DNA of 64,000 nt from Tsuneonella suprasediminis. GTDB lineage: Bacteria; Pseudomonadota; Alphaproteobacteria; Sphingomonadales; Sphingomonadaceae. Shown here one piece after another: positions 1-64,000 of the stretch; position 1 is the stretch's first letter; every line of letters starts with the position of its first letter. The notes under the pieces were generated by a model. The model searched no databases. It saw only the letters and a program-made list of their open reading frames with translations, and had not been told where the DNA came from. The translations under genes and the position numbers were made by a program. The DNA is taken from contig NZ_RAHJ01000014.1 in NCBI RefSeq assembly GCF_003605755.1, positions 124,001 to 188,000 on the forward strand, given 5' to 3'.

Positions 1-41
1 CCGGTATCGCCAAGGTGACGCTGCGCCGCTATTCAGTCCCA

Positions 42-785
42 ATGGATTCGGACGAACAATTCACGGTCGTGGATCACGCGATCGATACGCTGCGTGAAGC
101 AATCCGATCGGGACAATTCGAGCCGGGCTCAAGGTTGGTAATCGCCGATATCGGCAAGAGGCTGTCGATCAGCAGCGGGGCCGTGCGAGAAGCGATCCGC
201 CGTCTGACCGGTGAGGGACTGGTGGAGATCGTCCCGCACCGCGGTGCTTCGGTACGCAAGGTCACCGGGACCGATGTCGCCGAGATTTTTGAACTGCGCG
301 AAGCGATCGAAGGCCTTGCGGCGCGGCTCGCGGCGCGACGGATGGACGCTGACGGCAGGGCGCGTTTGCGGGCCATTCTCGCCGATCTCGATCGGCATGA
401 TGTCGATGACGACGCCGAAAACTATTTGATCGCCAACCAGGCATTCCATCAGTTGATCTATTCCATCGCCGCGAATGATCGGGTCCGCACACTGGCGATG
501 CAATTGATCCTGCCACTGTACCAGCTGAGGTTACCGCACCGGATGGCGGGGGACGCTCGCGAGGTCGCGCATCTTGAACACCACGCCATCGCCGCGACGC
601 TGATGGTGGGGGACGAGGATGCCGCCGCCGCCGCGATGATGCGGCACATCCGCAGTTCGGGCGCGAACCTGCGCGCAGCCGTCGAACTGCTCGAAGCCCC
701 CAGAAAGCGGCGGCGAGCGCCACGGAGCGCGCCTAGGCAGGAAGATACGCCGTCCCCGCCAAAAGACGACGCGCAGTCCGACTGA
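42..785 (+). CDS. GntR-family (FCD) transcriptional regulator
   Basis: DNA-binding regulator with an N-terminal winged helix-turn-helix (about residues 8-75, including the SSGAVREAIRRL recognition region) and a C-terminal all-helical FCD ligand domain carrying the ELREAIE start and three spaced histidines typical of the metal/organic-acid pocket. ATG at 42 gives a normal GntR N-terminus. A GTG at 15 and the open frame reaching the window edge leave the true 5' end uncertain. It converges on the PrpF-family gene and overlaps its last 53 bp. As the only regulator in the catabolic block it probably controls the divergent MFS/TonB-receptor promoters. FCD regulators usually respond to organic acids. 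Confidence 0.85.
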   Translation: MDSDEQFTVVDHAIDTLREAIRSGQFEPGSRLVIADIGKRLSISSGAVREAIRRLTGEGLVEIVPHRGASVRKVTGTDVAEIFELREAIEGLAARLAARRMDADGRARLRAILADLDRHDVDDDAENYLIANQAFHQLIYSIAANDRVRTLAMQLILPLYQLRLPHRMAGDAREVAHLEHHAIAATLMVGDEDAAAAAMMRHIRSSGANLRAAVELLEAPRKRRRAPRSAPRQEDTPSPPKDDAQSD

Positions 786-1866
786 AGCCCACCGACGTGA
801 AGGTGATTCCGCCTGTGCTATCGGATTTGGCGACAACGGTGACGGGCATGCTCCCTAGTGGATGACCGGCGCGCAACCGTTTGGGATCGGCGATCCGTGC
901 AGCCTGCGCCACTGTCGATCCCGGGATGCGCGACGCCGCGGCCACGCTTACCGACGATGTGCCGGCCAGGCTTTCATGCATCCGCCCCATGAACAGCAGG
1001 CGCACGCACAGGTCGATGTCGTCCGCAGTGACGATAGCTCCATCAGACGTGGTGTATCGCTGCGGCGGCGACACGATGCCCAGCATAGGCAGCCCCAGGT
1101 CGACGTCCTGCCAGCGGGCGATCATGCCCCCCGCCACGGCCACCTTGCCGCGAATTTCGTGCACCGTCGCGAGCAGGGCAGGGTCGCCATCGATCTGCGC
1201 GGCCAGTTCTATGCCCTCCATCCCCAAGTCTTCGGCAGGAACCCAGACGCAGGGATTGCCCATGTCGCACAGCGTAAAGCGGATGCGGCGCCCATCCTCG
1301 AGCGTCAGCACGTTCTCAGCCGCGCCGGTGGGGAGCAGGCGCCCCGTCTTGGCACCGGTGGTAGCGGTATAGTCCAGGACGATCTCCGCCCCCGTACCGG
1401 GGACGCCGGGGATGGTGAAATCGCCGGTCACGCGCGCGCGTCCATCGGCAACTGGTACGATTGCGGTCAGGATCTTGTCGGTGTTGACGTTGTAAATCCG
1501 CACCTGCGTTGTCGGCCCGGTCCCCGGGACCAGCCCTTCGTCGATGGCGAACGGACCGACTCCGGACGAAATATTCCCGCAATTTCCGCTGTAGCTGATG
1601 GACGCGCTGTCGATATCGACCTGCGCGAACAGATAATCCACATCGGCGTCGTCGCGTGCAGAGGGGCTGATGATCGCGATCTTGGAGGTGATCGGGCGCG
1701 ATCCGCCCAGCCCGTCGATCTGGATAAGATCGGGACTGCCCATCAGCCGGATCAGCATCGCGTCGCGCTCCGGGCCCGGTGGCGGCAGATCGCGGGCGTG
1801 GAGGAACGGCCCCTTGCTGGTCCCAGCGCGCATCAGCACGCACGGCAGGGTGATCTGATCGGCCAT
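733..1866 (-). CDS. PrpF/Mii-family isomerase (candidate 3-methylitaconate delta-isomerase)
   Basis: A 377-residue PrpF-family double-bond isomerase (diaminopimelate-epimerase-like fold). Visible marks are the N-terminal RAGTSKG motif, Lys62 in a TSK motif and Cys96 in the SGNCGN motif, where family catalytic acid/base residues are expected. The family includes methylaconitate isomerase PrpF, 4-oxalomesaconate tautomerase GalD and 3-methylitaconate isomerase Mii. The neighbouring LeuCD-like hydratase and ICL-family lyase favour a Mii-like or substituted-itaconate role; this is inference. ATG at 1866 shares one base with the stop of the MFS gene (TGATG), so the two are translationally coupled. 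The open frame extends far upstream, but that part is the shadow of the MFS gene. Confidence 0.85.
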   Translation of the reverse strand: MADQITLPCVLMRAGTSKGPFLHARDLPPPGPERDAMLIRLMGSPDLIQIDGLGGSRPITSKIAIISPSARDDADVDYLFAQVDIDSASISYSGNCGNISSGVGPFAIDEGLVPGTGPTTQVRIYNVNTDKILTAIVPVADGRARVTGDFTIPGVPGTGAEIVLDYTATTGAKTGRLLPTGAAENVLTLEDGRRIRFTLCDMGNPCVWVPAEDLGMEGIELAAQIDGDPALLATVHEIRGKVAVAGGMIARWQDVDLGLPMLGIVSPPQRYTTSDGAIVTADDIDLCVRLLFMGRMHESLAGTSSVSVAAASRIPGSTVAQAARIADPKRLRAGHPLGSMPVTVVAKSDSTGGITFTSVGFSRTARRLLAGTAYLPA

Positions 1867-3218
1867 CAGGCGGGTTCCTCGTCGACAATGTGTTGACGTA
1901 CCGCGGCACCAAACGGTTTCAACCCTGCTGCAAACGCGAGTGCTGCGGCGACCGTGGCGATCGCACAGGTCATCGCCAACCCATCCGATAAGGCGTGCGA
2001 CGATGTGAACACGTGCGTCGACAGCAGCGCGATCGCGGGCGGACCCAGCCCGGATCCGATCAGCGAGGCGATCAGAAGATAGGTGCCGAGCATCCGGCCG
2101 CGAAACTGGTTGGGTGTGATCTGCTGGATCGCCGCCGCGCCTGTGCCGATCCCGGCGGCCGCGATCGCGGTCATCACCCCATAGCCGAGGATGAACGCCC
2201 CCGCGCTTTGAACCACGCCGATCAGTGCCGCTGCCGGAAGCCCGATCAGTGCGCCAGTCAAGCCGATGCGGAACAGGCCGTTGCGTGCGCCGCGCGCCCA
2301 CATCCGGTCCGCCGTCCAGGTCGCGCACCAGATCGCGCCGATCCCCGCGATGGTGCCGACAAGGCCCAGCGCCAGCCCGGTGCTGGGCGCCGACCAGTGA
2401 TATTGTCTGATCAGCACGCTCGGCGCCCAGGCGTTCAAGCTATACCCGATCAGGATCAGCGCGCTGTAGCCCAGAAAGTGGCAGGTCAGTGCGCCCGCGC
2501 GGCTTTTGACGAAGGGCAGGATCGTCTCTGCGGCGACATCTGCCACCGGCGACACTTCGTGGCGGGCGGGCTCGGGCAACAGTGCCAGCACCGCCGCGAC
2601 CAGCACGCCCGGCGCGCCCACGAGGATCAGCACCATCTGCCACGGCAGACGTCCCGGAATGACAGCCTGCATCGCGCCCGACGAGACCAGACCGACCAGC
2701 AATCCGCCGAACACTAGTGCCAGCCCCGTTCCGACATAGATCGACATCGCAAACGCGCCCATCGCGCGCGTCCGCCGCTCGGGGGGAAAGCTGTCTGCGA
2801 TGATCGAGTTGGCGGCGGGGACAAGAACCGCTTCACCGACGCCTACGCCGACTCGCGAGACGAGCAGCATGGGGAAACTTGCGGCGAATCCGCCCAAGAC
2901 AGTCATCAGGCTCCACAGCGCGATCCCTCCCGCGGCCAGCCGCGTGCGGCGAAAGCGGTCGACCGCCCAGCCGAGCGGAATGCCCATCACGCCATAGAAC
3001 AGAGCGAAGACCGGCCCAATCAGGATGCTGATCTGTACATCGTCGATGTCCAGGCTGGCCCGGATCGGATCGATCAGAAGCGACAGGATTTGGCGATCGA
3101 TGAACGAGAAGATGTTGGCCACCGCCAGCACCGTGACCATTGCCACAGCGACGCCGCGGGACGGATAGATGGAAATTGCGCGTTTGGCCGTGGTTACCGG
3201 CTCAATCCTGGTCGTCAT
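1866..3218 (-). CDS. spinster-type MFS transporter
   Basis: A 450-residue inner-membrane transporter with about 12 hydrophobic segments. The first contains the SFIDRQILSLL pattern and is followed by GIPLGWAVDRFRR, the loop 2-3 signature of the spinster-like MFS branch common beside TonB receptors in sphingomonads. The start is fixed by AGGAGGGGGCG directly before ATG 3218; an upstream in-frame ATG (3326) lacks a ribosome site and sits in the regulatory region. It is first in a two-gene operon with the PrpF-family gene and divergent from the TonB receptor, so it likely takes the substrate from periplasm to cytoplasm. Substrate not shown by sequence. Confidence 0.88.
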   Translation of the reverse strand: MTTRIEPVTTAKRAISIYPSRGVAVAMVTVLAVANIFSFIDRQILSLLIDPIRASLDIDDVQISILIGPVFALFYGVMGIPLGWAVDRFRRTRLAAGGIALWSLMTVLGGFAASFPMLLVSRVGVGVGEAVLVPAANSIIADSFPPERRTRAMGAFAMSIYVGTGLALVFGGLLVGLVSSGAMQAVIPGRLPWQMVLILVGAPGVLVAAVLALLPEPARHEVSPVADVAAETILPFVKSRAGALTCHFLGYSALILIGYSLNAWAPSVLIRQYHWSAPSTGLALGLVGTIAGIGAIWCATWTADRMWARGARNGLFRIGLTGALIGLPAAALIGVVQSAGAFILGYGVMTAIAAAGIGTGAAAIQQITPNQFRGRMLGTYLLIASLIGSGLGPPAIALLSTHVFTSSHALSDGLAMTCAIATVAAALAFAAGLKPFGAAVRQHIVDEEPA

Positions 3219-3305
3219 CGCCCCCTCCTTTTTGGCTCGCCGATCGACGACGGCGATGTTCAGCCAAGTAACCCCATTCTGCCGATCATACAAGCATCGG
3301 AGCTT

Positions 3306-3330
3306 TAAAATGCTATCTGAGCGCATTTTA
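3306..3330. promoter_or_regulatory. inverted repeat, candidate operator between MFS and TonB-receptor genes
   Basis: TAAAATGC (3306-3313) and GCATTTTA (3323-3330) form a perfect 8-bp inverted repeat with a 9-bp spacer. It lies in an AT-rich part of the 196-bp divergent promoter region. A TATAAT hexamer at 3345-3350 could serve the TonB-receptor gene, which would place the right half-site over its -35 region. The nearby GntR/FCD protein is the natural candidate ligand, although the sequence does not resemble the usual FadR-type site. Confidence 0.5.
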
Positions 3331-3414
3331 TGGGTAGATCATCTTATAATCCTTCACTAACAGGCGGTCGGAGAATGGTCCGGTAGCGACCACACCCAGG
3401 GAGAAGGAGACGAC

Positions 3415-5814
3415 ATGACAACCCGACACCGCACGATCCTGCTGGCTTCGGCCGCCGTAGCAACCGCCATGACACCGGGCATGGTCGCGGCGCAGACAAC
3501 TCCGTCGTCCGACGTGCCTGCCACCTCCGCCGCCGGGATGGCTGAGCCGGGCGAGGTGAGCGCCGAACCGGACGTTGAAGCGGGCAGGGAGATCGTTGTT
3601 ACCGCTCGGCGTGTGAACGAATCGCTGCAACGCACCCCGATCGCGATCACTGCGCTCGGCGCCGATCAACTGCGCGATCGGCAGGTGGCGAGTGTCGCCG
3701 ATCTGTCGAGCGTCGTACCCAGCCTGCACGTCACTGGCGGATCGGCGGGTAGCGCCAGCAATGCGCAATTCTTCATCCGCGGCGTCGGCCAGAGCGACTT
3801 CCTGCCCACCGCCGATCCGGCGGTCGGTGTCTATATCGACGGCGTCTATATCGCGCGCACGACGGGCAATCTGTTCGACCTCGCCGATGTCGCGCAGATC
3901 GAAGTGCTGCGCGGACCCCAGGGCACCTTGTTCGGCAAGAACACCAGCGGCGGCGCGATCAGCGTAACGACCAAGCGCCCGACAAATGACTTTTCCGCGG
4001 TGGTCGAGGGCACGCTCGGCAATTACTGGCGGCGCGACATCAAGGGGGCGGTGTCCGGTGCGTTGATCCGCGACCAGCTCGGCGCATCGCTGACCGCTGT
4101 CAGTCGCAACGAAGATGGCTGGGGCTACAACCGCTATCTCGATCGCCACGTCGGCAATATCAACATGCAGTCGGTGCGCGGCTCGCTGAACTATTTCGGA
4201 TCGAGCGCCTTCGATTACTACCTCACCGCGGACTATACCCGGCGGCGCGAACGCAGCCGTCCGTTCGCCATCGTCGGCATCTATCCTTCGGGGACGCGCG
4301 ATCTCTACCAGAGGCGCGTCGTCGACAGCCAGTATCCGGGTCTTAGCTACACCTCGGCGCTGATGGCGGATGACCCGCACGAGGTTTACACGGGCGGGCC
4401 CGACGCCAACGATCTCGATGTCGGCGGCGTCAGCGGCATCGGCACGTGGAAGGTGTCGCCCGACTTCTCGATCAAGTCGATCACCGCATTCCGCGCGCAG
4501 CGCGCTCTGACCCAGGTCGACTATGACGGCTCCCCACTGCCGATTGCGGATTACGAGCGGGAAATCCACCAGAGCCAGGTCAGCCAGGAACTGCAGTTCA
4601 ACCTGTCGGCGTTTGACGGGCGGCTGAATCTGGTCGGCGGCGGCTTCTTTCAGCACGAATGGGCGACAATCGACAATTACCAGCCGACGCTGAAGGGATT
4701 GTACGACGTGCTCGTTGTCTCGAATCCGGCGCAGAAACCGTTCGGCATTCGCGCGCACGTCCGTCAGACCAACGACAGCTACGCCGGCTATGCCAATGCC
4801 ACCTTCGAGATCACCGACCGGCTCGGTGTCACCGCGGGCATCCGGTACAGCAGCGAAACCAAGGATTTCAGCCAGGTCGCCGATTATCTCGAGGCCAGCC
4901 GATCGATCTTCGTCACCGCCACGGGCGGTACGCTGCCGGCCGGGACCAAGCTGCAGACGCAGCGCACGTTCAACAGCACGACGCCCACTGCGGGCATTCA
5001 GTTTCAGGCGGCGCGCAACGCCTTCTTCTATTTCACCTATGCCAAGGGGTTCAAGAGCGGCGGCTTCGACGCCCGCCCGCTGGCCGGGCTGGTCGCACCA
5101 AGCGCGTTCGAGCCCGAAACCGTCACCAGCTATGAAGCGGGCGGCAAATTCGACCTGTTCGACCGCAAGCTGCGGCTGAACCTCGCTGCCTATTCGATGA
5201 GCTATAACGATCTTCAAGTCACGGCGGTACAGAGCCAGCCGAGCGGGGTTTCGGTAAACATTACACGCAACGCCGGCCGCGCTCGGATCCGCGGCGTTGA
5301 GCTCGAAACCGTTTTCGAACCGACCCCCGGGCTGCAGGTTCAGGGCAATGCCAGCTATACCGATGCGCGGTTGCGTGAGATCGCGAGCGGAGTGCCGTTC
5401 ACGATCGACGACAAGCTCGTGAATACGCCAGAATGGATCGTCAACCTGGGGGTTCAGTACAAGGCGGAGATGAGTGACGGGTCCACGCTGACCCCGCGGA
5501 TCGACTATGCCTATTCCTCGTCGGTCTACAACGAGTTGCCCAACACTTATGGGTTGAATGCTGCGGGCACCGCGCCAGTCGCGAACGGGCCGTTAGACCT
5601 GCCGACCAAACAGCCACCCTATTCGCTGGTCAATGCACGACTCGCCTGGTCCAGCGACGCAGCAGATACGTGGACGGTTGCGTTGTTCGCCACCAATCTG
5701 TTCGACAAGCGCTACAAGACCTATGGCTTTTCGTCGCTCGGCGTGGGCTATTCACTCGCCTATTACGGCGCGCCGCGCGAGTTCGGCCTGACCGTGACGC
5801 GCCGCTTTCAATGA
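3415..5814 (+). CDS. TonB-dependent outer-membrane receptor
   Basis: A 799-residue receptor. It has a signal peptide ending near AAQ (about residue 26), a TonB box region REIVVTARR (about 61-69), a plug domain with the IRGVGQSDF and EVLRGPQGTLFGKNTSGG motifs, and a 22-strand beta-barrel ending in an aromatic C-terminal strand (RRFQ). It is of the iron-complex/organic-substrate class frequent in sphingomonads. AGGAGA precedes ATG 3415. Its stop overlaps the start of the hydrolase (ATGA), so uptake and catabolism are one operon through the LeuD-like gene. Energy would come from a TonB-ExbBD system such as the one at 34815-37460. The ligand is unknown but is presumably an ester or larger molecule rather than a bare dicarboxylate. 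Confidence 0.92.
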   Translation: MTTRHRTILLASAAVATAMTPGMVAAQTTPSSDVPATSAAGMAEPGEVSAEPDVEAGREIVVTARRVNESLQRTPIAITALGADQLRDRQVASVADLSSVVPSLHVTGGSAGSASNAQFFIRGVGQSDFLPTADPAVGVYIDGVYIARTTGNLFDLADVAQIEVLRGPQGTLFGKNTSGGAISVTTKRPTNDFSAVVEGTLGNYWRRDIKGAVSGALIRDQLGASLTAVSRNEDGWGYNRYLDRHVGNINMQSVRGSLNYFGSSAFDYYLTADYTRRRERSRPFAIVGIYPSGTRDLYQRRVVDSQYPGLSYTSALMADDPHEVYTGGPDANDLDVGGVSGIGTWKVSPDFSIKSITAFRAQRALTQVDYDGSPLPIADYEREIHQSQVSQELQFNLSAFDGRLNLVGGGFFQHEWATIDNYQPTLKGLYDVLVVSNPAQKPFGIRAHVRQTNDSYAGYANATFEITDRLGVTAGIRYSSETKDFSQVADYLEASRSIFVTATGGTLPAGTKLQTQRTFNSTTPTAGIQFQAARNAFFYFTYAKGFKSGGFDARPLAGLVAPSAFEPETVTSYEAGGKFDLFDRKLRLNLAAYSMSYNDLQVTAVQSQPSGVSVNITRNAGRARIRGVELETVFEPTPGLQVQGNASYTDARLREIASGVPFTIDDKLVNTPEWIVNLGVQYKAEMSDGSTLTPRIDYAYSSSVYNELPNTYGLNAAGTAPVANGPLDLPTKQPPYSLVNARLAWSSDAADTWTVALFATNLFDKRYKTYGFSSLGVGYSLAYYGAPREFGLTVTRRFQ

Positions 5815-6611
5815 TGTCCGACGGCCCACGTCCGATCGTGATCGCGGTTCACGGCCTCGCCTGTGCGCGCGACGACTGGACGCCGCTGGCGGACAGGTTG
5901 GGCAATCGTGCAGGCGTAGTGCCGCTCGCGTTGCCCGGGCACGAAGGGCAGCCAGCGGACCCGGATTGCCAGACGATCCCTGCCTTGGCGGATTTCGTCA
6001 ACACAAGGCGCGATCAGGTGCGACGGGGGCCGCAGGTGCTGGTCGGGCACAGTATGGGCGCGCGGATCGTGCTGGAGGCGGCGGCGCGTCGTCCCGACGG
6101 TCTTGCGGGCGTAGTGATGATCGACAACAGCCTGCAAGCGGCCGGCGATCCGGACGATGCTGTCGCGGCCCGCCGTAGTCTCACCGATTCCGAGCGCGCC
6201 CGCCGCAGCGATGCGCTGTTCGGCGGCATGTTCTGCGGCCGGCCCATGCCGGATCTGCAACGCCGCGTCATGGCCGACCTCGCCGCCATGAGCCCGGTCG
6301 CGCTCGCCGCGTTCGGTGAGGCGATTGTCCGCTGGGACGCAGCATCCGCAGCGGAGCGGCTACGCACGCTGCGGGTGCCGATGCTGGTCCTTCAGGCCAC
6401 CACCGCCGAAGCCGGACCGGCGCGCCGACCGATCGGCCCGGACGAGGACACGCAGTGGACGCGACTGGTGCGGGCGCAGGCCGGTACCCGGGCGGCGATC
6501 GTCAACCTGCCCGGCCTCGGCCATTTCCCGCATGCCGAGGCGCCCGATCGCGTCGCACGCGAACTCTCGGCCTTCCTCCTTCGTGCCCTTCCCGAAACTG
6601 TAGCCCCTTGA
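5811..6611 (+). CDS. alpha/beta hydrolase
   Basis: A 266-residue alpha/beta-hydrolase-fold enzyme without a signal peptide. VIAVHGLAC forms the oxyanion-hole strand, GHSMGA is the nucleophile elbow (Ser) and GLGHFPHAE carries the catalytic His near the C-terminus. The start ATG 5811 overlaps the receptor stop by 4 bases; ATG 5814 is an equally possible start. Placed between the receptor and the lyase, it probably hydrolyses an imported ester, lactone or anhydride to release the acid degraded by the next three enzymes. That substrate is inference. Confidence 0.85.
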   Translation: MMSDGPRPIVIAVHGLACARDDWTPLADRLGNRAGVVPLALPGHEGQPADPDCQTIPALADFVNTRRDQVRRGPQVLVGHSMGARIVLEAAARRPDGLAGVVMIDNSLQAAGDPDDAVAARRSLTDSERARRSDALFGGMFCGRPMPDLQRRVMADLAAMSPVALAAFGEAIVRWDAASAAERLRTLRVPMLVLQATTAEAGPARRPIGPDEDTQWTRLVRAQAGTRAAIVNLPGLGHFPHAEAPDRVARELSAFLLRALPETVAP

Positions 6612-6622
6612 AAGGTCCATTG

Positions 6623-7486
6623 ATGTCTGCCGCCAAAACCCTCCGTGCCCTGCTTGCTCGGTCCGACATGCTGGTCGCGCCCGGCGGCTATGACGGCATG
6701 ACCGCGCGCCTGATCGAACAGGCGGGATTCTCGGCGATATACATGACCGGTGCCGGCACCGCCGCCGCGCACGGCTTCCCCGATTACGGTCTGCTGACCG
6801 GCAGCGAGATGGCCGACAATGCCGCGTACATGGCAGCGGCGACCAGTCTGCCGATCATCGCCGACGCCGACACCGGCTATGGCAACGAACTCAACGTGAC
6901 GCGCACCGTCCGCGATTTCGAGCGCGCGGGCGTCGCGGCCATCCATATCGAAGATCAGGTCGCGCCGAAGAAGTGCGGCCATCTCGACGACAAGCAGATC
7001 ATTCCCTCCGACATGTTCGTCGGCAAGATTGCCGCAGCAGTCGCGGCGAAGCGCGACCCCGACTTCATGATTATCGGGCGGACCGACGCGCGTGCAGTGG
7101 CCGGCTTCGACGAAGCGGTCGCGCGCGCGAATGCCGCGCTTGAGGCGGGCGCGGACATGATCTTCCTCGAAGCAACGCAGACGATCGAGGAGATGGCGGC
7201 GGTCCCGGCGCGCGTGAACGGCCCGTGCCTGCTGAACGTCGTGCCGGGCGGCAAGACGCCGTCGGTCACCTACGACGAGGCGGAGGCGATGGGCTATCGC
7301 CTAGCCATCTGCCCCGGCGTGCTGTTGCGCGCCGTGGTCCCCGCGATCGATGAGGCGCTGGCGGCGCTGAAGCGCGACCGACTGCAGATGGCCAATCCCG
7401 ATGGCGATGTGCCTGTGGCGGAAAGCTTCCGCCGCTTCGGAGCGGGCGAATGGGACGTGCTGCGTCGCACCTATGCGGAGGGATGA
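6623..7486 (+). CDS. isocitrate lyase/PEP-mutase family lyase (candidate 2,3-dimethylmalate lyase)
   Basis: A 287-residue (beta/alpha)8 lyase of the ICL/PEP-mutase superfamily. The Mg-binding DADTGYG motif is at about residues 81-87, the conserved EDQ follows, and the catalytic loop KKCGH has its Cys at residue 118. Those features mark a C-C bond lyase of the methylisocitrate/2,3-dimethylmalate group rather than a mutase. The expected reaction is cleavage of a 2-hydroxy-dicarboxylate to pyruvate (or an oxoacid) plus a carboxylate. The start is ATG 6623 after an 11-nt gap from the hydrolase; a GAAAGG stretch lies upstream. The family is certain, the exact substrate is inferred from the LeuCD-like neighbours. 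Confidence 0.85.
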   Translation: MSAAKTLRALLARSDMLVAPGGYDGMTARLIEQAGFSAIYMTGAGTAAAHGFPDYGLLTGSEMADNAAYMAAATSLPIIADADTGYGNELNVTRTVRDFERAGVAAIHIEDQVAPKKCGHLDDKQIIPSDMFVGKIAAAVAAKRDPDFMIIGRTDARAVAGFDEAVARANAALEAGADMIFLEATQTIEEMAAVPARVNGPCLLNVVPGGKTPSVTYDEAEAMGYRLAICPGVLLRAVVPAIDEALAALKRDRLQMANPDGDVPVAESFRRFGAGEWDVLRRTYAEG

Positions 7487-7487
7487 G

Positions 7488-8891
7488 ATGACCGCGCCGC
7501 GCACGATGCTCGACAAGATCTGGGACGCGCATGTCGTGCGCGACCTGGGCGACGATTGGGTGCTGTTGCAGATCGACCGCCACGTGCTGCACGACCTGTC
7601 GGGGCCGCCTGCGCTCGACGGCGTGCGTCGACGCGGGCTGCGCGTGCGTAACCCCGACCTGGTCTTCGCCACCCCCGATCATATCGTGTCGAGCGCGCCG
7701 GGTCGCACCGGCCATAGCTTCGCCCCCGGTGGGGAGCTGTACGATAACCTGAAGGCCTGGGCGCGCGAGGCAGGGGTCCATTATTTCGATCTGGGTGAGG
7801 AGGGGCAAGGCATCGTCCATGTCATCGCGCCCGAACAGGGCATCGCGCTGCCCGGCGTCACGCTCATCTGCGGCGACAGCCATACCTGCACCAATGGCGG
7901 GCTCGGCGCGCTGGCGTTCGGCGTCGGAACGTCGCAGAGTTTGCATGCGCTCGCCACCGGAACGCTTCGCATGCAGCGACCCAAGCGGATGCGTATCCGC
8001 GTCGATGGCGACCTGCCCGTTGGCGTCACCCCGAAGGACGTGATTCTGCACCTGCTGTGCACGCTCGGTGCCTCGGCGGCGGTCGAACACAGCATCGAAT
8101 TCGCCGGATCTGCGATTCGCGGTCTGTCGGTCGATGGCCGCCTGACGCTCTGCAACCTGTCGGTCGAAATGGGCGGACGGTCCGGCATGGTTGCGCCCGA
8201 TGACACCGTCTTTGACTGGATCGCGGGACGGCGCTTCGCTCCTGCGGGTGCCGACTTCGACCGCGCGGTAAATGCCTGGCGAGCGCTCCACAGCGACGAG
8301 GAAGCCGTGTTCGACCGCGACATGGCTATCGCTGCGGAGGCGATCGCCCCGACCATCACTTGGGGTACCAGCCCCGATCACGCCATCGCGATCGACGGCG
8401 TGGTGCCCGATCCCGACACCGCCGCCGACGTCAATGTGCGCGACGCGATGCATGGCGCACTCGGCTACATGGGGCTAACCCCCGGCCAGCGGATCGTCGG
8501 AACACCGGTCGACTGGGTGTTCATTGGCTCGTGCACCAATTCGCGGATCAGCGACCTGCGCGACGCCGCCCGGATCGCTCGCGGGCACCGTGTGGCGCCC
8601 GGGGTGCAGGCATGGGTGGTTCCCGGATCGGTGGCGGTGAAGCGGCAGGCTGAAGACGAGGGTCTCGACCGCGTCTTCACCGACGCCGGCTTCCAATGGC
8701 GCGAGCCGGGATGCAGCATGTGCGTCGCCGCCAATGGCGAGCGTGTGCCGCCCGGTGCACGCTGCGTCTCGACCTCCAATCGCAACTTCGTCGGCCGTCA
8801 AGGCCCGCAGGCGCGCACCCACCTCGCCAGCCCCGCCACCGCCGCCGCCGCCGCGATTCGCGGTGCGATCACCGATGTGAGAAGCCTGTGA
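7488..8891 (+). CDS. LeuC/aconitase-family hydro-lyase large subunit (DmdA-like)
   Basis: A 467-residue [4Fe-4S] hydro-lyase large subunit. Cluster ligands are visible at Cys349 (GSCTNSR) and at Cys409 and Cys412 (GCSMC), with the CGDSHTCTNGG substrate motif near residue 130. Length and cysteine spacing match LeuC. No leuA or leuB lies nearby, and the gene sits between an ICL-family lyase and a LeuD-like subunit, so hydration of a substituted maleate (dimethylmaleate hydratase DmdA or citraconate hydratase type) is more likely than leucine synthesis. ATG 7488 follows the lyase stop by one base; GGAG lies just before it. It overlaps the small-subunit gene by GTGA. Confidence 0.87.
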   Translation: MTAPRTMLDKIWDAHVVRDLGDDWVLLQIDRHVLHDLSGPPALDGVRRRGLRVRNPDLVFATPDHIVSSAPGRTGHSFAPGGELYDNLKAWAREAGVHYFDLGEEGQGIVHVIAPEQGIALPGVTLICGDSHTCTNGGLGALAFGVGTSQSLHALATGTLRMQRPKRMRIRVDGDLPVGVTPKDVILHLLCTLGASAAVEHSIEFAGSAIRGLSVDGRLTLCNLSVEMGGRSGMVAPDDTVFDWIAGRRFAPAGADFDRAVNAWRALHSDEEAVFDRDMAIAAEAIAPTITWGTSPDHAIAIDGVVPDPDTAADVNVRDAMHGALGYMGLTPGQRIVGTPVDWVFIGSCTNSRISDLRDAARIARGHRVAPGVQAWVVPGSVAVKRQAEDEGLDRVFTDAGFQWREPGCSMCVAANGERVPPGARCVSTSNRNFVGRQGPQARTHLASPATAAAAAIRGAITDVRSL

Positions 8892-9574
8892 GCTTTGCCC
8901 CCGTCTCCACCATCACGGGCGTCGTCGCGCCGCTGCCGCTCGCCAACATAGACACCGACGTCATCATCCGTATCGAGCGACTGACGGTCGGGGATCCCGC
9001 CGAACTCGGTCGCTGGGCATTCGAATCCCTGCGCTACCTGCCCGACGGCTCCGAAAATCCGACGTTTCCCCTCAATCGGCCGGAGTGGCGGGACGCGCCG
9101 ATCATGATTGCGGGTCGAAACTTCGGCTGCGGTTCGTCTCGCGAAGGTGCCGTGACAGCGATGCTCGCAATGGGGCTGCGCTGCGTTATCGCCGAGAGTT
9201 TCGGCGACATCTTCTACAACAATTGCTTCCAGAGCGGCTTGCTGCCGGTGCGCGTGACAGCGAGCGAAATCGACCAGATCATGGCGCTGGCCGAGCAGAG
9301 GGCGATAGCCCTGTCGGTCGACCTGCGATCGGGATCGGTTCGCCTGCCGGATGGGTCCACTATCCCGTTCGCGATCGACGGGCACCGTCGGGAGGCGATG
9401 CTCGCGGGCTTGGACGACGTAGCGCTCACCATGCGAGACATCGACGCAATCGCCGATTGGCAGCAAAGCGATAGCGTGGCCCGACCCTGGGTGTGGCAGA
9501 TCGTCGATCAACACCAAGAGATGGCAGACGATGCCAAACACCCGTCGGGGGCCGATCGCGAACTCGATTCATAG
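8888..9574 (+). CDS. LeuD-family hydro-lyase small subunit (DmdB-like)
   Basis: A 228-residue swivel-domain subunit that should pair with the preceding LeuC-like protein. It keeps the LeuD hallmarks NIDTD near the N-terminus and RNFGCGSSRE near residue 80. Two positions differ from the leucine enzyme: the Pro after IDTDxII is Arg, and the SREHAP motif reads SREGAV, so the substrate-contact region is altered. It starts at GTG 8888, overlapping the upstream stop. It is the last gene of the receptor-hydrolase-lyase-hydratase operon. It has a longer C-terminal tail than E. coli LeuD (201 residues). Confidence 0.85.
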   Translation: MSFAPVSTITGVVAPLPLANIDTDVIIRIERLTVGDPAELGRWAFESLRYLPDGSENPTFPLNRPEWRDAPIMIAGRNFGCGSSREGAVTAMLAMGLRCVIAESFGDIFYNNCFQSGLLPVRVTASEIDQIMALAEQRAIALSVDLRSGSVRLPDGSTIPFAIDGHRREAMLAGLDDVALTMRDIDAIADWQQSDSVARPWVWQIVDQHQEMADDAKHPSGADRELDS

Positions 9575-9805
9575 GCACTCGGTCGCACCTTAAGACTGGA
9601 CCGCCTTGCTCGCGATTGCTGCTCGAGGAGATGACTCGCGCGCGCATGGGATCACCAGCCCGAGCGATTGCAGATCGGTTCCGCGTCCGCAATGTGCGGA
9701 AGGCGGCTTTGCGCGTCCGCGACTCCGAAAGCGGCCCGGCAGCTACCGGCGCACTAGCCGTCGGTCTGGATCCCGAACCCCGGCCCCAAGCGTGCATTCT
9801 TCGCC
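9575..9805. other. non-coding stretch, probable decayed mobile DNA
   Basis: There is no convincing gene on either strand. The open frames here show no family signature and have arginine-rich, shadow-like composition. The stretch runs into the recombinase remnant and may be its degraded upstream part. Confidence 0.4.
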
Positions 9806-10148
9806 ATGAAACCCAGCGATCCTGAGTTCGCGCAGCGGCTGAGTGACAATCGCGAAGCGGTTGCGGCGATCACATCCCGCATCGATGTGCTGGAAAGCCA
9901 GCTTGCGCGGGGGGGTCTAGAAAGATCACTCCTGCCGTGTTGGAAAAGTTCTCGCAGCAACTTTCAGCGAAGCTACACGATGAAGACAGCACCCTGCGAA
10001 GCGCCTACCTGCGGATGCTGGTATCCGAGGTAAGAGTGTCGAAGGATCGCGTCACGATCACAGGCTCGAAGTCGGTGCTGGAGCGGGGACTGGCGAAGGG
10101 GCCCCCCCGCTTGGAGGGAAGTGTTCCCATCTTTGATCGGAAATGGTG
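9806..10148 (+). pseudogene. serine-recombinase C-terminal remnant, frameshifted
   Basis: Two frames together read like the C-terminus of a large serine recombinase. The first (9806-9915) gives SDPEFAQRLSDNREAV followed by a coiled-coil-like stretch. The second (about 9913-10147) gives ITPAVLEKFSQQL, then SAYLRMLVSEVRV, VTITGSK and EGSVPIFDRKW, a common tail of this family. The switch of frame falls at a run of seven G (9909-9915) and is explained by loss of one base. The catalytic N-terminal domain is missing. The reading frame ends at the 3' end of the tRNA-Leu gene, so this is probably the scar of an integrated element. Confidence 0.7.
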
Positions 10149-10230
10149 CGGTCGAGAAGACTCGAACTTCCACGGGCTTTCGCCCACAACGACCTCAACG
10201 TTGCGCGTCTACCAATTCCGCCACGACCGC
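10144..10230 (-). tRNA. tRNA-Leu (anticodon GAG)
   Basis: An 87-nt class II tRNA on the minus strand. The acceptor stem GCGGTCG pairs with CGACCGC, with discriminator A and encoded CCA (10144-10146). The anticodon stem CAACG/CGTTG encloses TTGAGGT, giving GAG. It has a long variable arm and the T-arm GTTCGAGTC. Its 3' end touches the recombinase remnant, so it is a likely island boundary. Confidence 0.96.
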
Positions 10231-10330
10231 ACATCATGAGAAATGGTGCCGTGAGAACGGCACCGGGTAGGCGGGCGCCTCTAGCAACAGGTATGCCGCC
10301 GCGCAAGCAGCCAAATTCATGGCTGTGCTT

Positions 10331-10732
10331 CTAGGCGATAAAAGGCGCTGCCACTTCAGGTGGAATACGCACGAGGCGGCCGGTTTCGCGGTCGAGCATG
10401 GCCCAGGTGCTGCGGGCGGCAACGATCCGTTTACCGGCAGAGTTGCGGAATTCGACACAGCGATCGAACTGCGCGCCATGCGGCGTGCCGGGAATAAACG
10501 TCTCTGCCGAAACGGTTTCTCCCTCCGCCACATTGCCGCGATAGTCGATTTCGTGCCGGGTGACGACCCAGATGTAGCGCGCGACATGTTCGGGAGAAGC
10601 GACAACATTCCAATGCTCTACCGCGATATCCTGCACCCAGGTAAGCCACACCGCGTTGTTAACATGGCCGAGTTCGTCGATATGTTCCGGCCGAGCAATG
10701 AAGTTTTTGGAATAGCGGGCTTTCCTCGTCAT
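10331..10732 (-). CDS. hotdog-fold acyl-CoA thioesterase
   Basis: A 133-residue protein of the 4-hydroxybenzoyl-CoA thioesterase/YbgC group. It has the N-terminal HIDELGHVNNAVWLTW motif, where the Asp/Glu-Gly-His region places the catalytic acid, and the central long hotdog helix. It is expected to hydrolyse acyl-CoA esters in the cytoplasm. ATG 10732 overlaps the stop of the HAD gene (ATGA), so it is the third gene of the oligopeptidase-HAD-thioesterase operon. The acyl substrate cannot be told from sequence. Confidence 0.87.
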   Translation of the reverse strand: MTRKARYSKNFIARPEHIDELGHVNNAVWLTWVQDIAVEHWNVVASPEHVARYIWVVTRHEIDYRGNVAEGETVSAETFIPGTPHGAQFDRCVEFRNSAGKRIVAARSTWAMLDRETGRLVRIPPEVAAPFIA

Positions 10733-11361
10733 TTCAGCTCCACCCCCAGCGAGCGCAGGTCGATTTCGGCTTGCGCCGCGTCGGTAAATACAAACGCATG
10801 CATTCCCATTTTTGTCGCCCCCTTCACGTTGATATCTACATCGTCGAAGAACACTGTCTCTTCCGGCAAGATCGCATTGGTATCAATCACATGACGATAG
10901 ATTCGCGGGTCCGGTTTGAGGCACCCGACATCGGCGGAAACGGTCACTCCTTCGAATTTTGACCACCACGCATGGGTTTTGGACAGATAACGGACAACTT
11001 CGGCCACGTTGTCGGTCAAAGCGAACAAACGATAGCCGGAATCGGCCAGTCGCTCCATCAGCGGCGGGGTATCGGGCAGCAGGTGCAGACTGGCATAGAC
11101 TTCGGCAAACATCCGCTCCGCCTCTGCCGGATCGAGCAAGCCGGCATCGACATAGGCCTGCTGCGCTTCGGCCTCGGTCATCTCCCCACGATTGAGCGCG
11201 CGCCAGAGATCGGATTCGACGAACAGCGCATGGCGGCGGGCGCGGGCTTCTTCGCCCGACAGGCCGAACGCCGCCGACACGATCGCCAGCGAATCCCAGC
11301 GGATCAGCACGTTGCCAATATCGAACACGACATTGCGGATCGTCGGCATCGTCCGCGACAT
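10729..11361 (-). CDS. HAD-superfamily hydrolase
   Basis: A 210-residue HAD phosphatase-like enzyme. Motif I is modified to VFDIGNVLIRW: the nucleophile Asp is present but the usual second Asp at +2 is Gly-Asn, as in the YihX/epoxide-hydrolase N-terminal subgroup. Motif II (ALTDN) and motif IV (FFDDVDINV) are present. ATG 11361 is chosen because it follows the upstream stop by two bases; ATG 11382 would overlap the oligopeptidase gene. Substrate unknown; sugar-phosphate phosphatase activity is typical of this subgroup. Confidence 0.85.
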   Translation of the reverse strand: MSRTMPTIRNVVFDIGNVLIRWDSLAIVSAAFGLSGEEARARRHALFVESDLWRALNRGEMTEAEAQQAYVDAGLLDPAEAERMFAEVYASLHLLPDTPPLMERLADSGYRLFALTDNVAEVVRYLSKTHAWWSKFEGVTVSADVGCLKPDPRIYRHVIDTNAILPEETVFFDDVDINVKGATKMGMHAFVFTDAAQAEIDLRSLGVELK

Positions 11362-11363
11362 CG

Positions 11364-13445
11364 TCACTGGCCCAGTTGCCACAGGATGAAGGCGAATTCT
11401 TCCGCCGTTTCATGCAGCGATTCGAACCGGCCCGACTTACCGCCGTGCCCCGCCCCCATATTGGTTTTGAAGATCAGCACGTTGTCGTTTGTCTTCAGTT
11501 CGCGCAGGCGAGCGACCCATTTGGCGGGTTCCCAATATGTCACCCGCGGATCGTTGAGCCCCGCGGTCACCATCATCGGCGGATAATCCTGCGCACGGAC
11601 ATTGTCGTAAGGGCTGTATCCCGCGATCAGTTCGAACGCGGCGCGATCTTCGATCGGGTTGCCCCATTCGGGCCACTCGCCCGGCGTCAGCGGCAGCGAC
11701 GCGTCGAGCATCGTGTTCAGCACATCGACGAACGGGACGTGCGCCACCACCGCGCCCCACAGATCGGGATCGGAATTGACCACCGCGCCCATCAGTTCAC
11801 CGCCCGCAGAGCCGCCGGAAATACTGATCCGCCCCGCTTGGGTATAGCCGCGCTCGACCAAACCTTTGGCAACATCCACGAAATCGGTGAAGGTATTGGT
11901 CCGCCGTTCGAGCTTGCCTGCCTTGTACCATGCGCGGCCCAGATCGTCGCCACCGCGAATATGGGCGATGGCATAGGCGAACCCGCGATCGACCAGGCTG
12001 AACCGGGTGGTCGAAAACCCCGGCTCAATCGCGATGCCATACGCGCCATAGCCATACAGATGCAGCGGCCCCGGCCCGCCGTTCGCATCCGCGCGATCCT
12101 TGCGATAGAGGATCGACACCGGGATCGGCGTGCCATCGCGCGCGGCAATTTCCAGCCGTTCGGTGGTGTAGAGGTCCGCGTCATAGCCGGAGGGGATTTC
12201 CTGAACCTTGCGGACCTCCAGCCGCCGTTCAGCCACGTGATAGTCATAGACCGTCGAAGGGCTGACCATCGACTGATAACCGATCCGCAGCACATCCATC
12301 GCCCATTCGGGATTGTCGCCCAGCCCGGCGGAATAGCTCGCTTCGGGAAAGGCAACCGGCTCGATCCGGTCGGGATCGTCGTAATACCGCACCGCAATCG
12401 TATCGAGCCCGCCCTCGCGCCCTTCGACGACATAGAAATCGCGGAACAGGTCGAACCCCGTCAGATAGAACGCATCGGACCCTTCGATCAGCGTGGTCCA
12501 TTCGCCGGGACTGGACAGCGGCGCTGTCGCCAGACGGAAATTCTCGTGCGTGTCGTTGGTCAGGATGAACAGCGTATCGTCCCGCAGATCGACATCGTAT
12601 TCCACGCCCTTGCGCCGTGGTGCGACCAAAATGGGTTCGGCCAGCGGATCGGCAGCAGGGATCAGGCGGACTTCGCCCGTTTCGTGATCGCTGGTCGCCA
12701 CGATCAGCCATTGTTCGTTGGCCGACAGGCCCGCACCCACGCGAAAACCCTCGTCATCTTCGTGATACAGTTCGACATCGGCGGTCAGCGGCTGACCCAG
12801 CCAGTGCAGGCGGGCATTGTCGGTCCGCCATTGTTCGTTCGCCAGCGAATAGACGATGCCGGTATCGCCCGCGACCCAGATCAGCGAAGACAATGTGCCG
12901 GGGATTTCATCGGCCAGCAACTCGCCCGTGACCAGATCCTTGATCCGCGCCGTGAAACGTTCCGATCCGTTGTCGTCCACCGAATAGGCCAGCTTGCGGC
13001 CATCGCTCGACACCGAAAGCGCGCCCAGACGGAAATATTCCTTCCCCTCTGCCAGTGCGACTTCGTCCAGAATCAGCTCATCCGCACTACCATCGTCCTT
13101 CGCGCCGACCGGGCGCCGCCACCATTTCTTGTATTCGGCACCGTCTTCGTATTCGACCCAGTAGAGCCAGTCGCCATCCTTTTGCGGAACCGACGAGTCG
13201 GCTTCCTTGATACGGGCGCGCATTTCTTTGAACAGCGCATCGATCCGGCTCTGCTGCCCGGCCATCTGTGCGGCGAACCAGGCATTCTCCGCCTCCAGAT
13301 GGGCGAGGATTTCCTTGTCCTTTACCTCGGGATAGCCCGGATCGCGCAGCCATGCGTAATCATCGGACAGCGTGATCCCATGATGCGTGGCGGTGAAGGG
13401 CTGCTTGCGCGCGACAGGCGGCGCGTTGACGGTGGCATGATCCAT
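11364..13445 (-). CDS. ptrB: oligopeptidase B-type prolyl oligopeptidase (S9A)
   Basis: A 693-residue serine peptidase with an N-terminal seven-bladed propeller (about 1-430) and a C-terminal alpha/beta-hydrolase domain. The nucleophile elbow GGSAGGE places Ser near residue 546; the catalytic His is in GAGHGGKSGR near the C-terminus. The DYAWLRDPGYPEV start is characteristic of oligopeptidase B, which cleaves short peptides after basic residues. No signal peptide, so it is cytosolic. It is divergent from the Xaa-Pro aminopeptidase with only 37 bp between the start codons, and both enzymes degrade peptides. Confidence 0.92.
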   Translation of the reverse strand: MDHATVNAPPVARKQPFTATHHGITLSDDYAWLRDPGYPEVKDKEILAHLEAENAWFAAQMAGQQSRIDALFKEMRARIKEADSSVPQKDGDWLYWVEYEDGAEYKKWWRRPVGAKDDGSADELILDEVALAEGKEYFRLGALSVSSDGRKLAYSVDDNGSERFTARIKDLVTGELLADEIPGTLSSLIWVAGDTGIVYSLANEQWRTDNARLHWLGQPLTADVELYHEDDEGFRVGAGLSANEQWLIVATSDHETGEVRLIPAADPLAEPILVAPRRKGVEYDVDLRDDTLFILTNDTHENFRLATAPLSSPGEWTTLIEGSDAFYLTGFDLFRDFYVVEGREGGLDTIAVRYYDDPDRIEPVAFPEASYSAGLGDNPEWAMDVLRIGYQSMVSPSTVYDYHVAERRLEVRKVQEIPSGYDADLYTTERLEIAARDGTPIPVSILYRKDRADANGGPGPLHLYGYGAYGIAIEPGFSTTRFSLVDRGFAYAIAHIRGGDDLGRAWYKAGKLERRTNTFTDFVDVAKGLVERGYTQAGRISISGGSAGGELMGAVVNSDPDLWGAVVAHVPFVDVLNTMLDASLPLTPGEWPEWGNPIEDRAAFELIAGYSPYDNVRAQDYPPMMVTAGLNDPRVTYWEPAKWVARLRELKTNDNVLIFKTNMGAGHGGKSGRFESLHETAEEFAFILWQLGQ

Positions 13446-13482
13446 GATGCGGCCCTATGTGGGATGCGAAAGGACCGCAACC

Positions 13483-15312
13483 ATGCTCATGCAAACCGAA
13501 ACCGACTCTGGCGCAGCCCGCCTTGCCGCTCTGCGCGCCGAACTCGAAAAACGGGGGCTGGATGGCTTTGTCGTCCCGATTTCCGACGAACATATGAGCG
13601 AATATATCGGCGGCTATGCCCAGCGACTGGCATGGCTGACCGGGTTCGGCGGATCGGCGGGCACCGCCGTGGTGCTGAAAGACAAGGCGGCGATCTTCGT
13701 CGACGGGCGTTATACCGTGCAGGTGCGCGATCAGGTCGACGAAAACCTGTTCGAATACCAGTCCGTGCCCGCGACCAGCCCGGCCAGATGGCTGCAACAG
13801 AACGCACCCGAAGGCGCGAAGATCGGTTACGACGCCTGGCTCCATTCGAAGGCCTGGGCCGAAGGGGTGGAACAGGCACTGGCGAAACGCGATGGTGCAC
13901 TCGTCGCCACCGACGGCAACCCGATCGACGCCGTATGGGCCGACCGCCCTGCCCCGTCCGATGCGCCCGCACTGGTTCACGTCGATGAACGTTCGGGCCG
14001 CTCCAGCGCCGACAAGCGCGCCGAAGTGGCCGACTGGCTGAAGAGCGAGGGATACGATGCCGCGGTGATTTCCGCGCTCGATTCGGTCGCATGGCTGCTC
14101 AACATCCGTGGCACCGATATCGAACGCACCCCGGTGGCGCTGGCCTATGTCATCGCCCATGCCGATGGCACAGCGGACCTGTTCATCGGTGAAGACAAAG
14201 TGACCCCCGAACTGACGCAGCATCTCGGCAATGCGGTCACCATCCGCCCGCGCACCGCGTTCGAGGGCGCGCTGGGGGAACTGAGCGGCAAGACCGTGAC
14301 GGTCGATCCGTCATACGGGGTAGCGGCGATTTATCACGCGCTGGAAGCTGCCGGGGCCACGCCAGTGACCGAACGCGATCCCACGATCCTGCCCCGCGCG
14401 ATCAAGAACCCGGTGGAGCAGCAGGGCCACCGCGACGCACAGGCGCGCGACGGGGCCGCGATCGCCAAATTCCTCCACTGGCTCAGCGTCGAAGGGCCGA
14501 AGGGCACGCTGGACGAGCTGACCGCGGCGGCACAACTGCGCGCCTTCCGCGATGAAAGCGACATCCTGCGCGACCTGTCTTTCGATACGATCAGCGCCGC
14601 CGGGCCGCACGCCGCGCTGCCGCATTATCGGGTGGACGAAGACAGCAATCTCAAGATCGCACCGGGCAGCATATTCCTGTGCGATTCGGGCGGCCAGTAT
14701 CTCGACGGCACGACCGATATCACTCGCACGATGTGGATCGGCACGCCCGACGGGCAGGCCCAGCCCACCGCGGAAGAGAAAGACCGCTTCACCCGCGTGC
14801 TGAAAGGGCACATCGCGCTCGACCGGGCGATCTTCCCCGAAGGGACGCCGGGCAGCGCGCTCGACAGCTTCGCGCGCCAGTTCCTGTGGAATGCCGGGGT
14901 CGATTATGCCCACGGCACCGGGCACGGGGTGGGCAGCTTCCTCTCGGTCCACGAAGGGCCGCAGCGGATCGCCAAGGCCAGCGGATCGCAGCCGGGCACC
15001 GATCAGCCGCTGATGCCGGGCATGATCCTGTCCAACGAACCGGGCTATTACAAAGCGGGCGCCTACGGCATCCGCATCGAAAATCTGGTGCTGGTGGTGG
15101 AACAGCAGATCGATGGCGCGGAAGGGGCGTTCTACGGCTTCGAAACGCTGACCTTCGCGCCGATCGACCGGACTCTGGTGGACACCACGCTGCTCACCGA
15201 AGAGGAAATCGACTGGTGGAATACCTACCACGCGAAAGTGCGCGCGCTGATCGCGCCGCAACTGGATGGCGCGCCGCTGGCGTGGCTGGAGGACGCCTGC
15301 CGCCAGTTGTGA
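13483..15312 (+). CDS. pepP: Xaa-Pro aminopeptidase (M24B)
   Basis: A 609-residue aminopeptidase P of the long (three-domain) type. Two creatinase-like N-terminal domains precede the pita-bread catalytic domain. Metal ligands are visible: Asp in CDSGGQYLDG and GTTDITRT, His in HGTGHGVGS, Glu in SNEPGYY and Glu in GFETLTF. It removes an N-terminal residue ahead of proline. The start is ATG 13483 with AAAGGA upstream; an open frame begins earlier at 13444 but would overlap the divergent promoter. Confidence 0.92.
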   Translation: MLMQTETDSGAARLAALRAELEKRGLDGFVVPISDEHMSEYIGGYAQRLAWLTGFGGSAGTAVVLKDKAAIFVDGRYTVQVRDQVDENLFEYQSVPATSPARWLQQNAPEGAKIGYDAWLHSKAWAEGVEQALAKRDGALVATDGNPIDAVWADRPAPSDAPALVHVDERSGRSSADKRAEVADWLKSEGYDAAVISALDSVAWLLNIRGTDIERTPVALAYVIAHADGTADLFIGEDKVTPELTQHLGNAVTIRPRTAFEGALGELSGKTVTVDPSYGVAAIYHALEAAGATPVTERDPTILPRAIKNPVEQQGHRDAQARDGAAIAKFLHWLSVEGPKGTLDELTAAAQLRAFRDESDILRDLSFDTISAAGPHAALPHYRVDEDSNLKIAPGSIFLCDSGGQYLDGTTDITRTMWIGTPDGQAQPTAEEKDRFTRVLKGHIALDRAIFPEGTPGSALDSFARQFLWNAGVDYAHGTGHGVGSFLSVHEGPQRIAKASGSQPGTDQPLMPGMILSNEPGYYKAGAYGIRIENLVLVVEQQIDGAEGAFYGFETLTFAPIDRTLVDTTLLTEEEIDWWNTYHAKVRALIAPQLDGAPLAWLEDACRQL

Positions 15313-15379
15313 TGACGATTGCCATGTTGGGTTTGTTCTCGTAATGTTCCGCCACTGATTCGCGGTAAGGAGAATGGCG

Positions 15380-15772
15380 ATGATCGGATACGTTACGCTG
15401 GGCACCAACGATTTGCAGGGCAATGCCCCGTTCTACGACGCACTGGCGAAGGAAATGGGCGTCGACCGGATGATGGATTTCGACAGCTTCATCGCATGGG
15501 GCGAACCCGGCGGCGCAGCAGGCGTGGCGCTGACCAAACCGTTCGACGAGCAGGCGGCAACGGTCGGCAACGGCACGATGGTCGCACTGGAAGCGAAAGA
15601 TCCCGATCAGGTCACGCGCCTCTACACCATCGCGCTGGAAAACGGCGGCACCGACGAAGGGGCACCCGGCCCGCGCGGGGAAGCCGATGCCAATGGGCTG
15701 ACGTTCTATGCCGCCTACTTCCGCGATCGCGATGGCAACAAGCTCAACGCGTTCTGCATGGCAAAACTATAG
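15380..15772 (+). CDS. VOC-family (glyoxalase-like) protein
   Basis: A 130-residue single-domain VOC protein with two beta-alpha-beta-beta-beta modules: MIGYVTLGTNDLQG at the start and FRDRDGNKLNAFC at the end, the latter the usual second metal/substrate strand. AAGGAG at 15367-15372 leaves seven bases to ATG 15380, which favours this start over ATG 15374. Members include glyoxalase I-like and resistance proteins; no specific role can be read. The cupin gene follows after 13 bp. Confidence 0.85.
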   Translation: MIGYVTLGTNDLQGNAPFYDALAKEMGVDRMMDFDSFIAWGEPGGAAGVALTKPFDEQAATVGNGTMVALEAKDPDQVTRLYTIALENGGTDEGAPGPRGEADANGLTFYAAYFRDRDGNKLNAFCMAKL

Positions 15773-15785
15773 AGGGTATGCGGCG

Positions 15786-16184
15786 ATGGCGGGCATTCCC
15801 ATAGAACGCTTCCCGATCCACCTCGGCCTGAGCGCGAGCGCGGGGCAGGAACCGGAATTCACCGGTGATCTGTCGTGGTACGAAGCATATGGGGTCCGCC
15901 ACGCCGCCGACGGGGCCGAAGGGCGGCTGGTAACTGTCCATTCCTTTTCCAGCGACTGGAACATGTGGGAAATGCACCCGCATGGCGACGAAGTGGTGCT
16001 GTGCCTCGAAGGCGAGATGGCGCTGCATCAGGAACGGCCCGATGGAACGGACGACACCGCGACGATTGCAGCGGGCGAATATGTCATCAACCCGGCAGGG
16101 ACCTGGCACACCGCCGATATTGCCTGCCATGCGAAGGCGCTGTTCATTACTGCGGGCGAGGGAACCCGGCACCGCCCGCGCTGA
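15786..16184 (+). CDS. cupin-domain protein
   Basis: A 132-residue single cupin. Motif 1 is MHPHGDEVVLCLEGEM and motif 2 is GEYVINPAGTWHTAD, which give a His/Glu metal site. It may be an isomerase, dioxygenase-like or binding protein; the sequence does not decide. The spacing from the VOC gene suggests one transcript. Confidence 0.83.
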   Translation: MAGIPIERFPIHLGLSASAGQEPEFTGDLSWYEAYGVRHAADGAEGRLVTVHSFSSDWNMWEMHPHGDEVVLCLEGEMALHQERPDGTDDTATIAAGEYVINPAGTWHTADIACHAKALFITAGEGTRHRPR

Positions 16185-16374
16185 ACTTTCACGCAGGTGA
16201 ACGACTTTATATTCCCGTTATAATTCGCGACAAATTTGGCCAATCGCGGGATACAGGTGCGACATTAGGGTTCTAGAACGGCATTTGTGAGCTGCGGTGG
16301 CACCGGATCGGTTCCTCCCCCTTCTTCGACCGGACGCCCCGCAGCTCTTCCCGTTTCCCGACAGGAGCTAAGAT

Positions 16375-16965
16375 ATGCGTAAACTGACACTCTCGATCGC
16401 TGCGGCGACCCTTGCCACTACCGGCCTTGCCGGTGTCGCCTATGCCGCACCCGGCATGATGTCCAAAGGCGGTGACACCACCCGTGCTGAGGCAGCAGCC
16501 AAGGCCGATGCCATGTTCGCCAAGATGGACGTGAACGGCGATGGCAAAATCGACCAGGCCGACCGCGCCGCCAAGAAGGCCAGGATGTTCGACCGGATGG
16601 ATGCCGATAAAAGCGGCTCGGTCAGCAAGGAAGAATTCGCCGCCGCTGGCAAGAAGAAAGGCGGGCCCGATGGTGAAATGCGCGGCGAACGGCGCAGCAA
16701 ACATGGCGACCGCATGGGTAAACGCGGCCACCGGGGTGGCGGCATGGCGATGATGAAGATGGCCGATACCAACAAGGATGGCGCCATCAGCAAGGCCGAA
16801 TTCCAGACTGCCGCGCTCAAGCGCTTCGACGCCGCCGACGCCAACAAGGATGGCACGGTAACCGCCGCCGAGCGCAAGGCCGCCCACGATGCGATGAAGG
16901 CCAAGTGGCAACAGATGCGCGCGCAGAAGCAGGCGCAGAAACCCGCCGCACCCGCGACCAACTGA
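16375..16965 (+). CDS. exported EF-hand calcium-binding protein
   Basis: A 196-residue protein with a signal peptide (cleavage likely after VAYA, about residue 24). Four EF-hand loops follow: DVNGDGKIDQAD, DADKSGSVSKEE, DTNKDGAISKAE and DANKDGTVTAAE. A basic Arg/His/Gly linker separates the two pairs, and the C-terminus is Gln/Lys/Ala-rich. AGGAGC is just before the ATG. Periplasmic Ca2+ binding or buffering is expected. It is upstream of the response regulator/kinase pair, so it could be their target or a sensing partner. That link is inference. Confidence 0.85.
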   Translation: MRKLTLSIAAATLATTGLAGVAYAAPGMMSKGGDTTRAEAAAKADAMFAKMDVNGDGKIDQADRAAKKARMFDRMDADKSGSVSKEEFAAAGKKKGGPDGEMRGERRSKHGDRMGKRGHRGGGMAMMKMADTNKDGAISKAEFQTAALKRFDAADANKDGTVTAAERKAAHDAMKAKWQQMRAQKQAQKPAAPATN

Positions 16966-16990
16966 TCGCACCTAGGCTACCCACAGCTTC

Positions 16991-17021
16991 GACGGGGCGT
17001 GCTTGACCGGCGCGCCCCGTC
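16991..17021 (+). terminator. hairpin between EF-hand gene and response regulator
   Basis: GACGGGGCG (16991-16999) pairs perfectly with CGCCCCGTC (17013-17021) around a 13-nt loop. No T tract follows, so it may be a weak terminator, an attenuator or mRNA-stability element ahead of the response-regulator gene, which starts at 17038. Confidence 0.45.
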
Positions 17022-17037
17022 ATGTGCACTTGAGATC

Positions 17038-17772
17038 ATGACCGAACCCGCCCCCATCCGCATCCTGCTGGTCGACGACGAAGCGACTTTGCGCGAACCG
17101 CTTGCCGCCTATCTCTCGCGGCAGGGTTTCGCTGTCCGCGAAGCCGATAGCGCCGCCGCCGCGCGCAGTGCCTTGCTGGAGGAAAGCCCCGATCTCGCGC
17201 TGCTCGACATCATGATGCCGGGGGAAGACGGGCTGTCGCTGTGCCGCCATCTGGTGGAGGCGAAAGATCTGCCGGTTATTCTCCTCACTGCGAAAGGCGA
17301 AGCGACCGACCGTATCGTCGGGCTGGAAATCGGCGCGGACGACTACGTCGTTAAACCGTTCGAACCGCGCGAACTGGTCGCTCGCATCCGGTCGGTCTTG
17401 CGCCGTTCGCACCGCGCGACGCCGGTGGAAGAGGACGCGGGCTACGAATTCGAAGGCTGGCAGCTCGATCCGCTCAAGCGCCGTTTGACCGATCCCGAAG
17501 GCACCACAGTACCGATTTCGACTGCCGAATTCCGCCTGCTGGTCGCCTTCCTCGACCGCCCCCGGCAAGTGATCGACCGTGACCGTCTACTCGATATGGT
17601 GCAGGGTCGGGAGGCGCACCTGTTCGACCGCGCGGTCGATAATCAGGTCAGTCGCCTGCGCCGCAAGATCGAAACGGACAGCCGCAACCCCTATTTCATT
17701 CAGACCGTGCGCGGCGGTGGATATCGCTTCGCCGCCGATGTGCGCCGTATCACGGGCGGAACGAGCGCATGA
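17038..17772 (+). CDS. OmpR-family response regulator
   Basis: A 244-residue regulator. The receiver domain has the acidic pair VDDE, phospho-acceptor Asp57 (LLDIMMPG), Thr in LLTAKG and Lys in VVKPF. The C-terminal winged helix (about 140-240) ends in IQTVRGGGYRFA, as in OmpR/PhoB proteins. ATG 17038 begins right at the receiver domain. Its stop overlaps the kinase start by 4 bases (ATGA), so the pair is cotranscribed. Confidence 0.93.
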   Translation: MTEPAPIRILLVDDEATLREPLAAYLSRQGFAVREADSAAAARSALLEESPDLALLDIMMPGEDGLSLCRHLVEAKDLPVILLTAKGEATDRIVGLEIGADDYVVKPFEPRELVARIRSVLRRSHRATPVEEDAGYEFEGWQLDPLKRRLTDPEGTTVPISTAEFRLLVAFLDRPRQVIDRDRLLDMVQGREAHLFDRAVDNQVSRLRRKIETDSRNPYFIQTVRGGGYRFAADVRRITGGTSA

Positions 17773-19184
17773 TGCGCCTGTGGCCGCGCAGCCTGTTGGG
17801 GCAGGTTCTGCTGGCCGTGGCGGCCGCGTTGCTGATCGCGCAAACGATTTCAGCGGTCCTGCTCTATCGTTCCAGCGAGCAGCGGCGCGAATCCGCTATT
17901 CTCCATTCGCTGGCCTATCGCCTCGAATCCTCTCAGGCTGAGCGGCGCGAAGCGCGCGAACACCGCTTCCGCCGCGACGACGATATCGATTCCGACGACA
18001 AGCGCGACATGCGCTCTCGGGAAAACCACGATCGCCGCCTGCCCCGTGCCTTGCGACTGGAAATCACCGACAGCTCCCCACTGGCCGATGGCGAGCAACG
18101 CGATCTCGCGCGAGAGAAAGCGCTTCGCACCATTCTGACTGAAGAAGATGCCCGGATCGGTGATCTGGTGGTGCTGTCCCGCGATCCGCACCACGATGCC
18201 GCATTTGCCCGCATCGCAGGCACACGGTTCGAACTGCCCGATGGCGAGCTGGTAATCGCCGGGCTGCGCCTGACCGATAGCGATCAATGGCGGGTTGCCC
18301 GCGTATTCGCCCGCAATGGCGATCAGCGCGCCCTGCAAACGCTGGTGGTGCAAACGGCGGTGCTCTACCTCGTGCTGGTTGGCATTCTGGCGCTGCTGCT
18401 GCGGCGGATTACCCGCCCGCTGGCCGCGCTGACCAACCGGGTTGAGCGGTTTGCCCGTTCACAGGATACCGAGGGCCAGATCGAGCCTACCGGCCCCGAC
18501 GATCTGCGCCGCCTGATCACCGCACATAATGCGATGGAAGCACGCATCGCTGCGATGCTGGATGAAAAAGACGTGATGCTGGGCGCAATCGGTCACGATC
18601 TCAAAACCCCGCTGGCCGCGCTGCGTGTGCGGATCGAATCGGTCGAAGACGAAGGCGAACGCGCGCGCATGGCCGCGGGAATCGAAGACATCACCCGCTC
18701 GCTGGACGACATCCTGTCGCTCGCCCGCGTGGGCCGCGCCAGTGAACCGCCCGAACGCACCGATCTGGGCGCGCTGGCGGCTGCCGTGGTGGAAGAATTC
18801 GAGGATATGGGACAGCCGGTTACACTGGCCGACGGGCCACGCGTCGTCGCGCCCGTACATGTCACATGGGCCCGCCGGGCGCTGCGTAATCTGGTGTCGA
18901 ATGCGGTGCGATACGGCGGCGCGGCAGAGGTGTCGCTTGACCGTGAGGGTAACGAGGCCGTGCTGCGCGTGGCCGATCATGGCCCCGGCATTCCGGCCGA
19001 TCGCATTGCCGACATGATGGAACCTTTCGCCCGCGGCGAGGCAAGCCGCAATCGCGAAACCGGCGGCACCGGCCTCGGCCTCACACTCGCCCGTGCGATT
19101 GCCGAACAACATGGCGGGCGACTGGTGCTGGCCAACAGACCCGAAGGCGGTCTGGTTGCGGAGTTGCGCCTGCCGATGGAATGA
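17769..19184 (+). CDS. two-component sensor histidine kinase
   Basis: A 471-residue inner-membrane kinase. TM1 spans about 10-32, a periplasmic sensor region about 33-195, TM2 about 196-216, then a HAMP domain, HisKA with GHDLKTPLAAL (His near residue 276) and HATPase with the N, G1 and G2 boxes (NAVRYGG, DHGPGIP, GGTGLGL). The periplasmic part is unusually charged, with alternating Arg, Asp, His and Glu (about residues 55-92), which could bind metal or cationic ligands. The partner is the overlapping response regulator. Confidence 0.92.
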   Translation: MMRLWPRSLLGQVLLAVAAALLIAQTISAVLLYRSSEQRRESAILHSLAYRLESSQAERREAREHRFRRDDDIDSDDKRDMRSRENHDRRLPRALRLEITDSSPLADGEQRDLAREKALRTILTEEDARIGDLVVLSRDPHHDAAFARIAGTRFELPDGELVIAGLRLTDSDQWRVARVFARNGDQRALQTLVVQTAVLYLVLVGILALLLRRITRPLAALTNRVERFARSQDTEGQIEPTGPDDLRRLITAHNAMEARIAAMLDEKDVMLGAIGHDLKTPLAALRVRIESVEDEGERARMAAGIEDITRSLDDILSLARVGRASEPPERTDLGALAAAVVEEFEDMGQPVTLADGPRVVAPVHVTWARRALRNLVSNAVRYGGAAEVSLDREGNEAVLRVADHGPGIPADRIADMMEPFARGEASRNRETGGTGLGLTLARAIAEQHGGRLVLANRPEGGLVAELRLPME

Positions 19185-19200
19185 AGCTCGCCTCGCCGCG

Positions 19201-19362
19201 TTGCGAGGAGCGCAGCGATGCGGCAATCCGTGGACAAACCTCACCCAGCCACATCCGGCGAGGCAGGCGGGACCGTCGGCTCATGGATTGCTTCACTACG
19301 TTCGCAATGACGAGTGGGTGAAAGACGGTGGCACTAGCGGGCCTGCTTATGGAAAGCGGCGC
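19201..19362. repeat. intergenic repeat unit, copy 1
   Basis: This unit starts TTGCGAGGAGCG and ends GCTTATGGAAAGCGG. It matches the copy at 19381 almost base for base with a spacing of exactly 180 bp. Its left part (19201-19230) and right part (about 19284-19310, GGATTGCTTCACTACGTTCG) are imperfect inverted complements, so the RNA or single strand can fold into a stem. It lies between convergent genes (kinase and prfC). Confidence 0.8.
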
Positions 19363-19380
19363 CACCCTCCCCCCTCGTCA

Positions 19381-19541
19381 TTGCGAGGAGCGTAGCGACG
19401 CGGCAATCCAAGGACAAACCTCGCCCACCCACGACAGGCGCGGCAGGCGGCACCGTCGATCCACGGATTGCTTCACTACGTTCGTAATGACGAGGGGTGA
19501 AAGGCGGTGGCACTGGCGGGCCTGCTTATGGAAAGCGGCGC
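19381..19541. repeat. intergenic repeat unit, copy 2
   Basis: Second copy of the unit at 19201. CGTCATTGCGAGGAGCGTAG at its left edge and GGATTGCTTCACTACGTTCG near 19465 are inverted relatives, giving a foldable element. A related element carrying GGAGCG-AGCGA and GCAATCC ends is widespread between alphaproteobacterial genes. No ORF or transposase is attached. Confidence 0.8.
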
Positions 19542-19574
19542 GCGGTCCAAACCGGCACACCGTCACCGCGCCGC

Positions 19575-21098
19575 TTACCGTTCCTTGGTTGCGGAAAACG
19601 TCAGGTCCGGGTTCTTTTCCGCCTGATAGTTCACGTCCCACGGGCTCTTGGCCATGAAAACCAGATCGCCATCGCGATCTTTCGCCAGATGGGCGCGGTT
19701 GAAATCTTCGAACGACTTCATCGCTTCCGCACTGCCTTTCAGCCAGCGCGCGGTGGCGAACGGGGCCGCTTCCAGCATCGCCTCCACTTTGTATTCTGCC
19801 GACAGGCGGGAAACCAGCACATCCAGCTGAAGCTGGCCCACAACACCCACAATCCATTGCCCGCCGATTTCGGGATAGAACACCTGAATCACGCCCTCTT
19901 CGCTCAGATCGTCGAGCGCCTTGCGAAGCTGTTTGGTCTTCGTCGGGTCTTTCAACACCACCCGGCGCAGGATTTCCGGGGCGAAATTGGGCAGGCCGGT
20001 AAAGCGCACTGCGTTCTTCTCGCTCAGCGTATCGCCCACCCGCAGCGTGCCGTGGTTGGGAATGCCGATGATATCGCCCGCTTCGGCGGTATCGGCGATT
20101 TCGCGGTCCTGCGCGAAAAACAGGATCGGGGAATGCACCGCGATCGGTTTGCCCAGCCCGCTCGGCGTCAGCTTCATCCCGCGTTTGAAAGTGCCCGACA
20201 CCATCCGCATGAAAGCGATCCGGTCGCGGTGCTGCGGGTCCATATTGGCCTGCACCTTGAACACGAACCCGGTCACTTCGTCGCGGTCGGGGCTGATCTG
20301 TTCATCGCCCGCCGGTTGCGGACGCGGCGGCGGGGCGAACCGGGCGATCGCTTCGATCAGTTCGGTCACTCCGAAATTCTTGAGCGCAGACCCAAAATAG
20401 ACCGGGGTCAGATCGCCGTTGCGATAGGCATCCAGATCGAATTCGGGATAGCCGATCTGCGCCAGTTCGACATTTTCGGCCACATCATCGGGCAATGCGG
20501 CATCGGCATCGCGGCGGCCGTGGAATTCCTTGCTCGGCCCTTCGGGGCGGGCGACTGTGCCGCTGGCGAAATCGAGCACCCCTTCGAACTGGCCCCCCAT
20601 CCCCACGGGGAACCCTTGTGGCGACACGTCGAGCGCCAGCATATCGGCAATCTCGTCCAGCAATTCGAACACCGGGCGGCCTTCGCGGTCCACCTTGTTC
20701 ACGAACGTGATGATCGGCACCGAACGCAGGCGGCACACCTCGAACAGTTTGCGCGTCTGCGGCTCGATCCCCTTGGCCGCGTCGATCACCATGATCGCGC
20801 TGTCGACCGCGGTCAGCGTGCGATAGGTATCTTCGGAGAAATCCTCGTGCCCCGGCGTGTCGAGCAGATTGAACGTGATCCCGTCGCGTTCGAACGTCAT
20901 CACGCTGGAGGTGACCGAAATCCCGCGCTGCTGTTCGATCTTCATCCAGTCGCTGCGTGCGCGACGGGCGGCCCCGCGCGCCTTGACCTCACCTGCAAGG
21001 TGGATCGCGCCGCCGGTCAGCAGCAGCTTTTCCGTCAGCGTGGTCTTACCCGCGTCGGGGTGAGAAATGATCGCGAATGTGCGGCGATTGGATGTCAT
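19575..21098 (-). CDS. prfC: peptide chain release factor 3
   Basis: A 507-residue translational GTPase that recycles RF1/RF2. The G1 motif SHPDAGKTT, G2 region QQRGISVTSS, G3 DTPGHEDFS and G4 NKVDREGR are all present, followed by the RF3-specific middle and C-terminal domains (PEIGGQWIVGVVGQLQ). ATG 21098 is chosen since TSNRRTFAIISHPDAG fits family N-termini. It lies 19 bp downstream of the SDR gene and is the probable last gene of the pheS-pheT-SDR-prfC run. Slightly shorter than E. coli RF3 (529). Confidence 0.95.
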   Translation of the reverse strand: MTSNRRTFAIISHPDAGKTTLTEKLLLTGGAIHLAGEVKARGAARRARSDWMKIEQQRGISVTSSVMTFERDGITFNLLDTPGHEDFSEDTYRTLTAVDSAIMVIDAAKGIEPQTRKLFEVCRLRSVPIITFVNKVDREGRPVFELLDEIADMLALDVSPQGFPVGMGGQFEGVLDFASGTVARPEGPSKEFHGRRDADAALPDDVAENVELAQIGYPEFDLDAYRNGDLTPVYFGSALKNFGVTELIEAIARFAPPPRPQPAGDEQISPDRDEVTGFVFKVQANMDPQHRDRIAFMRMVSGTFKRGMKLTPSGLGKPIAVHSPILFFAQDREIADTAEAGDIIGIPNHGTLRVGDTLSEKNAVRFTGLPNFAPEILRRVVLKDPTKTKQLRKALDDLSEEGVIQVFYPEIGGQWIVGVVGQLQLDVLVSRLSAEYKVEAMLEAAPFATARWLKGSAEAMKSFEDFNRAHLAKDRDGDLVFMAKSPWDVNYQAEKNPDLTFSATKER

Positions 21099-21117
21099 AA
21101 AGGGAACAGCAGTTCGG

Positions 21118-21864
21118 TCAGTCGCGGGCGACACGGAAGCCGGCGAAATCCTGATTCACGGGCATCAGTTCGATGCGGTTGATGTTGAGGTGCGGCGGCA
21201 GTTCGGCAATCCAGCGGATCGTGGCGGCGATATCGCCGCCCGTCATCGGGTGAACGCCGCCATACAGATCGTCGGATGCCTGCTGGCTGCCAGTGCGGAC
21301 CAGCGTGAATTCGGTTTCCACCATCCCCGGCTCGATCGATGTCACCCGCACTCCGGTGCCGTGCAGATCGGCGCGCAGCGCGAGCGTGAAGTGATTGGCG
21401 AACGCCTTGCTGCCGGCATAGACATTGCCGCCGGGATAGATGTAGCTGCCCGCCACCGAACCAATAGTGATGATCGCCCCTTTGCGCGCGATCAGGCCCG
21501 GCAACATCTTGCGCGTGAGCCTGACCATCGCGGTGACGTTGGTATCGATCATCGTCTGCCAGTCGTCCAGGTCGGCATCTTGCGCGGGGGCAAGGCCGCG
21601 CGCCAGACCGGCGTTGTTCACCAGCAGATCGATCTCAGCAAATTCAGGGGGCAGATTATCCAGCGCGGCATCGCGGGCGGCATCGTCGCGCACGTCGAAC
21701 ACCGCCGGGTGCACTTTATCCGCGCCCAGATCCGCCACCAGCGCATCGAGCCGTTCGGCACGCCGCCCGGTGGCGATGCAACGCCACCCGGCGTCGACCA
21801 GTGTGCGAACGGTCGCCTCGCCAATGCCCGATGTCGCGCCGGTGACCAGTGCCGTCTTCGTCAT
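21118..21864 (-). CDS. short-chain dehydrogenase/reductase (YdfG-like)
   Basis: A 248-residue classical SDR. It has the cofactor motif TGATSGIG at the N-terminus, NNAG near residue 85, and the catalytic Ser/Tyr/Lys in TIGSVAGSY and YAGSKAF. The GRRAERL segment after beta-2 suggests NADP. It resembles 3-hydroxy-acid/serine dehydrogenase YdfG. It overlaps pheT by 4 bases, so it is cotranscribed with pheST. Substrate unproven. Confidence 0.9.
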   Translation of the reverse strand: MTKTALVTGATSGIGEATVRTLVDAGWRCIATGRRAERLDALVADLGADKVHPAVFDVRDDAARDAALDNLPPEFAEIDLLVNNAGLARGLAPAQDADLDDWQTMIDTNVTAMVRLTRKMLPGLIARKGAIITIGSVAGSYIYPGGNVYAGSKAFANHFTLALRADLHGTGVRVTSIEPGMVETEFTLVRTGSQQASDDLYGGVHPMTGGDIAATIRWIAELPPHLNINRIELMPVNQDFAGFRVARD

Positions 21865-24251
21865 GCGCGCAACTCCGCCCCCTGCTTCGCCGCCGAGGTT
21901 ACGATCTTGTCGGCAATGGCCTTGATCTCTTCATCGGTGAAGCTCTTGGCCGTGGGCTGAAGCACGACTTCTACCGCAACCGATTTCTTGCCATCGGGCA
22001 CCCCTTGCCCGGCGAACACGTCAAACACCCGGGCCGATACGATATTGGCCTTGTCCGCGCCCTTCACCGCACGCACCAGATCGCCTGCGGGCAGGCTGGC
22101 GTCGACGAGAAACGCGAAGTCACGCGTCACCGCCTGCAATGCAGGCGGGGCATAAGCCGCGCGGGCAAAGCCGGGGTTCTTCGGCGCAGGAATCGCATCG
22201 AGGAACAGTTCCACCGCCATCACCGGCCCTTCGATATCGAACGCCTCCAGCGTCGTGGGGTGGAGTGCACCAAACCGGGCGAGCACGTTTTTCGGGCCGA
22301 GCCGCAATGTGCCCGACTGCCCCGGATGGAATTGCGGACCGGCCTCGCCCATCACCTGCAGGTTGCCGACCGGCGCTCCCGCCGCCTCCAGCAAAGCAAT
22401 CGCTTCGGCCTTGGCATCGTAAGCATCGAATGGTGCGGCCTTGCCGGTCGCCCAGCCCCGCGACACCTTGTCGCCCGCCAGCACGATGCCCATCGTCGCC
22501 CGCTCGTCGCTCGCACCGGCGTCACCGCGGAAATAGCGACGGCCCAGTTCGAACAGCCGCGTCGCATCGGCCCCGCGATCGGCATTCCGCTTGGCCGCCG
22601 CCAGCAATCCGGGGATCAGCGAAGGGCGCATAGCCTTCATATCTTCGCTGATCGGGTTTTCCAGCACCCACAGCCCGCCATTGCCATCGGCGAAATGATC
22701 GGCATCCGCTTCGGGTAGAAACGACCATGTAATCGCTTCGGACAGGCCACGCGCGGCGGCGGCGCGGCGCACTTTGCGTTCGCGCAGCTGCTCAGGCGTG
22801 GCAGTGGGGCGGGCAACGCCATCGGTCTGCGGCAGCGCCACACTGGCCACTTTGTCCAGCCCGTGAATGCGGACGACTTCCTCGACGATATCCGCCGCGC
22901 CTTCGATATCGTGGCGGCGCAGCGGGGCCGTAACCTGCCAGCTATCGTCGACCACGAAATCGAGGCTTTCGAGGATACGGCGCTGTTCGTCGGCCACGAT
23001 ATCGACCCCGCCCAGTTTCGCAGCCAGCGCAGGATCGTATGCCACGACCGTCGGCTCGCTCGGCGGAGAGCCCGCGCGGACGACTTCGCTCGCTTCGCCA
23101 CCGCAGATCTTGAGGATCAGCGACGTCAGCAGATCCAGCCCGCCATCGAGGAACGCCGGATCGACCCCGCGCTCGAACCGGGTGCACGCATCGCTCGACA
23201 GGCCCAGTTTGCGCCCGGTCACACCGATCCGTTCGGGATCGAAATAGGCGATTTCGAGCAGAACATCGGTGGTGCTGTCCGAACAGCCCGAGTGCTCGCC
23301 ACCCATGATCCCGGCGATATCGTGCACGCCGTTATCATCCGCGATAACCGTCATGCTGTCGTCGAGCGTATAGGTCTTTTCGTTGAGCGCGAGGACTTGC
23401 TCGCCTGCCTGGGCCCGCCGTGCCACCACCGCGCCATTCAGCTTCGCCAGATCGTACGCGTGGGCCGGGCGACCGAACGCCAGCATCAGATAGTTCGTGA
23501 TGTCGACCAGTGCGCTGATCGGGCGCTGCCCTGCGGCGCGCAGCCTGCGCTGCATCCAGTCGGGCGATGCACCATTGCTGACGCCCCGGATTACCCGGCC
23601 ATAGAATGCCGGGCACCCTTCGGGATCGTCTGTGCGGATTTCCACCGGGCAGGGGAATGTACCCGCGACAGGCTCTGCCCTCACGGGCTTGAACACGCCG
23701 ATACCTGCCGCCGCCAGATCGCGCGCGATGCCTTCCACGCCCATGCAATCGGGCCGGTTGGGGGTAATCGCCACATCGAACACCGGCGATGCCGCGTTGT
23801 ATTCGGCAAAGGCCATGCCAACCGGTGCATCGGCGGGCAGTTCGATAATCCCGTCGTGATCGTCGCCCAGCTCCAGCTCGCGCACGGAGCACATCATGCC
23901 ATTGGATTCGACACCGCGGATCGCGCTCTTGCGTAATTCCATGCCATTCACCGGCACGACCGCACCGGGCAAGCCGAGAACGCCCTTCATCCCCGCACGG
24001 GCGTTAGGCGCGCCGCAGACGACCTGCAACGGATCGCCTTCACCGGTATCGACCGACAGCACCTGCAGCTTGTCCGCATCGGGATGCGGGGCGGCGGTCA
24101 GCACATGGGCCACGCGGAACCCGGCGAACCGTTCAGCGGGGTCTTCGATCGCTTCCACTTCGATGCCGATAGCGTTGAGCTTCGCGGAAATCTCCGCTGC
24201 GCTCGCTTCGGTGTCGAGGAAGTACTTCAGCCATTCGAGCGAGAATTTCAT
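21861..24251 (-). CDS. pheT: phenylalanyl-tRNA synthetase beta subunit
   Basis: A 796-residue beta chain of the alpha2-beta2 enzyme that charges tRNA-Phe. It starts [14 protein letters not shown], followed by the tRNA-binding EMAP-like domain ([16 protein letters not shown]), the B3/B4 editing domain, the B5 domain and the C-terminal anticodon-binding FDX-ACB domain ([17 protein letters not shown]). The full length is normal. It overlaps pheS by 4 bases. Confidence 0.97.
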
Positions 24252-25351
24252 GCGCGTGCTCCCACTCCGCCCGACAGGGTCGGTTGGTCGAACGGGCTAA
24301 ACCCGTAATGCGCCAGCCAGCGCGGATCGCCATCGAAGAACGCGCGCAAATCATCCATCCCGTATTTGAGCATAGCCAGCCGGTCGACACCGACGCCGAA
24401 GGCAAAGCCTTGCCATTTATCGGGGTCCAGCCCGGCGAATTCGATCACCCGGCGGTTGACGACGCCCGAACCGAGCAGTTCCATCCATCCGTGGCCCGGC
24501 GCATCGCCGTCACCGCCCAGAACGCGGCGGTCCTTCACATCTTTCCAGCCGACATCGACTTCCACGCTCGGTTCCGTGAACGGGAAGTAGCTGGGGCGCA
24601 GACGCAGCACGATATCGTCACGTTCAAAAAACGCCTTGAGGAAAGTTTCCAGCGTCCATTTGAGGTGCCCCAGATGGATCCCCTCGTCCACGACCAGCCC
24701 TTCGATCTGGTGGAACATCGGGGTGTGGGTCGCGTCGCTGTCGCTGCGATAGACACGTCCCGGCGCAATGATGCGGATCGGCGCACCCTGCGCCATCATG
24801 CTGCGGATCTGCACCGGCGAGGTATGGGTCCGCAACAACATCCGGTTCCCGTCCGCATCGCAATCGGGGAAATAGAACGTGTCGTGCATCGCGCGCGCCG
24901 GGTGCGTTTCCGCCATGTTGAGCGCGGTGAAGTTGTGCCAGTCGTCTTCTATTTCCGGCCCGGTGGCGACCGAGAAGCCCATGTCCGCGAAGATTTCCGC
25001 CAGCTCGTCCATCACCTGACTGACCGGGTGAACACTGCCGCGCGGTGCCTCTGGCGCGGGCAATGTCAGGTCCAGCGTTTCGCTGGCCAGTTGCGACTCC
25101 AGCGCGGCGGCATCGATCTCTGCTTTGCGCGCGGCAATCGCATCGCTGACCTGAGCGCGGATCGACTGAATGCGCGGACCTTCGCTCTGGCGCTGTTCGG
25201 GGGTCATCCCGCCGAGAGTCTTCAGCAGCTGGCTGACCCAGCCTTGTTTACCCAATGCGGCCACGCGCTGCATATCGAGCGCGGCGGCATCGCTGGCATC
25301 GCGGATTGCGGCCAAAGCTTCGGCCAGCTTGGATTCGTTCGTATCGGTCAT
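24248..25351 (-). CDS. pheS: phenylalanyl-tRNA synthetase alpha subunit
   Basis: A 367-residue catalytic alpha chain. An N-terminal coiled coil (about 1-90) precedes the class II core, with motif 2 around [10 protein letters not shown] and [18 protein letters not shown] and motif 3 near [16 protein letters not shown] 25351 gives the [13 protein letters not shown] start; an upstream in-frame ATG (25390) would add an unusual tail. It is the first gene of pheS-pheT-SDR-prfC. Confidence 0.97.
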
Positions 25352-25675
25352 CGTGGGAAGGCCCCTAAGGGTCTGCCCGGAAACTGGCAATGGCCGCGAT
25401 TATCCCGCCGCCTTTCCCGGCACGGGCCGGTGGAACACCTGAGACGCTTCCTCTGACATCCGACAGGGCGGTCACAGCTTTGCAACGGGAATGCAGCCCA
25501 ACCTTTCCGATCTGTTATTTCCCTCCAGAATATGCCAAAAGTAAAGCAATGTCCGTGCGATGCAGGTGAAAGAGCATCAGGCAATCGCACGTCGAGTCGC
25601 ATGTAACGTCCTTGCGACTATCGCGTCGGAACAGGGGTCGCGGTGGTCATCCATGTATTTGGGAAACAGACGACC
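25352..25675. other. divergent promoter region pheS / CsgG-like gene
   Basis: 324 bp without a gene. It must hold the promoters of the pheS operon (leftward) and of the exported protein at 25676 (rightward). The stretch around 25510-25560 is locally AT-rich. I could not identify a phenylalanine-type attenuator leader peptide here. Confidence 0.4.
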
Positions 25676-26557
25676 ATGCGTACATCGACATACCTTCTCG
25701 CCATTGGCGCAATGGCCAGTGCAACTCCGGCATTCGCTGCGAAAAACCCTCCGCCCGAACTGACCAAATGCGATAGAAGCATTGGCACAATCGCTCTGAT
25801 CGATGGCGATGTTGCCGGGTGGTCGGAATATGGACTGGGCAGCCCTCGCGCGTTGCTTAACGCGCTGGCAACCGAATCGGGTTGCTTCACGCCGCAGACC
25901 GATCCCAGCGTCCCTGCGCGCTTCCTGATGACCGCCGTGGCCGGCAATCAGGAAGAAGTCGACAAGAGCGTCGAGATGGCGAAGGGCGCCGCCGGAGAGG
26001 CTCTGATACGGTCGGGAGCTGCCGGATCGATCCTCAGCAAAGTGCCGTTCGGTGGCTCTGCGCTGGGCATGTTTGGCGGGCTGGGCGGCAAGAAGAAGAC
26101 TGTTGCCGCTGGCCTCAAAATCGTCAGCCCGATGACAGGTCAGGCAATCGCATCGGGTTCGGGATCGGTCAGGAAGACCACCATCAGCTTCGGCAATGCG
26201 GGCGGATTTGGCTGGGCCAGCGACGCCGCCTCTGCCGCCGGGTATCAGGGCAACAAGAACGGCGAGCAACTGGCCGAAGCGTTCATCATCGCTTTCAACC
26301 AGGTCGTTGCGCAACGCGCACTGCTGGAAGCCGCGCCTGCGCCGGGGGGTGCCGCATCGCCCGCCTCAGCAAGCACATCCGCCGTTGTCGCGGTGGACAG
26401 CCACATCTACGCCGCGCCTGCCAAGACCGCTGCACAGGTGCGGTCAGTGCGCGCCGGGACCGAGCTCAACCCTACTGGCAAGCGCGAAGGGCTGTTCGTG
26501 GAAGTAACCGACAATTATGGCACAACCGGGTGGGTTTCGGTCGAAGACCTTAAATAG
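25676..26557 (+). CDS. exported protein with CsgG-like region and C-terminal SH3 domain
   Basis: A 293-residue protein with a signal peptide (cleavage near PAFA, residue 21). The N-terminal half (CDRSIGTIALIDGD, then LLNALATESGCF) resembles CsgG/HfaB-type periplasmic proteins. A low-complexity Ala/Pro/Ser linker (about 218-235) leads to a bacterial SH3 module (about 236-293, ending GTTGWVSVEDLK) that usually binds peptidoglycan or protein. ATG 25676 starts the signal peptide; an in-frame ATG at 25643 is not needed. It overlaps the convergent AraC gene by 8 bp. Function unknown. Confidence 0.75.
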   Translation: MRTSTYLLAIGAMASATPAFAAKNPPPELTKCDRSIGTIALIDGDVAGWSEYGLGSPRALLNALATESGCFTPQTDPSVPARFLMTAVAGNQEEVDKSVEMAKGAAGEALIRSGAAGSILSKVPFGGSALGMFGGLGGKKKTVAAGLKIVSPMTGQAIASGSGSVRKTTISFGNAGGFGWASDAASAAGYQGNKNGEQLAEAFIIAFNQVVAQRALLEAAPAPGGAASPASASTSAVVAVDSHIYAAPAKTAAQVRSVRAGTELNPTGKREGLFVEVTDNYGTTGWVSVEDLK

Positions 26558-27482
26558 CTGACGATGACGGCGCGGCGTGCCCGGAATCGAGCGCGCCGCG
26601 CACGTTCAGTGCACCTTCCGGTTTGTCGAGGGTTTGCGCGGGTGAACCCCACATCCGCTTTCGCTCTGCCATAAACGCGCTCAGCACGGGATGCGGCAAT
26701 GCCGCGTATTCGCTGGGCGTCATATGCATGAACGCCCGGAAGTCGCGCGTGAAGTGAGCGTGATCGTGGTAGTGTTCGTCGATAGCCGCCTTCCATTGCC
26801 CTTGCTCAGCCAGCATGAAAGTCGCGAGCGTTCGCATGAACCGCTGACGGCGCAGCAGCAGCTTTGGCGGAAACCCGAAATGGCGCCTGCAAACCCGCTC
26901 CAGCACACGCACTGACAGGCCGGAGCGTTTGGACAATTCCGCCACATTGGCGACCTCTGGATCGACCAGCGCTCCATGCACCAGTGTTATGGTGTCGGTG
27001 TCGCCACACGGTTCATCGATAGAGCGGAAGAATGCGATCAGCTGCGCCAGTTCCGCCTCGTCATCAGGATCGTTCGCGAAGATGTTACTGAGCGAAGCGA
27101 AGCGCGTGAACGCGGGATGCTTTTCGACTTCCGCCAGCAGGTTCGCGTGATCTGCCGCCTGCAGCCGGACAAACCGTGCCCAGCCCAATGGCAACAGGCC
27201 GATGCCCCACATCCGGGTAGAGGCGATTTCGAACCGGTTGGGCACCGAACTTGGCCCGGTCACCAGCAGCCGCGCACCTTCAACCGTTGAACCGCCGATC
27301 ATGTTGGATCGCGGCAGGTCTTGCGAAAAGACCCGCAGATTGGCCCATTCGGGCTGGAGATGGTCGGTTACAGTGCCGCCGCCCGGCATAGTGAACGTGG
27401 CCCGATAGAAGGTGGTGAAACACCCATCGAATTCAGGTGGCGGCGCAAAGAACCGCACATCGACATGACATTCCTCTGGCAC
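26550..27482 (-). CDS. AraC-family transcriptional regulator
   Basis: About 310 residues with an N-terminal sensor region of the type found in DUF6597/AraC-ligand proteins and a C-terminal double helix-turn-helix (about 185-275; ELSKRSGLSVRVLERVCRRHFG then DHAHFTRDFRAFMHMTPSEY). The frame is open to 27632, but that would start inside the rplT terminator, so GTG 27482 is taken as the start; the true start is uncertain. Targets are not evident; it stands alone. Confidence 0.75.
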   Translation of the reverse strand: MPEECHVDVRFFAPPPEFDGCFTTFYRATFTMPGGGTVTDHLQPEWANLRVFSQDLPRSNMIGGSTVEGARLLVTGPSSVPNRFEIASTRMWGIGLLPLGWARFVRLQAADHANLLAEVEKHPAFTRFASLSNIFANDPDDEAELAQLIAFFRSIDEPCGDTDTITLVHGALVDPEVANVAELSKRSGLSVRVLERVCRRHFGFPPKLLLRRQRFMRTLATFMLAEQGQWKAAIDEHYHDHAHFTRDFRAFMHMTPSEYAALPHPVLSAFMAERKRMWGSPAQTLDKPEGALNVRGALDSGHAAPSSSAI

Positions 27483-27606
27483 GACCCCGTTGTCCCCCCG
27501 TGGACGAACTAGCGCTTCCCCAATTTCTCCTTGGTTTTCCAAGGTTGTGCGCCTTCGAGCACTAAGTTTCGAAAATTGCAACCCGGCTTGCAAACCGGGC
27601 ACATGC

Positions 27607-27641
27607 AAAAGGGGCGCCGATGGCAATGCCACGGCGCCCCC
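27607..27641 (-). terminator. rho-independent terminator of rpmI-rplT
   Basis: On the minus strand GGGGCGCCGTGGC pairs with GCCATCGGCGCCCC (small mismatch) around a short ATT loop, followed by TTTT. It lies 29 bp past the rplT stop. Confidence 0.85.
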
Positions 27642-27669
27642 TTGCGATTCGTATCGGCGGAAGTCCGGC

Positions 27670-28026
27670 TTAGCCGAGTGCCTTCTTCGCCTGTGCGATG
27701 ATCGACGTGAAGGCCGCGCCTTCGTTCATCGCGAGGTCGGCCATAACCTTACGGTCCAGCTCGATCCCGGCCAGTTTCACGCCATGCATGAACTGCGAAT
27801 AGGTGAGACCTTCGGCGCGCACTGCGGCGTTGATCCGCTGGATCCACAGCGCGCGGAAAGTGCGCTTCTTCACCTTGCGGTCGCGGTAGGCATACTGCCC
27901 GGCCTTTTCGACCGCCTGACGGGCGACGCGAATGGTGTTCTTGCGGCGACCGCGATAGCCCTTGGCCTGGTCGAGAATCCGCTTGTGCTTCTGGCGTGTG
28001 GTCACGCCGCGTTTAATGCGAGGCAT
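27670..28026 (-). CDS. rplT: 50S ribosomal protein L20
   Basis: A 118-residue L20. It starts [15 protein letters not shown], with the Arg/Lys-rich [20 protein letters not shown] segment and the C-terminal [18 protein letters not shown] that binds 23S rRNA. Length is normal. L20 assembles early in the 50S subunit and in several bacteria represses its own operon by binding an mRNA leader. It follows rpmI by 26 bp. Confidence 0.98.
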
Positions 28027-28052
28027 ATCCTATATCTCCTGCTACCGGGCGC

Positions 28053-28256
28053 TCAATCGAGGCCGTAAGGGGCCCACTTCTTGATCGTCTTCGCATCGGC
28101 GTCAGAGATCACAGAAGTGCCACGGTTCTGGCGGATGTACTTCGCATTGTGGCTGATCAGGCGGTGGCGCTTGCCGGCCACACCGTGCTTGACCTTGCCG
28201 GTCGCGGTGATCTTGAAGCGTTTCTTCACACCGCTCTTGGTCTTCATCTTGGGCAT
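28053..28256 (-). CDS. rpmI: 50S ribosomal protein L35
   Basis: A 67-residue L35. It starts [17 protein letters not shown], with [17 protein letters not shown] near the end. GAAAGGAG lies seven bases before ATG 28256. It is first in the rpmI-rplT pair. The usual infC partner is not next to it. Confidence 0.98.
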
Positions 28257-28273
28257 TTTCGTCTCCTTTCGGG

Positions 28274-28333
28274 GACACGTACGGCCAGCCCTGGCAGCCC
28301 TTGTTCGCCAGGCCGGCACATGAATCACGTGTC
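28274..28333 (-). promoter_or_regulatory. structured leader of rpmI-rplT (possible L20 autoregulation site)
   Basis: GACACGT (28274-28280) pairs perfectly with ACGTGTC (28327-28333), enclosing an inner stem CCTGGC (28290-28295) with GCCAGG (28307-28312). The nested hairpin stands 18 bases before the rpmI start and close to its ribosome site. L20 control by leader structure is known from other bacteria; that this is such a site is inference. Confidence 0.45.
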
Positions 28334-28442
28334 GGTGAAGCGCGCGCCACTAGCGGGCGTGGCCGCCAAAGGCAAGCACCGATACTACCCCGTCGCTTGG
28401 GCACATGGGCTGCGTTCAGGATCGGCACGGGCAGCCTGAACA

Positions 28443-28462
28443 AGTGTTACACATGTTACACT
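28443..28462. promoter_or_regulatory. 20-bp imperfect palindrome upstream of rpmI
   Basis: AGTGTTACACATGTTACACT is near-palindromic about ACATGT and also contains a TGTTACA direct repeat. It lies in the 383-bp gene-free stretch 28257-28639, 187 bp before rpmI. It is operator-like, with no identified regulator. The rest of the stretch, apart from the leader hairpin, shows nothing I can name. Confidence 0.3.
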
Positions 28463-28639
28463 GTCCTGACGAAGAAAAACCCGCCCCAGCGCCGGACCCG
28501 CGCAGGCCGACAGGGGCCATACCCGCGAAGCCATGCGGACAGTGATTTTTCAGAGAGGGAAAGTTAAGCCAAACCATGCGGCGCACTGTGCCGGGCGATC
28601 CCGCTGTAGGAAAGCGCCGCGCACTCGCACGCACCCGGA

Positions 28640-29419
28640 TCAATGATGGCAGGCGAGCGCCTCGACCACGTCTTCCAGTCTGGCAGGATCGCCCAGCGCC
28701 AGCACGTGACCATCGCTGTCGATATGCAGCGGATCACCGTTCCAGTCGCACATCGTGCCACCGGCCCCCTCCACCACCGGGACCAGCGCGGCCCAGTCGT
28801 GCAGTTTCAGGTTGGCTTCGCACACCACATCGATCTGCCCTGTGGCGAGCATCGCGTAGTTATAGCAATCGCCACCCATCACCATGCGCTTGTGATCGGT
28901 CTTCGCAGCCAGTCCCATGAAATGGGCGCCATCGTGATCGTCGAAATAATGCGGCCCGGTGGTCGCCAGTGCAGCATCGGCCAGTTCGCGGCAGGCGCGC
29001 GTGGTCACTGGCTGACCGTTGAGCGTCGTCGCCTGCCCGGTCACGCCCAGCCAGCGTTCTTTCAGGATCGGCTGATCGATCATACCCAGCACCGGCCAGC
29101 CATCGTGCAGCAGCGCGATCAATATGCCAAAGATAGGGCGCCCCGCCAGAAAGGCAGTGGTCCCGTCAATCGGATCGAGCACCCATTGCCGCCCGCTCTC
29201 GCCTTTCTCGTATCCGAATTCCTCGCCCGTGATCCCATCGCGCGGGACCTCTGCGGCAAGAATGCGCCGCATCGCCTCTTCCGCGCCGCGATCCGCGTCG
29301 GTCACCGGGGATGCATCGGCCTTACGCTCCGCATCCACCGCCCGGAAATGCGGCCGGATAGCCGCCCCGGCCGCATCGGCCAGTCGGTGCGCCAGCGCGA
29401 TGTCGTCGGCAATACTCAC
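28640..29419 (-). CDS. hisN: inositol-monophosphatase family enzyme, histidinol-phosphatase type
   Basis: A 259-residue Mg-dependent phosphatase. Motifs are GEEFG near residue 67, DPIDGTTAFL near residue 82 (metal-binding DPxDGT) and LHDWAALVPVVEGAGG near residue 205. GGDCYNYAMLA and the compact length point to the HisN histidinol-phosphatase subgroup of actinobacteria and alphaproteobacteria. GTG 29419 is chosen: it begins at SIADDIALAHRLADAAG and follows prs by 10 bp. Without other his genes nearby, inositol phosphatase remains an alternative. Confidence 0.85.
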   Translation of the reverse strand: MSIADDIALAHRLADAAGAAIRPHFRAVDAERKADASPVTDADRGAEEAMRRILAAEVPRDGITGEEFGYEKGESGRQWVLDPIDGTTAFLAGRPIFGILIALLHDGWPVLGMIDQPILKERWLGVTGQATTLNGQPVTTRACRELADAALATTGPHYFDDHDGAHFMGLAAKTDHKRMVMGGDCYNYAMLATGQIDVVCEANLKLHDWAALVPVVEGAGGTMCDWNGDPLHIDSDGHVLALGDPARLEDVVEALACHH

Positions 29420-29429
29420 AGCGCGCCGA

Positions 29430-30365
29430 TCAATCGAACAGCGAGCTGACCGAGCTTTCATCCGCAATCCGGCGCACGGCCTCGCCAATCAGCGGAGCAA
29501 TCGTGAGGATGCGGATGCGGCTCGAATCACTGGCGGCGTCGGTCGCGCGGATGGTGTCGGAAATCACCAGTTCTTCCAGCGCGGAGCTGTCGACACGCGC
29601 CACTGCCCCGCCCGACAGCACACCGTGCGTGATATAGGCGGCAACCGACTTGGCCCCGTTATCGAGCAGCGCCTGCGCCGCGTTGCACAGCGTGCCGCCC
29701 GAATCGACGATATCGTCGATCAGGATGCAGTGGCGGCCCGATACGTCACCGATGATGTTCATCACTTCGGATTCGCCGGGCCGGTCGCGCCGCTTGTCGA
29801 CGATAGCCAGCGGCGCGTTGTCGAGCCGCTTGGCGAGCGCGCGGGCGCGGACCACGCCGCCCACGTCGGGCGACACCACCATCAGCTCGCGATCGCCATA
29901 GCGGGCCTGAATATCCGCCGCCATCACCGGCGCGGCAAACAGGTTGTCGGTGGGGATGTCGAAGAAACCCTGAATCTGGCCAGCGTGAAGATCGACCGAC
30001 AGCACACGGTCGGCCCCCGCCTGCGTAATCAGGTTGGCGACCAGCTTGGCGCTGATCGGGGTGCGCGGGCCGGGTTTGCGATCCTGCCGGGCATAGCCGA
30101 AATAGGGAACCACCGCAGTGATCCGGCGGGCCGACGCGCGCCGCAGCGCGTCGATGCAGATCAGCAGTTCCATCAGGTTATCGTTGGCCGGAAAGCCGGT
30201 CGACTGGATCACGAACACATCTTCGCCGCGCACGTTTTCGTGGATTTCGACGAACACCTCTTCATCCGCGAACCGGCGGACGCTGGCATCGGTCAGCGGC
30301 ATTTCGAGATAACCCGCAATCGCCCGGGCAAGCGGGAGGTTCGAGTTGCCTGACATGATCTTCAT
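29430..30365 (-). CDS. prs: ribose-phosphate pyrophosphokinase
   Basis: A 311-residue PRPP synthetase. It has the flexible loop [10 protein letters not shown] (ATP site) with PISAKLVA, the PRPP loop in [11 protein letters not shown], and [12 protein letters not shown]. It makes PRPP from ribose 5-phosphate and ATP for purine, pyrimidine, histidine and NAD synthesis. ATG 30365 has GGGAG upstream. It is followed closely by the histidinol-phosphatase gene, a plausible functional link since PRPP starts the histidine pathway. Confidence 0.96.
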
Positions 30366-30413
30366 CGCACTGGGGCTCCCTCGGCTGACGGCACAGAATC
30401 GCGTAAATGTGGG

Positions 30414-30436
30414 CTCCCGGCGGGATTAGCCGGGAG
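30414..30436 (-). terminator. hairpin between glpX and prs
   Basis: CTCCCGGC (30414-30421) and GCCGGGAG (30429-30436) form a perfect 8-bp stem with a 7-nt loop. The sequence after it on the minus strand is only weakly T-rich (CCCACATTTA), so it may be a weak terminator of glpX or a leader element of prs. Confidence 0.45.
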
Positions 30437-30556
30437 TCTCACGATTGCAACAGGGCCTGCCCGCGTTGTGGACAGGCTTGATAATTCTTGCGACGGCGTG
30501 GGCACGTCGGGCTGTCCCGCAAGGGAGAGCCGCGCGCGGCACACGGTCACACGCGA

Positions 30557-31543
30557 TCAGATGCGGTGTTCGCCCCGGATCCAGCGAACCGTCCCGCTCG
30601 ATGCGCGCATCACCACGCTTTCCGTCGTCATCTTGCCGCCGCGCAGGCGCTTCACTCCATCGAGCAGCGATCCGTCGGTCACGCCGGTCGCCGCGAAGAT
30701 GCAGTCGCCTTTCGCCAGTTCTTCCAGCTTGTAAATCCGGTCGAAATCCTTGTCCGCGATGCCCCATTTGCGGGCGCGGGCTTTTTCGTCTTCGTTGCGG
30801 AACACCAGTCGCCCGTTGAACTGCCCGCCGACACAGCGCAACGCGGCTGCGGCCAGCACACCTTCGGGCGCACCGCCTTGCCCCATGTACATGTCGATCG
30901 TGGTATCGGGATCGGTCACCGCGATCACGCCCGCCACGTCGCCATCGCCGATCAGCACCACGCCGCAACCCAGACCGCGCAGTTCCGCGATCAGATCGGC
31001 ATGGCGTGGCCGGTCGAGCACGCAAACGATGATATCGCTCGGTTCGACACCCTTTGCCGCGGCCACCGCCTTGACGTTTTCGGTCGGGCTTTTCGCCAGA
31101 TCGATGATTCCTTCGGGATAGCCGGGGCCAACCGCCAGCTTGTCCATATATGTATCGGGCGCGTTGAGCAGGCAGCCTTCTTCCGCGGCGGCCAGCACGG
31201 CCAGCGCGTTGGGCCCGGCCTTCGCGGTGATCGTGGTGCCTTCCAGCGGGTCGAGCGCGATGTCGATTTTCGGCCCCTTGCCCGGCGCGCCGCCGACTTT
31301 TTCCCCGATGTAGAGCATCGGCGCTTCATCGCGTTCGCCTTCGCCGATCACGACGGTGCCGTCCATGTACAGTTCGTCGAACGCCTTACGCATCGCTTCC
31401 ACCGCGGCGGCATCGGCGGCCTTTTCATCACCACGCCCCACCAGCTTGCTGGCGGCGATAGCGGCAGCTTCGGTCACGCGGACCATTTCGAGCACGAGCA
31501 CCCGGTCGAGCGCGTTGGAGGTCGAAGGTGTCGTCTTGTTCAT
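30557..31543 (-). CDS. glpX: class II fructose-1,6-bisphosphatase
   Basis: A 328-residue GlpX-type phosphatase of gluconeogenesis. Visible are VIGEGERDEAPMLYIGE (metal-binding Glu/Asp), DPLEGTT and the GDGDVAGVI region. It removes the 1-phosphate of fructose 1,6-bisphosphate with Mn2+ or Mg2+. ATG 31543 gives the MNKTTPSTSNALDRVL start; the upstream open frame has no family similarity. Confidence 0.95.
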   Translation of the reverse strand: MNKTTPSTSNALDRVLVLEMVRVTEAAAIAASKLVGRGDEKAADAAAVEAMRKAFDELYMDGTVVIGEGERDEAPMLYIGEKVGGAPGKGPKIDIALDPLEGTTITAKAGPNALAVLAAAEEGCLLNAPDTYMDKLAVGPGYPEGIIDLAKSPTENVKAVAAAKGVEPSDIIVCVLDRPRHADLIAELRGLGCGVVLIGDGDVAGVIAVTDPDTTIDMYMGQGGAPEGVLAAAALRCVGGQFNGRLVFRNEDEKARARKWGIADKDFDRIYKLEELAKGDCIFAATGVTDGSLLDGVKRLRGGKMTTESVVMRASSGTVRWIRGEHRI

Positions 31544-31599
31544 GGCAGATTCAGTCCCTGAAGCGAGTGTTAGGGCCCGGTAGCCGAAGGAGCCCGGGA

Positions 31600-32232
31600 T
31601 TGTCGAGCAGTGCACGCCGGGTTGTTCGCTATGCGGTTGCCCTGGCAATGATTTCCCCGTCTACCGCTTACGCGCAGGACGGCAATGCAGTGACCGCCGA
31701 ACAGGCCATTGATACCGCGAAGCAGGCCTATGGCCCGCCAGCGAAAGAAAAAAAGAGCAAGTGCCCTGCGCCCGAACCGGGCGGCCCCATCGTCGTGTGC
31801 GGCGAGCTGGAGGAACAGAGCCAGTTCCGCGTAAAATCGAGCATGGAACTCGATCCGAGCACCGTGAAAGACATTGTCCCGCGTGCGCCCGATTTCGAAC
31901 CGCATTACCCTGGCCCAGTCGTGGCGCGTGGATGCTTCGTGCCGCCGTGCCCCAAACCGATGCCGGTGATGATCGACCTGAAAGCGATTCCAGAAGCCCC
32001 ACCCGGTTCGGATGCCGACCGCGTCGCGCGCGGGCTTGCCCCACGCGGCTATGACGGTGAACCACCCGAAGCCGGGAAGCCCGAAGCGATATCGAGCGAT
32101 GGCGCGACACCTGGCGAACGGCCCGGAACGGGCGTCACGCCCGATGGCCAGCCTGACTCACCCGTAAACAGCGGCGATGCCGTGCACGGAAGCGCGGACG
32201 AGAATGAACCGCCCGTTACGCCGCCAGAATAG
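31600..32232 (+). CDS. exported Pro-rich protein of unknown function
   Basis: About 210 residues starting at TTG 31600, chosen because AAGGAG (31587-31592) stands seven bases upstream and because translation then yields a signal peptide (RRVVRYAVALAMISP, cleavage near AYA). The mature chain has paired cysteine motifs (CPAPEPGGPIVVCGE and GCFVPPCPKP) and a long acidic Pro/Gly tail. No family recognised. It ends inside the convergent homoserine dehydrogenase gene (17-bp overlap). Confidence 0.65.
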   Translation: MSSSARRVVRYAVALAMISPSTAYAQDGNAVTAEQAIDTAKQAYGPPAKEKKSKCPAPEPGGPIVVCGELEEQSQFRVKSSMELDPSTVKDIVPRAPDFEPHYPGPVVARGCFVPPCPKPMPVMIDLKAIPEAPPGSDADRVARGLAPRGYDGEPPEAGKPEAISSDGATPGERPGTGVTPDGQPDSPVNSGDAVHGSADENEPPVTPPE

Positions 32233-33526
32233 GCATCACCAGCGGCGGCGCGGTCAGGCTTTCCGACCCTTCCAGCAGGCGCAGCGCTTCGGTAACGGTG
32301 CGCGCCGGGCCTTCGTGGACGACCATCGCCACCAGCACTTCGCCGCCTTCCTTCTGGCGGCCCTGCTGGATCAGGCTTTCGATCGACACCCCGGCATCGC
32401 GCATCGCGGCGGTGATTTCCGCCAGCACACCGGGACGATCGGCAACGGTGAAGCGGATGTAATTGCGCCCGGTCCGTTCGCCCGCATCGGCGGGTTCGAG
32501 CGGGGCCAGATCGCCCACCGGCACCGAAAATGCCGGACCGGCTTCGCCACGGGCGATATCGATCAGATCGGCCACCACCGCGCTTGCGGTCGGGCCATCG
32601 CCCGCACCGGCGCCCTGAAACAGCAGGCGACCGGAGAAATTGCCTTGCGCGACCACTGCATTGGTCGGCCCGTCGACATGGGCGAGCGGATGTCCGTCGG
32701 GCACCAGACACGGGCGCACCCGCTGCAACAGGCGCTGCCCGCCACCGGGGGCAGGCTCGACATCCGCCGATCCGACCAGACGGATCACGAAGCCCAGATC
32801 CTTGGCCCGTGCGATATCCGCCGCGCGCACCCGCGCGATTCCCTCGGCATGGACTTGCGCGAAATCGAGCCGCGCACCGAACGCGATGGCCGACAGGATC
32901 GCCAGCTTGTGCGCGGCATCGATCCCTTCGATATCGAACGTCGGATCGGCTTCGGCATAACCATGCGCCTGTGCCTGTGCCAGCACATCGGCGAAATCGG
33001 CTCCACTGTCTTCCATCGTCGAGAGAATGAAGTTGCAGGTGCCGTTGAGGATGCCCTGCACGCTTTCGATGGCATTGGCCGCCGCGCCTTCGCGCAATCC
33101 CTTCACCACCGGAATACCGCCAGCGACTGCCGCTTCGAATTTGAGCGCGACCCCGGCCGATTCAGCCGCTTCGGCCAATGCAAGCCCATGATGCGCGATC
33201 ATCGCCTTGTTAGCGGTAACCAGCCCTTTGCCCTGCGCGATGGTGTTGCGCGCCAGCGTGAGCGCGGGCCCGTCCGAACCGCCGACCAGTTCCACCACGA
33301 TATCGACATCGTCGCGCGCGGCCATCGCCGTCATATCGTCGCACCAGTCGTAGCGCGACAAGTCGACTCCGCGATCCTTCGCCCGGTCGCGCGCACTGAC
33401 AGCCACGATCTGCAACGGGCGACCTGCGCGCGCGCCGACCAGCGCGGCGTTCTCGTCCAGCAGACGAATCACTCCTGCTCCGACAGTGCCCAGCCCGGCC
33501 AGCGCGATCCGCAACGGTTCGGCCAT
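32216..33526 (-). CDS. hom: homoserine dehydrogenase
   Basis: A 436-residue monofunctional enzyme reducing aspartate semialdehyde to homoserine for threonine, methionine and isoleucine. The Rossmann GLGTVGAGV motif is at about residues 12-20. The catalytic domain has NGTCNFILSTM and AEADPTFDIEGIDAAHKLAIL with the active Lys. A C-terminal ACT domain (about 355-430, TVADRPGVLAEIT) suggests threonine feedback. ATG 33526 is used rather than an upstream ATG at 33550. Confidence 0.96.
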   Translation of the reverse strand: MAEPLRIALAGLGTVGAGVIRLLDENAALVGARAGRPLQIVAVSARDRAKDRGVDLSRYDWCDDMTAMAARDDVDIVVELVGGSDGPALTLARNTIAQGKGLVTANKAMIAHHGLALAEAAESAGVALKFEAAVAGGIPVVKGLREGAAANAIESVQGILNGTCNFILSTMEDSGADFADVLAQAQAHGYAEADPTFDIEGIDAAHKLAILSAIAFGARLDFAQVHAEGIARVRAADIARAKDLGFVIRLVGSADVEPAPGGGQRLLQRVRPCLVPDGHPLAHVDGPTNAVVAQGNFSGRLLFQGAGAGDGPTASAVVADLIDIARGEAGPAFSVPVGDLAPLEPADAGERTGRNYIRFTVADRPGVLAEITAAMRDAGVSIESLIQQGRQKEGGEVLVAMVVHEGPARTVTEALRLLEGSESLTAPPLVMPILAA

Positions 33527-33602
33527 GATACGTAAAACTCCCTTCACCAAAGTCGCGCTGGCTCCCTAGGCGAGCGGCGCGGCGCTGGCAAAGATAGAGA
33601 TA

Positions 33603-34478
33603 CTATTGCCGGGAAAGGGTGCGGGCGCAGGGGCCGAGTTGCCGCATCACATAGGCATAATCGTCCTCCGCCAGCGCGCGCGACACGGAATCGCGCGACA
33701 GGTTCGCCTTTGCGGGCAATTGCGCGGGAAGGAAACAGGCGAGCCTGTACCATTCTAAAGAATCCCGCGCGGGCGGTCGCGCCGCCTGATCGACGATTTC
33801 GGAAAACGATACGCCCCACACCGGTTCCATACCGGGGCGGCGCACGACCGAGATCGACACCGGATCGCCGCTACGGGTAGAAAGGAACATCTGGGTTTCG
33901 GATTCACCCGCCAGTGTGCCGGGCACCGCCAGTGCATCGCGCACACCGGTGATATGCGGCGGCGCGGCGGGCGACAGCATCGCCGTCAGAATGGGGCGAA
34001 TGCGCTGCTCCAGTTCCGGCGTCCATGGCTGTTGCGCCCCCGCCCCCACAAGTTGCAGCTCGCCCGGCCTGCCGGGAACGGCGCGGGCGAACAGCAGGAA
34101 ATCCTGTTTCTTCAACTTGGGAGCCTTCCCACGCGAATCGAGCGGCAGATCGACCAGATATCGCAGCGATTCGCCCACCGGCGCAGAGCCCGAAACCAGC
34201 GCCACCGTCGCTGCCTCGACATAGATTCGCACCATTCCGGGCGCGACATTGGGCGCTCTTTCAGGCGATACGGTAGCCTGACTGGTCACCTTCACATGGA
34301 CCACTGCATTGGCCGCATCGGCCAGATCCGCCAGGTCCGCATACGTTAGCCGGGAGGATGCCGATGAAACCGGTTCCGCCGCCGCAAGAGGCGTAGAAAC
34401 CCCTCCTGAAAAAGGGAGAATTGCGAGCGCAATGGCGGTGCCGATGGCCCGGCGGCGAAAGGGGATGGTCTTAATCAT
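33603..34478 (-). CDS. exported protein of unknown function
   Basis: A 291-residue protein with a signal peptide (Arg-rich start, hydrophobic core TAIALAILPF, cleavage near LAAAE about residue 34). The mature chain has a LTYADLADLADAANAV start and mixed alpha/beta character with two cysteines. I recognise no family. It lies alone between hom and the tonB operon, transcribed leftward. Confidence 0.7.
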   Translation of the reverse strand: MIKTIPFRRRAIGTAIALAILPFSGGVSTPLAAAEPVSSASSRLTYADLADLADAANAVVHVKVTSQATVSPERAPNVAPGMVRIYVEAATVALVSGSAPVGESLRYLVDLPLDSRGKAPKLKKQDFLLFARAVPGRPGELQLVGAGAQQPWTPELEQRIRPILTAMLSPAAPPHITGVRDALAVPGTLAGESETQMFLSTRSGDPVSISVVRRPGMEPVWGVSFSEIVDQAARPPARDSLEWYRLACFLPAQLPAKANLSRDSVSRALAEDDYAYVMRQLGPCARTLSRQ

Positions 34479-34638
34479 AACGTTCTCCGCGATAGCGACT
34501 CCAGTTGGGTATGGAAACCGGATCGCGCTTTATCCGTTGCAGACGACAGGCTCTGAATTCACGGTGAACCGATAAAGGATTTGCGCGGTGCGAATGAGCC
34601 CGTTAAGAGTTCGCTCGAACCGGGAGAGGAAAACCATA

Positions 34639-34686
34639 ATGTCCCGGACGTCCAGACTGGATCATCGGGGGTCCGGTGGACGTTAA
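34639..34686 (+). CDS. possible 15-codon leader peptide upstream of tonB
   Basis: ATG 34639 has AGAGGA eight bases upstream and encodes MSRTSRLDHRGSGGR before TAA, with four Arg in 15 codons. The stop is followed after one base by a perfect hairpin (34688-34707). This layout resembles translated leaders, but the peptide is too short to establish from sequence alone. Confidence 0.3.
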   Translation: MSRTSRLDHRGSGGR

Positions 34687-34687
34687 G

Positions 34688-34788
34688 TTCCACCTAATCC
34701 GGTGGAATGCAGGGTGGACAGCAGTGATTGCGTCGAGGCGCGGCATAAGCTCGCGTCCTCGAAGTGTGTTTGCCGGGCCTCGCCCGGC
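34688..34788 (+). promoter_or_regulatory. two hairpins in the tonB mRNA leader
   Basis: TTCCACC (34688-34694) pairs with GGTGGAA (34701-34707), and GCCGGGC (34772-34778) pairs with GCCCGGC (34782-34788). Neither is followed by a T tract. They occupy the 336-bp stretch 34479-34814 ahead of tonB together with the possible leader peptide. They could affect tonB translation or be remnants of attenuation. Confidence 0.4.
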
Positions 34789-34814
34789 GTGAGACGATGG
34801 AGTGATGCGACTGA

Positions 34815-35492
34815 ATGGCCTACGCAGACCAACAGATGAGCGGCAACAAGATTGTCGCTATTGTCATCGTTGCGCTCATCCATATCGCCCTCGGTTATGC
34901 GCTCGTCACCGGACTTGCCTATTCGGCAGTCAAAAAGGCGATCGAACGTGTAACCACAGTCGATATCAAAGAGCCGGAGCCCGAGAAGAAACCCCCCCCG
35001 CCGCCGCCTGAGAAGCAGCCCGACACGACACCGCCCCCGGTTGTCGCGCCGCCGCCGCCGATCAATATTGCGCCGGCACCGCCGCCGATCCAGACGCAGC
35101 CGACGATTCCGCCGCCCGCACCGCCGGTGCTGCGCGTACCGCCGCCTGCTCCTGTGGCCCCGCCCCCGCCGCCGGCTCCGCCGCCGCCGAAGTTCCAGCC
35201 CAAGCCGCCAAGTCCGCGTGGCAACCCTGGTTCGTGGGCCAACTCCAACGACTATCCGTCGCGCGCTCTGCGTGAGGAGCGTGAAGGAACCACAGGGTTT
35301 ACTGTTCAGGTGGACGCGAATGGTCGGGTAAGCAGTTGTACTGTAACTCGTTCGAGCGGCAGCTCGGATCTCGACAATACGACATGTTCGTTGATTACAC
35401 GTCGTGCCCGCTTCAAGCCGGCGACTGACGGTAACGGCGATGCGGTCGCCAGCAGCTGGTCCAGCTCTGTGCGCTGGGAAATTCCGAAGTGA
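34815..35492 (+). CDS. tonB: TonB energy-transducing protein
   Basis: A 225-residue TonB. A single N-terminal membrane anchor (about 12-35) is followed by a very Pro-rich periplasmic spacer (about 50-135) and a C-terminal TonB domain (about 140-225, SRALREEREGTTGFTVQVDANGRV pattern and a final RWEIPK). It carries energy from ExbB-ExbD to outer-membrane receptors such as those at 3415 and 52777. ATG 34815 has only a weak ribosome site (GGAG) upstream. Confidence 0.93.
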   Translation: MAYADQQMSGNKIVAIVIVALIHIALGYALVTGLAYSAVKKAIERVTTVDIKEPEPEKKPPPPPPEKQPDTTPPPVVAPPPPINIAPAPPPIQTQPTIPPPAPPVLRVPPPAPVAPPPPPAPPPPKFQPKPPSPRGNPGSWANSNDYPSRALREEREGTTGFTVQVDANGRVSSCTVTRSSGSSDLDNTTCSLITRRARFKPATDGNGDAVASSWSSSVRWEIPK

Positions 35493-35575
35493 CAATCCGC
35501 CGGACCAAACCGCTGATGGGGCGGTCCGGCACCCCCTAATATTTTCATCCGTTTCATCTGAGAGGGTACTCGCAA

Positions 35576-36370
35576 ATGATCATCAACATTCTTGCTGCCG
35601 CTGGTGGCGAAGCCGCACCCCAGAACAAGTTCGGGTTTGTCGAAGCGCTTAACCAGGGCGGTATCATCGCCTACTCCATTTTCGCCATCCTGGTGATCAT
35701 GTCGGTGGGTTCGTTCTACATCCTCATCACCAAATGGCTGGAACAGCAGAAGATCCTGAACCAGTACAAGGCAATCCGCACCAATTTCTGGCGCGCACCC
35801 AGCCTGAAAGAAGGCGCTGCCAAGCTCGACAAGAACAGCGCATGGCGCCAGATTGTCGACGATGGCCTCGCTGCAGAAGATCAGCACGGCAAAATGACCG
35901 ACAGCCTCGAAGCGCATGACTGGCTGCACGGCTCGCTGGCCCGTTCGGAAGCAGCGGTGAATTCGAAGCTTGCTGGCGGTCTGCCGTTCCTCGCAACCGT
36001 GGGTGCGACCGCACCGTTCGTCGGTCTGCTCGGTACGGTTATCGGCATTTATCGCGCTCTGATCGCGATCGGTCTTGCCGGTTCGGCATCGATCGACAAG
36101 GTTGCCGGTCCGGTTGGTGAAGCGCTGATCATGACCGCTATCGGTCTGCTCGTCGCGGTTCCGGCTGTGCTTGCTTACAACTGGCTGCAGGCCCGTAACA
36201 AGCGTATCGCCGAACTGCTCTCGGGCTTCTCGACCGATATCCTTGCGAACATCAATTCCAAGGGTGCTGTGAAGCCTGCCGTTCAGGCAGCTCCTGCGGC
36301 CAAGGCTGCGCCGAAGGCTCCTGCTGCCAAGCCGGCCACCACGACCGCTGGCGTTTCGCCGAAGAAGTAA
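35576..36370 (+). CDS. exbB: ExbB-type proton-channel protein
   Basis: A 264-residue MotA/TolQ/ExbB protein. Its three membrane segments are at about 23-45, 135-160 and 180-205, including ATVGATAPFVGLLGTVIGIY, the signature of the family. An Ala/Lys/Pro-rich tail ends the protein. GAGAGGG stands before the ATG. With ExbD it converts proton flow into TonB movement. Downstream of tonB by 83 bp. Confidence 0.94.
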   Translation: MIINILAAAGGEAAPQNKFGFVEALNQGGIIAYSIFAILVIMSVGSFYILITKWLEQQKILNQYKAIRTNFWRAPSLKEGAAKLDKNSAWRQIVDDGLAAEDQHGKMTDSLEAHDWLHGSLARSEAAVNSKLAGGLPFLATVGATAPFVGLLGTVIGIYRALIAIGLAGSASIDKVAGPVGEALIMTAIGLLVAVPAVLAYNWLQARNKRIAELLSGFSTDILANINSKGAVKPAVQAAPAAKAAPKAPAAKPATTTAGVSPKK

Positions 36371-36455
36371 GCCATTGTGCGGCGGGGCGCGACTATCGGT
36401 TGCGCCCCGCAGCTTCACCGCCCGTGCATGAAGTTTTGAGATAGGAAAAAACCCA

Positions 36456-36989
36456 ATGGCGATTTCGACAGGCGGAGGCGGGGACGCAACCCCGATGTCG
36501 GACATCAACACCACTCCCCTCGTGGACGTGATGCTGGTGCTCCTGATCATCTTCCTGATCGCGGTCCCGGTCGCGATCCAGACGATCGACAAACTGCATA
36601 TCCCGATCATGGAATCGACCGAAGCCAAGAACAAGGTCGATAACCTGCTGCTTACCGTCAGCACCACCGATTCCGCTGGCCGCAGCGCAGGCGAGCCGGG
36701 CTTTGAAGGTGCCTCACGCAACGGCGAATGCCGGGTGTATTTCAACAATATCACTCCGGTTACTTCGCAAGAGCTGTATGACGATGCGTTCAAACGCCTC
36801 GAAGCAATCGTGAAGCGCGCAGGCGGCCCGGCCGAAATGATGAAGAACCCGGACGATGTCCCGCAGGTGCAGATCCGCGGTGACGTGGAAGCGCCCTGGC
36901 GCTGTGTTGCCGGTACGATCTACAACGTGCAGGCGGCGGGTTATCCCACCGTCGGCTTCATCTCCACCCCGGTCGACCCCAACGGTTGA
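36456..36989 (+). CDS. exbD: ExbD-type biopolymer transport protein (first copy)
   Basis: A 177-residue ExbD/TolR protein. The short cytoplasmic start MSDINTTPLVDVMLVLLIIF includes the membrane Asp that carries protons, followed by a periplasmic domain. It is longer than the second copy and has an internal insertion containing a single cysteine. It is the third gene of the tonB operon. Confidence 0.92.
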   Translation: MAISTGGGGDATPMSDINTTPLVDVMLVLLIIFLIAVPVAIQTIDKLHIPIMESTEAKNKVDNLLLTVSTTDSAGRSAGEPGFEGASRNGECRVYFNNITPVTSQELYDDAFKRLEAIVKRAGGPAEMMKNPDDVPQVQIRGDVEAPWRCVAGTIYNVQAAGYPTVGFISTPVDPNG

Positions 36990-37025
36990 TCGGGCTGGCA
37001 AGATATAATTCAGGAGTAGTTCCCC

Positions 37026-37460
37026 ATGGCAATGTCAGGCGGCAAGGACGATGGTTCGCCGATGATGGAGATGAACACGACGCCGCTCATCGACGTCATG
37101 CTCGTCCTTCTCATCATGTTCATCATCACCATTCCGGTGGCTAACCACGCGGTTAACATCGACCTTCCTGCACCGAACCCGAACCCCCCGCCGCCGGACC
37201 AGATCGACCCGATCAAGAACAAGATCGTGCTGACTCCCGAAGGGCAGATTCTGTGGAACGGGACGCAGATCAACGAAGGTGAGCTGGTTCGCAATCTGGA
37301 AGCAACCAAGAACATCGATCCGGCTCCCGAGCTTCAGTATGAACCTGAAGCGCAGGCCAGCTACGATCTCTCGGCCAAGGTGCTTAACATCATCAAGGCT
37401 TCCGGCGTTTCCAAGTTCGGATTCGTCGGTAATGAAAAATATCGCTCCTTCGATAAGTGA
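37026..37460 (+). CDS. exbD: ExbD-type biopolymer transport protein (second copy)
   Basis: A 144-residue ExbD/TolR protein with MEMNTTPLIDVMLVLLIMF, again with the key membrane Asp, and a small periplasmic domain. Two ExbD genes after one ExbB are found in several sphingomonads and xanthomonads, where the second is not always needed for iron uptake. AGGAG lies upstream. It ends shortly before the operon terminator. Confidence 0.92.
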   Translation: MAMSGGKDDGSPMMEMNTTPLIDVMLVLLIMFIITIPVANHAVNIDLPAPNPNPPPPDQIDPIKNKIVLTPEGQILWNGTQINEGELVRNLEATKNIDPAPELQYEPEAQASYDLSAKVLNIIKASGVSKFGFVGNEKYRSFDK

Positions 37461-37501
37461 GGCGCGCATCGGGACGAAAGCCCGATCAGATAAACGGAAG
37501 A

Positions 37502-37527
37502 GGGGCGGAGCGATCCGCCCCTTTTTT
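37502..37527 (+). terminator. rho-independent terminator of tonB operon
   Basis: GGGGCGGA (37502-37509), GCGA tetraloop and TCCGCCCC (37514-37521) form a perfect stem followed by TTTTTT. It lies 41 bp past the exbD stop. Confidence 0.95.
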
Positions 37528-37601
37528 ATTGCCTGATGCCATTGGCTGCGGGCTCCTCGTCGGCCGGGGTGGTCCATCCACCAATACCCCGCTCTCCCGA
37601 C

Positions 37602-40082
37602 TTAATCTTCGTCCGATATATGCGGCCACTCGGTCCGCATGGCGGTGGCTGCCAACGTTTCAGCTTCCAGCAGCAGTTCATCGTCGATCGCGCCCTGAGG
37701 CAGGCTTTCGCGCCCGATCATCGTCATCACCGGCACAGCAAGAGGGCTCACCCGGTCGAGCGTCACATGTTCGAGCTCACGCTCCGCCCGGTTAAGCAGA
37801 TCGGCCAGCCGTGCCACGTCGGTCATGCGCGATCGGGCATCGGCCCACGCCGCTTCCAGCAATACGTGATCGGGCTCGTACTTGCGGAGCACATCGTAAA
37901 TCAGGTCGGTCGAAAAGGTGACCTGTTTCCCGCTCTTGCGTTTACCGGGGTGCTGCCGCTCGACCAGCCCCGATATCACCGCCACTTCGCGGAATGCCCG
38001 GCGCAGCAGATGCGATTCTGTCACCCAGTCGATGAATTCGTGCGCCAGTATGTCGGGTGACAAAAGCGGTGCCGGGTCGGTCACCGGGCGCAGGCCCCAC
38101 ACCGCTAGCGAATAATCGTTGGCGATAAACCCGCCCGGCGAAAGCCCGCGCTCTTCCATCCGCCGGGTGATCAACATCCCCAGGCTCTGGTTCGCATTCC
38201 ACCCTTCGAAAGTGTAGTACACGCTGAAATGCTTGCGGCCATGGGGGAAGCTTTCCACCAGCAGTTGCCCCGGCCCCGGCATCCGACTTCGCCAGTCCTG
38301 CACCTCCAGCCATTCGCGCACATCATCGGGAAAACGTGCCCAACCGGCCCGGTCAACCAGCATTTCCCGCACCCGCCCCGCCAGATGGGTTGTCAGAGGC
38401 AAACGTTGCCCGCCGTAACTGGGAATCATTCCGGCAGTCTTGCTGGCGCGAACCTGCAGTTCCATATCTTTGATCTGCTCAACCTCCAGCGTCATTCCGG
38501 CAAACCGAAATGTATCGCCCGGACTCAGCGCGGCAGCAAAGCGTTCCTCCACTTTGCCGAGCGAGCGCCCGTTGCGGAACCGAACATCGAGCATTTCCGA
38601 ATCCACGATGATCCCGGCATTCATCCGGTGCCGCGCGGCATGTTCGGGATGGGCCAATCGCCATGTCGCCCCACCGTTTGCATCGCCATCCACGCCGCCC
38701 GGTTCGCGCACAATACGATGGAACCGATCATACGCTTTCAGCGCATATCCGCCGGTGGCGACGAAATTGAGCACTCGCTGCCACACCTCCGCGTCAATCC
38801 ACACATAGGCCAGCGAGGAACGCACTTCGGCCAGCAACGCTCTTTCGCCAAACGGCCCGGCACAGGCACAGGCCATCACGTGCTGAGCCAGAACATCCAG
38901 ACTGCCCGGCCGAAAATCCTCCCCGTCGCGCTGTCCTGCGTCCACTGCATCTTTTGCTGCAGTTGCTTCGAGGAATTCGAAACGGTTTCCGGGCACCAGG
39001 ATCGCCCGGCTCGGCTGATCGAGCCTGTGGTTGGCCCGCCCGATCCGCTGAAGCAGACGGCTCGATCCCTTGGGCGCACCCATCTGCACCACGCAATCGA
39101 TATCACCCCAGTCCACACCCAGATCGAGACTGGCCGTCGCCACCAGAGCCCGAAGTTCGCCACGCGCCATCGCGCCTTCCACCTTGCGGCGGGCTTCCTT
39201 GCTCAGCGATCCGTGATGGATGCCGATCGGCAGATTGTCATCGTTGGCATCCCACAGCAGCTCGAACACGAATTCAGCCAGAAAGCGCGTGTTGGTGAAC
39301 ACCAGCGTCGTGCGATTATGGCGAATTTCCTCGTATAGCTGCGGAATCGCCCACCGGCCCGCATGGCCACCCCACGGCACCCGTTCCTCATGGGGCAACA
39401 GAATCTCGACCTGCGGCGGTGCGCCCTGCTCCCCTTCGACGAGCGCCACGCTGTCGATATCGCCCCACGGGGCGAGCCATTCGCGAAATGCCTGCGGATC
39501 GGCCACGGTGGCCGACAGCGCCGTGCGTTGCATCTGCGGAGCAATCGCCTGCAACCGGCTGAGGGCCAGCGCCAGCAGATCGCCGCGTTTGCCCGTTGCA
39601 AAGGCGTGAACTTCATCGATCACGATCCGCTGCAGACTGGCAAACATCGTCAGACTGTCAGGATAGCTCAGCAGCAGCGAGAGCGATTCGGGCGTGGTGA
39701 GCAGGACATGCGGTGGACGGGCGCGCTGGCGCTTCTTGCGGTCGGACGGGGTGTCGCCACTACGCGTTTCCACCCGGATCGGCAGGCCCATCTCTTCAAT
39801 CGGGGCCATCAGATTCCGCTGCACGTCATGCGCCAGAGCCTTCAGCGGCGAAACGTAGAGCGTGTGCAGCCCTTCGGGCACCGGTGCGCCATCCAGCCGC
39901 GACGGGCAGAAATCGGCCAGAGTGGGCAGAAAGCCGGCCAGAGTCTTGCCTGCGCCGGTATCCGCGACCAGCAAGGCATGGCGCCCATCGTCGCGGGCAT
40001 CGAGCATCTCTGCCTGATGGCGCCGCACGCGCCAGCCACGCCCCGCGAACCACCGGTCGATTTCAGGAGGAACCGTCATCAC
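37602..40082 (-). CDS. Lhr-like (ligase-associated type) DEXH DNA helicase
   Basis: An 826-residue superfamily 2 helicase. Motif I is ADTGAGKT near residue 45, motif II is DEVH near 153, SATV forms motif III, and the second RecA domain has the IGIHHGSLSKEARR and QRIGRANHRLD motifs, followed by the Lhr winged-helix region. This family is often clustered with an ATP-dependent DNA ligase, exonuclease and phosphoesterase for DNA repair; none of those is in the window. A DNA repair role is likely. Transcribed convergently with the tonB operon. Confidence 0.88.
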   Translation of the reverse strand: MMTVPPEIDRWFAGRGWRVRRHQAEMLDARDDGRHALLVADTGAGKTLAGFLPTLADFCPSRLDGAPVPEGLHTLYVSPLKALAHDVQRNLMAPIEEMGLPIRVETRSGDTPSDRKKRQRARPPHVLLTTPESLSLLLSYPDSLTMFASLQRIVIDEVHAFATGKRGDLLALALSRLQAIAPQMQRTALSATVADPQAFREWLAPWGDIDSVALVEGEQGAPPQVEILLPHEERVPWGGHAGRWAIPQLYEEIRHNRTTLVFTNTRFLAEFVFELLWDANDDNLPIGIHHGSLSKEARRKVEGAMARGELRALVATASLDLGVDWGDIDCVVQMGAPKGSSRLLQRIGRANHRLDQPSRAILVPGNRFEFLEATAAKDAVDAGQRDGEDFRPGSLDVLAQHVMACACAGPFGERALLAEVRSSLAYVWIDAEVWQRVLNFVATGGYALKAYDRFHRIVREPGGVDGDANGGATWRLAHPEHAARHRMNAGIIVDSEMLDVRFRNGRSLGKVEERFAAALSPGDTFRFAGMTLEVEQIKDMELQVRASKTAGMIPSYGGQRLPLTTHLAGRVREMLVDRAGWARFPDDVREWLEVQDWRSRMPGPGQLLVESFPHGRKHFSVYYTFEGWNANQSLGMLITRRMEERGLSPGGFIANDYSLAVWGLRPVTDPAPLLSPDILAHEFIDWVTESHLLRRAFREVAVISGLVERQHPGKRKSGKQVTFSTDLIYDVLRKYEPDHVLLEAAWADARSRMTDVARLADLLNRAERELEHVTLDRVSPLAVPVMTMIGRESLPQGAIDDELLLEAETLAATAMRTEWPHISDED

Positions 40083-40180
40083 CCCCAGCTTACGCGAGAT
40101 TCCCGCGCAGATTCAGCGAAATCGTCCACTCATCACAACCCATTGTCGCACAACACGCGAGAGTGGCAAGCGGAGGCAAG

Positions 40181-40278
40181 AAAAAGGCCCGACTGGAAAA
40201 CCAGTCGGGCCGAAAAGTCTGGGAGAGGATGCCTGAAAGGCAGGTTCTTTGTGCACCGCATCATTTCCTTTCGCAACT
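40181..40278 (-). ncRNA. candidate trans-acting small RNA with promoter and intrinsic terminator
   Basis: On the minus strand a sigma70-like promoter reads TTGCGT (40307-40312), 17 bp, GATAAT (40284-40289), placing the start near 40277. The transcript of about 98 nt carries a short CCTG/CAGG stem, a single-stranded C/U-rich stretch ATCCTCTCCC able to pair with ribosome-binding sites, and a perfect 11-bp terminator (GGCCCGACTGG, 40186-40196, with CCAGTCGGGCC, 40201-40211) followed by TTTTT. No gene spans it. The rest of 40083-40396 is AT-rich; on the + strand a short TTGCGT-AAA-ACGCAA hairpin (40298-40312) is followed by TTTTT. Confidence 0.65.
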
Positions 40279-40396
40279 GCAAAATTATCAGGCGCAGTTG
40301 CGTAAAACGCAATTTTTAGACATCCTATTGTTTATAAAGTATTTTTATTGATGCGCATACGTCTGCACGTAAAATAATTACGCGGGAAAGATCGAA

Positions 40397-41284
40397 TCAT
40401 TCTGTGTCGATATCCTCGCTCACTTCCTCTGCCCGTATTTCCGCAGCTCTCGCCATGCCTTCTTCAAGCTCCCGGGCGCTCAGACCGGTCAGCTCGGACA
40501 GGCGTGCACGTTGCTCATCCGACAGATCGGCCCAGCCACGCAGCGGCGGAAGAGCGGCAGTTGCGGTCTTCACCTCTTCCTCCATATCAGCGAGAGCGCC
40601 CATCGCATCAGGCAACGCCTTCATTGTCGCGGCAATAAAGCGCGGATCGCTCGACATCGTGAAAGATTTCCGGGCGAAGGCGACGCCGCTGTCGGTGGAG
40701 AAGAACGCATCGATATCGCTCAGCTCTTTCTGATCGAAATAGACGGCATAGGCTTCCGACAGAGCCGCGCGGACGCCCGGTTCCATCGCCGTCATCATTT
40801 TGCCCATTGCGCCCTGCACCGTAGTCATTTCCAGCTTGCGCCGTTCCTGCCACGCGGGATCGAGCAGAGCGGAAACCTCGGCCAGCTGATCGGAATCGAG
40901 GTCGATCTCGCCTTCCTCCACCCCGATCTGTTTCGCCACATCTGCGGGCGATGCATCTTCGAACTTGCTCATCATCGGGCCGATGATCTTGTTGAACATC
41001 GATCCCATCATTTCGCCATAGGTGCCCGGCGGGACCATTTTGTCGACGATCTTTTTCGCCAGCGGCAGGCGCTGCTCCTGATCCTCCGTCAGCGGTTCGG
41101 CTGCGAACATCGACGACAGAACCGCCATCATGGCGGCATCGTCCGGCGTTGCAGATTCCGGTTCGGCATCGGCAGATGCATCAGCCACAACTGCGTCTTC
41201 CGCTACACCCTGTGCCAGTGCAGGCAACGCACCAAACGCCAGCGCAGCAGCTGCTGCGCCAACAAATGTTTTGCAGATTCTCAT
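40397..41284 (-). CDS. exported DUF2059-domain protein
   Basis: A 295-residue protein with a signal peptide (cleavage near ALAQ, residue 25). An acidic Ala/Asp/Glu segment follows, then a helical DUF2059 region (about 170-235) with the EAYAVYFDQKELSDIDAFFSTDSG pattern. The function of DUF2059 is unknown. The C-terminal tail is again acidic. The likely mRNA end or the small RNA terminator lies at 40181-40211. Confidence 0.8.
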   Translation of the reverse strand: MRICKTFVGAAAAALAFGALPALAQGVAEDAVVADASADAEPESATPDDAAMMAVLSSMFAAEPLTEDQEQRLPLAKKIVDKMVPPGTYGEMMGSMFNKIIGPMMSKFEDASPADVAKQIGVEEGEIDLDSDQLAEVSALLDPAWQERRKLEMTTVQGAMGKMMTAMEPGVRAALSEAYAVYFDQKELSDIDAFFSTDSGVAFARKSFTMSSDPRFIAATMKALPDAMGALADMEEEVKTATAALPPLRGWADLSDEQRARLSELTGLSARELEEGMARAAEIRAEEVSEDIDTE

Positions 41285-41308
41285 TTCATATCCCCCAATC
41301 CGACAGGT

Positions 41309-42712
41309 TCAGTGCCCGGCCTGCTCGCCGCGCTCCAGCCCTGAAAGTTGCAACTGTTCATCGATCTGCGCGACCAGCCGGTCCAGCCCGCCCTGACTGT
41401 CGCTCTCCGCGCGGGCGACCAGCACATCCTGCGTATTGGATGCGCGCAGCAGCCACCAGCCATCAGCGGTCGTCACTCGCACACCGTCGGTGCCGTCAAC
41501 TTGCGCGTCAGTGCCCGCCAGCCGAGTCTTGACCTCGTCGATCGCTGCGAATTTCCGGCTTTCATCGACCTGAAAGCGCATTTCGGGCGTGTTCACCAAC
41601 GCGGGCATCTCGCCGCGCAATTGCGTGACCGATTTGCCCAGCCGCGCCGATGCCGCCATCAGCCGCACGGCAGCGTAGAGCGCATCGTCATAGCCATAAT
41701 ATTCGTCGGCAAAGAACACATGCCCGCTCATCTCCCCGGCCAGCGGCGCCTGTGTTTCCTTCATTTTGGACTTAATCAGGCTATGCCCGGTCTTCCACAT
41801 AACCGGCTGCCCGCCATGCGCGGCGACGTGTTCGAACAACGCGCGACTGGCCTTCACATCGGCAATCACCGTCGCGCCGGGGCGGCGGGATAGCAGGTCT
41901 TCGGCATAAATCATCAGTAACTGATCGCCCCAGATAACCCGCCCTTCGCCGTCGATCGCCCCGATCCGGTCGCCATCGCCATCGAATGCCACTCCGAAAT
42001 CGAGGTTCTTCTCCGCGACGAGCCGCTGAAGATCTTCCAGATTGGCGGGGACAGTGGGGTCTGGATGATGGTTGGGGAAATTCCCGTCGACATCGGTGTA
42101 GAGCAGATGATGTTCGCCCGGCAGACGTCCAGCAAGCTGTTCGAGTGCAGGGCCGGCAGCGCCATTGCCGGCGTCCCACCCGATCCGCAGGGCAGACAAA
42201 GTGTCGCTGTCGATCCCGTCCAGCCCCTGCAGCATCCGATCGATGTAAGCATCCATGACATCGCGGGTTTCGACCGTGCCCGTTCCGTCGAGCCAGTCCC
42301 CGGCTTCGGCAAGGCGCCCGATGGTCAGGATATCCTCCCCAAAGAACGGGCGACCCATAAATACCATCTTGAAGCCATTGTAATTGGCGGGATTATGGCT
42401 GCCGGTTATTTGAATACCGCCATCGACATCATCCGCTGATGCCTCTGCAAAATAGAGCATCGGCGTCGCGCCCATCCCGATCCGAACCACATCGCAGCCG
42501 CTGCCGGTCAGCCCTTCGATCAGCGCGGATTCGAGCATCGGGGAGCTGACCCGGCCATCGTATCCCACCGCCACCTTGTGGCCACCAGCCCGCCGCAACA
42601 AAGTGGCGAAACCGCGACCAATAGCGCGGGCGTCTTCTGCCCCCAGTGTTTCGCCGATGATCCCGCGAATGTCGTATTCACGCAGGACAGTGGAATCGAA
42701 GGTGTGATTCAC
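41309..42712 (-). CDS. phosphomannomutase/phosphoglucomutase
   Basis: A 467-residue alpha-D-phosphohexomutase. The catalytic phosphoserine loop is TGSHNPANYN (about residue 104), the metal loop DGDGDRIG is near 243, and the sugar-binding EMSGHVFF (about 325) is present, with the phosphate-binding RASNT near the C-terminus. It interconverts hexose 1- and 6-phosphates for polysaccharide synthesis (AlgC/ManB type). It is followed 24 bp later by the DUF2059 gene. Confidence 0.93.
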   Translation of the reverse strand: MNHTFDSTVLREYDIRGIIGETLGAEDARAIGRGFATLLRRAGGHKVAVGYDGRVSSPMLESALIEGLTGSGCDVVRIGMGATPMLYFAEASADDVDGGIQITGSHNPANYNGFKMVFMGRPFFGEDILTIGRLAEAGDWLDGTGTVETRDVMDAYIDRMLQGLDGIDSDTLSALRIGWDAGNGAAGPALEQLAGRLPGEHHLLYTDVDGNFPNHHPDPTVPANLEDLQRLVAEKNLDFGVAFDGDGDRIGAIDGEGRVIWGDQLLMIYAEDLLSRRPGATVIADVKASRALFEHVAAHGGQPVMWKTGHSLIKSKMKETQAPLAGEMSGHVFFADEYYGYDDALYAAVRLMAASARLGKSVTQLRGEMPALVNTPEMRFQVDESRKFAAIDEVKTRLAGTDAQVDGTDGVRVTTADGWWLLRASNTQDVLVARAESDSQGGLDRLVAQIDEQLQLSGLERGEQAGH

Positions 42713-42724
42713 AGTGGCAATTCC

Positions 42725-43012
42725 TCAGTTCTTGTCGGGCAATTGGTTCAACAACAGATCACGCGCCGCATTGGTTTCATGGACCTGTTCGCCGGAACCA
42801 CCCCGATCCGGATGGACCAGAGCAATGCGGCGGCGATGCGCCTCCACAATATCCTTGCGCGTCGCATTCGCATCCACACCCAGCAGCTTTCGCGCATTCA
42901 GCACCGCCTGTTGCCGGGTCGGCGGTGTCCGCAGATAATCCCACGGCCAGCGCCCCAGCATCATGCGGCAGGCAAATGACACAATTGCGGCAAGGATCAG
43001 CAGGCGAACCAT
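42725..43012 (-). CDS. membrane-anchored J-domain protein
   Basis: A 95-residue protein with one N-terminal membrane helix (about 1-16, VRLLILAAIVSFACR) and a C-terminal J domain containing HPD (LVHPDRGG) between two helices. This arrangement is like TIM14/Pam18 and the bacterial DjlA-like small J proteins, which stimulate DnaK at a membrane. ATG 43012 is taken because the hydrophobic helix begins there. It lies just upstream of the phosphomannomutase gene. Confidence 0.8.
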   Translation of the reverse strand: MVRLLILAAIVSFACRMMLGRWPWDYLRTPPTRQQAVLNARKLLGVDANATRKDIVEAHRRRIALVHPDRGGSGEQVHETNAARDLLLNQLPDKN

Positions 43013-43040
43013 CGTGCCCTTGCTAGCCGGTTCGGCGACA

Positions 43041-43934
43041 TCAAGCCAGCGCAAGCTCCGGCGCTTGTTTCGCGGGCATCGGCAGGTTCAGCGACTTGAT
43101 CAGTTCGCGCAGTTCCTGCCGTGCGACAAGGTGGCTGGTGCCGAGTTCCCCCAGGTGCCCCTTGTCCAGCAAAGTCAGGCCGGAGGGGAACAGTTCGCGA
43201 TATATCACGCGCTCCGACAACCCTTGCGACACCCGGAAACCGACCCGCCTCGACAGTTCCTTCAGAGCCTGTTCGATACGCACCATATTGCGCGCCTCGA
43301 CATGGCCGGTACGGTTGCGGACGACGACCCAGTCCATTTCGCGCCGCCCCTGTTCAATCTGGCTGCGGCTGCGTTTCAGGCGGGCTTCCCAGATCAGTTC
43401 GGCATAGAAGCTGAGGCGGCGAACCTTGAAGGTTTCCGCATCGACTTGCCCGATCAGGTCGAAATCGACGAAGCTGTCGTTCAGCGGCGTGACCAGCGTA
43501 TCGGCTTCGGTCGCGGCATGGCGGGCCAGCGGATCATCGCGGCCGGGGGTATCGAAGACCACGAAATCGACGCCTTCGCCTACTTGCGCGACCAGCGCCT
43601 CCAAATCTTCCGGGCGCTCGCTGTCGAGCACGTCGAACCGCGCGGTGGGCAGATCGATTTCGCGTCGCTCCATCGTTTCCTTGCGGTTTTCGAAATAACG
43701 GAACAGCGTCCGCTGCCGCGGGTCGAGGTCGATCGCGGCAACCCGTGCGCCCTGATATGCCAGCGCCACCGCGACATGGACCGCCGTGGTCGATTTGCCC
43801 GTGCCACCTTTCTCGTTCGCGAAAACGATGCGATGCGGGGCGGTGTTCGTCACGGGCGGTGTTCCATTGCTTGCGGCCGGCAATCCGGCGATTGTGTTGG
43901 TGGGCCCATGCGCGCTAGTGCGCGGCAGAGCCAC
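43041..43934 (-). CDS. mipZ: MipZ-type division-plane positioning ATPase
   Basis: A 297-residue ParA/MinD-family ATPase. The deviant Walker A is NEKGGTGKSTT (about residue 42), with DLDPRQRT and DTPGRDD following. The long C-terminal region (HLGELGTSHLVARQELRELIKSLNLP) is characteristic of MipZ, which blocks FtsZ at the poles in alphaproteobacteria. The N-terminus is about 30 residues longer than that of typical MipZ; GTG 43853 would give the usual length. It diverges from panC. Confidence 0.9.
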   Translation of the reverse strand: MALPRTSAHGPTNTIAGLPAASNGTPPVTNTAPHRIVFANEKGGTGKSTTAVHVAVALAYQGARVAAIDLDPRQRTLFRYFENRKETMERREIDLPTARFDVLDSERPEDLEALVAQVGEGVDFVVFDTPGRDDPLARHAATEADTLVTPLNDSFVDFDLIGQVDAETFKVRRLSFYAELIWEARLKRSRSQIEQGRREMDWVVVRNRTGHVEARNMVRIEQALKELSRRVGFRVSQGLSERVIYRELFPSGLTLLDKGHLGELGTSHLVARQELRELIKSLNLPMPAKQAPELALA

Positions 43935-43963
43935 TTCCCGGCTTTATCCAAGGGCCAGATGCC

Positions 43964-44815
43964 ATGCAAACCGTGACCACGCGCGAGATGTTGAGAACAG
44001 CCGTCGATGGCTTGCGCGCAGAGGGGCGCACACTGGCGCTGGTGCCGACAATGGGCGCCCTGCACGAAGGCCATCTGACATTGGTGCGCGAGGCGAAATC
44101 GCGAGCGGATTCAGTGGCTGTATCGATTTTCGTCAATCCCACGCAGTTCGGTCCGAACGAAGATCTCGATGCCTATCCCCGGCGCATGGCGGAAGATTCC
44201 GCATTGCTGGAAAAAGAAGGGGTCGCGCTGCTTTGGGCGCCGGGTGTGGCCGAGATGTATCCCGATGGATATGCCACGAACGTGTCGGTATCGGGCGTGA
44301 GCGAAGGGCTATGCGGCGCAGCGCGACCGGGTCATTTCGACGGCGTGGCCACGGTCGTTTGCAAGTTGTTCAATCAGGTGCGCCCCGATCTCGCGCTGTT
44401 CGGGGAAAAGGACTGGCAGCAGCTCGCAGTGATCCGCCGGATGGCAGCCGATCTCGATCTGGTGCGCCCGCATGTTTCCGCGATCCACGGGGTGCCGACC
44501 GTGCGAGAGGCGGACGGACTGGCCCTGTCCAGCCGCAATCAGTACCTGTCGCCCGAACAGCGGCAGCAGGCGGCGGAATTGCCGCAGGCGATGCGCGATG
44601 CCATCGCTGCGCTCCACAGCGGCAGCGCGGTCGCGCCTACCCTCGCCGCCATGGAAGCGCATCTGTTGCAGGCCGGGTTCGCGTCGGTCGATTATGCCAC
44701 ACTGGCCGATGCCGCTTCGCTCGTCCCGCTCGACAGTCTCAGCGGGGCACCGGCGCGCCTGCTGGTCGCCGCGCGGATCGGCGGCACCCGTCTGATCGAC
44801 AATATGGCGGTGTGA
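43964..44815 (+). CDS. panC: pantoate--beta-alanine ligase
   Basis: A 283-residue pantothenate synthetase. It has the PTMGALHEGHL nucleotide-binding motif, SIFVNPTQFGPNEDL, FGEKDWQQL and DGLALSSRNQYL (KMSKS-like). It joins pantoate and beta-alanine with ATP to make vitamin B5. No other pan genes are in the window. The start ATG 43964 lies 29 bp from the divergent MipZ start. Confidence 0.97.
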   Translation: MQTVTTREMLRTAVDGLRAEGRTLALVPTMGALHEGHLTLVREAKSRADSVAVSIFVNPTQFGPNEDLDAYPRRMAEDSALLEKEGVALLWAPGVAEMYPDGYATNVSVSGVSEGLCGAARPGHFDGVATVVCKLFNQVRPDLALFGEKDWQQLAVIRRMAADLDLVRPHVSAIHGVPTVREADGLALSSRNQYLSPEQRQQAAELPQAMRDAIAALHSGSAVAPTLAAMEAHLLQAGFASVDYATLADAASLVPLDSLSGAPARLLVAARIGGTRLIDNMAV

Positions 44816-44834
44816 AGCGGAACCGGCAGCCCGG

Positions 44835-46526
44835 TTACTTGCGCTTGCCCGCGAATTCGGAACCGGGCTTCCACTTCGGCCAGGCATCGCTATCGGCCAG
44901 TTCGCGCCCGATGGCATAGCCAAGATCAGCATCCTGCGCCGCGCCCGACAGATCCCAGTCCGCTTTCCAGTCGTCGCACGGCTGATGATAGCAATTGGCA
45001 GTGAAATCGCTCACCCATTTGTCCCCCGCCGCTCGACCGCCGTTGACCAGATCGACCCCGCCGCCCAGCGCCATAACGATCAGCGAAGGCACACCGCGCT
45101 TGGCGAAGCTGAAATGATCGGCGCGATAGAACAAGCCGCGTTCTGGCCTGGCATCGGGCGTGATCGTCCGCCCTTGCGCCGCAGCCGCCTTCGCCAGATA
45201 ATCTTCCAGCGTCGATTGCCCCTTACCGATCAGCACGAAATCGCGCGCCTTGCCATTGGGTTGCAGGGTATCGAACGTAATATCCGCGACCATTTTATCG
45301 GCAGAGTACAGGTTGGATGCAACGAAGTGTTCGGAGCCCAGCAAGCCGCGCTCTTCGGCGGTCCAGATGCCGAACAGGATCGTGCGCTGCGGCGGAGTGC
45401 CGGATTTGAACATCCGTGCCACTTCCATCATCGCCGCGATGCCCGATGCATCGTCCAGCGCACCCGCACGGATTGTCTTGCCCCGCCCATCTGCGGTCGC
45501 GCCAATGCCATAGGCATCCCAGTGCGCGCCGTATGAAATGGTTTCGGCAGGGCGGGTCGCGCCGGTAATTTTCGCGATCACATTGTGGCTCTGCACGGTT
45601 TCGCTGCTCACCGGGACATTGGCAGACAGCCGTGCGCCGACGAGTGGAACGGGCTTGAAATTACGGCTGCGGGCAGCAGCCACCTGCTTCGCCAGATCGA
45701 GTCCGGCAGCGGCAAACACCCGCTGCGCCGCATCGCCCGACAGCCAGCCCTGAATCATCAACCGGCCTTCGCCATCCGGCCCCTGAACCAGATCGTAGTT
45801 CTCCCCGCCCGGACTGACTATCGTGTTCCAGCCATATCCCGCCGCGGGGGCATCGTGCACGATCAGCGCGCCAATCGCCCCCTGACGCACGGCTTCCTCG
45901 AACTTGTACGTCCAGCGACCGTAATAGGTCATCGCCTGACCGCCGAACAACCCGGCATTGGGCGCGCCCTCTGCCAGCCCGAAATCGGGATCGTTGACGA
46001 GGAAGACTGCGATCTTGCCTTTGAGGTCCGCTCCCTTGAAATCGTCCCACCCCTTCTCAGGAGCGGTCACGCCATAGCCGACGAAGACCAGCGGCGCTTT
46101 GTCCACCACGGCACGATCCACGTTGCGCTGGGTAGAGATATAGACATCTTCCCCCTGACGCAGTGTGATCGCGCCTCGTTTCGTCGCCAGTTGCAGCGGC
46201 GCACCGGTATCCAGTTTTGTGTGGAGCAATGGGACCTGGGTGGTCCATGCACCGTTCGGCCCGCCGGGTTCGAGGCCCAGTTTCCTGAACTGTTCCACCA
46301 GATAGGCGATGGTTTTGGTTTCGCCCGGCGTACCGGGTGCGCGCCCTTCGAATTCGTCTGACGCCAATGTCCTGATGATCGCATCCATACGCGCCGGATC
46401 GGCCTGAGGCGCACTATCGTGCACGGCCGGCGCCGACGTAGCGGCAACGGCGGGCGGGTTCGCAGTCGCGCATCCGGCAAGCGCAAGCGAGACAATGGCT
46501 GCGGCGGTATAATGGCGAAGTGTCAT
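44835..46526 (-). CDS. M28-family metallopeptidase, predicted lipoprotein
   Basis: A 563-residue peptidase. The N-terminus is a lipoprotein signal with lipobox LAGC (Cys near residue 18). A PA-domain insert (about 125-290) precedes the M28 zinc domain with YGAHWDAYG (His, Asp), GALDDASG (bridging Asp) and TAEERGLLG (catalytic Glu). It likely acts as a periplasmic or outer-membrane aminopeptidase. ATG 46526 is the only start that gives the lipoprotein signal. Convergent with panC. Confidence 0.9.
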   Translation of the reverse strand: MTLRHYTAAAIVSLALAGCATANPPAVAATSAPAVHDSAPQADPARMDAIIRTLASDEFEGRAPGTPGETKTIAYLVEQFRKLGLEPGGPNGAWTTQVPLLHTKLDTGAPLQLATKRGAITLRQGEDVYISTQRNVDRAVVDKAPLVFVGYGVTAPEKGWDDFKGADLKGKIAVFLVNDPDFGLAEGAPNAGLFGGQAMTYYGRWTYKFEEAVRQGAIGALIVHDAPAAGYGWNTIVSPGGENYDLVQGPDGEGRLMIQGWLSGDAAQRVFAAAGLDLAKQVAAARSRNFKPVPLVGARLSANVPVSSETVQSHNVIAKITGATRPAETISYGAHWDAYGIGATADGRGKTIRAGALDDASGIAAMMEVARMFKSGTPPQRTILFGIWTAEERGLLGSEHFVASNLYSADKMVADITFDTLQPNGKARDFVLIGKGQSTLEDYLAKAAAAQGRTITPDARPERGLFYRADHFSFAKRGVPSLIVMALGGGVDLVNGGRAAGDKWVSDFTANCYHQPCDDWKADWDLSGAAQDADLGYAIGRELADSDAWPKWKPGSEFAGKRK

Positions 46527-46694
46527 GATCTGCGTCCCTGTTCGACTTTGGCGATTACATATTGTCATAGGCCTGCCTCCCGCCGCTTGCAAAGCGCAGG
46601 CGATGCGCCCGAATACGCGCCCTTTGGGCCAAAGCTCTGGAAAACACCGCGTGCGCCCTTGGATCGAATCGCCTTCGGCCCCAAGTCCCGCCAC

Positions 46695-48167
46695 GTGAGT
46701 GCACCCATTCGAATTGGCGTCGATCAGGCGGAACGGCCGGTGATGATCGATATAGAAGAACTGCTGGCCACTCGCCTGCTGGTGCAGGGGAACAGTGGCT
46801 CGGGCAAATCACACCTGCTGCGCCGCATTCTCGAAGAAAGCGCATCGATCGTACAGCAGATCGTGATCGACCCCGAAGGGGACTTCGTATCGCTGGCCGA
46901 ACCGTTCGGACATATCGTGATCGATGGCTCCGCCTATTCGGCGGCGGAACTGACCCGGCTCGCCGCGCGCATCCGCGAACATCGTGCATCGGTGGTTCTC
47001 GCGCTCGACGAACTGGAGATCGAGGCGCAGATGCGCTGTGCCGCGCTGTTCCTGTCCAGCCTGTTCGATGCCCCGCGCGAACAGTGGTTCCCCGCTCTGG
47101 TGGTGGTCGACGAAGCGCAGATGTTCGCCCCTGCCGCTGGCGGCGAAGTGAGCGACGAAGCCCGTCGACTGAGTCTGGCCGCAATGACCAACCTGATGTG
47201 TCGGGGGCGCAAACGCGGACTGGCCGGGATCGTCGCAACCCAGCGACTGGCCAAGCTGGCAAAGAATGTCGCAGCGGAAGCATCGAACTTCCTGATGGGG
47301 CGCACTTTCCTCGATATCGATATGGCGCGTGCTGCCGATCTGCTGGGCATGGAACGGCGACAGGCCGAACAGATCCGCGATCTGGCGCGGGGCCAGTTTC
47401 TGGGGCTGGGTCCGGCGATCAGCCGCAGGCCAGTGTCGGTGAGGATCGGCTCAGTGAAGACTGGCGGACGCTCTGTGGTGCAGGATCTGGCGCCCCCGCC
47501 GACCGCTTCGCCCGACGAACTCCACGCCTTGCTGCACGAAGATCTGCACGAGGAACCCGCGACCGCGCCAGAACCGGCCCCCGCCCCGCCCAAGCCGCAT
47601 ACCGACGCGCTGATTGGCGAGATTGCCGCCACATCGCTCAAACTGCCCGAACCCGCCGCCGATGCGCCATCCGCAGAATCGCGCTCTCAGGAAGAGGTGG
47701 ACGCGGCGCTGGCGCAGATTCTGCGCGATCTGGCTGCCGAAGAAGGCTGCACCTTCCAGCCACCGGCCAAGCTGTTTCAGGACTTCACCGTGCGCTGCCG
47801 GATGCAGCGCCTTACCGCTGGCCGCGTGGATATGACAGTGTTTCAGCGCCGGTTTGCGATGGCAGTGGCGGGTGTCACCGATCCGGCCAGCGAACCCTGG
47901 CCCGATATTCTCCGCATCGCGGCGGTGCTGCCCGATGACTTGCTGGCTCCGTTTCTGGCGATTGCCAAAGCGGCCAGCGAAGGGGCGCCCTGCCCCGACG
48001 ACGATGAACTGGCGCGGCTCTATGGCACCAGTTCACCGGGCCGATTGAAACGACTGCTCGATCATTACGAGCGTGTGGGCATCATCGTGATGCGGACCGA
48101 TTTCAGCGGCCGCCGCTCTGTGTTCATCCCCGAACTGGGCACGTCGACCGAACCGTTGGAGGCCTGA
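46695..48167 (+). CDS. HerA-like ATPase/helicase domain protein
   Basis: A 490-residue protein with an N-terminal HerA/DUF87 ATPase core: Walker A GNSGSGKSHL near residue 32, DPEGDFVSL, Walker B VVVDEAQMF and QRLAKLAKNV. A Pro/Ala-rich linker (about 270-320) separates it from a C-terminal helical region with a winged-helix-like end. GTG 46695 is selected since SAPIRIGVDQ matches the usual start and precedes the first beta strand. It divides from the M28 gene. The function in sphingomonads is unknown; other HerA proteins move DNA. Confidence 0.8.
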   Translation: MSAPIRIGVDQAERPVMIDIEELLATRLLVQGNSGSGKSHLLRRILEESASIVQQIVIDPEGDFVSLAEPFGHIVIDGSAYSAAELTRLAARIREHRASVVLALDELEIEAQMRCAALFLSSLFDAPREQWFPALVVVDEAQMFAPAAGGEVSDEARRLSLAAMTNLMCRGRKRGLAGIVATQRLAKLAKNVAAEASNFLMGRTFLDIDMARAADLLGMERRQAEQIRDLARGQFLGLGPAISRRPVSVRIGSVKTGGRSVVQDLAPPPTASPDELHALLHEDLHEEPATAPEPAPAPPKPHTDALIGEIAATSLKLPEPAADAPSAESRSQEEVDAALAQILRDLAAEEGCTFQPPAKLFQDFTVRCRMQRLTAGRVDMTVFQRRFAMAVAGVTDPASEPWPDILRIAAVLPDDLLAPFLAIAKAASEGAPCPDDDELARLYGTSSPGRLKRLLDHYERVGIIVMRTDFSGRRSVFIPELGTSTEPLEA

Positions 48168-48175
48168 ACGGGCAA

Positions 48176-49429
48176 TCAGCCTGCGATGCAATCCAGCACT
48201 TCGCTGACCGCATCGTAAACTGCCCCCAGCTCATCGTCGGTGATGCAATACGGCGGCATAACGTAAACCGTATTGCCCAATGGGCGCAGCAGAACATTGC
48301 GTTCGCGGAACATCGCCAGCATTTGCGGCGCAAGGTCGGATAGATACCCTTCCGCATCCCCCACTTCGAACGCTGCAATCGTGCCCAGCCTGCGGGGATT
48401 GCGGACCAGAGGATGCGCGGCAGTCCGGCGCAAATACCTCTCCTGCCTTTCGCCCAGTGCAGCGATCCGCTCAATCACCGGTTCCTCGTCCCAGATCGCC
48501 AGATTGGCGTTGGCTGCGGCGCAGGCGATGGGGTTGGCGGTGTAGCTTGAGGAATGGAAAAACATCTGTGCGCGGTCGGTGCTGTAATGCGCGGCAAAGA
48601 TCGGTTCGCTCGCCATCGTTACCGCCAGCGGGATTGCGCCACCGGTAATCCCTTTCGACAGGCACAGGATATCGGGAGCGATGTCGGCCTGTTCGCAAGC
48701 CAGCAATGCGCCGGTCCGGCCCCACCCTGTCATCACTTCATCCGCGATGAACAGCGTGTCATACCGTTGGCAGATGCGGTGCATTTCAGCGAGCGTATCG
48801 GCCCTGTAGAACAACATCCCCCCCGCGCCCAGCACCAGCGGTTCGACAATAAATGCCGCCGCCCCTTCGCGGCAAACTCGTTCCAGCGCATCGAACGTCG
48901 CCTGTTCGTGCCCCGCAGCAGGAAAGGGGATCGACGTGACATCGAACAACAGCGGTTCATACGCCCGATTGAACGCTCCGCGCGCGCCGACCGACATCGT
49001 GCCAATCGTATCGCCGTGATAGCCATGATCCATCACCGCGATCCGATGGCGATCTTCGCCGCGATGCAACCAGTAACCGAGCGCCATTTTCAGCGCCACT
49101 TCGACGCTGGTCGATCCAGAATCCGAAAAGAACACCCGTGTCAGACTGGCAGGCATCCGCGCGCGCAAGCCCGCCGCCAGCCGTTCCGCCGGTTCGTGCG
49201 TCCAGCCTGCGAAAATGATCTGGTCGAGTTTGTGCGCCTGTTCGGCAATGGCAGCGGCGATTTTCGGGTGTGCATGGCCATGGGTCGTGACCCACCATGA
49301 CGAGATCGCATCGATCACTTTCGCCCCGGATCGCGTGTGCAACACCGCACCTTCGGCCCCGATGACTTCGGGAATCGCATGTTGCAGGCCATGTTGTGTG
49401 AACGGATGCCAGACAGCAGATTCGCTCAT
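48176..49429 (-). CDS. bioA: adenosylmethionine-8-amino-7-oxononanoate aminotransferase
   Basis: A 417-residue class III PLP aminotransferase. It starts with WHPFTQH, has FSDSGSTSVEVALKMA, FIADEVMTGWGRTG (PLP Asp region) and LCLSKGITGG with the PLP Lys. It converts KAPA to DAPA in biotin synthesis using SAM as amino donor. It overlaps bioD by 4 bases. No bioB or bioF is nearby. Confidence 0.96.
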   Translation of the reverse strand: MSESAVWHPFTQHGLQHAIPEVIGAEGAVLHTRSGAKVIDAISSWWVTTHGHAHPKIAAAIAEQAHKLDQIIFAGWTHEPAERLAAGLRARMPASLTRVFFSDSGSTSVEVALKMALGYWLHRGEDRHRIAVMDHGYHGDTIGTMSVGARGAFNRAYEPLLFDVTSIPFPAAGHEQATFDALERVCREGAAAFIVEPLVLGAGGMLFYRADTLAEMHRICQRYDTLFIADEVMTGWGRTGALLACEQADIAPDILCLSKGITGGAIPLAVTMASEPIFAAHYSTDRAQMFFHSSSYTANPIACAAANANLAIWDEEPVIERIAALGERQERYLRRTAAHPLVRNPRRLGTIAAFEVGDAEGYLSDLAPQMLAMFRERNVLLRPLGNTVYVMPPYCITDDELGAVYDAVSEVLDCIAG

Positions 49430-50049
49430 CGGAAAAACTCCATGTCGAAACCACTGAGGATTGCCGCCTGCAAGCTGTCGGGATCGAGCGATGTCAGATG
49501 TGGCAAGCGGCCAAGCCGCGGCACCCTGGCTATCTCGCAGATCGTCCGCTCACTGTCGTCTTCCGCCGGACCGACAAAGGCGATGCCAAGAATCGGCACA
49601 CTCCGCGCGCGCAGGGCCTCTATCGTCAGCAGGCTGTGGTTGATCGTGCCCAGCCCGGTGCGGGCGACGACGATTGTCGGTTGGCCCCAGCGGGCGAACA
49701 CATCTGCGTAGAGGATCTCCCGCGTCACCGGGACCAGCGCACCGCCCGCCCCCTCCACCACCAGCGTCCCTTCCACGTCTGGTAGGGCCAGCCGTGTGGG
49801 ATCGATTTCCACCCCATCGATTTCTGCCGCGCGATGGGGTGAACATGGTGTGGCCAGCCGATATGCCTCTGGCACAATCCGCTCTGCCGGAACGCCCAGC
49901 TTGCTGGCAGAGGCCGTGTCGGTTCCGTCTTCCAACCCGGCTTGCACCGGTTTCCAGTAATATGCGCCAATGGCAGCAGCGAGGCCCACCGCGAATACCG
50001 TTTTGCCGACATCGGTATCGGTTCCGGTCACAACTATCACGCGGCGCAT
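49426..50049 (-). CDS. bioD: dethiobiotin synthetase
   Basis: A 207-residue P-loop ligase with VVTGTDTDVGKT (Walker A) at the start, YWKPVQAG and VVEGAGGALVPV. It forms the ureido ring of dethiobiotin from DAPA, CO2 and ATP. ATG 50049 has AAGAGAA just upstream; ATG 50064 is also in frame. First gene of bioD-bioA, divergent from the cobalamin operon with its riboswitch. Confidence 0.95.
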   Translation of the reverse strand: MRRVIVVTGTDTDVGKTVFAVGLAAAIGAYYWKPVQAGLEDGTDTASASKLGVPAERIVPEAYRLATPCSPHRAAEIDGVEIDPTRLALPDVEGTLVVEGAGGALVPVTREILYADVFARWGQPTIVVARTGLGTINHSLLTIEALRARSVPILGIAFVGPAEDDSERTICEIARVPRLGRLPHLTSLDPDSLQAAILSGFDMEFFR

Positions 50050-50199
50050 AGGCGTTCTCTTCATGGATGATGGCAATCGCACAGGCGTGTAATGATCCCC
50101 TCCCTCATCTGCAAACTGCCAGATTTCGAGGAGATATTGCAGAAACCATCGCACACGGTATGCCATGCGCGTGCGATGGCGTGCGCCATTGCACCCCGC

Positions 50200-50400
50200 G
50201 CAGGTGCCCACCGGGCATAATAGGGAACATGGTAAGGCTGGCACCTGATGCGAGCCCGATCCAGGGCTGTCCCTGCAACTGTGAGCGGCGAGCGTGATGC
50301 ACAGGCGCGGAGGCTATCTCCGGGCCAGCCACTGGTCGACAAACCGGGAAGGCGTGCGTCAGGCGACGACCCGCGAGCCAGGAGACCTGCCTGCGCGTGT
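50200..50400 (+). promoter_or_regulatory. cobalamin riboswitch upstream of cobO
   Basis: The B12 box GAGCCAGGAGACCTGCC is at 50375-50391. Upstream, AGGTGCC (50202-50208) pairs with GGCACCT (50240-50246), and CCCTGCAACTGTGAGCGG forms the conserved core around 50270-50288. Downstream, GTCGCTCGA (50399-50407) pairs perfectly with TCGAGCGAC (50448-50456), and a GCTGCCA/TGGCAGC hairpin follows at 50471-50488, likely parts of the expression platform that hides the cobO start. Adenosylcobalamin binding would lower expression of cobO-cobB. Confidence 0.92.
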
Positions 50401-50521
50401 CGCTCGATGCCTCGGTTCAGGGACTGGCCAGGGCACGGACCATCCGTTCGAGCGACGAATACCCGACGAGTGCTGCCACCTGTGGCAGCGCTCCCGAACC
50501 GTATTGCGCCCGGAGGATGTG

Positions 50522-51130
50522 ATGACCGAAGATGAAATCAACCAGCGACACAACGACAAGGCCCGCAAAAGGCAAGCCGCACGGGCCAAGATCATGGCCG
50601 ACAAGACCGAAGAGAAAGGCCTGCTGATCGTCCACACCGGCAAGGGCAAAGGCAAATCGACCGCCGCATTCGGCTTGGTCTGCCGCGCGCTGGGCCACGG
50701 GATGAAAGTGGGCATCGTGCAGTTCATCAAAGGCGGTTGGGCCACGGGGGAAAAGATGGTCTATTCGGCATTCCCCGATCAGGTTGAACATCGCGTGATG
50801 GGCGAAGGCTTCACCTGGGACACACAGGATCGCGCCCGCGATATCGCATGGGCCCGCGCCGGGTGGGATGAAGTCAGGCGGATGATCGCCGATCCCGAAA
50901 TCGCAATGGTGGTGGCAGACGAATTGAACATCGTGCTGCGTTACGAATATCTGCCTGTCGAGGAAGTCGTGGCCGGGTTGGTCGACCGGGCGCCGATGAA
51001 ACATGTCATCGTCACCGGACGCAATGCCCCCACCGCCCTGATCGACGCCGCCGATCTTGTGACTGAGATGGTGCAGATAAAGCATCCGTTCCGATCGGGC
51101 GTGAAGGCCCAGCCGGGGATCGAGTTTTGA
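50522..51130 (+). CDS. cobO: cob(I)yrinic acid a,c-diamide adenosyltransferase
   Basis: A 202-residue CobO/BtuR-type transferase with P-loop HTGKGKGKSTAAFG at about residue 38 and the later MVVADELNIV and VIVTGRNAP motifs. It adds the 5'-deoxyadenosyl group from ATP to the corrinoid cobalt. GGAGGA stands five bases before ATG 50522. It overlaps cobB by TTGA and is controlled by the riboswitch just upstream. Confidence 0.95.
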   Translation: MTEDEINQRHNDKARKRQAARAKIMADKTEEKGLLIVHTGKGKGKSTAAFGLVCRALGHGMKVGIVQFIKGGWATGEKMVYSAFPDQVEHRVMGEGFTWDTQDRARDIAWARAGWDEVRRMIADPEIAMVVADELNIVLRYEYLPVEEVVAGLVDRAPMKHVIVTGRNAPTALIDAADLVTEMVQIKHPFRSGVKAQPGIEF

Positions 51131-52428
51131 CCGCCCCGCTGGCGCCAGGGCTACTGGTCGCCGCCCCACGTTCGGGAGTGGGCAAAACACTGATCGCCAT
51201 TGGATTGCAGCGCGCTTTCATCCACGCCGGTCTGACAGTCCGCGCAGCGAAAGCAGGGCCGGACTATATCGACCCCGGATTACATGCGCTGGCAACCGGA
51301 CGACCATCGATCAATCTCGACGGGTTTGCGGTGGCCCCGGCGATGGTGCGCGGGCTGGCATCCGGCATCGCGCGCGATGCCGATCTGGTAATCTGCGAAG
51401 GCGCCATGGGGCTGTACGATGGTGCATCCAGCACCAGCACGGCGGCAGAGATCGCCCGCCTAACAGGGTGGCCGATCCTGCTGGTGATCGATGCCGAAGG
51501 AGCGGGGCAAACCGCCGCCGCAGTGGCACATGGGATGGCTTCCTATCCCGGCGCGCCACCTGTTGCCGGAGCTATCGTCAATCGCGTGGCGAGCGACCGT
51601 CACGCCGCGATGATCGCAGAAGGGTTTGCTGCTATCGATGTACCGCTGCTGGGCATGGTTCGGCGCGATGCGGCACTGACAATGCCTTCGCGCCATCTGG
51701 GGCTGGTTCAGGCACGGGAGGACACTGATATCGACGCGCGGATCGATAGCATCGCCGCCATTATCGCCCGCGACTGCAATCTGCCCGCCATTTGCGCTTC
51801 TGCACACGCGACACGTGCCGCTGCGCCAGCGATCCCCACCATTCGCCCGCCGGGCCAGCGCATCGCCCTCGCCTCCGACGACGCCTTCGCATTCTTCTAT
51901 CCCCATCTCGCTCAGTGGTGGAGGGCTGCAGGGGCGGAAATCGTGCCGTTCTCACCACTGGCCGATCACGCTCCACCGGTCGATTGCGACACGTGCTGGC
52001 TACCGGGCGGCTATCCCGAACTGCACGCCGCGACAATCGCGGCCAATGGGCGTTTCATGGCCGGGTTGCGGGAATTCGCCAAACGGGCACCAGTGCATGG
52101 CGAATGCGGCGGCTACATGGTGTTAGGGCGCTCGATCGAAGACAGCGACGGCACCCGCTATCCAATGGCCGGCCTGCTGCCGGTCGATACAAGCTTCGCC
52201 AGACGCAAGCTTTCGCTTGGCTATCGCAAGGCGCGCTTGTTGGCCCCTGCCCCGTTTGCGGCCGCGGCCAGCCCGCTCTGGGGCCACGAATATCATTATG
52301 CGACAATTGTTTCGCCAAATGAAGGCAAACCATTTGCTCGTCTCTCGGACGCCCACGGCACAGATTTAGGCATGGCCGGGCACCATGCCGGGAACGTCAG
52401 CGGCAGCTTCTTTCACTTGATCGCATGA
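51127..52428 (+). CDS. cobB: cobyrinate a,c-diamide synthase
   Basis: A 433-residue CobB/CbiA amidotransferase. Its P-loop is APRSGVGKT at residues 13-21, and the C-terminal glutaminase domain has HGECGGYMVLG with the nucleophile Cys near residue 327. It amidates the a and c side chains of (hydrogeno)cobyrinate with glutamine and ATP. It starts at TTG 51127, overlapping the cobO stop. Its presence without any corrin-ring genes in the window suggests that the precursor is taken up or made elsewhere. Confidence 0.93.
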   Translation: MTAPLAPGLLVAAPRSGVGKTLIAIGLQRAFIHAGLTVRAAKAGPDYIDPGLHALATGRPSINLDGFAVAPAMVRGLASGIARDADLVICEGAMGLYDGASSTSTAAEIARLTGWPILLVIDAEGAGQTAAAVAHGMASYPGAPPVAGAIVNRVASDRHAAMIAEGFAAIDVPLLGMVRRDAALTMPSRHLGLVQAREDTDIDARIDSIAAIIARDCNLPAICASAHATRAAAPAIPTIRPPGQRIALASDDAFAFFYPHLAQWWRAAGAEIVPFSPLADHAPPVDCDTCWLPGGYPELHAATIAANGRFMAGLREFAKRAPVHGECGGYMVLGRSIEDSDGTRYPMAGLLPVDTSFARRKLSLGYRKARLLAPAPFAAAASPLWGHEYHYATIVSPNEGKPFARLSDAHGTDLGMAGHHAGNVSGSFFHLIA

Positions 52429-52449
52429 GACGTTGCCCCTAACCAGCGC

Positions 52450-52625
52450 GCCGCGACAGGTTCCCCGGAAGGGGATTCAAAGGGAACGGAGTGTAAAACC
52501 CCGGCTGCCCCTGCAACTGTAAGCGGATAGCTATCGAGCCACATGCCATTGGGACCATCACGGTCCTGAGAAGGCGGCCCGAACGGCATTGACCCGCGAG
52601 CCAGGAGACCTGCCCGTCGCCGTCG
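52450..52625 (+). promoter_or_regulatory. cobalamin riboswitch upstream of btuB
   Basis: The B12 box GAGCCAGGAGACCTGCC is at 52598-52614. The core CTGCCCCTGCAACTGTAAGCGG is at about 52505-52526, and GTTCCC (52460-52465) pairs with GGGAAC (52482-52487). Downstream ACGACAT (52675-52681) can pair with ATGTCGT (52708-52714) as part of an expression platform. It would repress btuB and following genes when B12 is plentiful. The rest of 52429-52776 holds no gene. Confidence 0.93.
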
Positions 52626-52776
52626 TCTTTCGTGCGGACAGGGTGTGCCGGGCGAACGGGGGTGAACCCGACAGACGACATAGGTGGCTGTGCATCCGCA
52701 CGGGCCGATGTCGTGCGCCTTATAGGCATATCGCCATCGATTCCGCGGCTGTGCGGCCTTGTCGATGGGGTACACG

Positions 52777-54735
52777 ATGTTCCGGTTTGTTATTCGAAGT
52801 TCCATTTCTCTCGCTGCAATTGCGGCAGCGGCTCCCGTATTTGCTGAGGAAATTCCCGCCTATCCGACCGTGACTGACGATGATCGCGAGATCATCGTCA
52901 CCGCCACCCGCGCCGAGGTCGCGCTTGACCACACACCGGCCAGCATCACTGTGCTCGACAAGGCAGCGATCGACCGGTCGCAGGACATCGGCGCAACCGA
53001 ACTGCTGCTGCGGACGCCGGGCGTGACCATTTCGCGCAATGGCGGGTACGGCACATCGACATCTCTGCGTATTCGCGGGGCAGAATCCGATCATACCGTC
53101 GTCGTGATCGACGGGGTAAAGCTCAACGATCCGGCTTCGGCCGGTGGCGGATACAATTTCGCCAACCTTCTTGTGGGAGACATCGACCGAATCGAAGTCC
53201 TGCGCGGGCCGCAATCGATCCTGTGGGGCAGCCAGGCGATCGGCGGCGTGGTCAATATCGTCACCGCCGAACCGCATAACGAGCTGGAAGGCAGCTTCGA
53301 TGTCGAGGCCGGATCGCGCGCTACTGTCAGCGCGCGCGCCGCACTGGGCGGAAAGAACGGCCCGCTGCGCTGGCGGATCGGCGGACAGACATTCACCACC
53401 GACGGCATTTCAGCAGTCGCACCTGCATTCGGCGGAGAGGAAAAAGACGGATACCGCAACGACAGCATAACGGGCCGCGCGCAAATCGCGCTGACCGACA
53501 ATCTGGAAGTGGATCTGCGCGGCTATCACTCGTCCGCGCGGGTCGGATTCGATTCAACCCGTGGGGACAGCGAAGACTATGGCCTGAACAGCGAAACGCT
53601 CGGCTATGTCGGCGTAAATTTCGCACTGCTGGAGGGTCGATTCCGCAACCGCCTGGCCTATTCTCGCACGGAAACCGAACGCGATAATTTCAACCCGACC
53701 CGCGAACGGCCGCAAAGCTTCGAATCCGAAGGGATCAATACGCGGTGGGAATATCAGGGCAGCTTCGATCTGACCCGTGGAATCGCCGCAATTTTCGGGG
53801 TGGAGAACGAACGCGCACGTTTTCTCAGCCGTTCGCCTTCGGCATCGCTGGCCACCCCTGTCCCCGCCTTTGCAACCGGCGAAACCGAAGCGACCAGCGC
53901 TTACGGCCAGGTCAGCGTGGAACCAATTGACGGCCTGACCATCGATGGCGGCATTCGCTACGACGATCACAGCCGCTATGGCGGGCAGACATTACTGGCG
54001 GTGGGCGGAGTGTGGCGTTTGCCAACCGGCACGATCCTGCGGGCGAGTTATGGCGAAGGGTTCAAGGCGCCGACGCTGTACCAGCTCTACAGCGATTACG
54101 GGAACCTCGCGCTCGACCCGGAAGATGCCCACGGATGGGAAGCGGGGGTGGAACAGCACCTGTTCACCCGCAAGCTGACCCTGGCAGCAACCTGGTTCGA
54201 CCGGACGACGACCAACCAGATCATCTATAACAGTTGCCCGGCCACATCGACCGATCCATTATGCCTGGTGCCGGGCAGCACCACCGAACAGCGATGGGGA
54301 TTCTATTCCAACGTATCCCGCGGCGAGGCGCACGGCATCGAAGCGACAGCGGCGTTACACTTTGGCAAGCTGACACTCGACGGAAACTATAGCTGGATCG
54401 TGGCGGAAGACCGCTCTCCCGGCACTGCCAATTTCGGCAACTGGCTGCCGCGCCGTCCGCGCAATGCAGCGAATGCATCGGTCAGCTATGCTCTGCCGTT
54501 CGGGCTCGATCTCGGCGCAGCGGTACGGTGGTCGGGCAGCAGTTTCGACGATGCAGCCAATACCAACCGCCTCGATGCCTACACACTGGTCGATCTGCGC
54601 GCGGAATATCGAATTTCCGACAGCGTCAGCCTGTTTGGCCGGGCAGAGAACCTCTTCGACGAAGAATACATGACGGCCTACCGTTACGGCACACTGGGTC
54701 GCAGCTTCTACGCCGGTCTGCGGGGGCGGTTCTGA
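52777..54735 (+). CDS. btuB: TonB-dependent cobalamin receptor (BtuB)
   Basis: A 652-residue outer-membrane receptor. Signal peptide cleavage is near VFAE (residue 23), the TonB box region is REIIVTATR, the plug has SLRIRGAESDHTVVVIDGVKLND and EVLRGPQSILWGSQAIGG, and the barrel ends in GLRGRF. The plug features and length match BtuB (E. coli 614). Riboswitch control supports cobalamin as ligand. ATG 52777 follows GGGG at a short distance. It needs TonB/ExbBD. Confidence 0.95.
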   Translation: MFRFVIRSSISLAAIAAAAPVFAEEIPAYPTVTDDDREIIVTATRAEVALDHTPASITVLDKAAIDRSQDIGATELLLRTPGVTISRNGGYGTSTSLRIRGAESDHTVVVIDGVKLNDPASAGGGYNFANLLVGDIDRIEVLRGPQSILWGSQAIGGVVNIVTAEPHNELEGSFDVEAGSRATVSARAALGGKNGPLRWRIGGQTFTTDGISAVAPAFGGEEKDGYRNDSITGRAQIALTDNLEVDLRGYHSSARVGFDSTRGDSEDYGLNSETLGYVGVNFALLEGRFRNRLAYSRTETERDNFNPTRERPQSFESEGINTRWEYQGSFDLTRGIAAIFGVENERARFLSRSPSASLATPVPAFATGETEATSAYGQVSVEPIDGLTIDGGIRYDDHSRYGGQTLLAVGGVWRLPTGTILRASYGEGFKAPTLYQLYSDYGNLALDPEDAHGWEAGVEQHLFTRKLTLAATWFDRTTTNQIIYNSCPATSTDPLCLVPGSTTEQRWGFYSNVSRGEAHGIEATAALHFGKLTLDGNYSWIVAEDRSPGTANFGNWLPRRPRNAANASVSYALPFGLDLGAAVRWSGSSFDDAANTNRLDAYTLVDLRAEYRISDSVSLFGRAENLFDEEYMTAYRYGTLGRSFYAGLRGRF

Positions 54736-54767
54736 TGCACAGTAACTATCAGCCAGAGGAGAAAAGT

Positions 54768-55325
54768 ATGACCACGCTTTCGGACGCGTTTGCGCGCAAT
54801 ATCTGGATCGGGACAATGGCTACGGTCAGCACGGTCACATCGCTGTTGCTGGCTTGCGCCACTCCATTCCCCTCGCTTGCCGCACTCGCCGCAACGAACG
54901 TATCGCGCCGCGATGGCATGGTGCTGATGTTCGTCGCATGGTTTGCTGCCCAGGCGGTGGGCTTTATCGTCCATGGCTTCCCGTTTGAGCCAGCCAGCAT
55001 GGTCTGGCCTTTCGCACTGGGCACGGCAGCAGTCGGTTCGCTGTTGGCGGCGGAATTTGCCCGACAGTCGATGGCCAGCACCCATGCGCTGCTACGTGCT
55101 GGCGGAGCCTATATCGGTGCATTTGCCGGTTTCAAATTGGGCATCCTGCTGTGGGTGTCGCTGCTCGATCACGGTTGGGCTGCATTCTCCGCGGACATCA
55201 TGCTGCGCCAGTTTGTCCGTTATGGCGCGATCTTCGCCGGAATGGCAGCAGTGCAATATGCACTCACCCGGCTCGGCGTTCGGGTAGCGTCCGATCGCTA
55301 CGCGCGCGCGGCTTCCGCCGCATGA
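54768..55325 (+). CDS. unknown 5-TM membrane protein of the B12 locus
   Basis: A 185-residue inner-membrane protein with five predicted hydrophobic segments (about residues 12-33, 44-65, 72-92, 105-130, 140-165). AGAGGAG stands before ATG 54768; ATG 54735 overlapping the btuB stop is an alternative. Its position between btuB and the DUF1636 gene in a riboswitch-controlled operon suggests a role in corrinoid or cobalt passage. No BtuCDF genes are in the window. It does not show the His-rich start of CbtB. Function not established. Confidence 0.7.
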   Translation: MTTLSDAFARNIWIGTMATVSTVTSLLLACATPFPSLAALAATNVSRRDGMVLMFVAWFAAQAVGFIVHGFPFEPASMVWPFALGTAAVGSLLAAEFARQSMASTHALLRAGGAYIGAFAGFKLGILLWVSLLDHGWAAFSADIMLRQFVRYGAIFAGMAAVQYALTRLGVRVASDRYARAASAA

Positions 55326-55735
55326 CAATGCTGCGCCCCGCCGCCAGCGGCCCATCGGTGATCGTGTGCAATACCTGCCGCCACAGCGGCGATGCGCGCG
55401 AAGACGCCTATGGCGTGCGCGGTGGGGCGCGGCTGTTCGCTCTGCTGCGCGATCTGGCGCAGAACGATCCCGCCTATGCCGGATTGTCTGTGGAGGAGAT
55501 GCCGTGCCTGTTCGCGTGCACGGATTTCTGTACCGTCCACATCCGCGCCCATGACAAAGTCGGCTACGTATTGGGCCGTTTCACCCCCGATGCCGACGCC
55601 GCCCGCGCAATTCTGGATTATGCGCTCCACTATGCCGCCAGCGAAGAAGGTCGGGTCGCTTATGCCGACTGGCCAGAGGGCGTCAAAGGACACTTCATCG
55701 TGCGGGTTCCGCCCGCAGGGTTTGTCGCGCAATGA
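55322..55735 (+). CDS. DUF1636 family protein (predicted metal-binding)
   Basis: A 137-residue soluble protein with CNTC near the N-terminus and CLFACTDFC (about 60-68). These Cys pairs are the hallmark of DUF1636, a ferredoxin-thioredoxin-like family often linked to B12 and cobalt genes. It overlaps the membrane gene (ATGA) and cobT (ATGA). A metal or Fe-S site is probable; the reaction is unknown. Confidence 0.8.
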   Translation: MTMLRPAASGPSVIVCNTCRHSGDAREDAYGVRGGARLFALLRDLAQNDPAYAGLSVEEMPCLFACTDFCTVHIRAHDKVGYVLGRFTPDADAARAILDYALHYAASEEGRVAYADWPEGVKGHFIVRVPPAGFVAQ

Positions 55736-56748
55736 TCACCTTCGCATCACCGGTCGCTTTTGCCTCGGCGCTGGCCGATCTCAAAGCACCCGACTGTGCC
55801 GCACGTTCCGCCGCGCTGTCCCGCCAGCGGCGGCTGACCAAACCAGCCGGATCGCTGGGGCGACTGGAAGACATCGCAGTGTTCTTTGCCGGTTGGCAAG
55901 GGCGCGAACAGCCTCGCATCCAGCAAGGGCGAACAATCGTATTTGCAGGAAACCACGGGATAACCGTGCACGGGGTCAGCGCATTCCCCGCTAGCGTCAC
56001 CGCCGGGATGGTCGCCAATTTTCGCGCGGGCGGTGCTGCGATCAACGCTCTTTCGGGTGCGGCGGGCCTCGATCTGGCGGTCGTGCCACTGGAAATCGAA
56101 CGTCCCACAGCCGATTTTACGCAATCCCCCGCGATGACCGAGGATGAATGCCTCGCCGCTTTAAACGCTGGCGCGGCTGCGGTCGGCAGCGATCTCGACA
56201 CGATTGTGCTGGGCGAAATGGGGATTGGCAATTCGACCGCCGCGGCAGCGCTTTGCGCGCGCAGTCTGGGCGGGGATGCGGCGTCGTGGGTCGGCCCCGG
56301 CACGGGAATCGATTCTGCCGGAATTGACCGCAAGGTCGCGGTGGTGGACCGCGCACTGGCCCATCACGACGGCGCGCCCCGTTCCGCCTTCGAAACACTG
56401 CGCCGGGTAGGCGGGAGAGAAACCGCTGCTTTGGCAGGCGCGATTTTGCGGGCAAGACAGCTTGGCATTCCCGTCCTGCTCGACGGGTTCATTTGCTGCT
56501 CTGCCATCGCGCCGCTGTTTGCCGACAATCCCGCGATTGTCGATCACTGTCTCGCTGGTCACTGCTCAGCCGAACCGGGGCACGAGCGGTTGCTTGGGCA
56601 GTTCGGTCTCGACCCGTTGCTCCGGCTCGACATGCGACTGGGCGAAGGCAGCGGCGCGGCGGTCGTGGCGGGTGTAGTGCGCGCTGCACTGGCGACTCAC
56701 AACGAGATGGCCACGTTTAACGAAGCTGGCATCGCAGACGCATTGTGA
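55732..56748 (+). CDS. cobT: nicotinate-nucleotide--dimethylbenzimidazole phosphoribosyltransferase
   Basis: A 338-residue CobT. It has SLGRLEDIA near the N-terminus, GNHGITVHGVSAFP, EMGIGNSTAAAALC and a conserved GPGTGIDSAGI. It makes alpha-ribazole phosphate from NaMN and a lower-ligand base. The start overlaps the DUF1636 stop (ATGA). It ends in the overlap with the phosphatase gene (GTGA). No dimethylbenzimidazole synthase (bluB) is in the window. Confidence 0.95.
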   Translation: MITFASPVAFASALADLKAPDCAARSAALSRQRRLTKPAGSLGRLEDIAVFFAGWQGREQPRIQQGRTIVFAGNHGITVHGVSAFPASVTAGMVANFRAGGAAINALSGAAGLDLAVVPLEIERPTADFTQSPAMTEDECLAALNAGAAAVGSDLDTIVLGEMGIGNSTAAAALCARSLGGDAASWVGPGTGIDSAGIDRKVAVVDRALAHHDGAPRSAFETLRRVGGRETAALAGAILRARQLGIPVLLDGFICCSAIAPLFADNPAIVDHCLAGHCSAEPGHERLLGQFGLDPLLRLDMRLGEGSGAAVVAGVVRAALATHNEMATFNEAGIADAL

Positions 56749-57314
56749 CCGACTTTTCGCTTCACCTTCTGCGCCACGGCGCACCTGTACAGCCGGGTTT
56801 GCTGATGGGCCGGACAGACGGCCTGCCCACCGATGCCGGGATCGCCGCGCGTGTGGCGCAGGCCGGTTCGCTCGACATAGAACACATCGTCACGTCCGAC
56901 CTGCTGCGATGCCGCGCGGCAGCAGATGCGATCGGGGCGACAAAAGGCGTTGTGCCAGTGGTCGATCCGCGTTGGCGAGAACTGGACTTTGGCGACTGGG
57001 ACGGTGCCGCTGCCGACACGCTCGACCCAGAGGCGCTGGGCCGGTTCTGGGACGATCCCGACGCCTCTCCGCCGCCGGGGGGCGAGCGCTGGTCTTCGCT
57101 GGCTTCGCGTGTTTCCGATGCGCTCGCCGCGCTTGCTTCGCGCCCTACGCTGATCGTGACTCATGGTGGGTCGATCCGTGCAGCGCTGCATAACTTGTGC
57201 GGATTTACCCAGCGCCAGACGTGGAGCTTCGCCTTGCCATATGGCGCACTGGTTTCGCTACAGGTGTGGAGCGGAGATAGGCCAAGCGCGCAGATCACGG
57301 CGATCCACGCATGA
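56745..57314 (+). CDS. alpha-ribazole phosphatase (histidine phosphatase family)
   Basis: A 189-residue phosphoglycerate-mutase-like phosphatase. The catalytic LLRHGAP motif is at the N-terminus, and the second His is in VTHGGSIRAAL near residue 139. It should remove phosphate from alpha-ribazole phosphate before CobS; the E. coli/Salmonella gene is called cobC, a name that in Pseudomonas denotes a different enzyme. GTG 56745 overlaps the cobT stop. The family fits, the substrate is deduced from the locus. Confidence 0.88.
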   Translation: MTDFSLHLLRHGAPVQPGLLMGRTDGLPTDAGIAARVAQAGSLDIEHIVTSDLLRCRAAADAIGATKGVVPVVDPRWRELDFGDWDGAAADTLDPEALGRFWDDPDASPPPGGERWSSLASRVSDALAALASRPTLIVTHGGSIRAALHNLCGFTQRQTWSFALPYGALVSLQVWSGDRPSAQITAIHA

Positions 57315-58030
57315 AAGGTCTGATCGTTGCGATACAGTTCCTGACCCGTTTGCCCACCCCGCATATCGCGGTGAGAGGCGAGGAGTTCGCAGCATCGATC
57401 CGCTGGTTTCCCGCTGTCGGGCTGATCGTGGGCACATGCATTGCGGCGGGAGCTGCGGCGGGCGCACAAATCGACAACTGGACCGGCGCGCTGACCGCAC
57501 TGCTGATCTGGGTTGGCATTACCGGCGCGCTCCATCTCGACGGGTTGGGAGACATCGCTGATACCAGCGGCGCCGCCCACAAGGATCGCGCCAGGCTGCT
57601 GGACGTATTGGCCGATCCGCATGTCGGCAGTTTCGCAGTCGTCGCGATTGCCATGCAGTTGCTGGCCAAACTGATCCTGCTGCACGGACTGATCGATGCC
57701 GGTGCAATCCTGCCCATCGTGATGATCCCCTTCGCTGCGCGGACAGGGCCACTGGTGTGGTCACGCTGGCTACCCGATCTGCATACGGGGCTGGGGTCAC
57801 GCTTCCGTGGCGCAGTGCGATCTGGCGACATAGTCCTGTGGTCGCTGGCTCTGGCATTGGGCGGCTTCTTATCGCCTTCGCTGTTCTGTGTTCCGGTGGC
57901 GCTGTTCCTGTGGGGCTGGTGGCTCAACCGCACGATAGGCGGCATCTCCGGCGATGGACATGGCGCCGGAATCGAGATTACCGAGAGCATGTTACTGTTC
58001 GCCGCGCTGATCTGGGAACACATCAGGTGA
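57311..58030 (+). CDS. cobS: adenosylcobinamide-GDP ribazoletransferase
   Basis: A 239-residue membrane enzyme with about six hydrophobic segments and the conserved HLDGLGDIADTSGA motif (about residue 76) holding metal-binding Asp residues. It joins adenosylcobinamide-GDP and alpha-ribazole to give adenosylcobalamin. It overlaps the phosphatase gene by 4 bases and the decarboxylase gene by 4 bases. Confidence 0.95.
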   Translation: MKGLIVAIQFLTRLPTPHIAVRGEEFAASIRWFPAVGLIVGTCIAAGAAAGAQIDNWTGALTALLIWVGITGALHLDGLGDIADTSGAAHKDRARLLDVLADPHVGSFAVVAIAMQLLAKLILLHGLIDAGAILPIVMIPFAARTGPLVWSRWLPDLHTGLGSRFRGAVRSGDIVLWSLALALGGFLSPSLFCVPVALFLWGWWLNRTIGGISGDGHGAGIEITESMLLFAALIWEHIR

Positions 58031-59010
58031 CGTTGGGCAGTTGGACATGGCACGGCGGCGCGATCGATGCAGCGAAGCGCCATTTCGGAAACCACGACGA
58101 TGACTGGATCGACCTGTCGACCGGCATCAACCCGGAGGCGTGGCCCGGTGTTGCCGACCTTGCCATAGACTGGCACCGCTTGCCCGAACAGAACGCACTT
58201 GCCGATCTGGAGGATTCTGCCGCGCAGTTCTTCGGGGTCGATCCGCGCCACGTCTGTGCCGTACCCGGCACGGAGACAGGTTTGCGATTGGTCGGGCAAC
58301 TGCTGAACCGAGCCGGACAATATGTCGCGCCGGGATATCGCACCCACAGCGAGATGTTCATGCCCGGCACACCGGTCGATCTGAAGGCCGCAATGGCAAC
58401 CACAGCGACTTTGCTGATCGCGAACCCCAACAACCCCGATGGGCGCATTGTCAGCCGCGATGGACTGGCGGCGCTACTGGACAGTCGCGGTGAAAGCGAA
58501 TGGCTGCTGGTTGATGAAGCTTATGCCGACTGCGATCCCGCCGTCAGCATAACGAGACGTGTTGGCGAGGATACTCGCCTGATCGTATTCCGCTCGTTCG
58601 GCAAATTCTTTGGGCTTCCCGGTGTTCGGCTCGGCTTCGTACTCGGCCCCCAATCGCTCCTTGCCACGCTGCGATCCTTGCTGGGATCATGGCCGATCTC
58701 TGCAGGAGCGATTGCCATCGGTACTGCCGCCTATCGCGACCGGGATTGGACTGTGCAGGCCAGAAATCGGTTGAGAGTCGGTGCCGACGCGCTCGATAGG
58801 GTGTTGCGAAGCCACGGCTATGCGCCACAAGGGCTCTGCCCCTTGTTCCGGCTTGTCCACACGCCCAATGCACCGAAGGTATTCGAACGCCTCGCCCGCT
58901 CAGCCATTCTGACGCGCCCGTTCGCGGACCGAACCGACTGGCTTCGCGTTGGCTTGCCGGGCGATGGCACAGCGCTGGATCGACTGGACAAGGCGCTTGC
59001 TTGTGGCTGA
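58027..59010 (+). CDS. threonine-phosphate decarboxylase (class I/II aminotransferase fold)
   Basis: A 327-residue PLP enzyme. IDLSTGINPEAWP is the N-terminal signature, LIANPNNPDGRI and LVDEAYADCD hold the PLP-binding Asn and Asp, and FRSFGKFFGLPGVRLGF includes the PLP Lys. It makes (R)-1-amino-2-propanol phosphate for the nucleotide loop. GTG 58027 overlaps the cobS stop. The name CobC (Pseudomonas) or CobD (Salmonella) depends on nomenclature. Confidence 0.92.
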   Translation: MTLGSWTWHGGAIDAAKRHFGNHDDDWIDLSTGINPEAWPGVADLAIDWHRLPEQNALADLEDSAAQFFGVDPRHVCAVPGTETGLRLVGQLLNRAGQYVAPGYRTHSEMFMPGTPVDLKAAMATTATLLIANPNNPDGRIVSRDGLAALLDSRGESEWLLVDEAYADCDPAVSITRRVGEDTRLIVFRSFGKFFGLPGVRLGFVLGPQSLLATLRSLLGSWPISAGAIAIGTAAYRDRDWTVQARNRLRVGADALDRVLRSHGYAPQGLCPLFRLVHTPNAPKVFERLARSAILTRPFADRTDWLRVGLPGDGTALDRLDKALACG

Positions 59011-59941
59011 GCCGGTCGCAATGCTGGCGCTGGCAATCGACGCAGCGGTTGGCTGGCCGAATGCTCTCTATCGCCGTATCGGCCACCCCGTTGGCGTGTT
59101 CGCGTTTGCGATCAACCGGGCAGAGGCCCGCTGGAATCGCCCCGATCTGCCTGCCGCTACCCGCAGGCTGGCGGGCGTGGCCACGATGGCTTTGATTGTC
59201 GCTGGCGTCGCGTTGGCTGGATGGGCGGCACAGTGGCTGTCGTTTGTCGTGTTCGGCACCTGGGGCTGGCTGGCCGTGGCTGCAATGGCCTGGCCGGCAC
59301 TGGCCCAGCGGAGCCTGTTCGTTCACGTCAAGGCGGTCGCTCGCACACTGCACTGCGGAGATATGCGCGCAGCACGTGAGGCGGTCAGCGCCATTGTCGG
59401 GCGCGACACCCACGAAATGCAAGAAGCCCCGATTGCGCGGGCCGCAATTGAAAGTCTGGCGGAAAGCTTCTGCGACGGGATCGTGGCGCCACTATTCGGG
59501 CTCCTCATCCTCGGACTGCCCGGCATCTGGGTTTATAAGGCCGTCAACACTGCCGACAGCCTGATTGGCCACCGCGAACAGCGCTGGCGCGCATTCGGGT
59601 GGGCCGCCGCCAGAACCGACGATGGGATGAACCTGATACCCGCAAGGCTGGCCGCCATTGCGTTCTGCATTGTCGGCGGCGGGGGATGGCGCATCGCCTG
59701 GCGCGACGCCGCAAAGCACACGTCGCCCAATGCCGGATGGCCCGAAGCAGCAATGGCCGGCGCCCTTCACCTACGTCTGGGCGGCCCGATCCGCTATGAT
59801 GGCGTCTTGTACGACAAACCGTGGATTGGCGATGGCAGCAGCCAGCCAACGGCCAGCGATATCGACCGCGCATTGCGGATATATGTGCGGGGCTGTCTAT
59901 TGCTTTGGTTTGCGGCAGGGATGATCGAATGGGCACGTTGA
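59003..59941 (+). CDS. cobD: adenosylcobinamide-phosphate synthase (CbiB type)
   Basis: A 312-residue membrane protein of the CobD/CbiB family. It has AIDAAVGWPNALYRRIGHPVG near the start, IESLAESFCDGIVAPLF and ADSLIGHREQRWRAFG, and several membrane helices. It attaches aminopropanol (phosphate) to cobyric acid. GTG 59003 overlaps the previous gene by 8 bases; an internal ATG at 59021 is another option. Confidence 0.93.
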   Translation: MAEPVAMLALAIDAAVGWPNALYRRIGHPVGVFAFAINRAEARWNRPDLPAATRRLAGVATMALIVAGVALAGWAAQWLSFVVFGTWGWLAVAAMAWPALAQRSLFVHVKAVARTLHCGDMRAAREAVSAIVGRDTHEMQEAPIARAAIESLAESFCDGIVAPLFGLLILGLPGIWVYKAVNTADSLIGHREQRWRAFGWAAARTDDGMNLIPARLAAIAFCIVGGGGWRIAWRDAAKHTSPNAGWPEAAMAGALHLRLGGPIRYDGVLYDKPWIGDGSSQPTASDIDRALRIYVRGCLLLWFAAGMIEWAR

Positions 59942-61398
59942 TGTTGCAGGGCACCGGTTCGGACGTCGGCAAATCGGTGCTGGTTGCCGGGCTGTGTCGG
60001 CTGTTCACCAATCGCGGATTGAAGGTGCGACCGTTCAAACCGCAGAATATGTCGAACAATGCCGCCGTCACTGTCGACGGTGGGGAGATCGGTCGGGCAC
60101 AAGCGCTACAGGCACTGGCCTGCCGCACCGATCCACACAGCGACATGAATCCCGTTCTGCTCAAGCCCCAGGCCGATCGCACGTCGCAATTGATTGTGCA
60201 TGGAAAGGTGCGCGGAACGCTGGGCAGCGGCAATTTCCGCGCGGCACGCGGCGCGCTGCTGGGCAAAGTCATGGAAAGCTATGCCCGGCTGAAGGATAGC
60301 TGCGATCTCGTGATCGTAGAGGGAGCGGGATCGCCAGCCGAAATCAACCTGCGTGCAGGCGATATCGCCAATATGGGATTTGCCCGCGCCGCAGGGGTTC
60401 CGGTGGTGCTGGTCGGTGACATCGACCGTGGTGGTGTGATCGCATCTCTGGTCGGCACACAAGCTGTGATCGATGCAGGCGACAATGCCATGATCCACGG
60501 ATTTCTGATCAACAAATTTCGCGGCGATGCCGCTCTGTTTGCCGATGGATATCACGCCATCGAACGACACACAGGCTGGCAGGGACTGGGCGTTATTCCC
60601 TGGCTACCCGGCGCATCGCGCCTGCCGAGCGAAGACGCGGTTGTTCTGGAACGCCCACGGGACAGCAGCATCAGCCGTAAGATCATCGCCTGCCCCGTCC
60701 TGCCGCGCATTTCCAATTTCGATGAACTCGATCCACTGAAGCTGGAGCCGGGCGTCGAACTGGCGATGGTGGTGCCGGGCCACCCTATACCGGGCGATGC
60801 CTCAGTCATCGTTTTGCCGGGCTCGAAAGCGACGATGGCCGATCTCGCATTCATGCGTGAACAGGGGTGGGAAATCGACCTGCTCTCTCACCACCGGCGC
60901 GGCGGGTTGATCGTGGGAATATGCGGCGGATACCAGATGTTAGGGCAAACGATCACCGATCCACACGGGATCGAAGGGCCGCCGGGGGAAATCACCGGGC
61001 TGGGCCTTCTGAATGTGCAAACGGTGCTGTCACCGGGCAAGGCGCTGCGCCAGATCGATGCAACCGCTCTCGGTGTTCAGACGACCGGCTACGAAATGCA
61101 TATGGGGCAGACGTGCGGTGCAGGAACGGATCGACCGTTTGCCGTGCTGGAAGATGGGCGAACCGATGGCGCGATCAATGCGAATGGCACAGTGATGGGC
61201 ACCTATCTCCACGGACTGTTCGCCTCCGCCGACTTGCGGAACGCACTGCTGAGCCGCATTGGCATTTCAGGAGGCGGGCAAGACTATCACGCCGGGGTCG
61301 ATGCCGCGCTCGACGAAATTGCGGCACAACTGGATAACTATGTCGATGCCGATACGCTGCTCGATCTGGCTCTCTCGAACACAGCAGCTGCGACATGA
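59929..61398 (+). CDS. cobQ: cobyric acid synthase
   Basis: A 489-residue glutamine amidotransferase. The P-loop is QGTGSDVGKS, followed by RPFKPQNMSNN, and the C-terminal glutaminase has GICGGYQMLG (Cys near residue 333) and NGTVMGTYLHGLF (His). It amidates the b, d, e and g side chains. ATG 59929 overlaps the previous gene by 13 bases; ATG 59941 would give one base of overlap and is also possible. Confidence 0.95.
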   Translation: MGTLMLQGTGSDVGKSVLVAGLCRLFTNRGLKVRPFKPQNMSNNAAVTVDGGEIGRAQALQALACRTDPHSDMNPVLLKPQADRTSQLIVHGKVRGTLGSGNFRAARGALLGKVMESYARLKDSCDLVIVEGAGSPAEINLRAGDIANMGFARAAGVPVVLVGDIDRGGVIASLVGTQAVIDAGDNAMIHGFLINKFRGDAALFADGYHAIERHTGWQGLGVIPWLPGASRLPSEDAVVLERPRDSSISRKIIACPVLPRISNFDELDPLKLEPGVELAMVVPGHPIPGDASVIVLPGSKATMADLAFMREQGWEIDLLSHHRRGGLIVGICGGYQMLGQTITDPHGIEGPPGEITGLGLLNVQTVLSPGKALRQIDATALGVQTTGYEMHMGQTCGAGTDRPFAVLEDGRTDGAINANGTVMGTYLHGLFASADLRNALLSRIGISGGGQDYHAGVDAALDEIAAQLDNYVDADTLLDLALSNTAAAT

Positions 61399-61907
61399 GC
61401 GGGCACAGTCTGTTCGTGGTCGGCGGTGCGCGTTCCGGCAAAAGCCGTTATGCTCAGGCACGCGCTGAAGCTGTTGACGGCCGGCATGTTTTCATCGCCA
61501 CAGCTCAGGCATTCGATGCGGAAATGCATGACCGCATCGCTCGCCATCGGGCAGAGCGCGATGCACGCTGGCACACCGTTGAAGCATCGGTGGACCTTGC
61601 CGCCGCGATCACCGCATACGATCAGCCCGACAGCGTAATACTGATCGATTGCCTGACCTTGTGGGTTTCCAACCTCCTAATGGCGGATGCGGATGTCACG
61701 CGCGCCGTCGAAGATCTGCGACATACCATTCAGCGTTTTCGCGGCACCTCGATTCTGGTGTCTAACGAAGTCGGCATGGGCATCGTGCCGGACAATCCAC
61801 TGGCGCGCCAATTCCGCGATGACGCCGGACGGACCAACCAACTAATCGCCGCAGCCGCCAGCGAAGTGCAACTTGTAGTCGCAGGCCTGCCGATGAAAGT
61901 GAAATGA
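61395..61907 (+). CDS. cobU: adenosylcobinamide kinase/guanylyltransferase
   Basis: A 170-residue CobU/CobP. The P-loop is GGARSGKSRYA, then HRAERDARWHTVEA with the guanylated His, LIDCLTLWVSNLL and SNEVGMGIVP. It phosphorylates and guanylates cobinamide for CobS. It overlaps cobQ by 4 bases and is the last gene of the riboswitch-controlled operon, ending 8 bp before the convergent tRNA. Confidence 0.96.
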   Translation: MSGHSLFVVGGARSGKSRYAQARAEAVDGRHVFIATAQAFDAEMHDRIARHRAERDARWHTVEASVDLAAAITAYDQPDSVILIDCLTLWVSNLLMADADVTRAVEDLRHTIQRFRGTSILVSNEVGMGIVPDNPLARQFRDDAGRTNQLIAAAASEVQLVVAGLPMKVK

Positions 61908-61915
61908 GGTGAGGC

Positions 61916-61989
61916 TGGAGCGGGTAAGGGGAATCGAACCCCTCTAGCCAGCTTGGAAGGCTGGAGCATTACCACTATGCTATACCCGC
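61916..61989 (-). tRNA. tRNA-Gly (anticodon TCC)
   Basis: A 74-nt tRNA with encoded CCA on the minus strand. The acceptor GCGGGTA pairs with TACCCGC, and the anticodon stem CCAGC/GCTGG encloses CTTCCAA, giving TCC. The T-arm has GGTTCGATTCC. It converges with cobU. Confidence 0.96.
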
Positions 61990-62073
61990 TCAGGCCTCAG
62001 GCGCTTGCCACGAGGATAGCGGTTTCGTCAACGCCCAGCTTTCACTCGTTGTCGATTTCAGCCCGGAAATACC

Positions 62074-62721
62074 TCAGCGCGTGGTCGTCAGTTCGTCCAC
62101 CAGCGTTTCCGCCGCACCTGACTTGGCTGCTTCCGGAGTTCCAGGCGGGACTGCAATGGTGATATCGACCCGGCGGTTACGGGCGCGCGCGTCTTCATCG
62201 GGCGTACCGTCGTCTTTGGCATTGGGTGCGACTGGATTCTGTTCTCCGAATGCGATCACGGTAATGCGCTTTTCCGCGACCCCATGTTCGATCAGCCAGT
62301 CGCGAACCGTTTCGGCTCGCTTCCGACTGGCGCGAAGGTTGGCTGCGTCGTTGCCTGCCGAATCGGTGTGCCCGCCCAGAACGATCGCGCCGCCCGCCTT
62401 CATTTGCGGCGAATTGAGCACTTCCTGAAGAACCTTTCGAGCCGCGTCGGAAAGCTCGCTGCCGCCGTCGTCGAATCCGATCCGCATGGACAGCGGTGCC
62501 ATCGGCTTGGGCTCGCGTGCAATTTCGACATCAGGCCGAAAGATAGAAATTTTTTCGCCCCCTTCGCTCGCTGCATCGGATGGAGTGGGTGCGACATCGG
62601 TTGCTGAGCTTGCCGTATCGGTCGCTTCATCGGAAGAGCCGCCGCGATGGCACGCCGACAGGATCAATGCCGTTCCACTGCATATCGCCATTGCTTTCGC
62701 CGCTTTGATCAGATCGATCAT
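62074..62721 (-). CDS. OmpA-family lipoprotein
   Basis: A 215-residue protein with a lipobox LSAC (Cys near residue 24), then a Ser/Thr/Ala-rich linker and an OmpA-like peptidoglycan-binding domain (about 80-195), with GHTDSAGNDAANLRASRKRA and a RNRRVDI end. Likely anchors the outer membrane to the wall. GAGAGG lies before ATG 62721. It follows the antiporter gene after 16 bp, so the two may be cotranscribed. Confidence 0.88.
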   Translation of the reverse strand: MIDLIKAAKAMAICSGTALILSACHRGGSSDEATDTASSATDVAPTPSDAASEGGEKISIFRPDVEIAREPKPMAPLSMRIGFDDGGSELSDAARKVLQEVLNSPQMKAGGAIVLGGHTDSAGNDAANLRASRKRAETVRDWLIEHGVAEKRITVIAFGEQNPVAPNAKDDGTPDEDARARNRRVDITIAVPPGTPEAAKSGAAETLVDELTTTR

Positions 62722-62737
62722 TGTCCTCTCCTGTATC

Positions 62738-64000
62738 TTATGCCGTCTGTGCCTTGCTGCCACGTTTTGCTGCTTTTTTTGCCGCCACCTCTTCGGGTGT
62801 CTTCGGCTGTGGGGGCGAGAATGAGATTATCGTGTCGCCTGCACGCGGTTGCGGTTGCACAGCGTGGCTGAAGAACCGCATTGTCCCATCGGGCCTTAAC
62901 AACAATAACATCTGATTTGCTTCGGGCAGCTTCTGCTGTGCATCGTTGAAATCGAACTGATCGGACAGGCGAGTGCGACGGAACACCCAACCTTCCCGCT
63001 TGAGCTGGCCTACATCTTCCACTCCGAAACCGGACTGGAACAGCGCGCGCCCACGCAGGGATTCAGGCAAGGCACGATAATCGTCATTCTCGCTCGCTTC
63101 ACCCAGTTGATAGACCGCATCGCGACCGATCTCGTAGGCAAATTCATTACAGACGAGCGCATTGTACGCTTCATTTTCCGTAGCTGCGACGAGCACCTGA
63201 AACGGTGTGAGGTCGAGATTATGCTCGGTCGCTTCGTTGAGGATTTCGCCATGATAAAAGGGCAAACCCTGTTGCCGCACCGGCGCAAGTCGCTGCCAGC
63301 TGGAATCGACGATCATGACCGGCGTTTTCAGCTCGTTCATCTGTCTTGCCAGAGCAATGGTCCACGGCGTTGCCCCCACGATCAGCAGCCCCGGCCGGGT
63401 AGTGCCCTTCACGCCCAGCAAGCGCGCCACAAGGTTCACCGTGAATCCGCTAGAGACAATTGTTGCCACCACCACAGCGAAGCTCAGGCCAATCAGGATA
63501 TTCCCATCGGCATAACCAAGGTCCGCAAGGCGCAGGGCGAACAACCCGCTGATCGCGACCAGAACGATCCCACGCGGTGCAATCCACGCCAAAAATAGCC
63601 GCTCGCGCCACGGCACAGAACTACCGAGCAGGGCGATCAGAACAGTCGCCGGGCGGATGATGAACAACAGCCCCAGCAGGAACAGACCGATCCGCCATTC
63701 GAGATAGCGCAGCTCTTCGAAATTGAGCGAAGCCGACAGCAGAATGAATATGCCGGACACCAGCAGAACGGCGATATTTTGTTTGAACGGATGGATTGAG
63801 CGCAAAGACTGCACATTCATGTTGGCCAGTGCCACGCCCATGACCGTGACAGATACCAGCCCGGCTTCATGCTCTATAAGATTGGCTGCCACGAATACCG
63901 CGATCACCATTGTCAGCAGCACCGGGACTTTCAGGTATTCAGGCACCATCCCTCTGGGGAACAGGTAAGCAATTACCCATGCCGCCGCATATCCGAGCGC
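62738..64000 (-). CDS. cation:proton antiporter with C-terminal TrkA-N-like domain (5' end outside window)
   Basis: The frame is open to the window edge, so the protein is N-terminally truncated here. The visible part has CPA-type membrane segments (PVLLTMVIAVFVAANLIEHEAG, WIAPRGIVLVAISGLFAL, SFAVVVATIVSSG), then a cytoplasmic region with a nucleotide-binding-like start (GLLIVGATPWTIALARQM) resembling RCK/TrkA-N. It ends in a Lys/Ala-rich tail. Na+(K+)/H+ exchange is expected; the missing N-terminal helices prevent finer assignment. Confidence 0.85.
   Translation of the reverse strand, partial: ALGYAAAWVIAYLFPRGMVPEYLKVPVLLTMVIAVFVAANLIEHEAGLVSVTVMGVALANMNVQSLRSIHPFKQNIAVLLVSGIFILLSASLNFEELRYLEWRIGLFLLGLLFIIRPATVLIALLGSSVPWRERLFLAWIAPRGIVLVAISGLFALRLADLGYADGNILIGLSFAVVVATIVSSGFTVNLVARLLGVKGTTRPGLLIVGATPWTIALARQMNELKTPVMIVDSSWQRLAPVRQQGLPFYHGEILNEATEHNLDLTPFQVLVAATENEAYNALVCNEFAYEIGRDAVYQLGEASENDDYRALPESLRGRALFQSGFGVEDVGQLKREGWVFRRTRLSDQFDFNDAQQKLPEANQMLLLLRPDGTMRFFSHAVQPQPRAGDTIISFSPPQPKTPEEVAAKKAAKRGSKAQTA

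Follow-up and report, generated by a model that had tools for sequence, protein, structure and literature searches.

Nicotinate fermentation in Eubacterium barkeri ends in a module formed by Mii, DmdAB and Dml. The itaconate/methylsuccinate cluster of Pseudomonas and Cupriavidus (Ict-Ich-Ccl) is CoA-dependent (PMC9875883, PMC12290011), and P. putida expressing PA0878-0883 reportedly could use neither citraconate nor (R)-citramalate for growth (PMC9875883). The gene block described here lies in the window, the whole 64-kb stretch of Tsuneonella suprasediminis DNA that was analysed, and combines a PrpF-family isomerase, a LeuC/LeuD-like hydratase and a lyase of the ICL/PEP mutase superfamily with genes for regulation, transport and hydrolysis (Table 1). 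We propose, with moderate confidence, that this cassette is a horizontally acquired, CoA-independent catabolic route for a substituted itaconate or maleate. Among the literature matches listed, none describes a pathway of such composition, in agreement with an earlier interpretation made from the letters alone (hereafter the sequence-only reading).

The gene block and its insertion site

The genes named by the sequence-only reading are present and intact: none has an internal stop, and their families score above the Pfam gathering cut-offs. The hydratase, given there as one span, is encoded by two overlapping genes, the GTG start of the small subunit overlapping the preceding stop; the module start stated at 733 leaves the regulator outside. 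The island setting of the module and its recurrence in other bacteria were overlooked.

Table 1. Features of the gene block, in window coordinates
Feature	Position	Strand	Basis
Island	about -634 (same contig, upstream of the window) to 10142; in-window part 1..10142	.	
GntR/FCD transcriptional regulator, probable local regulator	15..785	+	Pfam FCD 86 bits, GntR 49 bits
Mii-type allylic isomerase (PrpF family)	733..1866	-	Pfam PrpF 383 bits, 371/371 profile positions
MFS carrier	1866..3326	-	Pfam MFS_1 150 bits; listed ORF, start ~36 codons further in possible
TonB-dependent receptor	3415..5814	+	Pfam Plug 73 bits, barrel 139 bits
Alpha/beta hydrolase, esterase/lactonase candidate	5811..6611	+	Pfam Abhydrolase_6 80 bits
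Dimethylmalate-lyase-type C-C lyase	6623..7486	+	Pfam PEP_mutase 177.5 bits, also ICL
Large subunit, catabolic LeuCD-type hydratase (predicted)	7488..8891	+	Pfam Aconitase 512 bits
Small hydratase subunit, IIRIERL loop	8888..9574	+	Pfam Aconitase_C 86 bits
Probable remnant of recombinase C-terminus, island right end	9937..10142	+	
tRNA-Leu(gag), insertion target at 3' end	10144..10230	-	ARAGORN

The block is an insert of about 10.8 kb that abuts tRNA-Leu(gag) on its 3' side. The site is empty in a close relative, and the flanks of -635 and 10140 are adjacent in relative G005. The 7-bp sequence ATGGTGC occurs at both island ends (-641..-635 and 10143..10149), and the same tRNA is present in relatives L204-L207. 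The putative recombinase remnant matched one plasmid protein, annotated in Sphingomonas as 'recombinase family protein', at 36.8% identity (E 9e-7), and no Pfam family above its cut-off. The gene block looks like a recent chromosomal insertion, probably acquired horizontally.

Core enzymes and their recurrence

Against solved structures, the isomerase scored 338 bits with Mii, 254 with PrpF and 220 with LigU (best PDB entry 3g7k). In the tree it belongs to a 24-row fork with Mii (starred support, 95), as a sister clade and not within Mii's own fork, and it stands outside the PrpF fork (starred, 100). Its assignment to the Mii kind in the sequence-only reading is borne out by both results, and the reaction we propose for it is the interconversion of a substituted itaconate and a methylmaleate. 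On the NCBIfam prpF model the isomerase reached 294.8 bits, below the 440.55 cut-off. Lys62 and Cys96 align with Lys73 and Cys107 of PrpF, residues taken from PMC5690661; at Ser307, the other 15 of the 16 clade members carry Cys. The PrpF clade has Arg/Lys at six columns, and the clade of the window isomerase mostly lacks them there.

The nearest solved relative of the lyase is 2,3-dimethylmalate lyase (PDB 3fa3, 212 bits), in line with the sequence-only reading. The protein has a KKCGH loop and Cys118. It groups with DML/OAH and with lyases of B12-mutase clusters (fork 94), apart from E. coli PrpB; the wider lyase forks are supported at 90 and 94, neither starred.

The hydratase is a LeuCD paralogue of the long type and differs from the other LeuCD that the genome encodes. 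Its group is split from the short, DmdA-type LeuC rows found with PrpF-family genes (starred, 100), and the claim that the locus holds exactly the family set of the clostridial path is not supported. It also falls outside the fork that unites the genome's other LeuC (C13:54202) with 11 further leucine-type rows; the non-leucine LeuC fork has a support of 94, not starred. Cys349, Cys409 and Cys412 were located in the large subunit and are presumably the Fe-S ligands. The small-subunit loop has two new arginines, with Arg28, Glu30 and Arg31 found in 9/9 core loci; leucine-type enzymes carry Pro and mostly aromatics where these residues place charge. Compared with the leucine-type small subunit, Pro28 is replaced by Arg, the aromatic residue 31 by Arg and His87 by Gly or Pro in all nine, and the leucine pattern DTDxIIP..[FWY]L / GSSREH is absent from the window protein. 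Such a charged loop could mean an extra carboxylate instead of an alkyl group. No member with tested activity was found in the isomerase clade or the hydratase clade.

As regards AcnD, a genome search with the hydratase large subunit gave no matches beyond the other LeuC and one at 28%. The genome has no match to MmgE/PrpD. Its one further match to the PEP-mutase family is partial and isocitrate-lyase-like, which leaves it without a second full-length enzyme of this family. A genome search for the methylmalonyl-CoA-mutase family gave one match, a protein that could use propionate. Relatives of the B12 mutase and MutL were not found within the window, consistent with the absence of the clostridial mutase noted earlier.

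With core loci defined by a hydratase identity of at least 60%, the isomerase, long hydratase and lyase occur together in nine examined loci, from Sphingomonadaceae, Acetobacteraceae, Tistrella and Burkholderiales; Polaromonas glacialis and Tistrella mobilis are culturable carriers of the core. A set of nine loci was picked on the isomerase alone (identity at least 49%); lyase and LeuC-like genes lie in the fetched flank of five, two of which have a LeuC of the short type (30-31%), but not in that of the other four, one of them a 4.3-kb contig. Co-occurrence of the core exceeds chance. Counts in the family, class and phylum scans are lower bounds because few candidates were scored per genome (at most four for the isomerase and the hydratase, two for the receptor).

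In Novosphingobium US6-1 and in Methylobacterium, the long hydratase type has as neighbours a CaiB-type CoA-transferase and an HMG-CoA-lyase-like protein, which are 77% and 64% identical from one bacterium to the other; such a neighbourhood fits a logic of isomerization, hydration and cleavage to pyruvate. Cleavage of the CaiB-type/HMG-CoA-lyase-like kind is an alternative that is also compatible with conversion of an alkylmalate to pyruvate. HMG-CoA-lyase-like proteins occur in loci L016 and L017 too, together with Mii-group isomerases and short LeuC. Acyl-CoA ligases occur both in the Polaromonas core cluster and in a second cluster of Variovorax; their role could be activation of the acid set free. 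Clusters L018, L019 (Anaerotruncus) and L024 (Treponema) contain the enzyme families of the module along with a B12 mutase and MutL.

Among the eight other core loci, L174, L124 and L011 have a relative of the regulator (44-49% identity), and an operator search over -150..20 and 3327..3414 found no palindrome, only scattered short matches. None of the eight has a relative of the MFS carrier or the hydrolase, and the sole receptor, in L011, is 25% identical; with no close counterparts there, these three proteins tell little about the core chemistry.

A family scan of 395 genomes, with two candidates scored per genome, gave the receptor no match at E<=1e-165 outside its own genome; its plasmid relatives are ~34% identical (best 8 of 807 records). 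The hydrolase has Ser81 within GHSMG and His237, weak PDB matches (best 47 bits) and relatives of 29-32% identity (best 12 of 51 records), and an AlphaFold2 model of this protein alone (mean pLDDT 38) was too poor to use. The contexts of receptor and hydrolase relatives give no hint of the substrate. In Phenylobacterium, a receptor-hydrolase pair occurs with no annotated isomerase, lyase or LeuCD adjoining.

Alternative readings of the module

Isomerase, hydratase and lyase might instead act on a tricarboxylate (methylaconitate-, homoaconitate- or aconitate-type) in a variant methylcitrate/alkylcitrate pathway, which we consider unlikely. Arg28 and Arg31 of the hydratase loop speak for it, as do the MmgE/PrpD and TctC-type tricarboxylate receptor proteins nearby in several relatives, neighbours that are compatible with tricarboxylates as much as with diacids. 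The lyase scores 283.5 bits on the PrpB model (cut-off 354.4), and a 'dml'-named lyase gene is reported within a Variovorax methylcitrate cluster (PMC9804861). However, the isomerase lies outside the PrpF clade, whose Arg/Lys residues its own clade mostly lacks, the lyase is separate from E. coli PrpB, and the genome has neither MmgE/PrpD nor a second full-length PEP-mutase-family enzyme.

It is very unlikely that the hydratase and lyase work on a 3-alkylmalate unsubstituted at C2, yielding glyoxylate and a fatty acid (e.g., glyoxylate and isovalerate from 3-isopropylmalate). The chemistries of LeuCD and of ICL-type lyases both permit such a route, but the Mii-type isomerase would be left with no obvious role, and the solved lyases closest to this one take their names from 2,3-dimethylmalate and oxaloacetate. 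A spare leucine LeuCD among unrelated neighbours is highly improbable: both subunits do score above the cut-offs of the leuC and leuD models of NCBIfam, but the genome has another LeuCD, the hydratase sits in a separate fork with its three small-subunit replacements constant, and isomerase and lyase accompany it in nine loci. A gallate/protocatechuate 4,5-cleavage branch, with the isomerase as 4-oxalomesaconate (OMA) tautomerase (LigU/GalD), can practically be set aside, since the OMA tautomerase model, although the best NCBIfam model by bits, gives 323.1 against a cut-off of 440, the isomerase is outside the LigU fork (starred, 100), the island Pfam assignments include no ring-cleavage or LigJ/LigK-type family and the pathway is not known to involve LeuCD or ICL-type enzymes. 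The methylcitrate cycle, LigU/GalD and a spare leucine LeuCD were rejected on clade, cut-off and genome content.

Proposed route and described systems

In the CoA-independent route that we favour, the TonB receptor and MFS carrier would import a substituted itaconate or maleate, or its ester or lactone, from which the alpha/beta hydrolase would free the acid. The Mii-type isomerase would shift the double bond, turning 2-methylene-3-R-succinate into methyl-R-maleate; the LeuCD-type hydratase would add water to give 2-methyl-3-R-malate; and the dimethylmalate-lyase-type enzyme would cleave this diacid, without CoA activation, to pyruvate and R-CH2-COO-. With R=H the released acid would be acetate, with R=CH3 propionate and with a longer R a fatty acid. 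Itaconate/citraconate, 3-methylitaconate/dimethylmaleate and a longer alkylitaconate all fit as candidate substrates. Support for the C6 substrate of the sequence-only reading is no stronger than for a C5 one (itaconate/citraconate), for a longer alkylitaconate or for a tricarboxylate.

Alkylitaconic and paraconic acids of the protolichesterinic-acid type are fungal and lichen natural products, and it seems quite improbable that the cassette is a CoA-free pathway for these. The TonB receptor would then import a lactone or ester, the hydrolase would open the lactone, the isomerase would convert 3-alkylitaconate to alkyl-methylmaleate, and the LeuCD2 hydratase and lyase would give pyruvate and an intact (3-hydroxy) fatty acid for beta-oxidation.

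If the substituted itaconate/maleate route is correct, it would represent aerobic, CoA-independent breakdown of branched unsaturated diacids (itaconate, citraconate, (R)-citramalate, alkylitaconates), whereas the Pseudomonas route, which is well studied, depends on CoA and reportedly failed on citraconate and (R)-citramalate in P. putida (PMC9875883). It would also supply a function for a catabolic LeuCD group annotated as 3-isopropylmalate dehydratase and for a lyase group annotated only as isocitrate lyase/PEP mutase family. The enzymes of the cassette are open to direct, cheap tests.

With the Ict-Ich-Ccl cluster the proposed route would share the conversion of branched C5 diacids to pyruvate and a C2 unit (PMC9875883, PMC12290011); in contrast to it, the eight island proteins include no CoA-transferase family by Pfam. 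The methylcitrate cycle (AcnD/PrpF/PrpB) likewise has a PrpF-family isomerase, an aconitase-family enzyme and an ICL-type lyase, but the window isomerase and lyase belong to other forks and the genome is without MmgE/PrpD. The LeuCD2 sets on pLA3 of Novosphingobium US6-1 and in Methylobacterium aquaticum have CoA-dependent cleavage genes, and a PrpF-family isomerase found no match within these stretches. Their hydratase is of the same group, with large subunits 62% and 68% identical to the window's, and the Methylobacterium set also has the lyase (64%). The E. barkeri module and the B12-mutase clusters are alike in reaction types and enzyme families, the isomerase clade grouping with Mii and the lyases lying in the same larger fork (not starred). 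In contrast to them, the window has no B12 mutase/MutL relative, and its cassette uses a long LeuCD paralogue in place of the short DmdA type, adjoins TonB/MFS genes and is carried on an island.

Gene content and probable insertion at tRNA-Leu

Gene finding and Pfam assignments confirmed the observation of the module, and the genes and coordinates assigned by the sequence-only reading were correct. All genes are intact in the window sequence; the isomerase and MFS genes diverge from the receptor–hydrolase–lyase–LeuC/LeuD gene run.

Genes of the module in the window, each assigned by Pfam over the gathering cut-off
Feature	Position	Strand
GntR/FCD regulator	15-785	+
PrpF-family isomerase	733-1866	-
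MFS carrier (ORF)	1866-3326	-
TonB-dependent receptor	3415-5814	+
Alpha/beta hydrolase	5811-6611	+
ICL/PEP-mutase-family lyase	6623-7486	+
LeuC-type hydratase large subunit	7488-8891	+
LeuD-type hydratase small subunit	8888-9574	+

In the scanned genome G005, whose flanks are 88–93% identical, the module-bordering sequences are joined: window positions -635 (upstream in the contig) and 10140 correspond to 8850 and 8859 of the fetched stretch L204. The motif ATGGTGC at -641..-635 is repeated at 10143..10149, where it overlaps the 3' end of tRNA-Leu(gag), and the sequence preceding the tRNA (9937–10143) is similar to the terminal part of a recombinase from Sphingomonas. From this arrangement, we read the module as an insertion of ~10.8 kb. 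The alternative, a deletion in the relatives, could also hold but is the less simple reading: the isomerase is unmatched in nine of the ten other genomes of the genus, and the 44% match in the tenth falls within the LigU fork of the isomerase tree. Across the tRNA-Leu stretches fetched in G004, G005, G007 and G009, the eight island proteins were unmatched except for the receptor in G009; there, a different TonB-type receptor (L207, 12573–15050), sharing 28.8% identity with that of the window, is found on the island's side of this tRNA-Leu at a distance of ~5.6 kb.

Placement of the core enzymes

The genome gave no PrpF-family match besides the isomerase, which scored higher against the structure of 3-methylitaconate isomerase (Mii, 3g7k; 338 bits) than against PrpF (2pvz, 254) or LigU (6p3j, 220). 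It fell short of the NCBIfam thresholds set for PrpF (294.8 of 440.55) and 4-oxalomesaconate tautomerase (323.1 of 440). In a 43-row tree it belongs to a 17-row fork (98, starred) that joins the Mii fork (84) as a 24-row fork (95, starred); PrpF and four relatives form a separate fork (100, starred), and another (100, starred) unites LigU with seven of the eight rows labelled GalD-like and two others. Structure–sequence comparison aligned Lys62 and Cys96 with PrpF Lys73 and Cys107. According to passages of PMC5690661, substituting either residue of Shewanella oneidensis PrpF abolishes growth support on propionate alone in a Salmonella enterica prpD strain, and Cys107 variants are still functional when succinate is supplied. 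Residue 307 is Ser in the window isomerase and Cys in all other clade members (15 of 16) and in 7/7 Mii-group members.

The nearest solved structure to the lyase is 2,3-dimethylmalate lyase (DML, 3fa3; 212 bits), the top chain named methylisocitrate lyase reaching 176. The KKCGH loop is retained; its Cys (Cys123 of methylisocitrate lyase) is described, in a section of PMC7609661, as the counterpart of the proposed catalytic acid of isocitrate lyase. The 29-row tree placed the nine core lyases and four related proteins in one fork (96, starred), which groups with DML and OAH (90) and then with lyases of B12-mutase clusters (94), both wider supports being unstarred and two distant rows being flagged as joined long branches. 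Escherichia coli PrpB falls in a different part of the tree, where it joins two further rows (97, starred).

The large hydratase subunit exceeds the leucine-type model cut-off (583.7 bits vs 560.25). Another LeuC, 53% identical, is encoded at C13:54202, near a LeuD-like gene (37%; stretch L188); since no LeuC besides these two was found, we infer that this one serves leucine synthesis. In the 42-row LeuC tree, a 20-row fork (94) holds the core proteins, the lyase-linked ones, that of Novosphingobium US6-1 and six other non-leucine rows. A second fork (100, starred) holds 12 of the 13 rows labelled leucine, a label that neighbouring genes or annotation back up in just three cases (L184, L187 and E. 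coli L192); the remaining row, L150, lies outside both forks, and the further LeuC rows L183 and L185 fall on the leucine side. The short LeuC type, found with other PrpF-family genes, splits off at 100 (starred). The nine core rows are not a single fork, L120 and L121 being separate from the other seven. The small subunits differ at the loop with positions 28 and 31, which we take to be the substrate-recognition loop: position 28 is Arg in 9/9 core proteins vs Pro in 13/13 leucine-type ones, and position 31 is Arg in 9/9 vs aromatic in 12/13. Position 87, after GSSRE, is Gly (seven) or Pro (two) in the core and His in 13/13 leucine-type proteins. The LeuCD proteins of three class relatives (L176–L178) have the same RIERL loop as the core, with no lyase or isomerase match within the 20-kb stretches; they appear to represent a wider uncharacterised hydratase group.

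Recurrence and neighbourhood of the core

Isomerase, lyase and both hydratase subunits (large subunit at least 60% identical) occur together in nine loci including the window: L174 (same family), L124 (Tistrella pTM3; treated as one locus with its matches L126 and L175), L011 (Acetobacteraceae MAG), L014 and L121 (Cupriavidus), L044 (Polaromonas), L120 (Variovorax) and L189, a count biased by the partial use of the hydratase in collecting loci. Matches to all four proteins at any identity were found in 28 compared sequences, window and duplicates included; those beyond the nine loci carry a short or distant LeuC (22–31%), and in seven SAR11-type loci the lyase-like matches reach only 27–32%. 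The unbiased part is the isomerase-only scan, in which five of nine loci (at least 49% identity) carry a lyase and a LeuC-like gene in the fetched flank, the LeuC being short in L008 and L010 and long in L011, L014 and L044. L009 is a 4.3-kb contig with just a piece of the small subunit, and L012, L013 and L015 had neither gene in the fetched flank.

At most four candidates were scored per genome, so the genome counts, own genome included, are lower bounds. Within the family, at least 121/397 genomes had some isomerase match; a full-length close relative was seen in one other genome, G302 (59%), and contig-edge pieces in G126 (57% over 114 residues) and G300 (48% over 182 residues). The hydratase gave a concordant picture: at least 19/394 family genomes passed the threshold (G302 at 69%, other matches listed at 57% or less), at least 48/385 passed a looser one across the class, at least six of them with 60% identity or more, and at least 3/398 a stricter one across the phylum.

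Of the eight other core loci, three hold regulator relatives (L174, 46%; L124, 44%; L011, 49%). L011 is also the one locus with a relative of the receptor (25%), and neither the hydrolase nor the MFS carrier had a relative in the eight at E 1e-5. TctC-type receptors are present in L014, L044, L120, L121 and L189, and MmgE/PrpD relatives share the stretch in L014, L044, L121 and L189, occurring also in L122, L123, L008, L010, L013, L015, L023, L025 and L125. Known MmgE/PrpD substrates have a common four-carbon diacid core, as stated in part of PMC12290011; a nearby MmgE/PrpD would thus fit a branched diacid and be compatible with a tricarboxylate too. In L014 (Cupriavidus lacunae, 997–9976), the core shares the stretch with a luciferase-type monooxygenase, flavin reductase, MmgE/PrpD, AtuA, DUF4387 and a RibB-like enzyme. 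Acyl-CoA ligases that score above the cut-off for 3-(methylthio)propionyl-CoA ligase occur in the Polaromonas core cluster and a second Variovorax cluster (VAI-C, L211 6942–17032). The latter, a further cluster in this module's style, combines GntR, an esterase, a lyase (64.5% identical), two Sua5/YrdC-like genes, the ligase and LeuCD genes of a different type (large subunit just 49%).

Proposed route and related systems

The isomerase would convert a substituted itaconate to a substituted maleate, the hydratase would yield an alkylmalate, and the lyase would cleave it to pyruvate and a monocarboxylate, the whole route proceeding without CoA. Propionate, if produced, could enter via the genome's methylmalonyl-CoA-mutase-family protein. 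The sequence-only reading had proposed a C6 substrate, as in Eubacterium barkeri nicotinate fermentation. This interpretation is partly supported: among solved structures the isomerase and lyase are closest to Mii and DML, and C6 is one of several fitting sizes, which include C5 and longer substrates. We consider action on a tricarboxylate unlikely; the charged small-subunit loop leaves it viable, and a 'dml' gene within a Variovorax methylcitrate cluster, mentioned in a portion of PMC9804861, suggests that such lyases may serve tricarboxylates. Among the matches listed in the literature searched, no pathway of this composition was described. The PA0878-0883 itaconate cluster in Pseudomonas putida gave no growth on citraconate or (R)-citramalate, by the relevant extract of PMC9875883, a gap that a CoA-free citraconate route would fill.

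L018 (Anaerotruncus), used as a nicotinate control, has genes for a protein of molybdenum-hydroxylase type, an enzyme of hydroxyisobutyrate-dehydrogenase type, short Aconitase and Aconitase_C proteins, a 621-residue B12-binding protein, MutL, lyase and isomerase, the set expected for the nicotinate pathway. Relatives of its B12 protein and MutL occur in L018, L019 and L024 among the 30 sequences listed (two being one locus); protein comparison found neither in the window.

The core's hydratase type adjoins a CoA-transferase of CaiB type and an HMG-CoA-lyase-like protein in both Novosphingobium US6-1 and Methylobacterium aquaticum, these neighbours being 77% and 64% identical from one organism to the other; HMG-CoA-lyase-like proteins also accompany Mii-group isomerases and short LeuC in L016 and L017. 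On plasmid pLA3 of US6-1 (L118, 14989–19242), the catabolic LeuCD, CoA-transferase and HMG-CoA-lyase-like genes lie within a cluster annotated for ring cleavage; they may form a branch from citraconate to (R)-citramalate that serves methylated aromatics. We take the pair of transferase and lyase-like protein to resemble the Chloroflexus (R)-citramalate CoA-transferase and (R)-citramalyl-CoA lyase, so the hydratase product would be an alkylmalate, with pyruvate among the cleavage products. If this likeness holds, the two sets share one logic, from alkylmalate to pyruvate, and differ in the chemistry of cleavage.
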